NCBI GenBank assembly: GCA_013140575.1
Contig: JABFSN010000217.1
Location: 1-32,471 of the forward strand
Reading direction: 5' to 3'
Length of the DNA stretch: 32,471 nucleotides
DNA from: Phycisphaerales bacterium
Lineage (GTDB): Bacteria > Planctomycetota > Phycisphaerae > UBA1845
The notes under the pieces are model-generated. The model was given only the letters and a program-made list of their open reading frames with translations. It had not been told where the DNA came from and did no database searches. Positions 1 through 32,471 of this stretch are shown one piece after another (within the stretch, counting starts at the first letter, position 1; every line of letters begins with the position of its first letter). Position numbers and translations under genes: made by a program.

Positions 1-374
1 GGAGGGGGCGGTGGAGGCGGAGGCGCGCCATCCTCGGCCGGGCTTAGCTCGCCGTCCGCGTCGTCGTCGACGACTTCATCCACCGCTTCGTCGGTTTCCG
101 TTTCCGTGGCCGTGCTCGACAATAGCACGAACGCGCCGGGATCGAAGTTATTGACCGTCGCGGCCCCGCTGGCGCCGGACGATATTCCCAGCCCCGACGT
201 GCCGGCCGGGCTGGAATACACCTTGGCCGCCGTGGTCAGCGTGCCGTCCGACGTGCCGTCGTCGGCATCGCCATCGTCAAGAACCCCGGTGGTGCAGCCG
301 CCCGCGTACGCCAGCAGCGTGATGCACGCCAACGGCAAACGGAACCACTCCCGTTGTTTTTGCCCCATACACAT
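1..374 (-). CDS. Secreted lipoprotein, N-terminal part (runs off the left edge)
   Basis: Reading the minus strand from the ATG at 374 gives 124 codons without a stop before the window ends. The start is supported by GGGAG nine bases upstream. The N-terminus has basic residues (Lys6, Arg8, Arg12), a hydrophobic stretch (residues 13-24) and AGG-Cys27, which fits a signal-peptidase-II lipobox. After the cysteine the chain is low in complexity: Thr/Ser/Gly/Ala-rich, then a Glu/Asp-rich stretch around residues 85-108, then a proline run at the window edge. This looks like a flexible tether that carries a domain lying outside the window. I do not recognise a family. Seen: frame, lipobox and composition. 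Inferred: membrane anchoring. Confidence 0.7.
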   Translation of the reverse strand, partial: MCMGQKQREWFRLPLACITLLAYAGGCTTGVLDDGDADDGTSDGTLTTAAKVYSSPAGTSGLGISSGASGAATVNNFDPGAFVLLSSTATETETDEAVDEVVDDDADGELSPAEDGAPPPPPPP

Positions 375-1180
375 GTTGATTATCTCCCAAGACCTGTTCC
401 GAACGATGCATTTGGAACGAGTCGACGGAAGCCCCCTAAACGAACGCGGGGGCCCTGCCGACGGACAATCCGGTCATCGGTCCGCGTGGGTTGGAGCTGA
501 AATTACGGGGGAGATAACGGACGCAAACGACTGCGCGGGTGACTACTCTTCCCGCGACGCCTATGGGCCGAACGCCCTAGTGCAGCGATCCACTTGAATT
601 CGCGGGTCGGGTGGCACGGACAGTCGGGTGGCACGGACAACGGTACCCCGTTGTCCGTGGGCGCCGCAACGGAGCGTAGAATCCGCCGTTCCGACCCAAC
701 TTCAGGCCCACGGGCAAGCGGGTACGCTTGTATGTGCTTAGGCGCTGTGCATAAATAAAGTGAGCGAATTCGACGCCCCCGCGATCCGGGACGGGCACAT
801 GGCCAAGCCCTCGCGGGAGCGTTTGCGGGGGGGTTGGGCGCCGGTCGGGCGCGAGGGCTAGGCCATGCCACCCTCGCACAGTTTGCACAGTTGTTTTTGC
901 ACAGCGCCTTAGCGTCCCTTGGGGACGCTGTGAATGTAGCCCAGCACTTCAGTGCTGGGATGACGGCACCGCCGGGAGCCCCTAGTCCCGAAGGGACGGC
1001 TGAAGCGCTCCGTGGGATTTCAGCCGTCCCTTCGGGACTCGGCGCCATGGCGTCTCCGGCATACCCCGCGTTGAAACGCGGGGCTACACTCAGGCCTGCC
1101 TGCGGCAGGCAACCCGCGGAGACGCGAAACACGTACGTACGCTTGCCCGTGCCACCCGCTGATTCATCTGAAACGATCCC
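375..1180. repeat. Gene-free stretch with a dense block of palindromic repeats
   Basis: No convincing gene lies here; the open frames are translations of repeats. From 596 on it is made of nested inverted repeats: a 12-bp stem hairpin at 632-659; an inverted pair at 736-749/898-911 (13 of 14 bases); an 18-base pair at 798-815/850-867 (17 of 18 pair); a palindrome around AGCCCAGCACTTCAGTGCTGGG near 938-960; and an outer pair TGAATGTAGCCC (about 930-941) with GGGCTACACTCA (1081-1092). The GGTGGCACGG motif near 611 recurs inverted near 1147. They look like REP/REPIN-type elements inserted beside or into each other. Positions 375-595 hold only the upstream region of the lipoprotein gene. Confidence 0.6.
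632..659. repeat. Hairpin element, CACGGACAACGG family, copy 1
   Basis: Perfect 12-bp stem CACGGACAACGG / CCGTTGTCCGTG with a 4-base TACC loop. The same design with one base changed occurs at 4619-4646 in front of mgtE, so it is a dispersed element and not a terminator specific to one gene. Confidence 0.65.
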
Positions 1181-1771
1181 CTAGCCCGCGAACTGCTTCA
1201 CCCAGGTCTCGAATTTCTCGCGAGTCGGGCCGTTCGGGTCCGCAAACGTGTCCAACTCGGCACGGATGAATTCCAAATCCAGCCGATTGCCGTATGCCGC
1301 GAGAAGGTCCTGAATATCGGCCTCGTCCTGCGGACGCATGGCCGCGAGTTTTAGGACCACCAGACGCTCGGCCGATCCGATACGGACCTGGCGCCCGAGA
1401 ATGTTCGCGGTGACGGCCCGATCCAGCACGTGGGAATACGCTGGAATGACCGGTCGCAGCAGATCGACAATCACGTTCTTGAACAAAATGGTGGTGATTC
1501 CGTCGTCGCGGAACTCGCGGAGGCGCTCCGCGAAATCCACGGTAAAACCGCGGCACCGGAGGGCGTCGAATAGCGCGGGCATTTCGACTTGTGTGACGGT
1601 TAACAGTGCGTCGACGTCGTCCGTCGTTCGCGGACGCGTGTGTTGAACGACTGCGAGCCCGCCGGTGATCGCGTAGCGGATGCCGCGCTCATCAAACGTC
1701 GTCACCAGCGATTCAAACGCCTGTCGCAGGTTCGAGCCGGCCGGTGGCAAGGAGCTGTCGGTTGATGGCAC
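1181..1771 (-). CDS. AbiEii/DUF6036-like nucleotidyltransferase
   Basis: 196-residue protein of the minimal nucleotidyltransferase superfamily. The catalytic signature is visible: Gly37-Gly38 followed by TTDDVDAL with the Asp52-x-Asp54 pair, and a third acidic residue at Asp103 (VIVDLL). The C-terminal part contains LKLAAMRPQDEADIQDLL, typical of AbiEii/DUF6036-type proteins, several of which are toxins that transfer nucleotides to RNA. The annotated ATG lies 59 bases inside the preceding small gene (stop at 1713), so the true start may be internal; residues 1-15 are not needed for the fold. The pairing with a small upstream gene resembles a two-gene toxin-antitoxin or housekeeping MNT arrangement. 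The target is unknown. Confidence 0.8.
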   Translation of the reverse strand: MPSTDSSLPPAGSNLRQAFESLVTTFDERGIRYAITGGLAVVQHTRPRTTDDVDALLTVTQVEMPALFDALRCRGFTVDFAERLREFRDDGITTILFKNVIVDLLRPVIPAYSHVLDRAVTANILGRQVRIGSAERLVVLKLAAMRPQDEADIQDLLAAYGNRLDLEFIRAELDTFADPNGPTREKFETWVKQFAG

Positions 1772-1970
1772 GCCATCGCTCCTTTTCCTGCTGCCGCAGC
1801 ACCATTACCCGACGGCGGCGCTCCCGCGCTTCCGGTCCGTCCGGCGCCATCGCTCGAACCACGTCCAGCAGATCGCACACGGCCATCATCCGCTCGGTGG
1901 GCGTGCGAGCGCGATTCACCAGGAATTGTTGGCGAACGCTGCGCTCGAACATACGTGGGTCCGGCAACAT
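1713..1970 (-). CDS. Small helical protein paired with the nucleotidyltransferase
   Basis: 85-residue, highly charged, predicted helical protein (TPTERMMAVCDLLDVVRAM followed by EARERRRRVMVLRQQEKERW). I cannot assign a named family. The ATG at 1970 opens the part of a long minus-strand frame that has protein-like composition; the frame upstream of it is Arg/Pro-rich and shows no protein character. It lies 53 bases after the DinB-like gene and its end overlaps the nucleotidyltransferase frame by 59 bases, which suggests translational coupling. A partner or antitoxin role is possible but only inferred from position. Confidence 0.6.
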   Translation of the reverse strand: MLPDPRMFERSVRQQFLVNRARTPTERMMAVCDLLDVVRAMAPDGPEARERRRRVMVLRQQEKERWRAINRQLLATGRLEPATGV

Positions 1971-2023
1971 CGATGCCCATGGTACGCGCGTCGCAGGACC
2001 AACGCCAACCGACGCCCGCCGGA

Positions 2024-2536
2024 TCATCCGCCGAGCAGCACGGCTCGTTTCTCGCGGACGAATTTCATGTGGTGATCGAGATGGTGCACGTAGACCCGCA
2101 CCAGCGTGTCCAACGAGACAGTGCCGGATTCCGGGTGCCGCCCCACGCGTTGAAAGTCGGCGAGGGCGAGTCGGCGCAGTATGATGGTCATGATGCGTCG
2201 GTGGCGTTTGAATATTTCGCACACGTCCTCCAGATCGATGTCGTCGTAGAAGAGCCGCTGGGCGAAGGCAGCCTCCGCGTAGCAGTCCATGGCCGGATTG
2301 TCCTCGGCGATGACCCGTTTCATGCGGTACGACGCGACCAGATCGCTTTCCATCAGATGCACGACGATTTGCTGGATGCTCCATGTACCCGGAACAGGGA
2401 ACGCGATCCTCTGTTCGCGCGTCAGACCGGCGAACGCCTGCCGGGGCACGTCGGCGCCCGCTTCGTAGGCGTCGATAACCTCGCGGATGGACAGCTTGCG
2501 AATGGACTCCGGAACGAAGTCGTAAAAATGGGCCAT
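2024..2536 (-). CDS. DinB-like four-helix metal-binding protein
   Basis: 170-residue member of the DinB/YfiT-like superfamily. The usual metal ligands are visible: His60 in TWSIQQIVVHLMESD and a C-terminal HxxxH (VHHLDHHMKFV, His151/152 and 155/156). The family includes thiol-dependent transferases (mycothiol or bacillithiol) and many proteins of unknown substrate. The start at 2536 has AAGGAG seven bases upstream. It is the first gene of a minus-strand group with the small helical protein and the nucleotidyltransferase. A second, divergent DinB-like gene sits at 30780-31277. Substrate unknown. Confidence 0.8.
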   Translation of the reverse strand: MAHFYDFVPESIRKLSIREVIDAYEAGADVPRQAFAGLTREQRIAFPVPGTWSIQQIVVHLMESDLVASYRMKRVIAEDNPAMDCYAEAAFAQRLFYDDIDLEDVCEIFKRHRRIMTIILRRLALADFQRVGRHPESGTVSLDTLVRVYVHHLDHHMKFVREKRAVLLGG

Positions 2537-2859
2537 GATCGGGCTCCTTACCCGTGAATTGTGCTGCGGACTTTCGGCGACTCGGACGGTCGAGCGCCCT
2601 ACGACGGATTATCCGCACACCACGCCGGTCTTCGCAAGGACGGAAGCCGCTCCGACCCTGACGACCGATCCCGCTGCGGATTGGGGCACAGCCGTACGCG
2701 CGGTTCCGTCGAATGTCGGCGGTCGTGCGCTGAACGCGCCACCGCGCGCGTCGATCGCTTCGGCCCCGATTCGTGCGATCCGCAGCACCGGCAGGCGCCG
2801 AAAGGGCCATGGCTTCGCCGACTCGTGCAGGTTCACCCAGTACCGCCCGCGTACGTTGA
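2537..2859. other. No gene recognised
   Basis: Open frames exist on both strands but are Arg/Pro-rich with no recognisable domain, and they overlap each other. The stretch could contain decayed remains of the protein that begins at 3111 on the minus strand, but I could not read a continuation in any frame. Confidence 0.4.
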
Positions 2860-3111
2860 TCACTGCGTTGCACCTCTATGACTGCCTGCATGAGCGCCGC
2901 TCTTCGCTTCGTCGGAAGGCGAGCCCGCAAAATGAAATGTCCCCAGGACCAACACCCGCGCCTGCACGTCCGCGGCGATTTGATGCACACTGCTCAACAA
3001 TTCGTCGCCGGTCAATTCCTCGCCGCGTGAACAGAGCGGGCAAACGTAAAACAACAAGATCGTCGCGACCGCTCGCGGCCATTTCTTGATCGGATTCACC
3101 ATTTGTCCCAT
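2860..3111 (-). pseudogene. Truncated secreted DUF5694-like protein (N-terminal remnant)
   Basis: 83-residue frame with a signal-peptide-like N-terminus (KKWPRAVATILLFYVCPLC) followed by ARVLVLGTFHFAG. The VLVLGTFHF segment is the characteristic first strand of DUF5694-type proteins, which are normally about 250 residues or longer. Here the frame stops about 24 residues later, in sequence without family character. The simplest reading is a gene cut short by a frameshift or deletion; a genuine short secreted protein is the alternative. GAGG lies ten bases before the ATG at 3111; a second ATG at 3102 is also possible. Confidence 0.4.
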
Positions 3112-3286
3112 CGTGAACGCGCCTCGTTGAACAAAGCGCGCGTTGCCGGCGTACACCCGCGGGGGAACGGCATCAAGCAATCGCGGCGTCTCCGGCTGCC
3201 GTTCTCGACGACTTTCGGCGGGAAGGACTTGTGCAAACTTGTGTTTCCCGGCACAGGGGCCGGTGCCACTACTTGACATTTACCGC

Positions 3287-3475
3287 TCAGTGGTCCAGGA
3301 TGAAGCGCAGAGCTTTGGAAACCGACGAGGCAACGTCATCCTGCCCGTAGCGAGCGATCTCGTTTCGGCGAGATTCGCAGGTTGCGATCCGCAACGTCAG
3401 AATGCCTGCCCAGCGCGGCTCTCCTGTTCGCGTGTACGTAAGTGAACTACTCGTCGAACGGCGTCCCGATGGAAT
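3287..3475 (-). pseudogene. Possible remnant of a small DUF6968-like protein
   Basis: The minus-strand frame ending at 3287 contains SLTYTRTGEPRWAGILTLRI and RYGQDDVASSVSKALRFI. This order, a beta-rich start followed by G-x-D and an amphipathic helix, recalls small DUF6968-type proteins. No start codon lies between the protein-like part and the non-coding-looking part upstream, so it is either decayed or a coincidence. Low confidence. Confidence 0.25.
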
Positions 3476-3536
3476 CGCCCGAATGTTTCGGGCAACGGGA
3501 CGGCGGGGGGCGGGTGTTGATTCAGGGAGCGTTAAT

Positions 3537-3770
3537 ATGACCAGACGTGTCTTGAGTTTGGCGGGCTTCGTCATGGCTGCCGCCATGATGACGATGGCGA
3601 CCGTGGCCAAGGAATCCTCGTCGGAGAAGTGCCCGCGAAGCGGCGAGTGCCCGGACTACTACGCACCCGTTGTTTGCGCGGGCGGCGGCGTCTACGGCAA
3701 TGCGTGCCTCGCATTCCTCGCCTGCGCCACGGATTGCGTACCTTGGACGGATCCCGGCGAGACAATGTAA
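3537..3770 (+). CDS. Secreted Kazal-like mini-protein, copy 1
   Basis: 77-residue protein with a signal peptide (MTRRVLSLAGFVMAAAMM...) and a short six-cysteine domain: Cys32, 38, 47, 57, 63, 67. The core APVVCAGGGVYGNAC matches the bacterial Kazal pattern PVCG-x-DG-x-TY-x-N-x-C, with one residue fewer between the third and fourth cysteine. Kazal domains typically inhibit serine proteases; inhibition here is unproven. The start has GGAG seven bases upstream. Its paralogue at 4345 shares the first residues (MTRR-LS), the exact cysteine spacing (6, 9, 10, 6, 4) and the CATxCVP ending, so the pair arose by duplication. Confidence 0.75.
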   Translation: MTRRVLSLAGFVMAAAMMTMATVAKESSSEKCPRSGECPDYYAPVVCAGGGVYGNACLAFLACATDCVPWTDPGETM

Positions 3771-4344
3771 CGGCCTCGGGTGATGTCGGCCGGGTGGCCC
3801 GGATGATCGAGGGGCGAGGGAATCGAAGCGTACGAATCTCGTTTTCGACGGTTGGGGTTGATTTCCGGCGTTGGGCTTGCTCCGTCCGGGCCACCCCGGT
3901 TTTCTGGTGGATCAATTCCGGCGTGGCCGCCGAACCGGCCCGGCGACCCTCGTCCTCGACTTCGGACTCGTCGTCATCGTTCCAGCCAGAATCCCGTTGC
4001 TCCCGGGCGATAAGCCGCGTGGTCATGTGACCGGGTAGCCCACCACATTCGTCCTGGCGTCGTCGATTATTTGGATAAACAAGTGACCCGTCGTCATCGC
4101 GGCGTGTCACCAGCCCGACCGGGTTCCAAATGCCTGTGGCATGGCCGACCGTCGCGTTTCCACGCCTCCGCGACGGGTCACCGGACCGTCCAACCGTCAT
4201 CGTCCGGTTGATTCAGAACACTACTTAATTGACTTCATTCGGCCCCGGAAACTAGACTGGCCGCCGAGTACCGTCCGGGTGGAGCCGCCGAAGCGTTTCG
4301 GCCGCCCGAACGGTCGGTCGCGGATCCAGTGAAGGAGGTTGGCG
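3771..4344. other. Intergenic stretch between the two Kazal-like genes
   Basis: No convincing gene is visible; frames here are Arg/Pro/Ser-rich and overlapping. The last bases carry the AGGAGG ribosome binding site (4333-4338) of the second Kazal-like gene. Confidence 0.4.
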
Positions 4345-4584
4345 ATGACCAGACGAATTCTGAGTGCGGCCGTGTTTGCCGTGGTCGTGGCGGCCATGGT
4401 GTTGGTGACGACGGCCGAGGCCAAGAAGCCGGGCGGCGGACTTGGCGGATGCCCGCGGGACATTCAGTGCCTGGACGTGTGGAATCCGGTCATTTGCAGC
4501 GACGGGCTGATCTACAGCAACGGCTGCTACGCCTATCGCGCCTGCGCGACCGGGTGCGTCCCGTACGGCGGCGAGTCGAGCTGA
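4345..4584 (+). CDS. Secreted Kazal-like mini-protein, copy 2
   Basis: 79 residues: signal peptide ending near AEA (residues 24-26), a Gly/Lys-rich linker, then six cysteines at 36, 42, 51, 61, 67, 71. The core NPVICSDGLIYSNGC is the closer of the two copies to a canonical Kazal motif. A strong AGGAGG lies six bases before the ATG at 4345; a TTG two codons earlier is disregarded. Likely periplasmic or extracellular, possibly a protease inhibitor or a disulfide-stabilised binding module. It lies just upstream of mgtE but is separated from it by a hairpin, so co-transcription is uncertain. Confidence 0.78.
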   Translation: MTRRILSAAVFAVVVAAMVLVTTAEAKKPGGGLGGCPRDIQCLDVWNPVICSDGLIYSNGCYAYRACATGCVPYGGESS

Positions 4585-4618
4585 TTCGGACGGTTTCTTG
4601 AGCATTCGGGCTTTGCGG

Positions 4619-4646
4619 CACGGGCAACGGTCTTCCGTTGTCCGTG
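4619..4646. repeat. Hairpin element, CACGGACAACGG family, copy 2
   Basis: CACGGGCAACGG / CCGTTGTCCGTG with a TCTT loop (one G-T pair), the same element as at 632-659. It lies between the second Kazal-like gene and mgtE, 35 bases before the mgtE ribosome binding site. It could end upstream transcription or sit in the mgtE leader; there is no T-run. Confidence 0.55.
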
Positions 4647-4693
4647 CGTTCGCGCGCGGGGCGCCCTGCCCCCGCTGAATGGAGGACCGGTCC

Positions 4694-6088
4694 ATGCAGT
4701 TGTCGGATCGTGAACCGTCGACGGCGGTGAAACCCGTGATGTGGGAGGAACTCGAACAGTTGATCGCCACCGGGCAATCGCCCGAACGGATCGAGGCCTA
4801 CCTCGCGGCGTTGCCGGTCGGCGAGACGGCACGGGTCTTGTCGCGGCTGACCGACGACGACCGCGTGCGGTTGATCAACGTGCTCCCCGCGGACGAGGCG
4901 GCCGGCGTGATCGGGGAATTGCCGCGCCCGCAGGCGGTGGAATTGCTGGAACGGCTCGCGGCGGCGACGGCGGCGACGCTGATGCACCTGCTGCCCAGCG
5001 ATGTGCGGGCCGATCTGCTCGGCGAAGTCCGGACCGAGACTGCCGAGGCCATTCTCGATGCGATGCACCCGGAAATCGCCTCGTCCGCGCGAGCGATGGC
5101 CTGTTATGCGCCGGACACGGCCGGCGGGTTGATGATCACCGAGTACCTCGCTTATCCGGCGACCGCGACGGTGACGGACGTGATGGACGATTTGCGGGCC
5201 CACGCGGACCGCTATCGCAATTACTCGTCGCAGTACGCCTACGTGGTCGATCGCGAACGGCGGCTGGTCGGCGTGCTGCGGCTGCGGGACTTGTTGCTGG
5301 CCCGGCGGACGCAGCCGGTTGACGAATTGATGATCCGCAATCCGCTGGCGGTGCGGGCGGACGCGCCGCTAAACGAATTGGAGGCGTTTTTCGACGAGCG
5401 TCCGTTCTTCGCGGTGCCGGCGCTGGATGAAACCGGGCGCTTGCTCGGCGTCGTGTCGCGCGACGCGGTGAAGCAGGCCGGCAGCGATCGCAACGTCGAC
5501 GACTACCGCAAAGCCCAGGGCATCATCCGCGAGGAGTTGCGTTCGATGCCGGTGCTGCTGCGGGCGCGGCGGCGGCTGGCGTGGTTGAGCATCAACATCG
5601 GGTTGAACGTCATCGCGGCCAGCGTCATTGCCGTTTATCAGGACACGCTGGCGTCGGTGATCGCGTTGGCCGTTTTTCTGCCCATCATTTCGGACATGAG
5701 CGGATGCTCGGGGAATCAGGCCGTCGCCGTGACCATGCGCGAGTTGACGCTGGGGGTGTTGCGGCCCGCGGAGGTGATGTACGTGCTGGGGAAAGAGATG
5801 CTGGTCGGAATCGTCAACGGGCTGGCGCTGGGGGCGTTGATCGCGGGCGTGGCCTGGCTGTGGAAGGGGAACGTCTATCTGGGTTTGGTGGTGGGGGCGG
5901 CGTTGGCGTTGAACACCATGGTGGCCGTCTGTTTCGGCGGGACCATTCCGCTGGTTTTGAAGCGGCTGCGGTTCGATCCGGCGCTGGCGTCGGGACCGGT
6001 GCTGACCACGGTAACGGACATGTGCGGGTTTTTCCTGGTGCTGAGCTTCGCGTCGATGGCGCTGGAGAAACTGACCGGCGTCGCGTAG
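4694..6088 (+). CDS. mgtE: Magnesium transporter MgtE
   Basis: 464-residue inner-membrane Mg2+ channel/transporter. Order: helical MgtE N domain (about 20-130), paired CBS domains (about 135-265, with VVDRERRLVGVLRLRDLL and ALDETGRLLGVVSRD), a linker helix, then the five-helix membrane domain from about residue 300. The pore segment ISDMSGCSGNQAVAVTMREL (near residue 332) and FDPALASGPVLTTVTDMCGFF match the family signatures. In this family the N and CBS domains bind Mg2+ and close the pore when Mg2+ is plentiful. The ATG at 4694 is chosen because GGAGG lies eight bases upstream; the frame also opens at 4679 but without a ribosome binding site. Length is normal for the family. Confidence 0.95.
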   Translation: MQLSDREPSTAVKPVMWEELEQLIATGQSPERIEAYLAALPVGETARVLSRLTDDDRVRLINVLPADEAAGVIGELPRPQAVELLERLAAATAATLMHLLPSDVRADLLGEVRTETAEAILDAMHPEIASSARAMACYAPDTAGGLMITEYLAYPATATVTDVMDDLRAHADRYRNYSSQYAYVVDRERRLVGVLRLRDLLLARRTQPVDELMIRNPLAVRADAPLNELEAFFDERPFFAVPALDETGRLLGVVSRDAVKQAGSDRNVDDYRKAQGIIREELRSMPVLLRARRRLAWLSINIGLNVIAASVIAVYQDTLASVIALAVFLPIISDMSGCSGNQAVAVTMRELTLGVLRPAEVMYVLGKEMLVGIVNGLALGALIAGVAWLWKGNVYLGLVVGAALALNTMVAVCFGGTIPLVLKRLRFDPALASGPVLTTVTDMCGFFLVLSFASMALEKLTGVA

Positions 6089-6134
6089 CAGCCATTCGGG
6101 CGCGCGAACACGAGCCGTGGGGCAGTAAAAGTAG

Positions 6135-6202
6135 TTCGCGGGTCGCGGTAACGCAGCTTCGAAATGGGCATCGAAGCCTGCGCCGACCGATCGACCCGCG
6201 AA
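6135..6202. repeat. Nested inverted repeat downstream of mgtE
   Basis: Outer arms TTCGCGGGTCG (6135-6145) and CGACCCGCGAA (6192-6202) are perfectly complementary; inside them is a second hairpin GCAGCTTCG...CGAAGCCTGC (6153-6181, one bulge). There is no T-run, so a Rho-independent terminator is possible but not typical. The 14-base string GAATTCGCGGGTCG also occurs at 596-609, so it is probably a dispersed element. Confidence 0.5.
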
Positions 6203-6481
6203 TTCCCCTCCTGGCGACCCCCCGTCTTTCCCCGCTTCCATCCCCATGCGCCTGGCCAATGACCCCTCGCGCGGGCGCATTTCGTATCAAACCGAACGGG
6301 AGTCTAACGACGCACCATGAACGGTTGGTGAACATCGGGTTAATTGTTGAATAGGTTCGCGGAAATCCGGTCGAATCGGCAACGCCACCACTCGGCGATG
6401 TTCGATTGCTATGCACCGATCGTCAGCTGCATGGGATTCTGGTATGATTCCGAATCGCCGATCCTGCGACCGGAATCAGTC
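6203..6481. other. Gene-free remainder of the mgtE - zinc-ribbon gene spacer
   Basis: The spacer between mgtE and the next gene is 393 bases in all. Apart from the inverted repeat at its left end I see no gene or clear promoter here. The downstream frame extends upstream into this stretch without protein character. Confidence 0.35.
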
Positions 6482-7003
6482 ATGTCCAACGAATTAACCG
6501 CGATCGATTGCGACCTGCCCTGCGCGAAATGCGCCTACAACCTCCGCGGGCTCTCGCCCACCGGCCAGTGCCCGGAATGCGGCGCGGGCATCCCCGCTTC
6601 GATCGCGGAGTATGAACCCCGGCACGGAAACCCGGAGGACTTTGGCGTCGACAGGCTCTTGTACATTGCGCACCTGTGCTTGTGCGCATTCTACGTCACC
6701 TACTTCGTAACCCCCCATCTGATTCTGGGCCATCCGTTGGGGGCGTTGCGGTCGTTTCGAACCACTCCCTTTGTCGGAAGAGCATTCGATTACGTGCACC
6801 TTCTGAGTTTTGTAGCGTTGTGGTGCATTCCATTTGACTTCGCGTATGTCATGGCTGCGGTAGGGAGGATTCTGTATCGAAAAACCGCCCCGCTCGTCCC
6901 GAGTCGAGAGCGGCGGCGCGTCTCAAATCTCCTGATCTCGCTGCTACCTCATCTGTATGTCCTGTTGAACGTCCGCCAGATCGGGGGGTGGTTCACCGTG
7001 TAA
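6482..7003 (+). CDS. Zinc-ribbon membrane protein of unknown function
   Basis: 173 residues. The N-terminus has a four-cysteine zinc ribbon, CAKCAYNLRGLSPTGQCPECG, a head typical of many planctomycete proteins. It is followed by two or three hydrophobic segments (LLYIAHLCLCAFYVTYFVTPHLIL; YVHLLSFVALWCIPFDFAYVMAAV; NLLISLLPHLYVLLNV), so the protein is membrane-bound with the ribbon probably cytoplasmic. The start at 6482 is chosen because the ribbon follows it directly; no clear ribosome binding site is visible, and ATG 6431 is an alternative. No function can be assigned. Confidence 0.7.
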   Translation: MSNELTAIDCDLPCAKCAYNLRGLSPTGQCPECGAGIPASIAEYEPRHGNPEDFGVDRLLYIAHLCLCAFYVTYFVTPHLILGHPLGALRSFRTTPFVGRAFDYVHLLSFVALWCIPFDFAYVMAAVGRILYRKTAPLVPSRERRRVSNLLISLLPHLYVLLNVRQIGGWFTV

Positions 7004-7050
7004 ATCATTTTTCACTTCAATAGTCCGTCGCCGCCGGAATTGCATAATCA

Positions 7051-7066
7051 TACCAAAAATGTGGTA
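7051..7066. promoter_or_regulatory. Candidate operator of the Rrf2 regulator
   Basis: TACCA-AAAATG-TGGTA forms an inverted repeat with 5-bp arms in AT-rich DNA, just upstream of the -35 box of the SUF promoter. Rrf2-family proteins bind dyads of this size near their own promoters. Binding is inferred. Confidence 0.4.
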
Positions 7067-7074
7067 ATTGCCGC

Positions 7075-7103
7075 TTGCAATCCACCCGAATTGGTCATAT
7101 ATA
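7075..7103 (+). promoter_or_regulatory. Sigma-70 promoter of the SUF operon
   Basis: TTGCAA (7075-7080) and TATATA (7098-7103) are separated by exactly 17 bases, 44 bases before the Rrf2 start codon. It is the only good promoter visible ahead of the SUF genes. Confidence 0.6.
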
Positions 7104-7146
7104 AGGATGGGACGTAGGCCGGTCGGCGGCTTGGGAACGGTGACGA

Positions 7147-7644
7147 ATGCTGTCGATGACGCGGAAAACGGACTATGGGCTGGTGGCGATGGCCCACCTT
7201 GCGGCGCCGGGGGGCGGGTCGGTGAGCGCCCGGGAATTGGCTCGGCGGCTGCAATTGCGGGTGCCGGTGCTGATGAACGTTTTGAACCGGCTGGCCCACG
7301 CGGGGCTGGTGCGGTCGACGCGGGGGGCGAGCGGGGGGTATGAACTGGCCCGTTCGCCGGAGGGGATTTCGCTGGCCGATTTGATTGAGGCCATCGATGG
7401 GCCGGTGAAGTTGGCCCGCTGCTGTTGCGAGGACGACGTCGACGACGTTGACCGATGCGATCTGGAGGGTTCCTGCGCGGTGCGGGAGCCGGTACGGAAA
7501 GTGCATGAAGGATTGCGCGGTTATTTGCAGCAGGTGACGTTGGCGCACATCGCGTCGCACGACGTACCCATCCATTTGGGATTCGTGCGGGGAGCGGCGG
7601 CGGTCGACGTATTGAGGGTGGCGGTGGATTCGCAGGTGAATTGA
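7147..7644 (+). CDS. Rrf2-family Fe-S-sensing regulator of the SUF operon
   Basis: 165-residue winged-helix regulator. Rrf2 hallmarks: MLSMTRKTDYGLVAMAHLA at the N-terminus, the recognition helix region VPVLMNVLNRLAHAGLVRSTRGASGGYELAR, and a cysteine cluster at 92, 93, 94, 104 and 110 that can ligate a cluster. As first gene of the SUF operon it most likely represses or adjusts the operon according to Fe-S status, like IscR or SufR. The three adjacent cysteines (CCC) are unusual, since IscR uses spaced cysteines. A promoter and candidate dyad lie directly upstream, so autoregulation is likely. The C-terminal 40 residues have no recognised feature. Confidence 0.88.
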   Translation: MLSMTRKTDYGLVAMAHLAAPGGGSVSARELARRLQLRVPVLMNVLNRLAHAGLVRSTRGASGGYELARSPEGISLADLIEAIDGPVKLARCCCEDDVDDVDRCDLEGSCAVREPVRKVHEGLRGYLQQVTLAHIASHDVPIHLGFVRGAAAVDVLRVAVDSQVN

Positions 7645-7687
7645 GCGCCGGGGCGCTCATGGGTTTAGGAACGGGAGCGAAACGAAG

Positions 7688-8035
7688 ATGTCCATCACAT
7701 TGACGGAAAAGGCGGCCCACAAGGTGGGCGAGTGCATCCAGGAACAGAGCGGGAAATCCGGCGGCGGGGAGCCGACGCCGTTGTACCTTCGCGTGGGGGT
7801 GAAGGGCGGCGGGTGCAGCGGGTTCAGCTACTCGCTGGACCTGACCGAGACCAAGCAGGAGAACGACGAGTCGTGGAACCTGCACGGCGTGGAGGTGATC
7901 TGCGATCCGAAGAGCCTGCTGTACCTGAACGGCACGACGGTGGATTACAAGGAGAGCATCATGGGCAGCGGGTTCGTGTTTACGAATCCCAATGCGACCT
8001 CGTCGTGCGGATGCGGGAGCAGCTTCTCGGCGTAA
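7688..8035 (+). CDS. sufA: A-type Fe-S carrier (SufA/ErpA/IscA family)
   Basis: 115-residue HesB/IscA-type protein with the three conserved cluster-ligating cysteines: GGGCSGF in the middle and SCGCGSSF at the C-terminus. It accepts Fe-S clusters from the SufBCD scaffold and passes them to target proteins. It lies 43 bases after the Rrf2 gene, with GGGAG upstream. Family membership is certain; whether it is functionally SufA or ErpA cannot be told from sequence, and the symbol is given from its operon position. Confidence 0.92.
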   Translation: MSITLTEKAAHKVGECIQEQSGKSGGGEPTPLYLRVGVKGGGCSGFSYSLDLTETKQENDESWNLHGVEVICDPKSLLYLNGTTVDYKESIMGSGFVFTNPNATSSCGCGSSFSA

Positions 8036-8057
8036 CGGGCACGGCGAGAGGGCATCA

Positions 8058-8160
8058 CGCAAAGGCGCAAAGGACGCAAAGTGGGAGAATGGGATCCGCA
8101 GATTTTCGCAGATTGGGGAAGAAGATGATCCACAGAGGACACAGAGGGGCACAGAGGGAG
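8058..8160 (+). repeat. Short tandem repeats between the A-type carrier and sufB
   Basis: Three units of CGCAAAGG(A) at 8058-8081 and three units of CACAGAGG(A/G) at 8131-8160, with a CGCAGATT doublet between them. Period 8-10 bases, purine-rich on the coding strand. Confidence 0.7.
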
Positions 8161-8202
8161 TGGAACCGCGGACAGCGGGTTTGAGGGCGGAAAGGGTTTG
8201 CG

Positions 8203-9651
8203 ATGTCGTTGATGACCAGTCCGATCGATGCGTGGGCGCAGTCGGAATATAAATATGGGTTCTACACGGACATCGAGTCCGACAGCATCCCCGCGGGATT
8301 GAACGAAGACGTCATCCGTCTGATCTCGGCCAAGAAGGGCGAGCCGGCGTTCATGCTGGAGTGGCGGCTGAAGGCGTATCGTCATTGGTTGACGATGACG
8401 GAGCCGACGTGGCCGAACGTGCATTATCCGCCGATCGACTATCAGAAGATCGTGTACTATTCCGCGCCGAAGCAAAAGGGCGACGGTCCCAAGAGCCTGG
8501 ACGAGGTCGATCCCAAGCTGCTGGAGACGTACAAGAAGCTGGGCATTCCGCTGGAAGAGCAGAAGATGCTGACGGGCGTCGCGGTGGACGCGGTTTTTGA
8601 CAGCGTGTCCGTGGCCACTACGTTCAAAGCCAAGCTGGGCGAGTTGGGGATCATCTTCTGTTCGTTCAGTGAGGCCGTGCGGGAGCATCCGGAGCTGGTG
8701 CGGAAGTACCTGGGCAGCGTCGTGCCCTATTCGGACAATTTCTTCGCGACGTTGAACTCGGCCGTGTTTAGCGATGGTTCGTTCGTGTACGTGCCCAAGG
8801 GGGTGCGCTGCCCGATGGAACTGTCGACCTATTTCCGCATCAACGCGATGTCTACCGGGCAATTTGAGCGGACGTTGATCGTGGCCGACGAGGGGGCGTA
8901 CGTCAGCTATCTGGAGGGGTGCACGGCGCCGATGCGGGACGAGAACCAGTTGCACGCGGCCGTCGTGGAGCTGGTGGCGCTGGACGACGCGACGATCAAG
9001 TATTCGACGATTCAGAACTGGTACCCGGGCGACAAGGACGGCAAGGGCGGGATTTACAATTTCGTCACCAAGCGGGGGAAGTGTCTGGGGCGGCGGTCGC
9101 ACATTTCGTGGACGCAGGTGGAGACGGGTTCGGCGATCACATGGAAATATCCGAGTTGCATTCTGCAGGGCGACGAGTCGGTGGGCGAGTTTTATTCGGT
9201 GGCGATGGTCAATCATCGCCAGCAGGCCGACACGGGCACCAAGATGATCCACATCGGCAAGCGGACGCGGAGCAACGTGGTGTCCAAGGGGATTTCGGCG
9301 GGATTCGGGCAGAATTCGTACCGCGGGCTGATCAAGATCAACAAGGGTGCGGAGTACGCGCGGAATTACACGCAGTGCGATTCGATGCTGATGGGCGACA
9401 GGTGCGGGGCGCATACGTTCCCCTATATCGAGGTGCAGAACAGCACGGCGCACATGGAGCATGAGGCCACCACGTCGAAGATCGGCGAGGACCAGATGTT
9501 TTATTGCAACCAGCGGGGGATTTCGACGGAGGACGCGGTGTCGATGATCGTGAACGGGTTCTGCAAGGAGGTGTTCCGCGAATTGCCGATGGAATTCGCG
9601 GTGGAGGCGCAGAAGCTGCTGACGATCAGTCTGGAAGGCAGTGTGGGGTAG
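8203..9651 (+). CDS. sufB: SufB, Fe-S cluster scaffold subunit
   Basis: 482 residues, normal length for SufB. It forms the SufB-SufC2-SufD complex on which Fe-S clusters are built. Diagnostic segments are present: [46 protein letters not shown], the [21 protein letters not shown] core, and [17 protein letters not shown] with the conserved Cys used for cluster or sulfur binding, followed by [23 protein letters not shown]. It is the first of the scaffold genes and is preceded by a 167-base spacer rich in short tandem repeats; the ribosome binding site (GGAAAGGG region) is weak. Confidence 0.97.
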
Positions 9652-9653
9652 GA

Positions 9654-9690
9654 AGGGACGCAGGGACACAGGGACAGAGGGACGAAGGGG
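9654..9690 (+). repeat. 8-bp tandem repeat after sufB
   Basis: About 4.5 units of AGGGACNN begin three bases after the sufB stop codon. Very similar to the repeat at 10280-10303. Confidence 0.75.
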
Positions 9691-9737
9691 ACCGGTGGCG
9701 GGGCTGACCGGCGGGTGAGCATCGGAAAGGCGAAGCG

Positions 9738-10274
9738 ATGGCGACGGTGAGTTTGACGGAAAACAGCACGATGCGGGAGGTGTTGGAGGCGTATCCGAGC
9801 GCGCAGCGGGCGCTGATGCGGAAATATCATATCGGGGGGTGCAGCAGTTGCGGGTTCGCGCCGGAGGAGCAACTGGGCGTCGTGCTGGCTCGGCACAACG
9901 TGAGCGACGTCGGCGACGTGCTGTCGCATATCGCGGATGCGCATGAGCAGGAGCAGAATATCCGGATTTCGCCCAAGGCGTTGGCCGAGGCGTTGAAGAG
10001 CGCCGCGCCGCCGCGGTTGATCGACGTGCGCGAGCCGTTCGAGCAGGACATCTGCAAGCTGGAAGGGGCGCGGTCGGCGGATGAGAAGCTGGTGCAGGAG
10101 ATTTTTTCGAGCTGGCCGAAGGATACCTTAATCGTGACGTATTGTCATCATGGGATGCGGAGCATGGAGGCGGCGTCGTATCTGATCGGGCACGGGTATA
10201 CGAACGTGCGGAGTCTGGACGGGGGGATCGACGCGTGGGCGGAGCAGATGGATTCGAAGATGGAGAGGTATTAG
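9738..10274 (+). CDS. DUF1858-like/CxxC domain fused to rhodanese, SUF-associated
   Basis: 178 residues in two parts. Residues 1-60 (MREVLEAYPSAQRALMRKYHIGGCSSCGF) resemble the DUF1858/ScdA-N type helical domain with a CxxC pair. Residues about 75-178 form a rhodanese domain with the active-site loop VTYCHHGMRS, whose Cys is the persulfide carrier, and the family ending NVRSLDGGIDAWAEQ. Placed between sufB and sufC, it probably takes part in sulfur transfer or redox support of cluster assembly. Both domains are recognised; the specific role is inferred from context. It has tandem-repeat spacers on both sides. Confidence 0.88.
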   Translation: MATVSLTENSTMREVLEAYPSAQRALMRKYHIGGCSSCGFAPEEQLGVVLARHNVSDVGDVLSHIADAHEQEQNIRISPKALAEALKSAAPPRLIDVREPFEQDICKLEGARSADEKLVQEIFSSWPKDTLIVTYCHHGMRSMEAASYLIGHGYTNVRSLDGGIDAWAEQMDSKMERY

Positions 10275-10279
10275 GGGGA

Positions 10280-10303
10280 AGGGACAGAGGGACGAAGGGA
10301 CAT
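10280..10303 (+). repeat. 8-bp tandem repeat before sufC
   Basis: Three units of AGGGACNN ending four bases before the sufC start codon. The repeat itself may act as the ribosome binding site (AGGGA). Confidence 0.7.
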
Positions 10304-10307
10304 AGAG

Positions 10308-11072
10308 ATGCTGGAGATTCGGAATTTACATGCGAGTGTGGAAGGGAAGGAGATCCTACGGGGGGTCGATCTGACCGTGCGGGCGGGCGAGGTGCACTCG
10401 ATCATGGGGCCTAACGGGTCGGGCAAGAGCACGCTGGCGCAGGTGCTGGCCGGTCGGGAGACGTATGAGGTAACCGAAGGCGCGATACTGTTTGACGGTC
10501 AGAATCTGCTGGAGATGGAGCCGGACGAGCGGGCGCTGGCGGGGGTGTTTCTGGCGTTTCAATATCCGGTGGAGATACCCGGCGTCACGACGAACTATTT
10601 TCTGCGGGCGGCGTTGAACGCGAAGCGCAAGCATCTGGGCGAGGAAGAAGTGGACGCGGTCGATTTTCTGTCGCTGGTGAAAGAGAAGGCGGCGTGGGTG
10701 AAGATCGATCCGGCGCTGCTGAACCGCGGCATCAATGAATCGTTTTCAGGTGGCGAGAAGAAGCGGAACGAGATATTGCAAATGGCCGTTCTGGAGCCCA
10801 AGCTGGCGGTTCTGGACGAGACGGATTCGGGCCTGGACATCGACGCGTTGAAGATCGTGGCCGACGGGGTGAACCGGATGCGGAGCCAGAGCCGGGCGTT
10901 CGTGGTGGTGACGCACTATCAGCGGCTGTTGAATTACATCGTGCCGGATTACGTCCACGTGCTGGTGGGCGGACGGATCGCGCAATCGGGCGGGAAGGAA
11001 CTGGCGTTCAAGCTGGAAGAGCAGGGGTACGCGTGGGTGGAGAAGGAACCGGCGGCGGCGGGCGCAAGATAG
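10308..11072 (+). CDS. sufC: SufC, ABC ATPase of the SUF scaffold
   Basis: 254-residue soluble ABC ATPase. Walker A GPNGSGKST, Q-loop region FLAFQYPVEIPGV, signature FSGGEKKRNEI and Walker B LAVLDETDSGLDID with the SufC-specific DSGLDID are all intact. ATP binding dimerises SufC and opens SufB-SufD for cluster formation. Length and motifs are typical. It lies between the rhodanese gene and sufD. Confidence 0.97.
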   Translation: MLEIRNLHASVEGKEILRGVDLTVRAGEVHSIMGPNGSGKSTLAQVLAGRETYEVTEGAILFDGQNLLEMEPDERALAGVFLAFQYPVEIPGVTTNYFLRAALNAKRKHLGEEEVDAVDFLSLVKEKAAWVKIDPALLNRGINESFSGGEKKRNEILQMAVLEPKLAVLDETDSGLDIDALKIVADGVNRMRSQSRAFVVVTHYQRLLNYIVPDYVHVLVGGRIAQSGGKELAFKLEEQGYAWVEKEPAAAGAR

Positions 11073-11098
11073 GCCAGTGGGCGATCGCTGGGCGGATG

Positions 11099-11134
11099 AG
11101 GATTGACAGGATTTACAAGATTTACAGGATTTGC
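11099..11134 (+). repeat. 9-bp tandem repeat between sufC and sufD
   Basis: Four units of AGGATTTAC with single-base changes (AGGATTGAC, AGGATTTAC, AAGATTTAC, AGGATTTGC). The rest of the 189-base spacer shows no gene. Confidence 0.75.
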
Positions 11135-11261
11135 GAAGGAGCCACGTTTTCGGCGTGGGAAGATCGGATGTAGGCGGTCGGGTTTTTGGTGCGAATTCTG
11201 TCTATTCGAAGCGAGCGCATTCGAATAGTTTCGGAGCGCTTCCCAACGGGGTGAACAAGGC

Positions 11262-12608
11262 ATGACAGTGGCGGTGAAAGAGCGGGCGGCGACGCCGTTT
11301 GTGGGTGAGTTTGACGCGTTTGAAAAAAAGGCGTCGGCGGCGGGTCCGGGGTGGCTGATGCCGATCCGGAAGGCGGCGATCGCACGGTTCGCGGAGGTCG
11401 GGATTCCGACGACGCGGGACGAGGATTGGCGATACACGAACGTCTCCGGGATCGCGAAGCGCGGATTTCGCATGCGAACGGGCGCGGCGCCGGCGGTGCA
11501 GGCGTCGGAGATTGAGCCATTCGTGATCGGCGTGGCGGCCGGCGTGCGACTCGTGTTCGTGAATGGGGCGTTCAGCGCGGCGCTGTCGCGATGTCCATCC
11601 GCGGGCAAGGGAGTTGCGGTCGGCAGTCTGACCGAGGCGTTGAAGAACGGATCGGCATGGGTCCATGAGCATCTGACGCACTGGGCGCGCTATCAGGCAT
11701 TTCCATTCGCGGCGTTGAACACGGCATTCATGGAGGACGGCGCGGTGGTACACGTGCCGCGCGGCGTGGTCGTCGAATCGCCGATCGAGATCGTGCATCT
11801 GACGACCGCGGGCGACGCGGGATCGGTGAATTATCCGCGAACGTTGATCGTGGCCGAGGCGCAGAGCCAGGTGACGGTGACGGAGACCTACGCGGGACTG
11901 AACGGTTCGTATTTCAACGATGTGGTCACAGAGATAGTGGCGGGCGAGAGCGCGGTGGTGGATTACTACAAGGTGGTGCGCGAGCGGCCGGGGGCGTTTC
12001 ATGTCGGTCTGTTGCACGTTCAGCAGCATCGCAGCAGCACGTTTACGGCGCACACGTCTGTATTGGGCGAAGCGACCGTGCGAAATAACGTCACGGCGGT
12101 CATGGACGGGGAGGGCTGCGACTGCACGTTGAATGGAATGGGCATGATGGAGGGCGACGGGCTGGTGGACAATCATCTGCGGGTGGAGCACGCCAAGCCG
12201 CACTGCCGTAGCTGGGAGTACTACAAGGCGATTCTGGACGGGCGGTCACGCGGCGTGTTCACGGGGCGGATCGTGGTGAGCGAGGGGGCGCAGAAGACGG
12301 ACGCGAAGCAGACGAACATGAATCTGATTCTGTCGGACGAGGCGCTGGCGGACAGCAAGCCGCAGTTGGAGATTTTCGCGGACGACGTGAAGTGCACGCA
12401 CGGGGCGACGATTGGACAGATCGACGGCGACGCGATTTTCTATTTGCGATCGCGGGGCATGAGCGCGGCGGCGGCGCGCAGTCTGCTGGTGTATGCGTTC
12501 GCGAGCGAGAGTTTGAACCAAATCCGGGTTCCGGCATTGCGGACGTGTCTGGAGCGTCTGGTGTTGGATCGCCTGCCGGGCGGGCGGGCGTTGGGCGCTG
12601 TGGCATGA
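11262..12608 (+). CDS. sufD: SufD, Fe-S scaffold subunit
   Basis: 448 residues. It pairs with SufB and SufC to form the cluster assembly scaffold. The N-terminal helical part contains the SufD motif PTTRDEDWRYTNVS; the C-terminal beta-helix part contains GVFTGRIVVSEGAQKTDAKQTNMNLILSD, KPQLEIFADDVKCTHGATIGQID with the conserved histidine, and YLRSRGMSAAAARSLLVYAFA. Its stop overlaps the sufS start (ATGA at 12605-12608), so the two are translationally coupled. Confidence 0.96.
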   Translation: MTVAVKERAATPFVGEFDAFEKKASAAGPGWLMPIRKAAIARFAEVGIPTTRDEDWRYTNVSGIAKRGFRMRTGAAPAVQASEIEPFVIGVAAGVRLVFVNGAFSAALSRCPSAGKGVAVGSLTEALKNGSAWVHEHLTHWARYQAFPFAALNTAFMEDGAVVHVPRGVVVESPIEIVHLTTAGDAGSVNYPRTLIVAEAQSQVTVTETYAGLNGSYFNDVVTEIVAGESAVVDYYKVVRERPGAFHVGLLHVQQHRSSTFTAHTSVLGEATVRNNVTAVMDGEGCDCTLNGMGMMEGDGLVDNHLRVEHAKPHCRSWEYYKAILDGRSRGVFTGRIVVSEGAQKTDAKQTNMNLILSDEALADSKPQLEIFADDVKCTHGATIGQIDGDAIFYLRSRGMSAAAARSLLVYAFASESLNQIRVPALRTCLERLVLDRLPGGRALGAVA

Positions 12609-13873
12609 CATCGGCCGTGTCGCAATCCACGCGGAAATCGCCGCCGGCAACGGGCCGGTTGGACGTGCGCCGAATCCGCGAAGATTTTCCCATCCTAGAC
12701 ACCAAGGTCAATGGCCGGCCGCTGGTTTATCTGGATAACGCGGCCACGGCGCAGAAACCTCGAATAGTTCTGGAGGCAATGGACCGGTACTACCGCGAAC
12801 AGAATGCAAATGTCCATCGCGGCGTGCATCATCTGAGCGTGGTGGCGACCAAGGCGTATGAAGACGCGCGGTTGCGGGTGCAGCGATTCATCGGGGCGGA
12901 GTGCCCGCAGGAGATCGTATTCGTGCGCAGCGCGACGGAGGCCATCAATCTGGTGGCGCAGTCGTATGGTCGGCCGCGATTGCGGGCGGGCGATGAAATC
13001 GTCATTTCAGCGATGGAGCACCATTCGAACATCGTGCCGTGGCAGATGTTGTGCGGGCAGACGGGGGCGATATTGCGGGTGGCGCCGATTGATGACGCGG
13101 GGGAGTTAATGCTGGATGGGTACGAGGCGTTATTGGGGCCGCGGACGCGTCTGGTTTCGTTGTGTTATGTTTCCAACGCGCTGGGCACGATCAACCCGGT
13201 GGGCGAGGCGATGGAACTGGCGCACGCAAGAGGCATTCCGGTGATGCTGGACGGGGCGCAGGCGGCGCCGCATCTGCGTCTGGACGTGCGGGCGCTGGAC
13301 TGCGAGTTTCTGGCGATCACGGGTCACAAGCTGTTCGGACCGACGGGGATCGGCGTGCTGTACGGGAAGCGGTCGTTGCTGGAGGCGATGGAGCCGTATC
13401 AGGGCGGCGGGGACATGATCAAGTCGGTCACGTTTGAGAAGACGGAATACAACGATCTGCCGCACAAGTTCGAGGCCGGGACGCCAAATATCGCAGGGAC
13501 GATCGGACTCGCGGCGGCGATCGACTATGTTGAGAGAATCGGCCTGGAAGCCGTCGCGGCGTACGAAGATGGTCTGTTGCGCCGCGCGACCGAAGTGTTG
13601 AGTGCCATTCCGCAGGTGCGGATCATCGGCACGGCGCGGCATAAGGCGGCCGTCGTATCGTTTGTCGTGGATTGTGCGCACGCACACGATGTCGGCACGG
13701 TTCTGGACCTGGAGGGGATCGCGGTGCGGACGGGGCATCACTGTGCGCAGCCGGTGATGGACCGGTTCGGGGTGCCTGCCACGGCGCGGGCGTCGATGGC
13801 ATTCTACAATACCATGGAAGAGATCGACGCGTTGGCGGACGGAGTGCGCAAAGTGGTGAAGATGTTCGGATGA
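12605..13873 (+). CDS. sufS: SufS, group II cysteine desulfurase
   Basis: 422-residue PLP enzyme that removes sulfur from cysteine as a persulfide. PLP lysine at Lys242 (ITGHKLFGPTGIG), the conserved histidine pair in EHHSN (139-140), and the catalytic Cys380 in RTGHHCAQPVM are all present; the RxGHHCA context is that of the SufS group. The start overlaps the sufD stop by ATGA, and the stop overlaps the sufU start, so sufD-sufS-sufU form a tightly coupled block. The first 18 residues are a variable leader. Confidence 0.96.
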   Translation: MTSAVSQSTRKSPPATGRLDVRRIREDFPILDTKVNGRPLVYLDNAATAQKPRIVLEAMDRYYREQNANVHRGVHHLSVVATKAYEDARLRVQRFIGAECPQEIVFVRSATEAINLVAQSYGRPRLRAGDEIVISAMEHHSNIVPWQMLCGQTGAILRVAPIDDAGELMLDGYEALLGPRTRLVSLCYVSNALGTINPVGEAMELAHARGIPVMLDGAQAAPHLRLDVRALDCEFLAITGHKLFGPTGIGVLYGKRSLLEAMEPYQGGGDMIKSVTFEKTEYNDLPHKFEAGTPNIAGTIGLAAAIDYVERIGLEAVAAYEDGLLRRATEVLSAIPQVRIIGTARHKAAVVSFVVDCAHAHDVGTVLDLEGIAVRTGHHCAQPVMDRFGVPATARASMAFYNTMEEIDALADGVRKVVKMFG

Positions 13874-14325
13874 TGGAAGACCTTCACGATTTGTACCAGG
13901 ATTTGATTCTGGATCACAACCGCCGGCCGCGGAATAAGCGGTTGGTGATCGACGCGGACCGTAAAGCGGAGGGTTACAACCCGCTGTGCGGCGATCGTGT
14001 CACGGTCTATGTGAAAGTGGACGGCGACCGTGTCGTGGATGTTGCGTTTGAGGGTTCGGGGTGCGCGATTTCGACGGCGTCGGCGTCGTTGATGACCGAG
14101 TCGGTGAAGGGTAAGACGCTGACCGAGGCGAAGTCGCTGTTCCGGCGATTTCATGGTTTGATCACCGGCGAGGCGGAAGAATCGAGGGACGGCCCCGGCC
14201 TGGGGAAACTGGAAGTGTTTTCCGGGGTTTGCAAGTTCCCGGCGCGAGTGAAATGTGCGACGTTGGCGTGGCACACAGTGAACGCGGCGTTAAATGACGA
14301 GCGCGACCCGGTCAAGACGGAGTGA
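13870..14325 (+). CDS. sufU: SufU, zinc-dependent sulfurtransferase partner of SufS
   Basis: 151 residues. Zinc ligands of the SufU family are in place: Cys40 and Asp42 (NPLCGDRV), Cys65 (GSGCAIS) and Cys129 (CKFPARVKCATLAW). The insertion typical of SufU, which separates it from the IscU scaffold, lies around residues 95-115. SufU accepts persulfide sulfur from SufS, replacing SufE of proteobacteria; no sufE gene is seen here. The start at 13870 overlaps the sufS stop; ATG 13873 is an equally possible start. Cys121 is an extra cysteine near the active site. Confidence 0.94.
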   Translation: MMEDLHDLYQDLILDHNRRPRNKRLVIDADRKAEGYNPLCGDRVTVYVKVDGDRVVDVAFEGSGCAISTASASLMTESVKGKTLTEAKSLFRRFHGLITGEAEESRDGPGLGKLEVFSGVCKFPARVKCATLAWHTVNAALNDERDPVKTE

Positions 14326-14332
14326 ATCGAGA

Positions 14333-14364
14333 AGGCACGAAGGCACGAAGGCACGAACGCACGA
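14333..14364 (+). repeat. 8-bp tandem repeat between sufU and sufT
   Basis: Three perfect units of AGGCACGA and one ACGCACGA. The same unit occurs twice at 17383-17398 after bamA. Confidence 0.8.
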
Positions 14365-14424
14365 AGAGAAGACGCGGAATCGCTGCGGTGACGGACGGGG
14401 CGATGTTGGCGTCGGGATGAAGAG

Positions 14425-14769
14425 ATGATTGATCAAGCCGGTGGCAATCCGATTGAGAAGATTCAGACAGAGGCGATGCATTCGCAGATTGTCGAGGTGT
14501 TGAAGACGGTCTACGATCCGGAAATACCGGTGAACATCTATGATTTGGGGTTGATTTACGACATTGCGATCGATTCCGAAAAGAAAGTTCACGTCAATAT
14601 GACGCTGACGTCGCCGATGTGTCCGGTGGCGGGTTCGTTGCCGCCGGAAGTGCGGTCGCGGGTGGCGGGCGTGGAGGGGGTTTGCGAGGCCACCGTGGAC
14701 GTGGTGTGGGATCCACCGTGGTCGCCGCAGAAGATGTCGGACGCGGCGCGACTGCAATTGAACATGTAG
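14425..14769 (+). CDS. sufT: SufT-like DUF59/MIP18 Fe-S maturation factor
   Basis: 114-residue DUF59 protein. Family motifs: DPEIPVNIYDLGLIYDI, NMTLTSPMCPVAGSLPPEV with the conserved Cys, and VWDPPWSPQKMSDAARLQLNM at the C-terminus. SufT-type proteins assist maturation of Fe-S proteins, mainly under high demand. It closes the SUF operon, 99 bases after sufU with a tandem repeat in the spacer. Plain DUF59 proteins not tied to SUF exist, but the position makes SufT the best call. Confidence 0.92.
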   Translation: MIDQAGGNPIEKIQTEAMHSQIVEVLKTVYDPEIPVNIYDLGLIYDIAIDSEKKVHVNMTLTSPMCPVAGSLPPEVRSRVAGVEGVCEATVDVVWDPPWSPQKMSDAARLQLNM

Positions 14770-14790
14770 GCCTGCCGGTTTCACTTCCGC

Positions 14791-14805
14791 GCGCCCTTGG
14801 GGCGC
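14791..14805 (+). terminator. Weak hairpin after sufT, possible terminator
   Basis: GCGCCC-TTG-GGGCGC starts 21 bases after the sufT stop and is followed by AAATC, not a T-run. It could mark the end of the SUF operon. The rest of the 283-base spacer to bamA holds nothing I recognise. Confidence 0.35.
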
Positions 14806-15052
14806 AAATCACAGCGAGTACGGGCGTTTGAAGTGGGTTGAGCATCGGGACGAAAGTCGCGAAGGGAGTTTTCGCGCCCGGACGTCGGTGATTGGGCACT
14901 GCGACAGGGGGGCGTCGACTCCTCGGGAAACCGCAATTGCGAGCGTCGGCGGTACTGGGTAGCATGCGGGCGCGCGGTTCGTCGTGATTCACCGGTTTCG
15001 TCCGTTACCGGCGCACGACCGTTTTTAGACAAATCAAGAGTGGAATGGTTTC

Positions 15053-17377
15053 ATGCGGAATGGGCGAGGTGCTGCGGTCGGGGCGGCCCTGTGGGCGGTG
15101 GTTTGCGCGGCGGGAACGGCGCTCGCCCAGCCGGGCGGCGCGGTCACGGAGATTCGTTTCGAGGGGGCGGAACGAAGCACGCGGGCCTACCTGGAAAGCG
15201 TGGTGCAAACACGGGTGGGCGAACCGTTTGACGCGGCGGTGGTCGATCAGGACGTGGTTCGGCTGCTGCAGACGGGCAAGTTTTCGTCCGTGACGTCGGA
15301 AGTCGTTCCGGGCGAGGGTGGCGCGGCCGCGGTCGTGTTTCGCGTTCGCGAGCGGACGCTGATCGCGTCCATCCAATTCGAGAACAACCGATATTTCAAC
15401 GAGAAGACGCTGCTGGGGCACGTGCAGGCCAAAGCGGGCGACCCAGTCGATGCGTTCGCCCTGCGTGAGGGGCGGGACAACATTCTGGAGGCGTATCGCG
15501 GGGCCGGTTTCGGTCGGGCAATCGTCGAGGTGGACACGGATCAGGCGCACGCCACGGGGCGGGTGGTGTATCGGATTGAGGAGGGCGAGCAGGTCCGGGT
15601 GCGTAAGGTGTTGTTCGAGGGGAATCAGCAGGTTGCGACGGCCGAGTTGAAGAAAAGGGTGCGGACGACGTCGGCGTTGTGGATTTTCCGGCCGGGGGTG
15701 TTCGATCCGGACGTGGCGGACGCGGACGCGGCGACGCTGCAGAGCTACTGCCGCGATCAGGGGTTTCTGGATGCGCGGGCGAGCTACCGCGTGGATGCGG
15801 GTAAGCGGCCGGGCGATCTGGCGGTGGTGTTCATGATTACCGAGGGGACGCCGTACGTCGTGGAAGCGGTACGGGTCACCGGGAACACGGTGTTCGGCAC
15901 GGAGGATATTCTGGGATCGTTCGCGACGCAGGCGGGGCTGGTGTTCAACCAGTCGCGGCTGGAGAAGGACGCGGAGGCGTTGCGGACGCGGTGCGGCGAC
16001 TACGGTTACATCTACGCGACGGTTCGGGCGTTGCGGGTTTTTTCGGCCACGCCGGGTTTCGTGGTGCTGACGTTCGAGGTCAACGAGGGCGAGCCGATGC
16101 GCGTGGGCCGGGTGGTGGTCCGCGGGAACGAGATGACGCAGGACAAGGTGGTGCGTCGGGCGTTGGATTTGTATCCCGAGGACACGTTCCGGATTACGCC
16201 GATGCGGAACGCGGAGCGCGACCTGCGTCAGACGCAGTTGTTCGAGGAGGTGTCGGTCACGCCGGTGGGTCAGGAGGCGGGTGTGCGGGACATCGTGGTG
16301 GACGTGAAGGAGTCCACGCGGCTGCGGGATTTCATTTTCGGATTCGGGGTGACCAGCGACAGCGGACTGGTGGGCAGCATCGTGCTGGATTACAAGAATT
16401 TCGACATATTCGACACGCCGCGCAGTTTTTCGGAGTTCATCAAGTTCCGGTCGTTCCGGGGGGCGGGTCAGCGGTTACGGTTGGAACTGCAACCCGGCAC
16501 GGAGTTAAACCGTTTCCGGATCGACTTCACCGAGCCCTATTGGCGCGATCAACCGGTGCGGTTCGACGTCAGCCTGTACCATTTCAACCGCGGGCGCGAG
16601 GGATGGGACGAACAACGGACGGGCGGCAGCGTGTCGTTCGGGCGGCGGCTGGAGAAGGGCATCGGACCGTGGGGGTGGTTGAAGGGCTGGTACGGCGAAG
16701 TTGCGTTCGGCGAAGAATATGTCGTGCTGGACGACGTGGACATATTCGACGACCGCAGCGTGCGCGACGTGCGCGGGGGGTCGTTGTTGTCGTCCGCGAA
16801 GCTGACGACGGTTCGGGATCGGACGGACAACCGGTGGATGCCGACGGAGGGCGACCGGTTGACGTTGAGTTACGAGCAGTTTCTGGGGGATTTCAATTTC
16901 GGCGTCGCGCACGCGCGGTACGCCAAGTACCACACGCTGTTCGTTGACGAGCAAGACCGCAAGTCAATCTTGTCGTGGCGGGTGGACGCGGGGGCCATCG
17001 CGGGCGAGGCACCGGTGTTCGAGAAACTGTATGCCGGCGGCATCGGTTCGTTGCGGGGGTTCGAGTTCCGCGGCATCGGGCCGCGCGGCGGTCTGGAGAA
17101 AGACCCGATCGGCGGCGACTACGCGCTGACCTCGAGCGTTGAGTACACGTTCCCGTTGGCCGCGGAGGTTTTGCGCGGCGTCGTGTTCACGGACATGGGC
17201 ACGGTGGAAGAGGATTTCGAGATCACGACGTGGCGGGCGGCGGTGGGCGTGGGATTGCGGTTCGAGATCGAGCTGTTCGGGCCGGTGCCGATTGAGCTGG
17301 ACTTGGCCGCACCGATTTCCAAGGATGGTGAAGACGACACTCGGGCGTTCAGCTTCTTCATCGGGGGTTCGTTTTAG
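15053..17377 (+). CDS. bamA: BamA, outer-membrane beta-barrel assembly protein
   Basis: 774 residues. A signal peptide (residues 1-25, ending ALAQ) is followed by successive POTRA repeats to about residue 420, for example EIRFEGAERSTRAYLESVV, VRKVLFEGNQQVATAELKKRV and VEAVRVTGNTVFGTEDIL. The Omp85 barrel follows, with the conserved loop-6 LRGFEFRG (Arg668) and a C-terminal Phe (FSFFIGGSF). BamA folds and inserts outer-membrane proteins, so the organism has a diderm envelope. The adjacent Skp/OmpH-type gene repeats the bamA-skp order of proteobacteria and supports BamA over TamA. The ribosome binding site is weak. Confidence 0.92.
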   Translation: MRNGRGAAVGAALWAVVCAAGTALAQPGGAVTEIRFEGAERSTRAYLESVVQTRVGEPFDAAVVDQDVVRLLQTGKFSSVTSEVVPGEGGAAAVVFRVRERTLIASIQFENNRYFNEKTLLGHVQAKAGDPVDAFALREGRDNILEAYRGAGFGRAIVEVDTDQAHATGRVVYRIEEGEQVRVRKVLFEGNQQVATAELKKRVRTTSALWIFRPGVFDPDVADADAATLQSYCRDQGFLDARASYRVDAGKRPGDLAVVFMITEGTPYVVEAVRVTGNTVFGTEDILGSFATQAGLVFNQSRLEKDAEALRTRCGDYGYIYATVRALRVFSATPGFVVLTFEVNEGEPMRVGRVVVRGNEMTQDKVVRRALDLYPEDTFRITPMRNAERDLRQTQLFEEVSVTPVGQEAGVRDIVVDVKESTRLRDFIFGFGVTSDSGLVGSIVLDYKNFDIFDTPRSFSEFIKFRSFRGAGQRLRLELQPGTELNRFRIDFTEPYWRDQPVRFDVSLYHFNRGREGWDEQRTGGSVSFGRRLEKGIGPWGWLKGWYGEVAFGEEYVVLDDVDIFDDRSVRDVRGGSLLSSAKLTTVRDRTDNRWMPTEGDRLTLSYEQFLGDFNFGVAHARYAKYHTLFVDEQDRKSILSWRVDAGAIAGEAPVFEKLYAGGIGSLRGFEFRGIGPRGGLEKDPIGGDYALTSSVEYTFPLAAEVLRGVVFTDMGTVEEDFEITTWRAAVGVGLRFEIELFGPVPIELDLAAPISKDGEDDTRAFSFFIGGSF

Positions 17378-17382
17378 GGGAA

Positions 17383-17398
17383 AGGCACGAAGGCACGA
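17383..17398 (+). repeat. 8-bp tandem repeat after bamA
   Basis: Two units of AGGCACGA, then degenerate purine-rich copies to about 17430. Same unit as after sufU. Confidence 0.6.
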
Positions 17399-17490
17399 AG
17401 CGGAAGGCAAGAGAGTACGGAAGCACGAACGAAAGACGACTGGCAGGAACAGCAGCGGATCCGATAATCCGAACGAAGTGGAGGACTGGT

Positions 17491-18108
17491 ATGACGACAT
17501 GGCTGGCGGCGGTGTGGATGGCGGCGGCGGTGATGGGACAGTCGCCGCCGGATGCGAAGGTGGCGGTGATCAATCTGGCCGTCGCATTCGAGCGATATCA
17601 GATGACCCGCGATCTGGAGGCGGTATTCGCCGAGCGGCGGGCGGCCGTGAAGGAACAGGGCAAGGCCCGTTCCGACGAGATCGACACCCTGCGCGCGGCG
17701 CTGGAACAGTTCAAACCCGGGACGGCCGATTTTCATGAACGCGAAGAGCAACTGGTGCGCAAGGAGATCGACTTCCAGGTGTGGCTGGAGGTGCAGGAAC
17801 GGCGGCTGAAGCTGGACCACAAACGCTGGCTGGAGACGATTTACGATCGCGTGGAAGCGACGGTCGCCCAATTGGCCAAGGAGCGGGGCATCGACCTGGT
17901 GCTGACCTACAGCGACCTGGTGGAGGACGCACCGGATTCGGTCGCGTTTCGCCAGCAGATTCTGCTACGCACGGTTATCTACGCCGATTCGCGGATTGAC
18001 CTGACCACGGACGTCGTGTCACTCCTCGATGCGGATTATCAGAGGCAGGGGGGCAAGGCCGGGCTGACGCTGGGTGAGGCGAATTCGAAAGTGCCGGGTG
18101 AGCCGTGA
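17491..18108 (+). CDS. OmpH/Skp-family periplasmic chaperone
   Basis: 205 residues. Short signal peptide (residues 1-16, ending VMG-Q), the family beta-strand VAVINLAVAFERYQM, then a long charged coiled coil (about 40-130, e.g. LEAVFAERRAAVKEQGKARSDEIDTL) and the IYDRVEATVAQLAKERGIDLVLTYSD segment that returns to the body. Skp-type trimers hold unfolded outer-membrane proteins in the periplasm for BamA. It follows bamA by 113 bases in the same direction. The tail after residue 185 is not conserved. Confidence 0.85.
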   Translation: MTTWLAAVWMAAAVMGQSPPDAKVAVINLAVAFERYQMTRDLEAVFAERRAAVKEQGKARSDEIDTLRAALEQFKPGTADFHEREEQLVRKEIDFQVWLEVQERRLKLDHKRWLETIYDRVEATVAQLAKERGIDLVLTYSDLVEDAPDSVAFRQQILLRTVIYADSRIDLTTDVVSLLDADYQRQGGKAGLTLGEANSKVPGEP

Positions 18109-18173
18109 CCGTCGCGGATCGATGAGCTCGTCGTTCCGAATGACATGAAACTCCCGCAGCGTTTTTGAGGGCG

Positions 18174-18494
18174 CTAGTTGGACTGATAAAGCGCGGCTGC
18201 GGCCGCGGCGCGCGGCGATTCGTCGTGTATCTCGCGGATCGACCAACCGGCCGGGGGAAGTTCGACGAACGCGATCGCATCTCCGCGGATCAGCACGGCC
18301 TGCAACGTCCGCGATCCGGCCTGGTTCTCGACGGTCACGTCGCAGAGCAGAAGATACTCGTGGCCGAGCGTGCGGATGGCGTCGGCCGGCCGAATCTTGT
18401 TGTCCATGCCGACCGGGACGTGGTAGGTGCCGTGCATACGGTCGCCTGTGGTGAGCACGATGTTCAGTTCGCAGCATTTGGTGGGATTGCGCAT
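18174..18494 (-). CDS. Small conserved hypothetical protein, convergent with ompH
   Basis: 106 residues, predicted mostly beta: LNIVLTTGDRMHGTYHVP, RPADAIRTLGHEYLLLCDVTVE, LQAVLIRGDAIAFVELP. This alternation recalls small SH3-like proteins with an R-[LP]-[SA]-D motif (DUF6812-like), but I am not certain of the family. It is transcribed toward ompH with 65 bases between the stops. The start at 18494 has no clear ribosome binding site. No function assigned. Confidence 0.6.
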   Translation of the reverse strand: MRNPTKCCELNIVLTTGDRMHGTYHVPVGMDNKIRPADAIRTLGHEYLLLCDVTVENQAGSRTLQAVLIRGDAIAFVELPPAGWSIREIHDESPRAAAAAALYQSN

Positions 18495-19158
18495 GGTACG
18501 GTCCGAGGGAGACGGAGGCCCCGCCCGGTGTGCCGCCTCCCGTCACTCATTCTCGGTCAGCGGCGCGTCGCGGATCATTTGCGCGGACTATCTCCCCGGA
18601 ACGATGGATTCCAATTCGATGCCGCACGGCCGATAAGCCGTCCTTGACTCAAATGACCGCCCGCTTTCGTTTGGTGGATGAACACGCCGTTCCCCGCTCG
18701 CCAAAGGCGCCCGGGTCGGGCGACCGCGACGGTCGTTTATGCCTGCGCGATACGAATCGCCCGCCCGCGGAGCGGTGACAATGCCATAGGAGCAGTGTCG
18801 AAGTTCACCTCCAAACAATGTTTGATGAAAAATTCTTCCGCGCGTCGGCGAAGCGAGCAAGCGTCACGCAGCGGTTCGTCCGGATGTTTTAACCACCAAC
18901 TGTAGTGGTGGATCGTCGAAGTCCCACGACATCTCGTTGCGGAACTAATTGTTAAGGTAATGTTAAGGTTTCCGTGGACCGCGACGGCCAAGAGGCAGGG
19001 TCGGCACGCGCGAATTGTGCGTTGCGTGAGTCAAAACGGCGTCGTTAGAATGTGCCCCATAGCGCGGTCACGGTCGGCGGGAGGGTGGCGGTCGCGAAAT
19101 CACGACGTTGGACAGTTCGAGCGAAACGACATGCGTCAACGAAGGAGCCGGTATCTCC
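18495..19158. other. Long upstream region of the GAK-type operon
   Basis: 664 bases without a convincing gene; frames on both strands lack recognisable domains. It holds a small hairpin CCACCA-ACTGTAG-TGGTGG (about 18890-18910), the 11-bp-period direct repeat at 18950-18969, and the GAAGGAG ribosome binding site (19141-19147) of the first amphi-Trp gene. The promoter of the operon is probably here, but I see no clear -35/-10 pair. Confidence 0.4.
18950..18969 (-). promoter_or_regulatory. Pho-box-like direct repeat upstream of the GAK-type operon
   Basis: TGTTAAGGT occurs twice with an 11-base period. On the minus strand this reads TTAACA-N5-TTAACA, the spacing and core of a Gram-positive PhoP box and the same period as a PhoB box. 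The operon downstream contains a PhoU-like domain, which makes phosphate control plausible. Inference only. Confidence 0.3.
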
Positions 19159-19449
19159 ATGAGTAAGAAAGAGGCCAAAGTCAAATCGTCGATGGAGCTC
19201 GGCAAGGCCATCGCGTACCTGAACGACCTCGTCGCATCGCTCCGCGCGGGGACGGTGAGCATCGAGAACGGCGACGGCGTTGTTACCCTGCATCCGGAGA
19301 AGAATGTGAAAGTCGCGTTGGAAGCGACGCAAAAAGAGGATCGCGAGTCCATATCGCTCCGTATCGCGTGGAAGAAGCCCGACGCGGAATGCAAGGCGTC
19401 GCTGCGCATCAGCGCGCAGGACGCGGCGCACCAGAGTTGCGATCACTAG
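19159..19449 (+). CDS. Amphi-Trp domain protein 1 (GAK system)
   Basis: 96 residues, soluble, charged. The amphi-Trp pattern is visible: an N-terminal amphipathic helix (MELGKAIAYLNDLVASLRAG), then GTVSIENGDGVVTLHPEKNVKVALEA and ISLRIAWKKP with the conserved Trp71. The C-terminal tail ends in SCDH. Amphi-Trp proteins are small partners in the uncharacterised GAK cassette; their activity is unknown. Start supported by GAAGGAG, spacing 11. It is the first gene of six in the same direction; the spacer to the next gene is 206 bases. Confidence 0.82.
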   Translation: MSKKEAKVKSSMELGKAIAYLNDLVASLRAGTVSIENGDGVVTLHPEKNVKVALEATQKEDRESISLRIAWKKPDAECKASLRISAQDAAHQSCDH

Positions 19450-19655
19450 CGTATTGCCGAGCGTGAATGCCCAGGTGCGTGGCGGCGGTCGAAATCCAAC
19501 CCGCGCGACGGGCCGACGTGAACAGGCGGTCCGATGCGGCGTCGTCGCGACCCGGTGGCGAATCGGCCCGGGACTTGCGTCCGGCGTGCGGATACGCGAG
19601 CGGCATCCCCGGCGAGGCGGGTCACGAGCGGAATGGGTTACGAACGGAGCGTTTG

Positions 19656-20819
19656 ATGAGCCTCGGTGTGGCGGAACGGGATCAACGCAGGGCGCGGGCC
19701 GCCGACGCCGTCGGTGAGGAAATCACGGACTGGGACCGCCGCGCGTACCTGAAGATAATCTCGACGGAGCTTTCCGACGATCAGATTGCGCGGATCGTCG
19801 AGCCGCAGACGCTGCATCCGCGGCAGGAAGCCGTTCTGGCGGTGCACTGGCATCCGGAGTTCATCCCGCCGGACCTGATCCGCCGGCGGCTGGACGCCAT
19901 GTTCCCGAACCGATCGCAGGAATTGATCATCCCCACACAGCACAACATCCTGGTCGACTACGACGGGTATTCCGGCGTGGAGGTCGATTGCTTTTCAAGA
20001 TCTTTCAACCGCAAGGTGCAATTGCTGGTCCATTTCCGCACCGAGCGGGTGGCGCAGGCGACGGTGTTCCGGTCGATGCTCGAGCGTACCTTCCGTTACC
20101 GGGCGCGGCAGCTTTTCGAATTCATCGACACGCTGGTCGACGACGCGTACGAGGATCGCCTGCAGAAAGCGGCCGACCGCGCCGGCGCCGATGAGAATCT
20201 GGTCCGGTTCGTGCGCGTGCACGCGGCCAAGCTGTATCGCTTGTTTCTGGAATTCGAGTCAAAGACGCCGCCGGTGGCCATCCGCAACAAGATCCTGGTG
20301 CATTATTTCGAAACCCTGCGGTCGCGTTTCGATCCGCGCATGGTCAACCACGCGGAGATGCTCCTGCAGGCGGTCAAGGAGACCGTCAAGCACCATTTCA
20401 GCAACGAGTTCTTCTACGCGACGGAGGAAGTGATCGAAGAGGTCCGCGGGCTGGGCGGGTCCATCGTGGTGCCGCATCCCGAGCAATTCTGGCCCATCCT
20501 GCTGGCCGAGTACGACGTGGACGGTTACGAAGTCTGGAATCCGCAGTCGCAGGAATTCACCGAGTTCCTAATCCAGGTGGTCGGGCGTCAAAACAAGGCG
20601 CGAAAGCGCGGCGACAACCCCATCCTCATTTTCATGGGGGACGACTGCCACATGGGCGAGAAGGCCAAGGATCCGGAATTCCAGGATCCGGAGAAGGTCG
20701 GGCGGGAAGTGGGCGTGCAGCCGGCGTGGGACGATCTGGCCATTCGCAAGAGCCTGATCGTGGCCGGCGCCGACCGGCGAACGGTAATTGACGATTACAA
20801 GGCGCGGCTCGGCGCCTGA
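19656..20819 (+). CDS. PHP-domain metallohydrolase-like protein in the GAK-type operon
   Basis: 387 residues. PHP (polymerase and histidinol phosphatase) motifs are scattered as in that superfamily: HWH at 64-66, His96, Glu109, VVPHPEQFWP with His274, DGYEVWNPQSQ, and GDDCH with Asp330/His332. These would bind two or three metal ions for phosphoester hydrolysis. The middle (130-260) is a helical insertion with no recognised family. The start at 19656 is chosen for GGAG seven bases upstream; the frame extends to 19467 but that part is Arg-rich and overlaps no ribosome binding site. The phosphoesterase role is inferred; the substrate is unknown. Confidence 0.78.
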   Translation: MSLGVAERDQRRARAADAVGEEITDWDRRAYLKIISTELSDDQIARIVEPQTLHPRQEAVLAVHWHPEFIPPDLIRRRLDAMFPNRSQELIIPTQHNILVDYDGYSGVEVDCFSRSFNRKVQLLVHFRTERVAQATVFRSMLERTFRYRARQLFEFIDTLVDDAYEDRLQKAADRAGADENLVRFVRVHAAKLYRLFLEFESKTPPVAIRNKILVHYFETLRSRFDPRMVNHAEMLLQAVKETVKHHFSNEFFYATEEVIEEVRGLGGSIVVPHPEQFWPILLAEYDVDGYEVWNPQSQEFTEFLIQVVGRQNKARKRGDNPILIFMGDDCHMGEKAKDPEFQDPEKVGREVGVQPAWDDLAIRKSLIVAGADRRTVIDDYKARLGA

Positions 20820-20837
20820 AGACGGAGGCCCAGGATC

Positions 20838-21128
20838 ATGGCGGCGGACGAACAGGAATTCACCCACGAGTCTTATCAGGACCGTGAATCGATCGCGCGA
20901 TACCTGACCGCGCTGCGCGAGGGGCTGCAAAACGGCAAATTGCTGCTGGCCAGCAACGGCGAGCGGTTCGCGCTGGAACCGGCCACGCTGGTCAAGTTCG
21001 ACGTGGAGGCCAGGCAGAACCGCGAGCGGGCCCGGCTCGTGCTGAAATTAAGCTGGAAGCGGCAGAAGCCGGGCAGGCAGTTGCGGGTCGAGCCGCTGCT
21101 GATCGACGGGCAGGCGCCGCGCGAGTAA
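20838..21128 (+). CDS. Amphi-Trp domain protein 2 (GAK system)
   Basis: 96 residues, same architecture as the first copy: amphipathic helix (DRESIARYLTALREGLQNG), GKLLLASNGERFALEPATLVKFDVEA, and ARLVLKLSWKRQKPG with Trp73, then a tail ending EPLLIDGQ. It differs strongly from copy 1 in sequence, so the two are not a recent duplication and may have different partners. It starts 18 bases after the PHP gene with GGAGG upstream, and three bases separate its stop from the next start. Confidence 0.82.
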   Translation: MAADEQEFTHESYQDRESIARYLTALREGLQNGKLLLASNGERFALEPATLVKFDVEARQNRERARLVLKLSWKRQKPGRQLRVEPLLIDGQAPRE

Positions 21129-21131
21129 TTC

Positions 21132-22772
21132 ATGATCGCATTCGAGGGACTCGATCGGAACTTCCAGTTCCTCGTCCTTGAGGTGCGCCGCCAATTGGAC
21201 ACGACGCGCCGTCTGCTGAAGGCGCCCTCGCCGGCGCTGGTGCGTAAGGTATCGGCCCGCGATAATTATACGGACACGCTCAAGAGCCTCATCGAAAAGA
21301 AATGCGTCTCGTTTCTGCGGCACTCCCCGCAGACGGACAAGACTTCGGCCAACGCCGTCGCTGCGATCAACGTCGCCACCATTAACCTGGAGCGCATCGC
21401 GGATTTCTGCGTCAACGTCGCCGCCCACGTCGAGAAGCTCATCGACAAGAAGTTCATCACCCGTTTCGACTTCGAACCCTATTTCGCCGAATTGCAGACG
21501 GTCATGCCGCTGATCGTGGATGCGCTCTCGCAGGCCGAGGCGTCCATCGGGCTGCGCATCTGCCGTAGCGAGCGGACCCTCGACGAACTGTACGACGCCG
21601 ATTTCAAGCGCATCCGCGACGCACTGCGCACCGGCCGGGACACTGACGACCTGCTCTGCTGCCTGTACATCGTGCACTATCTGGAACGCATGGGCGACTC
21701 GCTGCTCAACATCGGCGAGGCCGTCCTGTTCGCGGCCACCGGGGAGAAACTGAAACTCCACGAGTATCAGCAGCTTCGCGACACGCTGGTCGCCCAGGAT
21801 GCCGACGCGTCGGTCGATGAATACGACATCGATTTCCGATGGGAGACGCGCTCGGGATGCCGTATCGCCAGGGTGGAGGAGAAATCGCGCGGCAACGGCG
21901 AGCCGGACGCGATCTTCAAAAAAGGCGAAGCGTCCAAAATCCGCGCCGAACGCGACAACATCATCCGCTGGCAGACGCTTCTGCCCGGACTGGTCCCGAC
22001 CATATTGGAATATCGTGAACTGGAAGGCGACGCCGCGCTGCTGCTGACGTTTCTGGACGGCTTCACCCTGCGCGATCTGGCCCTCAGCGGCAAACGCGAC
22101 GCCCTGTCGGCGGCGCTGGGCACGCTGGGGCGGACGCTGGAGACCGCCTGGACGCGGAGCCGCGCCCCCGAACCCGCTCAAGCCCGGTTCCTGGGTCAGA
22201 TTCAGTCGCGGCTCGACGACGTGTTTCAGTTGCACCCCGATTTCGCGGACGATCACTTCGAAGTCGGTGACCTGGAACTCGCCTCACTCGAGGAGTTGCT
22301 CCAGGCCGGCAAGGCGCTCGACGATTCGCTGGCGGCGCCGTTCCACGTGCTGGTGCACGGCGACTTTAACGCCGACAACGTCATCTACCACGAGCGCAGC
22401 GACCGCATCCACTTTATTGATCTGTACCGGTCGGGGATGAACGACTACGTGCAGGACGTTTCCGTCTTTTTGGTGTCCAACTTCCGCGTGCCGGTGGCCG
22501 ACGCGGGCATCCGCGAACTGCTCAATTTCGCGGCCGTGCGGATGTTCGAGTTCGCCCGGACGTTTGCCGTCCAAAACGGGGACGAGACGTTTGAAGCGCG
22601 GCTGGCGCTGGGCCTGGCCCGGTCCTTCATCACCTCGACGCGGTTCGAAATGGACCGCGAATTCGCCAGGCGCATGTTTCAGCGCGGCATGTATCTGCTA
22701 CGCACCATTGTGAACGCGTCGCCCTCGACGCTCGATGGTTTTCGGATCAGCCCGGAAGTGCTGGTCGGCTGA
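21132..22772 (+). CDS. PhoU-like domain fused to an APH-type kinase
   Basis: 546 residues with two parts. Residues 1-215 are all-helical with two PhoU-type motifs, NLERIADFCVNV (Glu87, Asp91) and YLERMGDSLLNI (Glu185, Asp189), spaced as in tandem PhoU three-helix units that bind metal. Residues about 235-546 are an aminoglycoside phosphotransferase/choline-kinase fold: nucleotide-binding lysine in AIFKKGEASKIRAERD (263/264), catalytic loop HVLVHGDFNADNVIYH (Asp411, Asn416) and the metal-binding Asp430 in IHFIDLYRSG. Kinase residues look complete, so activity is likely. The fusion joins phosphate-signalling helices to a small-molecule or protein kinase; the substrate is unknown. Confidence 0.8.
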   Translation: MIAFEGLDRNFQFLVLEVRRQLDTTRRLLKAPSPALVRKVSARDNYTDTLKSLIEKKCVSFLRHSPQTDKTSANAVAAINVATINLERIADFCVNVAAHVEKLIDKKFITRFDFEPYFAELQTVMPLIVDALSQAEASIGLRICRSERTLDELYDADFKRIRDALRTGRDTDDLLCCLYIVHYLERMGDSLLNIGEAVLFAATGEKLKLHEYQQLRDTLVAQDADASVDEYDIDFRWETRSGCRIARVEEKSRGNGEPDAIFKKGEASKIRAERDNIIRWQTLLPGLVPTILEYRELEGDAALLLTFLDGFTLRDLALSGKRDALSAALGTLGRTLETAWTRSRAPEPAQARFLGQIQSRLDDVFQLHPDFADDHFEVGDLELASLEELLQAGKALDDSLAAPFHVLVHGDFNADNVIYHERSDRIHFIDLYRSGMNDYVQDVSVFLVSNFRVPVADAGIRELLNFAAVRMFEFARTFAVQNGDETFEARLALGLARSFITSTRFEMDREFARRMFQRGMYLLRTIVNASPSTLDGFRISPEVLVG

Positions 22773-22790
22773 CTTGCGGAGCCCGGACCC

Positions 22791-23675
22791 ATGCTGAACG
22801 TCGGCGTCGTCGGTTTGAAAGACGGTTGGTCGACGCAGCAACTCCTGCACGCCCTCGAGCGCCACGGCGCCGCGGTCCGTATGATCGACATCGGCGCCAC
22901 CCGCCTCGACCTGCACGCCCGGCGCGGGTACTGCGGCGAGTTCGATCTCGGCGAACTCGACGCGCTGGTGGTCAAGAAACTGGGCGAAAGCTACTGCCGC
23001 GAACTGGGCGATCGGCTCGCCTGCCTGCGGATGATCGAGGGCTTCGGGGTGCGTGTCTTTTCACGTCCGGTCTCCATGAGACGCGTGCTCGACCGCCTCA
23101 GTTGCACGGTCTCCCTCTCGCTGGCCGACGTCCCCATCCCGCCGACCGTGATTACCGAATGCGCCGAAGAGGCCGTCGCCGCCGTCCGCAGGTTTGGCAA
23201 GGCCGTTCTGAAGCCGCTGTACTCCTCGAAGGCCCGCGGTATGATTGTGGTCGACGGCGCCGATCATGCCCGGGACGCCGTCGTCGCCTTTCAGACCGCC
23301 GGAAATGGGACGATCTACGTTCAGAAGCTACTGGAACTGCCCGGGCGCGATCTGGGATTGGTTTTCTGCGGCGGGCGCTTCGTCAAGTGCTACGCCCGCG
23401 TCGGACGCTCGGGTTCGTGGAACACCACCGTGCACGCCGGCGGCCGATACGAACCCCACGAACCGTCGGACGCGTTGATCGCACTCGCCCGTCGGGCGCA
23501 GGCGCCTTTCGATCTCGATTTCACCTGCGTCGATATCGCCGAGACCGCGGACGGTCCGGTCGTGTTTGAAGTCTCCGCCTTCGGTGGATTCCGCGGGTTG
23601 TGGGAGGCGTGGTCCTTCGACGCGGCCGACGTCTACGCCGCCCATGTCATCAGGAGTTTGTCCGATGATGGCTGA
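22791..23675 (+). CDS. ATP-grasp ligase of the GAK system
   Basis: 294 residues, RimK-like ATP-grasp fold. N-terminal Rossmann-type domain (MLNVGVVGLKDGWSTQQLL), then ATP-binding segments FGKAVLKPLYSSKARGM (Lys141), TIYVQKLLELPGRDLGLVF and the metal-binding end VDIAETADGPVVFEVSAFGGFRGL with Glu260. The usual EVN is EVS here (Ser262 in place of Asn). ATP-grasp enzymes join a carboxylate to an amine or thiol through an acyl phosphate; the substrate in GAK systems is unknown. It follows the kinase fusion by 18 bases and its end overlaps the HprK-like gene by 11 bases. Confidence 0.88.
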   Translation: MLNVGVVGLKDGWSTQQLLHALERHGAAVRMIDIGATRLDLHARRGYCGEFDLGELDALVVKKLGESYCRELGDRLACLRMIEGFGVRVFSRPVSMRRVLDRLSCTVSLSLADVPIPPTVITECAEEAVAAVRRFGKAVLKPLYSSKARGMIVVDGADHARDAVVAFQTAGNGTIYVQKLLELPGRDLGLVFCGGRFVKCYARVGRSGSWNTTVHAGGRYEPHEPSDALIALARRAQAPFDLDFTCVDIAETADGPVVFEVSAFGGFRGLWEAWSFDAADVYAAHVIRSLSDDG

Positions 23676-24768
23676 ACACAAGCTCGTACAAACGCTGGCC
23701 GACGACGTCCGCACGCGGTTCCCCACGGATCATACGCTCGACCTCAAATTCGAAGATTGCTCCATGCGCGTCCACGGCAACTCGGCCGCGTTGATCGACC
23801 GGCTCCGCGAATATTACGGACGGTTCGTCACCCGCGAGCCCGGCCGACAGTTCCAGATTGCGGTTCTCGAATCGCCCGCGTTGCCCGTGGATATCGATTT
23901 CAATCCTGTGTCGCGTCGCGACCTCCGCGCCGCGCTGAAGGAGGAAATCGCTGACCTGCCCGACGGCCGCATCATTCGCAAGTCGCGCACCGGGATGGTC
24001 TTCCTGATCGGCGACGACGTCCACGTCGCGATCGGACCGTGCGCCCGGAACCCCAACCAGGTGGTCAACTTCATCGACAACCGGTTCATCGAGTGGCGGC
24101 TGCGTTGCGGCGGGCTGCTGCTGCACGCGTCGGGAGTGTCGTTGGACAACGCCGGGCTGGCCATCGCCGGACCCGCCGGACGCGGGAAATCGACCCTGGC
24201 GCTGGAAATGCTGGAACGGGGATTCGATTACGTCAGCAACGACCGCGTCATCACCGACAAGCACCTGCCTTCGTCGCTCATGTACGGCGTGCCCAAGCGC
24301 CCGCGGGTCAATCCCGGCACGCTTCTTCATCACCGGCGGCTGTCCGAAATGCTCGAGCCGGGTGACCGCGATCGGCTGAACCGCATGTCCGCGGACGAGC
24401 TGTGGCATCTCGAAGAAAAACGCGACGTCGACGTCGAACGCTGGTTCCCCCGCTGCAAACACGTGCTGCTCGCCCGCCTCAGCGCCGTGGTCGTCCTCAA
24501 CTGGCAACGCGACGCCGGACCACTGCGCCTGGCCCCCGTGACGTTGAGCGACCGCACCGAAATCCTCGAACTCATCGTCAAGGATCCCGGCGTGTTCCAC
24601 CCCGGGCGGCAAGCATCGTCCTCGCCCGAACAAAACGTCCGCCGATATCAGGACGTCCTTCGCGAATGCCCGGTGTGCGAAATCACCGGCGGCGTGGACT
24701 TCGCCGCTGCGGCCGCCGCCTGCCACGATTTCCTACGCCGCCCGACGACAAGGCCGGTGTGTTGCTAG
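23665..24768 (+). CDS. HprK-related kinase B (GAK system)
   Basis: 367 residues. The C-terminal half resembles HPr kinase/phosphorylase: GGLLLHASGV (His154), P-loop GPAGRGKST (Lys175) and SNDRVITDK with Asp193. The N-terminal 140 residues do not resemble the HprK N-domain. HprK phosphorylates a serine of HPr; no HPr gene is seen here, so the target is probably another protein, perhaps an amphi-Trp partner. CAGGAG lies eight bases before the ATG at 23665, which is 11 bases inside the ATP-grasp gene, so translation is coupled. It is the last gene of the cassette. Confidence 0.88.
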   Translation: MMAEHKLVQTLADDVRTRFPTDHTLDLKFEDCSMRVHGNSAALIDRLREYYGRFVTREPGRQFQIAVLESPALPVDIDFNPVSRRDLRAALKEEIADLPDGRIIRKSRTGMVFLIGDDVHVAIGPCARNPNQVVNFIDNRFIEWRLRCGGLLLHASGVSLDNAGLAIAGPAGRGKSTLALEMLERGFDYVSNDRVITDKHLPSSLMYGVPKRPRVNPGTLLHHRRLSEMLEPGDRDRLNRMSADELWHLEEKRDVDVERWFPRCKHVLLARLSAVVVLNWQRDAGPLRLAPVTLSDRTEILELIVKDPGVFHPGRQASSSPEQNVRRYQDVLRECPVCEITGGVDFAAAAAACHDFLRRPTTRPVCC

Positions 24769-24813
24769 GCGTTCGACACGCCCCCATCCTCGGCTCCGCC
24801 GCCCCGATCAGAA

Positions 24814-24833
24814 CCCGCCACGCGAGTGGCGGG
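24814..24833 (+). terminator. Hairpin after the GAK-type operon, possible terminator
   Basis: Perfect 8-bp stem CCCGCCAC-GCGA-GTGGCGGG, 46 bases after the kinase stop. No T-run follows, so it may be a REP-type palindrome that also ends transcription from both sides. Confidence 0.45.
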
Positions 24834-24959
24834 CCGTGTGGGTTCGACGCCGGAATGCGGAACCGGCGCAGTATTTCGTTCGGCCCCGAACTTACGTCCG
24901 GGGTTCGGACGCCGTGTGCCGCAACTCCGAATCTCAACGGTATCCACTCGCCGCCGGCG

Positions 24960-25790
24960 TCATTCTTTATCCATGAATCGCAAATCGACGACTACCGGAT
25001 GCCGGTCCATCCCGTCCGGTGTTATGCCGGAAACGACGTCCGACCGCTCCACGCGGACTCGTCCGCGGACCAGGTAAATTTGCGTGACGAGCTTCGTGGC
25101 GTCGGTGCCCGCGGCGGGCACGCACGCACGCCATCCCGAGGGGATCGGGTCGCCCGGTGTTTGATGGGTGGATGCCGGGCCGCTCCGTGCCCACTCGCCG
25201 AACGACCCCATCACCACGATGCGCGACTCCGTTTGCGCGGCGCACCATTCCTGCAATCGCCACAGGCATCGCCCGGCCTCCCCCGCCTGCAGTGCGTCGA
25301 CGTCCACGCCGATGATCAGCGCGGTGGAATCGCCGCCGGCCGGAATCACCCATCCGATCGCCCGAACATCGTCGGACAAGCGCACGCCGCGCCGCTCGAC
25401 CGCGCCCGCGCCCGATCGCGCCAGCAGTGCGTGTCCGGTCGCGCGCCCTGCGATCGGCGAAACCACCTCGAAGCGCCATTCGCCGCCCAAGGCCTCGCCC
25501 AGTGACTCCACCCACCTGCGTGACGGGACACCGCCCAAACCGACAATGTCCCCTTCAAGTGACGCAAGGGCCGCGGCCATTCCGTCAACACGGATCGACG
25601 GGCGATGGTCAAGTTCGGTTCCCGGTTGTGCGACGAGATTCCATAGGACCACGCGTACGGTTCCCTCGACCCGCGCCGCCGTCGAATCGCCCATGTCCGC
25701 ATGGCGATCAGACCGCGTGAAATAGTATGCGGTCCCGCCGAGGAGGATCGTGGCGCTGATGAGCGCGGGCAGAATCGGAATGCGTTTCAT
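24960..25790 (-). CDS. Degenerate endonuclease/exonuclease/phosphatase-fold membrane protein
   Basis: 276 residues: an N-terminal signal anchor (IPILPALISATILLGGTAYYF) followed by a domain with the outline of the EEP superfamily: VVLWNL, DGMAAALASLEGDIVGLGGV, IVVMGSFGEW and MDRHPVVVDL. The catalytic positions are altered: the usual LQEV is LGGV (Gly87 for Glu), GDFN is GSFG (Ser196 for Asp) and SDHxPV is MDRHPV. It is therefore probably catalytically dead and may be a binding or scaffolding protein. The start at 25790 (ATG) is chosen over an upstream TTG. It converges on the GAK-type operon and diverges from dnaG. Confidence 0.65.
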   Translation of the reverse strand: MKRIPILPALISATILLGGTAYYFTRSDRHADMGDSTAARVEGTVRVVLWNLVAQPGTELDHRPSIRVDGMAAALASLEGDIVGLGGVPSRRWVESLGEALGGEWRFEVVSPIAGRATGHALLARSGAGAVERRGVRLSDDVRAIGWVIPAGGDSTALIIGVDVDALQAGEAGRCLWRLQEWCAAQTESRIVVMGSFGEWARSGPASTHQTPGDPIPSGWRACVPAAGTDATKLVTQIYLVRGRVRVERSDVVSGITPDGMDRHPVVVDLRFMDKE

Positions 25791-25869
25791 GGATCGGGCA
25801 AACTCGCTCACCAAGCCAATGGACAATCGCCGGCCATCAGAATGCCGGATTTCGGGCGAACCAACTCCG

Positions 25870-26225
25870 CGTCCGGCATGCGAAGATGGTCAAACGTCTT
25901 CAGCCCACCATAGTCGCAAAGCCCGGCATCCACGACTGGGCGCGTGGGGCGGGGTTCGTGACAGTTCCGGCCAGATCATCCCGGACCTGTCAGCACCGCG
26001 GGCCCAGGCCGGCGGACGCCCCACGGGGGTGGTCACCGGGCAGGCGCTGCCCGGTGCGACGATGTTACCCGCCCGTCAATCCTGTCTCCTACGCGTGCGA
26101 TCAGGGTTCCGCGTGGGAGACGCAAACGGCGTGCCAGTCGCGACGCACTTATTGGGTGTCGGTCAGCCTGCCCCGCGGCCAAACCACCTCGGCCGTTCTG
26201 ATGGCGAGCTTTATTAAAAAATAGC
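25870..26225. ncRNA. Structured intergenic stretch, candidate non-coding RNA or leader
   Basis: No protein-like frame. Three strong stem-loops follow each other: 25959-25992 (TGACAG-x-TCCGG / CCGGA-x-CTGTCA), 26034-26056 (perfect CACCGGGCAG / CTGCCCGGTG, 3-base loop) and 26084-26121 (GTCTCCTACGCG / CGCGTGGGAGAC, one G-T pair), with weaker pairs between them. I searched by eye for RNase P, SRP and tmRNA signatures on both strands and found none. The strand is undecided: it could be a leader of the EEP-like gene (minus) or an independent RNA. Confidence 0.35.
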
Positions 26226-26234
26226 GCGTGCAAT

Positions 26235-26263
26235 TTGACGATTTGGCAATTGCGTGTTATATT
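26235..26263 (+). promoter_or_regulatory. Sigma-70 promoter of dnaG-rpoD
   Basis: TTGACG (26235-26240) and TATATT (26258-26263) with a 17-base spacer, preceded by an AT-rich TTATTAAAAAATA tract that may serve as an UP element. It leaves an untranslated leader of about 130 bases before dnaG. This is the clearest promoter in the window. Confidence 0.65.
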
Positions 26264-26402
26264 GGACTGTGTCCTTGCCCAGCACCTGAACAGCCATTGA
26301 TCCGTTCGCGGTCATGCTGTACGCGATCCGTCGCCACGCTGGGTCAGCTACCGGTTGCCTTGGTCATGGGCGGTCGTTGAACCAGAAGGCGGGCGAGGCT
26401 TC

Positions 26403-28244
26403 TTGCTGGATTTTTCAGCGGCAAAAGAGCGAATCCGCGAGCGCGTCGATCTTGTCGACGTCATCTCGGAACACACCCCACTGACCCGTCGGGGGCGGAA
26501 CCTGCTCGGTTTGTGCCCATTTCATCAGGAAAAAACGCCGTCATTCTCCGTCGACGCCGAACGCCAGTTTTTCAAGTGTTTCGGCTGCGGCGCTGGGGGG
26601 GACGTGTTTTCGTTCGTCCAGCGGCGCGACGGCGTCGAATTCCCCGAGGCCCTGCGGATTCTGGCCGATCGTGCCGGCGTCGAGCTGACTTCGTCCGACG
26701 CACCGGCCAAGGTGGGGGCGTCGACCCGGGCAGATATCGCCAGGGTCAACCAGTGGACCGCCCACTTTTTCGCCAAGCGGCTGAATGACCCTCGCGTGGG
26801 TGAATCCGCTCGCAGCTATCTGGCCGGACGCGGCATATCCCTGGAATCAGTCCACCGATTCGGCTTGGGCTTGGCTGTCGGCGGATACGACGTCGTTTTG
26901 AAGGCGGCCGAATCGGCCAAGATCAATCGCAGGCAGCTGATCGACGCCGCCGTGTGCAAGGTTGGCACTAACGGATCGGTTTACGACACATTTCGTGACC
27001 GGCTGATGTTCCCCATTCGTGACTCGTCGGGTCGGCACATCGCATTCGGCGGTCGGACGCTTGTCAACGACGATGCCAAATACCTGAATTCGCCCGAAAC
27101 GGCGCTGTTTTGCAAGCGCAAGTCGTTATACGGACTCGACTTGGCCCGCGAGACGATCGTCTCCACGCGGACCGCGATCGTTGTCGAGGGATACACCGAC
27201 TGCATCGCCTGCCACCAGTATGGGTTCACCAACGCCATCGCGACCCTTGGAACGTCCGTTACCGACGATCACATGATGGTTTTGCGTCGTTATTGTGACA
27301 CTGTTATTTTGGTGCTAGACGCCGACGTGGCCGGTGCCGCCGCCGCCGAGCGGGCCTTGGGAGTCGGGCTGAAACACGGTTTGACGGTCCGCTTGGCCAG
27401 CACGAACGGTGCCAAAGATCCGTGCGATTTTCTGCAAACTTCTGGTGCTAAAGAGTTTACGTCATTGTTGAATTCGGCGGAAGACGCGCTAGTATTCCAA
27501 TGGCAGCGCACGCGCGAGCGATACGATGGGGGTGAAACGCAGACGATCAAGCGCCAGGTAACGACGGAGTTCGTTTCGCTGGTGGCCGAGCTGTCGCAGT
27601 TCGGTGCGATCGACGCGATTCAACAGGGGATCATCGTCGGCCAACTGGCGAATCTGCTGGAACTGCCCGCGGAGCGGGTACGCGGATTGCTGTACGACCG
27701 TACGCGGCGCGTGCGACCGCAGGTTGTTGAAGCGGCTACGCGCCGACCGGATCGGCCGCGGTCGGCGGAGCAGGCGGCGCTGGTTGAGATTCTGCGCTTG
27801 ATGATCGCGCAGCCGGGGTTGTATGCCCAGTTGGGCGAGGAGTTTGATGCGGATCGGATTGAGGAGCCCGCCTATCGTCGGATCGCCGAGCACATGCGTG
27901 CCCTGGCGACGAAGCGCGGCGGGTTCGATCTGGCCGATCTGCTTTCACGTTTGACGGATACGAACGAGGCGGACCTGCTCACCGATCTGGCGACCGAGGG
28001 TTCTCGTCTCGATTCGGAAGCCATCGACGCGGCATTCGTCTCGGCGGTCGCGCGTCTGCGCGAGTCCGCGGAGAACCGCGAAACGCATCGTCTGACGGCG
28101 TTGTGCAGGCAGACCGCGGCGGGCGAACCAGCCGCGGACGATTCGGACATGAGAGAACGGCTGGCGCTCGTGGGGCGTCGGCTGGCGGGGCGTCGGGGGT
28201 TCTCGCACGCCCGGGCGATCAACGAATTCGGCCGGGCGGAGTGA
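26403..28244 (+). CDS. dnaG: DNA primase DnaG
   Basis: 613 residues. It makes RNA primers at the replication fork. The N-terminal CHC2 zinc finger is intact (Cys38-x2-His41 in CPFHQEKTPSF, Cys59 and Cys62 in KCFGCGAGGD). The primase core follows, with Toprim residues Glu262 (VVEGYTD) and Asp306/Asp308 (VLDADVAG). The C-terminal 200 residues are the helical helicase-binding region. The start is not certain: TTG at 26403 places the IRERVDLVDVISEH segment where the family has it, with GAGG five bases upstream. No in-frame ATG lies nearby. It is followed by rpoD after 38 bases, the classic dnaG-rpoD order. Confidence 0.95.
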   Translation: MLDFSAAKERIRERVDLVDVISEHTPLTRRGRNLLGLCPFHQEKTPSFSVDAERQFFKCFGCGAGGDVFSFVQRRDGVEFPEALRILADRAGVELTSSDAPAKVGASTRADIARVNQWTAHFFAKRLNDPRVGESARSYLAGRGISLESVHRFGLGLAVGGYDVVLKAAESAKINRRQLIDAAVCKVGTNGSVYDTFRDRLMFPIRDSSGRHIAFGGRTLVNDDAKYLNSPETALFCKRKSLYGLDLARETIVSTRTAIVVEGYTDCIACHQYGFTNAIATLGTSVTDDHMMVLRRYCDTVILVLDADVAGAAAAERALGVGLKHGLTVRLASTNGAKDPCDFLQTSGAKEFTSLLNSAEDALVFQWQRTRERYDGGETQTIKRQVTTEFVSLVAELSQFGAIDAIQQGIIVGQLANLLELPAERVRGLLYDRTRRVRPQVVEAATRRPDRPRSAEQAALVEILRLMIAQPGLYAQLGEEFDADRIEEPAYRRIAEHMRALATKRGGFDLADLLSRLTDTNEADLLTDLATEGSRLDSEAIDAAFVSAVARLRESAENRETHRLTALCRQTAAGEPAADDSDMRERLALVGRRLAGRRGFSHARAINEFGRAE

Positions 28245-28282
28245 TTGCCGCCGTCGCCGGCCCCTAATCGTGGGATGTGGAC

Positions 28283-30082
28283 ATGACGCAGATGATCGAA
28301 CCGGACACAATGATCGAGGCGGAACCGCAGATGAGTCCCATCGAATCGGCATTTACCATGCTGATCGGGTTGGGCAAGGAGCGCGGCTACCTGACCTGGG
28401 AGCAGTTGAACGACACTCTTCCGGACGACGCCGTCTGCCCGGACCAACTCGAACTGTTGATGATCCGCCTGGACGAATCGGGCATCGAAACGCTCGATCA
28501 GGCCGACGCCGCCCGCTACGAATCGGAGCGGCGTCGCAGTCGGCGTACGCGCGCCGCCCGCGCCGGGGAGGCGGTCGCCGGCGACGGCGAAGCGGGCGCT
28601 GCGGCGGTTGAGCCGTCGATCGACGAGGCGGCCCCGACCACAACCGGCGCGGCGATTCTGGAGCAGGTTTCTCCCGACGCGGGCCGGCGGATTGACGATC
28701 CGGTGCGGATGTACCTGTCGCAGATGGGCGAAATCCCACTGTTGACCCGCGATGAAGAAATCCGACTTGCCAAAAAGGTGGAACTGACCCGCATGGCCTT
28801 CCGGCGGATGGTGCTGGAAAGCGACTATTGCGCCACGCAGGCGTCCGAGATTTTGCAACAGGTCTACGAAGGCCGGCTCCCGTTCGATCGCACCATGAAG
28901 ATTTCGACGTGGGAGCACATGGCCAAGAACACCATCCTGGCCCGTCTGCCCGGCAATCTGGAGACGGCGCGGGCGTTGCTGGCCAAGAACGACGAGGACT
29001 GGACCACGCAATTGCAGGGTCGTGTGGCCAAGAAGGCCAAGACCGATGTTCTGCGGCAGATGAACGACCGGCGGCGGAAGGTGTCGCGTCTGTTGGAGGA
29101 GCTGTCGCTGCGGACCAGCCGGATTCAGCCGTTGTTCCGGCGATTGGAAAACCTGCGCCGCAAGATGATCAGCCTGGAGCGGCGCATCGTCTCCGAAGAC
29201 CGGCGGCGGACCATGTCCGACGAAGACTATCAGGCCATGCTCGAGGAGAACGAGGGCATCCGTTCGCTGGTGCTCGAGGACAGCGACGCGTTGTCCGACC
29301 GGCTGGCGACCATCCGCCGGGTGTTCAGCGAATACGAAGACGCCAAGCGCAAGCTGTCGGGCGGCAACCTGCGGCTGGTGGTCAGCATCGCCAAGAAATA
29401 CCGCAACCGCGGCTTGAGCTTTCTGGACATCATTCAAGAGGGCAACACCGGTCTGATGCGTGCGGTCGACAAGTACGAGTACAAGCGGGGTTACAAGTTC
29501 AGCACGTATGCCACGTGGTGGATTCGGCAGGCGATCACGCGGGCCATCGCCGATCATGCCCGCACCATTCGCATTCCCGTGCACATGATCGAGACCATGA
29601 GCCGGCTGCGGAACATCAGCAAGCAGTTGTTGCAGGAGATCGGTCGCGAGCCGACGATTGAAGAAATCGCCACCAAGGCCAACATGCCGGTGAGCGAAGC
29701 CCGTCGCGTCTTGAAAATCAGCCGGCATCCGATTTCGCTCGATCGGCCGGTGGGCGAAAGCGAAGACTCCTATTTCGGCGATTTCATCGAGGACGGACGG
29801 GCGGAATCGCCGCTGAGTTCGGCCGGCTCGGAAATGTTGAAGGAGCGCATCGACGAGGTGCTCAAGACGCTGACCTACCGCGAGCGGGAGATCATCAAGC
29901 TGCGCTTCGGCATCGGCGACGGGTACACCTACACGCTCGAAGAGGTGGGCAAGATCTTCAAGGTCACGCGCGAACGCGTGCGGCAGGTGGAGGCCAAGGC
30001 CATCCGCAAATTGCAGCATCCGGTGCGGTCGCGGAAGCTCGAAGGGTTCCTGACCGGGAACATCGAACGCATCGGCGGATAG
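28283..30082 (+). CDS. rpoD: RpoD, primary sigma factor
   Basis: 599 residues. Sigma 1.1-like N-terminus ([27 protein letters not shown]), an acidic/Ala-rich linker, region 1.2 ([23 protein letters not shown]), a long charged non-conserved insertion (about 165-340), region 2 ([27 protein letters not shown] and [19 protein letters not shown]), region 3, and region 4.2 ([28 protein letters not shown]). It directs RNA polymerase to housekeeping promoters such as the -35/-10 pairs seen here. ATG 28283 is chosen; GTG 28277 in frame is an alternative, and neither has a strong ribosome binding site. Confidence 0.96.
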
Positions 30083-30132
30083 CAAGGGACAAGGCGCGGG
30101 AAACAAGAGACAAGAACTGCGGATCGAGTTTG

Positions 30133-30199
30133 GTAGGGTGGGCACTGCTGACCGATTCCCGTCTGCGCCGTTCGAAGAGGTGGGCAATGCCCACCCTAC
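30133..30199. repeat. REPIN-like element, copy 1 (upstream of hicB)
   Basis: 67 bases with perfect 11-base inverted ends GTAGGGTGGGC / GCCCACCCTAC. It ends 26 bases before the hicB start, so it occupies the hicB promoter region. Its first internal hairpin has mismatches (ACTGCTGACC) compared with copies 2 and 3, so it is the most decayed copy. Confidence 0.8.
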
Positions 30200-30225
30200 A
30201 AGACTACGCCGGTGGTGCAGTATCG

Positions 30226-30450
30226 ATGACCACGCATCGCTATACGATCAGTCTGGAGCGTCAGCCGGACGGGGGGTTTCACGCGTTTTGCCCGGCGTTG
30301 CGGGGTTGTCATTCGCAGGGCGACTCGATCGACGAGACGGTGGACAACATCCGCGAGGCCATCGAGGCGTTCCTGGAAAGCGTCGAAGCCCACGGCGAGC
30401 CGATTCCCCGTGAGGACCTCCTAATTCGGCCCGTCGAGGTTGCCTTGTGA
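30226..30450 (+). CDS. hicB: HicB-family antitoxin
   Basis: 74 residues with the HicB/UPF0150 fold: RYTISLERQPDGGFHAFCPALRGCHSQGDSIDETVDNIREAIEAFLES, an RNase-H-like domain that normally binds and blocks HicA. No DNA-binding C-terminus is present; this short form occurs in the family. Its stop overlaps a GTG start of the hicA frame (GTGA at 30447-30450), as expected for a two-gene operon. Since hicA is interrupted, the antitoxin appears orphaned. REPIN-like elements flank it on both sides. Confidence 0.85.
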   Translation: MTTHRYTISLERQPDGGFHAFCPALRGCHSQGDSIDETVDNIREAIEAFLESVEAHGEPIPREDLLIRPVEVAL

Positions 30451-30518
30451 GCCGGCTTCCGGTGGTCTCGGCGCGCGAGGTCATTCGCGTGGCCGAGCAG
30501 CTGGGGTTTGCGTACTTC
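30447..30518 (+). pseudogene. hicA: hicA toxin gene, truncated by a repeat insertion
   Basis: The 24 codons from the GTG at 30447 give SRLPVVSAREVIRVAEQLGF, the start of a HicA mRNA interferase (about 60-85 residues in the family). At codon 25 the frame enters the REPIN-like element at 30519-30586. The region that should hold the GSHxxF catalytic histidine is absent, and I found no hicA continuation downstream in this strand. The toxin is therefore lost; the frame stays open through the repeat and into the DinB-like gene, but this is coincidental read-through. Confidence 0.75.
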
Positions 30519-30586
30519 GTAGGGTGGGCATCGCCCACCGGATTGCACGGGGTCGCGTTCAAAGAGGTGGGCAGTGCCCACCCTAC
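30519..30586. repeat. REPIN-like element, copy 2 (inside hicA)
   Basis: 68 bases with the same 11-base inverted ends; inside are two hairpins, GTGGGC-ATC-GCCCAC and GGTGGGC-AGT-GCCCACC. Nearly identical to copy 3 (31302-31369) over its whole length. Confidence 0.85.
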
Positions 30587-30686
30587 AATGTCCTTCCTTT
30601 CCCGGCGTACTCGTTCACGCTCCCGCCTTGGTCGCGTTCACATCCGCGGTGAACTCTTCGTTTTGAAAGATTGGCGTTCGATCGCG

Positions 30687-30711
30687 CATGGCCACGCAAG
30701 CGTGGACCATG
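30687..30711. repeat. Palindromic element CATGG-CCACG-CAAG-CGTGG-A-CCATG
   Basis: 10-bp stem with a single bulged A. The outer motif CATGGCCA...CCATGCCACC also occurs at 798-873, so it belongs to the dispersed palindrome set of this genome. The stretch 30587-30779 holds no gene otherwise. Confidence 0.6.
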
Positions 30712-30779
30712 CCACCCCGCGGCGGTATCATGGCCTGCCGTGGATCGAGGCAATTCATTCGCCGAACGGGAGGAAGATC

Positions 30780-31277
30780 ATGGCCAACAAGTCGATGGAG
30801 AACGTGTTCGCGGCGCTGCGCTTCGCGCGGACGACGCTGTTGTCGCTGTTCGAGGATTTTCCGCGTGACAAGGTCTGTCACCAGTTGACCCCGGGCGGCA
30901 ACCACGCCCTGTGGATTCTTGGGCACATCGCCTTCGAAGACGATGTGATGATGACCATGCTCGGCCGCAAGCAAGCCAAGTGCCCGGCGGAGTGGGCGAA
31001 GCTGTTCGGCATGGGCTCGACGCCCGTCGGGCAGGCGTCGCACTACCCGAAGCTCGACGAGTTGCTTACCGCGCTGGCCGACCGGCGGGAGGAGTTCATC
31101 GCCTGGCTCGGCTTGCGCACCGACGCCCAACTGGCCGAGCCGCTGCCCAAGGAACTGATCGGCTTCGCCCCCAACGCGGCCGCGCTGGCCAGCTCGCTGG
31201 CGTGGCACGACGGCCTGCACACCGGTCAACTCACCATGCTCCGCCGCGATCTGGGGCTGAAGCCGAAGTACGGGTAG
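30780..31277 (+). CDS. DinB-like four-helix metal-binding protein 2
   Basis: 165 residues of the DinB superfamily with the full histidine set: His49 (LWILGHIAFED), His143 and His147 (AWHDGLHTGQLTMLRRDLGL). It differs clearly from the DinB-like protein at 2024-2536. The start is fixed by GGGAGGA seven bases upstream; the frame continues upstream through the hicA remnant, which is not part of this gene. Substrate unknown; related proteins are thiol-dependent enzymes. Confidence 0.85.
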   Translation: MANKSMENVFAALRFARTTLLSLFEDFPRDKVCHQLTPGGNHALWILGHIAFEDDVMMTMLGRKQAKCPAEWAKLFGMGSTPVGQASHYPKLDELLTALADRREEFIAWLGLRTDAQLAEPLPKELIGFAPNAAALASSLAWHDGLHTGQLTMLRRDLGLKPKYG

Positions 31278-31301
31278 AGAGACTTCGACCGGCAAATCTC
31301 C

Positions 31302-31369
31302 GTAGGGTGGGCACCGCCCACCGGATCGCACGAGTCGGCGTTCGAAGAGGTGGGCAGTGCCCACCCTAC
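31302..31369. repeat. REPIN-like element, copy 3
   Basis: 68 bases, 11-base inverted ends, two internal hairpins, 24 bases after the DinB-like gene. With copies 1 and 2 it makes three elements in 1.24 kb. Confidence 0.85.
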
Positions 31370-31467
31370 AATGCTGGTGAATCGGAGGCGCCGCGAAGCG
31401 TTCAACGGAGTCAATGCCATTCTTGGATATCGTCCATTGGAGATTATCAGTCCGCCGGAGGTGTTTG

Positions 31468-31683
31468 ATGAATGATTCTGGGCTACAAGGCCGTGAACAG
31501 GTCTGGGACTGGAAACGACGGGCCGAAGAGTTGACTCGCGGGATGTCGCATCATGAGTTAATGGATTTCTATCGCCGCGAGGCGGAGGTCGCGGAACGGA
31601 AGCTCGGCGTGCGACTCGTGGTACAAGCCGCGTCTTTTCACGACGCGGCCCAAGGCGGCCGTTCGCCGCAAACGGGGCGATGA
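31468..31683 (+). CDS. Small hypothetical protein
   Basis: 71 residues, charged and mostly helical (WDWKRRAEELTRGMSHHELMDFYRREAEVAERKLG). The start at 31468 is supported by GGAGG six bases upstream. No family recognised; the HHELMDFYRREAE segment looks like a short conserved helical motif. The last 20 residues lack character. Confidence 0.6.
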   Translation: MNDSGLQGREQVWDWKRRAEELTRGMSHHELMDFYRREAEVAERKLGVRLVVQAASFHDAAQGGRSPQTGR

Positions 31684-31768
31684 AGGCGAAGCGAAAACCC
31701 AGAGCGACGGCAGGCGAACGGGCGTTTGTCCGCGACATGAAACGCCGCTCGGCGTTCGACCGGCAATC

Positions 31769-31787
31769 GTCGGGTCGATGACCCGAC
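31769..31787. repeat. Palindrome GTCGGGT-CGATG-ACCCGAC
   Basis: Perfect 7-bp stem in the 253-base spacer between two small hypothetical genes. The flanking bases (GCTCGGCGTTCG and GCTCGGCGAACG) also repeat. Probably a further dispersed palindrome. Confidence 0.5.
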
Positions 31788-31936
31788 CTACATGTACGAT
31801 GGCCGCTCGGCGAACGCCCGAACGAACCGGCGCTGTAGTGCAATCAAGCGTGTCCGTGGCCCGGCGAATCGCGTGAGTCGTCGCCCGAAGCGCCGGATTG
31901 TGTTGGCGCTGAAATCTGGGAGGAGCGAAAATACCA

Positions 31937-32377
31937 ATGGGAGGGCGATTAAGAATGCCTTTTAAGGAATGGCCTAACTGGGCTCGCGTTGTGGTTTATG
32001 TTTCGGGAGCGATCACCTCAGCACTAATTGGAGCTTATGCCAAACAGTTTGTAGACAGGGCAGTCATTCGTGTAGCCGTTGACCAAATCTCAATTGCCAT
32101 CCCCACACCCGAACAGCTGATCGCGGACGGGATTTCGCGCCAACTTAGTGGCGCGTCGTCCGATATGGGCTTTTCGCCAAGTCCCGAACTTAATCGACTT
32201 GCCAAAGCATCGACATGGACGCCGGAATTCGACGAGAAGGGATCCTTGGACGACTATCTCCCCTGGGTGCATACGATTCGGGACCGCTCTGAAGAGCTTT
32301 TGCGGGAAATCCCTGCGTTTCGAAGGCGTATGCAAGACTGGCCGACTATTGATCTTCGCCTAATTAAAGAAACATGA
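31937..32377 (+). CDS. Hypothetical membrane-anchored protein
   Basis: 146 residues with one N-terminal transmembrane helix (ARVVVYVSGAITSALIGAYA) and a soluble C-terminal part (WTPEFDEKGSLDDYLPWVHTIRDRSEELLREIPAF). Base composition is visibly lower in GC than the neighbours, which suggests acquisition. ATG 31937 (AGGAG eleven bases upstream) and ATG 31955 (GGGAGGG eight bases upstream) are both possible. No family recognised. Confidence 0.6.
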   Translation: MGGRLRMPFKEWPNWARVVVYVSGAITSALIGAYAKQFVDRAVIRVAVDQISIAIPTPEQLIADGISRQLSGASSDMGFSPSPELNRLAKASTWTPEFDEKGSLDDYLPWVHTIRDRSEELLREIPAFRRRMQDWPTIDLRLIKET

Positions 32378-32401
32378 CTTCGCGGCACGATAAAAGGGTA
32401 C

Positions 32402-32471
32402 ATGAGACCGCAAGGAAGCGCCGAGGAGTTGGAACGTCGTCGCCGGCGGGCGGTGGCGTTGGTTCAGGAGG
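32402..32471 (+). CDS. Start of an IS630-type transposase/helix-turn-helix protein (cut by the window edge)
   Basis: The last 70 bases encode 23 codons beginning MRPQGSAEELERRRRRAVAL. This resembles the N-terminus of winged-helix (COG3415/IS630 N-terminal) proteins that continue into a helix-turn-helix. A mobile element is likely but needs the sequence to the right of the window. Confidence 0.5.
   Translation, partial: MRPQGSAEELERRRRRAVALVQE

What the first reader, a model, noticed from the sequence alone, without database searches (positions are those of the whole stretch)
19159..24768. GAK-type cassette extended with a PHP hydrolase and a PhoU-kinase fusion
Six co-directional genes with tight spacing (18, 3, 18 and -11 bases after the PHP gene) combine two amphi-Trp proteins, an ATP-grasp ligase and an HprK-related kinase, the defining set of the uncharacterised GAK system as I recall it from protein family databases. 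The CofD-like and XXXCH proteins that I associate with GAK loci are absent; a PHP-type phosphoesterase and a PhoU-APH fusion are present instead. The locus thus has two kinases, a likely phosphatase, a ligase and two small possible substrate or carrier proteins, which hints at a phosphorylation-controlled modification pathway with no assigned product.
Basis: partly seen in the sequence, partly recalled or inferred. Interest (0 to 1): 0.88.

Follow-up and report, generated by a model that had tools for sequence, protein, structure and literature searches.

The report
PhoU-kinase GAK gene cassette, phosphoesterase subtype
A six-gene bacterial cassette of unknown function, found in many bacterial phyla, turns out to have a hidden standard part (a kinase fused to a phosphate-signalling type domain) and one of two alternative phosphatase modules, which makes a poorly described system testable.

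Summary
The six genes are real and correctly named: two amphi-Trp proteins, a PHP-fold phosphoesterase, a PhoU-APH fusion, the GAK ATP-grasp ligase and HprK-related kinase B. This is a GAK locus, but "extended" is wrong. PhoU-APH is a standard part: 82 of 83 GAK loci studied carry it, 81 directly before the ligase. NCBIfam gives it no GAK name; RefSeq calls it a phosphotransferase. PHP and CofD are not alternatives: 28 loci have both. What alternates with PHP (44 loci) is a histidine phosphatase plus calcineurin-like phosphoesterase (27 loci, plus one cut). No locus has both modules, and the genomes searched whole agree. The swap is one ancient event. Among 392 sampled genomes of the phylum, PhoU-APH adjoins an amphi-Trp gene in 8 of 8, even where ligase or HprK-B is missing. 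Best reading: a PhoU-gated kinase, an amphi-Trp partner and a phosphoesterase run a phosphorylation cycle tied to RimK-type ligation; substrate unknown. Stand-alone PhoU genes near 5 loci hint at phosphate. The window's genome shows no CofD-like protein and no XXXCH protein over cut-off.

The parts
19159..19449 (+). amphi-Trp protein, type B (not the one before PhoU-APH)
   Evidence: TIGR04354 60.1 bits; classed B by position
19467..20819 (+). PHP-fold phosphoesterase with a helical insert; real start probably 19656
   Evidence: no Pfam/NCBIfam model; model pLDDT 85; PHP fold, Z 15.6 to 3o0f, 14.8 to RNase AM 9etk, 14.1 to 2yb1; metal-ligand type residues kept in 35-36 of 36 rows
20838..21128 (+). 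amphi-Trp protein, type A, next to PhoU-APH; FxxESxQD motif before the helix
   Evidence: TIGR04354 61.3 bits; predicted helix plus four strands; motif Ser in 91% of 44 A-type copies
21132..22772 (+). PhoU domain (about residues 10-206) fused to an APH-fold kinase (about 240-460)
   Evidence: PF01895, PF01636; kinase residues K263, E273, H409, D411, N416, D430 in 54 of 54 rows
22791..23675 (+). GAK ATP-grasp ligase, RimK/MptN/LysX relative
   Evidence: TIGR04356 387 bits; MptN 142 bits, below its cut-off 350; nearest solved chains by sequence LysX and RimK type
23665..24768 (+). HprK-related kinase B
   Evidence: TIGR04355 384 bits; P-loop GxGKST in 66 of 66; Asn in place of the first Asp of the HprK Asp-Asp pair in 65 of 66

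Best explanation
The locus is a GAK cassette of the PHP subtype. Its core is a kinase whose APH-fold catalytic half is probably gated by its PhoU half (sensing phosphate, metal or a partner protein), working with amphi-Trp protein A as docking or substrate-presenting partner. A phosphoesterase (PHP here; a histidine phosphatase plus calcineurin-like enzyme in the other subtype) removes or trims the phosphate. The RimK/MptN-type ligase and HprK-related kinase B then add an amino acid and a second phosphate to the same small molecule or protein. Shown: gene content, recurrence, conserved catalytic residues, PHP fold of the model, exclusive phosphoesterase modules. Inferred: gating, partner role of amphi-Trp, order of steps, that all enzymes share one substrate.
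For: PhoU-APH in 82 of 83 GAK loci, directly before the ligase in 81. Of 392 sampled genomes of the phylum 8 have PhoU-APH, and in 8 of 8 it adjoins an amphi-Trp gene: G166 without ligase and HprK-B at the locus, G191 and G164 with ligase but without HprK-B, G273 cut at the contig end. Two phosphoesterase modules that never co-occur: 44 versus 28 loci, 0 both; PHP absent in 21 of 21 histidine-phosphatase-type genomes searched whole and in G104 and G203; in 35 PHP genomes 31 without and 4 with only 20-30 bit matches to the calcineurin-like family. Catalytic residues of kinase, PHP and HprK-B P-loop kept. Ligase nearest RimK, LysX and MptN. A stand-alone PhoU gene lies near the cassette in 5 loci: L109 between two cassette genes; L052 and L098 with an ABC ATPase gene before it, L052 and L085 with a response-regulator gene beside it, L031/L054 after a PBP-type gene.
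Against: No substrate, product or phenotype is known. The swap of modules is a single change on the tree, so exclusivity is one event and weak proof of equal function. Adjacent genes need not share a substrate. HprK-B carries Asn where HprK has Asp and is missing from 10 of 83 loci, some cut. Flanking genes (106 of 122 collected) share no common partner, and 78 of 83 loci show no stand-alone PhoU in the stretch held.
Confidence: 0.45

Rival explanations
1. Biosynthesis of a cofactor-like compound in the manner of F420 or methanopterin: the CofD-like protein makes a phosphodiester or binds a nucleotide sugar, the MptN-like ligase adds glutamate, kinases and phosphatases prepare intermediates.
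For: CofD_rel_GAK in 53 of 83 loci; ligase scores 142 bits on MptN; 8 of 9 searched genomes of the other subtype whose locus lacks CofD have it elsewhere.
Against: No CofD-like match in the window's genome, and none over cut-off in 9 of 9 further PHP-type genomes searched whose locus lacks it (7 without a match, L054 and L079 with about 78-79 bits under cut-off 340). In G107 a CofD-like gene stands with one amphi-Trp gene and no other GAK part in the 5 kb read, so it is not a fixed step.
Confidence: 0.2
2. Nucleotide or RNA 5'-end chemistry: the phosphoesterases act on dinucleoside polyphosphates, 3',5'-bisphosphates or capped RNA, and the kinases and ligase make or attach the modified nucleotide.
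For: PHP is structurally near 3o0f, RNase AM and 2yb1; RNase AM removes FAD caps (passages of PMC9410882); the alternative enzyme's best NCBIfam hit is the symmetrical bis(5'-nucleosyl)-tetraphosphatase at 22 bits, and the Nudix gene hits MutT and RNA pyrophosphohydrolase models at 24-25 bits.
Against: All these profile scores are far below cut-offs; PHP, Nudix and calcineurin-like families are broad; no result ties the ligase to nucleotides.
Confidence: 0.15
3. A PTS-like switch: HprK-related kinase B phosphorylates amphi-Trp as HprK does HPr or Crh, and the phosphatases reverse it.
For: HprK relationship; amphi-Trp size; CofD-like, Nudix and SixA-like partners recall the yvcI-yvcK-crh setting (recalled; one search found no mention of yvcI or crh in the one paper looked at).
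Against: Predicted amphi-Trp fold is one helix plus four strands, not the HPr order (HPr order recalled); Asn replaces the first Asp of the HprK Asp-Asp pair in 65 of 66; the A-type Ser motif persists in G166, G191 and G164, which have no HprK-B over cut-off.
Confidence: 0.12

Closest known systems
GAK system of NCBIfam (TIGR04354-TIGR04358)
   Same: amphi-Trp, ATP-grasp and HprK-related kinase B all over curated cut-offs
   Different: no CofD-like match in the genome, no XXXCH protein over cut-off; carries PHP and PhoU-APH, for which no GAK-named model was hit in that library
RNase AM / CV1693 type PHP phosphoesterases
   Same: PHP barrel, Z 14.1-15.6, mostly over about 240 residues
   Different: 14-18% identity, a long helical insert, no match to any Pfam model
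RimK, LysX and MptN ligases
   Same: same ATP-grasp family, 142 bits on MptN, 99 on rimK_fam; LysX and RimK type nearest solved chains by sequence
   Different: below the curated cut-offs of those families; own family TIGR04356
HPr kinase/phosphorylase
   Same: P-loop and following Asp-Arg
   Different: only about 50 residues align; Asn in place of the first Asp; amphi-Trp is not HPr-like by predicted fold
PhoU and APH kinases
   Same: PhoU and APH profile hits; best solved matches by sequence 4q25 PhoU and, weakly, AphA1
   Different: the two are fused; scores below the NCBIfam PhoU and aminoglycoside kinase cut-offs, so not a resistance gene by those models

Membership tests
GAK system | HprK-related kinase B over cut-off | tested here: met
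   384 bits, cut-off 200
GAK system | GAK ATP-grasp over cut-off | tested here: met
   387 bits, cut-off 300
GAK system | amphi-Trp protein over cut-off | tested here: met
   two, 60.1 and 61.3 bits, cut-off 31
GAK system | CofD-like and XXXCH proteins: frequent companions, not part of the acronym (as recalled) and not treated as defining here | tested here: not met
   no TIGR04357 match in the genome; best TIGR04358 match 26 bits under cut-off 40, in a cytochrome-like ORF. CofD is also missing from 30 of 83 loci and XXXCH from 67 of 83, contig-cut loci included
PHP phosphoesterases | PHP barrel fold | tested here: met
   Foldseek E 1.5e-5 to 3e0f and Z up to 15.6, on a predicted model
PHP phosphoesterases | match to a Pfam PHP profile | tested here: not met
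   no Pfam family up to E 1; none up to E 0.5 for the relative in L031. Called PHP by fold, not by sequence profile
PHP phosphoesterases | conserved His/Asp/Glu positions of metal-ligand type | tested here: met
   HxH and further His, Glu, Asp in 35-36 of 36; not superposed on metals
HPr kinase/phosphorylase | P-loop | tested here: met
   66 of 66
HPr kinase/phosphorylase | Asp-Asp pair after the P-loop, first Asp the catalytic base (role recalled) | tested here: not met
   Asn-Asp in 65 of 66; not filed as HPr kinase
HPr-like substrate (amphi-Trp) | HPr strand-helix order (recalled) | tested here: not met
   helix then four strands in a predicted model, pLDDT 86
aminoglycoside kinases | curated APH cut-offs | tested here: not met
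   42 bits against 400, 39 against 205
PhoU | PhoU domain profile | tested here: met
   PF01895 68 bits over 23.5; the full-length equivalog TIGR02135 is not reached, 66.8 of 130
GAK system | enzyme activities | not testable with these tools

The most novel reading that the evidence does not exclude
The GAK system is misnamed after its accessory parts. Its real core is a PhoU-gated kinase with an amphi-Trp partner, on which exchangeable modules are mounted (PHP, or histidine phosphatase plus calcineurin-like enzyme with Nudix; ligase; HprK-B; CofD with its own amphi-Trp). It would be a widespread, self-contained route that writes and erases an unknown phosphorylated and amino-acylated compound in response to a phosphate-linked signal. 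(Raised from 0.30 to 0.33 after one search showed stand-alone PhoU genes near 5 loci.)
Probability: 0.33. Interest if true: 0.82.

Novelty: new variant of a known kind. Interest (0 to 1): 0.6.

Why it matters
As far as the held library shows, the GAK system exists only as profile names: searches for its names and accessions found no paper, a third found one phage paper with a single 'XXXCH domain' mention (listing only), and a search on PhoU, aminoglycoside phosphotransferase and ATP-grasp listed four papers, none with the PhoU term (listing only). Showing that a PhoU-kinase fusion is a near-constant part, that two phosphoesterase modules exclude each other, and that the kinase plus amphi-Trp pair persists without ligase or HprK-B gives a first concrete handle: which proteins to mix, which genes to delete, and in which culturable hosts.

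Tried and rejected
HPr-like fold of amphi-Trp: rejected on the predicted topology. Fold libraries gave nothing significant for it (best Foldseek E 1.5; best Z 2.8 to GnsA); this does not prove a new fold. Amphi-Trp against solved sequences gave designed Ig-like strands, cullins and other weak hits, taken as chance. Carrier-protein idea after LysX/LysW: the amphi-Trp C-termini printed share no common end, so not pursued. Ser12 of the A-type as a phosphosite: kept only as a lead, since the same residues fit a helix-capping box (inference) and G273 has Ala there. Repeated independent swaps of PHP for the histidine phosphatase module: rejected, one change on the tree. A common flanking gene: 106 of the 122 nearest flanking genes were scanned (the 16 left out were long or near-duplicate, to keep the residue limit); the commonest family, CBS, is in 8. 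A link to phosphate transport was first set aside, then partly supported (5 loci). Defence system: no PADLOC match for the six proteins. Phage carriage: the ligase finds only cyanophage genes at under 60% identity, 16 records of which 10 were listed, annotated mostly as S6 modification enzymes. A 22-bit match of one PHP relative to an effector model with cut-off 300 is taken as chance. Sigma-70-like promoters: none found; terminator-like sites 4 against 5.9 expected.
Full report
What is there. The window holds six + strand genes at 19159-24768. Two are amphi-Trp proteins, one the GAK ATP-grasp enzyme and one HprK-related kinase B, all over NCBIfam's curated cut-offs. The fourth gene is a PhoU domain fused to an APH-fold kinase. 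The second gene matches no family model, but a model built from an alignment of 36 sequences, the window's included (pLDDT 85), has the PHP fold, nearest to 3o0f (Z 15.6), RNase AM (Z 14.8) and 2yb1 with Mn, AMP and phosphate (Z 14.1). The window is a whole contig of an unnamed 5.05 Mb assembly; its nearest named relatives in the cassette tree are Phycisphaerae MAGs, so it is probably a planctomycete (inference).

How the set was made. 

Content of GAK loci (of 83). Ligase 83 (by construction), PhoU-APH 82 (the missing one, L095, is cut at a contig end and keeps a fragment), amphi-Trp 74 (the nine without are each cut near the cassette on at least one side), HprK-B 73, CofD-like 53, PHP 44, histidine phosphatase 28 (27 with the calcineurin-like enzyme; L113 is cut), Nudix 19, XXXCH 16, SixA-like 15. 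PhoU-APH lies directly before the ligase in 81; in L091 CofD lies between. PHP and the histidine phosphatase module never share a locus. Eleven loci have neither; eight of these reach a contig end beside the cassette, L103 ends about 0.45 kb after it, and L065 and L110 are not cut. L110's genome carries a PHP gene elsewhere. XXXCH occurs only with PHP (16 of 16), Nudix never with PHP.

Genome-wide checks. Of 25 genomes whose locus lacks PHP, 24 lack it everywhere, among them all 21 with the histidine phosphatase module. Of 35 PHP genomes, 31 have no match to the calcineurin-like family and 4 have only 20-30 bit partial matches. On a tree of 82 PhoU-APH plus ligase rows the two modules need one change, so this is a deep split into two subtypes, not repeated exchange; it supports but does not prove equal function. 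CofD: 18 genomes whose locus lacks it and 3 positive controls were searched. The controls were found. Of nine of the other subtype, eight have CofD elsewhere over cut-off and L104 only a 34-bit match; of nine of the PHP subtype none is over cut-off. Six further PHP loci without CofD (L037, L047, L055, L084, L090, L096) were not searched. The window's genome, 96% complete, has none.

The core. In 392 sampled genomes of the phylum HprK-B is over cut-off in 4, the PHP family occurs in 3, PhoU-APH in 8 at E 1e-30 and amphi-Trp in 27 at E 0.001, 24 over cut-off. All 8 PhoU-APH genes adjoin an amphi-Trp gene, while 19 genomes have amphi-Trp without PhoU-APH, so amphi-Trp has other roles too. G166 has PHP, amphi-Trp and PhoU-APH followed by a cytidylate kinase gene, no ligase; G191 and G164 have the ligase but no HprK-B at the locus, G191 also a distant calcineurin-like match; G273 ends at the contig edge. 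These are draft genomes, so missing genes may lie unassembled. In G107 a CofD-like gene stands with one amphi-Trp gene and none of the other parts sought in the 5 kb read. Amphi-Trp proteins fall by position into A (before PhoU-APH, 44) and B (57); the nearest relative in another locus is of the same class for 39 of 44 and 55 of 57. A has a motif FxxESxQD before its helix, Ser in 91%. Of ten stretches with amphi-Trp genes away from PhoU-APH, nine gave a readable match and none has the motif.

Phosphate hint. A stand-alone PhoU gene lies near 5 of the 83 loci: inside the cassette of L109; upstream in L052, L085 and L098, with an ABC ATPase gene before it in L052 and L098 and a response-regulator gene beside it in L052 and L085; and about 5 kb downstream in L054, after a PBP-type gene seen in its duplicate L031. 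The ABC genes were not shown to be PstB. The other loci show none in the stretch held.

Catalysis. In 54 PhoU-APH rows the kinase residues K263, E273, H409, D411, N416 and D430 do not vary. In 66 HprK-B rows the P-loop does not vary, but the residue aligned with the first Asp of the HprK pair is Asn in 65; that this Asp is the catalytic base in Lactobacillus casei is recalled. HPr-kinase relatives that phosphorylate a C-terminal Ser of lasso peptides are known (passages of PMC8498205), so such kinases can serve other substrates. The calcineurin-like enzyme keeps GDxxDKG, GNHD and HGH type motifs in the consensus of 17 rows.

Interpretation. The tightest pair is PhoU-APH with amphi-Trp A; phosphoesterase, ligase, HprK-B, CofD with B, and XXXCH are layered on it. 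I read this as a kinase gated by its PhoU half, presented with its substrate by amphi-Trp A, opposed by a phosphoesterase and coupled to a RimK-type ligation. The gating, the shared substrate and the order are inference. Rivals are a cofactor pathway, nucleotide or RNA-end chemistry, and a PTS-like switch; their weights are given in their own section.

Known or new. GAK exists as NCBIfam profiles; no paper on it was found under its names (one library only). RefSeq labels the PhoU-APH gene in three plasmid-borne cassettes 'phosphotransferase' or 'aminoglycoside phosphotransferase family protein', while naming its neighbours GAK. The window is thus a new variant of a known, uncharacterised kind, and the finding about the whole kind is that PhoU-APH belongs to it and that it comes in two phosphoesterase subtypes.

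Noticed in passing
L132 (NZ_CP015232.1, 94129-113685), L131, L133: Cassettes with PhoU-APH, ligase, HprK-B, histidine phosphatase, metallophosphoesterase and amphi-Trp lie on plasmids of Rhodobacterales; three of five plasmid records with PhoU-APH were opened.
   Followed up: partly
L109 4774-5436; L052 2582-3268; L085 1134-2003; L098 2436-3107; L031 17126-17788: Stand-alone PhoU genes in or near GAK cassettes, some beside ABC ATPase, response-regulator or PBP-type genes.
   Followed up: partly
L046 and L066: An 'Alphaproteobacteria' MAG contig falls inside the Phycisphaerae clade and a 'Halobacteria' MAG contig inside the gammaproteobacterial clade of the cassette tree; mis-binning or transfer.
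   Followed up: no
G000:C159:35731-35931 (L150 2214-2756): The sub-cut-off XXXCH match lies in an ORF that ends with a CxxCH motif, like a small c-type cytochrome; the XXXCH domain may derive from such a protein (inference).
   Followed up: no
18174-18494, minus strand: Small 106-aa ORF upstream of the cassette with a weak LSM-like match, below cut-off.
   Followed up: no
15053-18108: BamA and an OmpH-like gene lie just upstream of the cassette.
   Followed up: no
L141 2427-3942: CofD-like GAK protein paired with one amphi-Trp gene without other GAK parts in the 5 kb read.
   Followed up: partly
L106 and L107: One Desulfonatronospira MAG carries two GAK loci, one with HprK-B turned to the other strand.
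   Followed up: no
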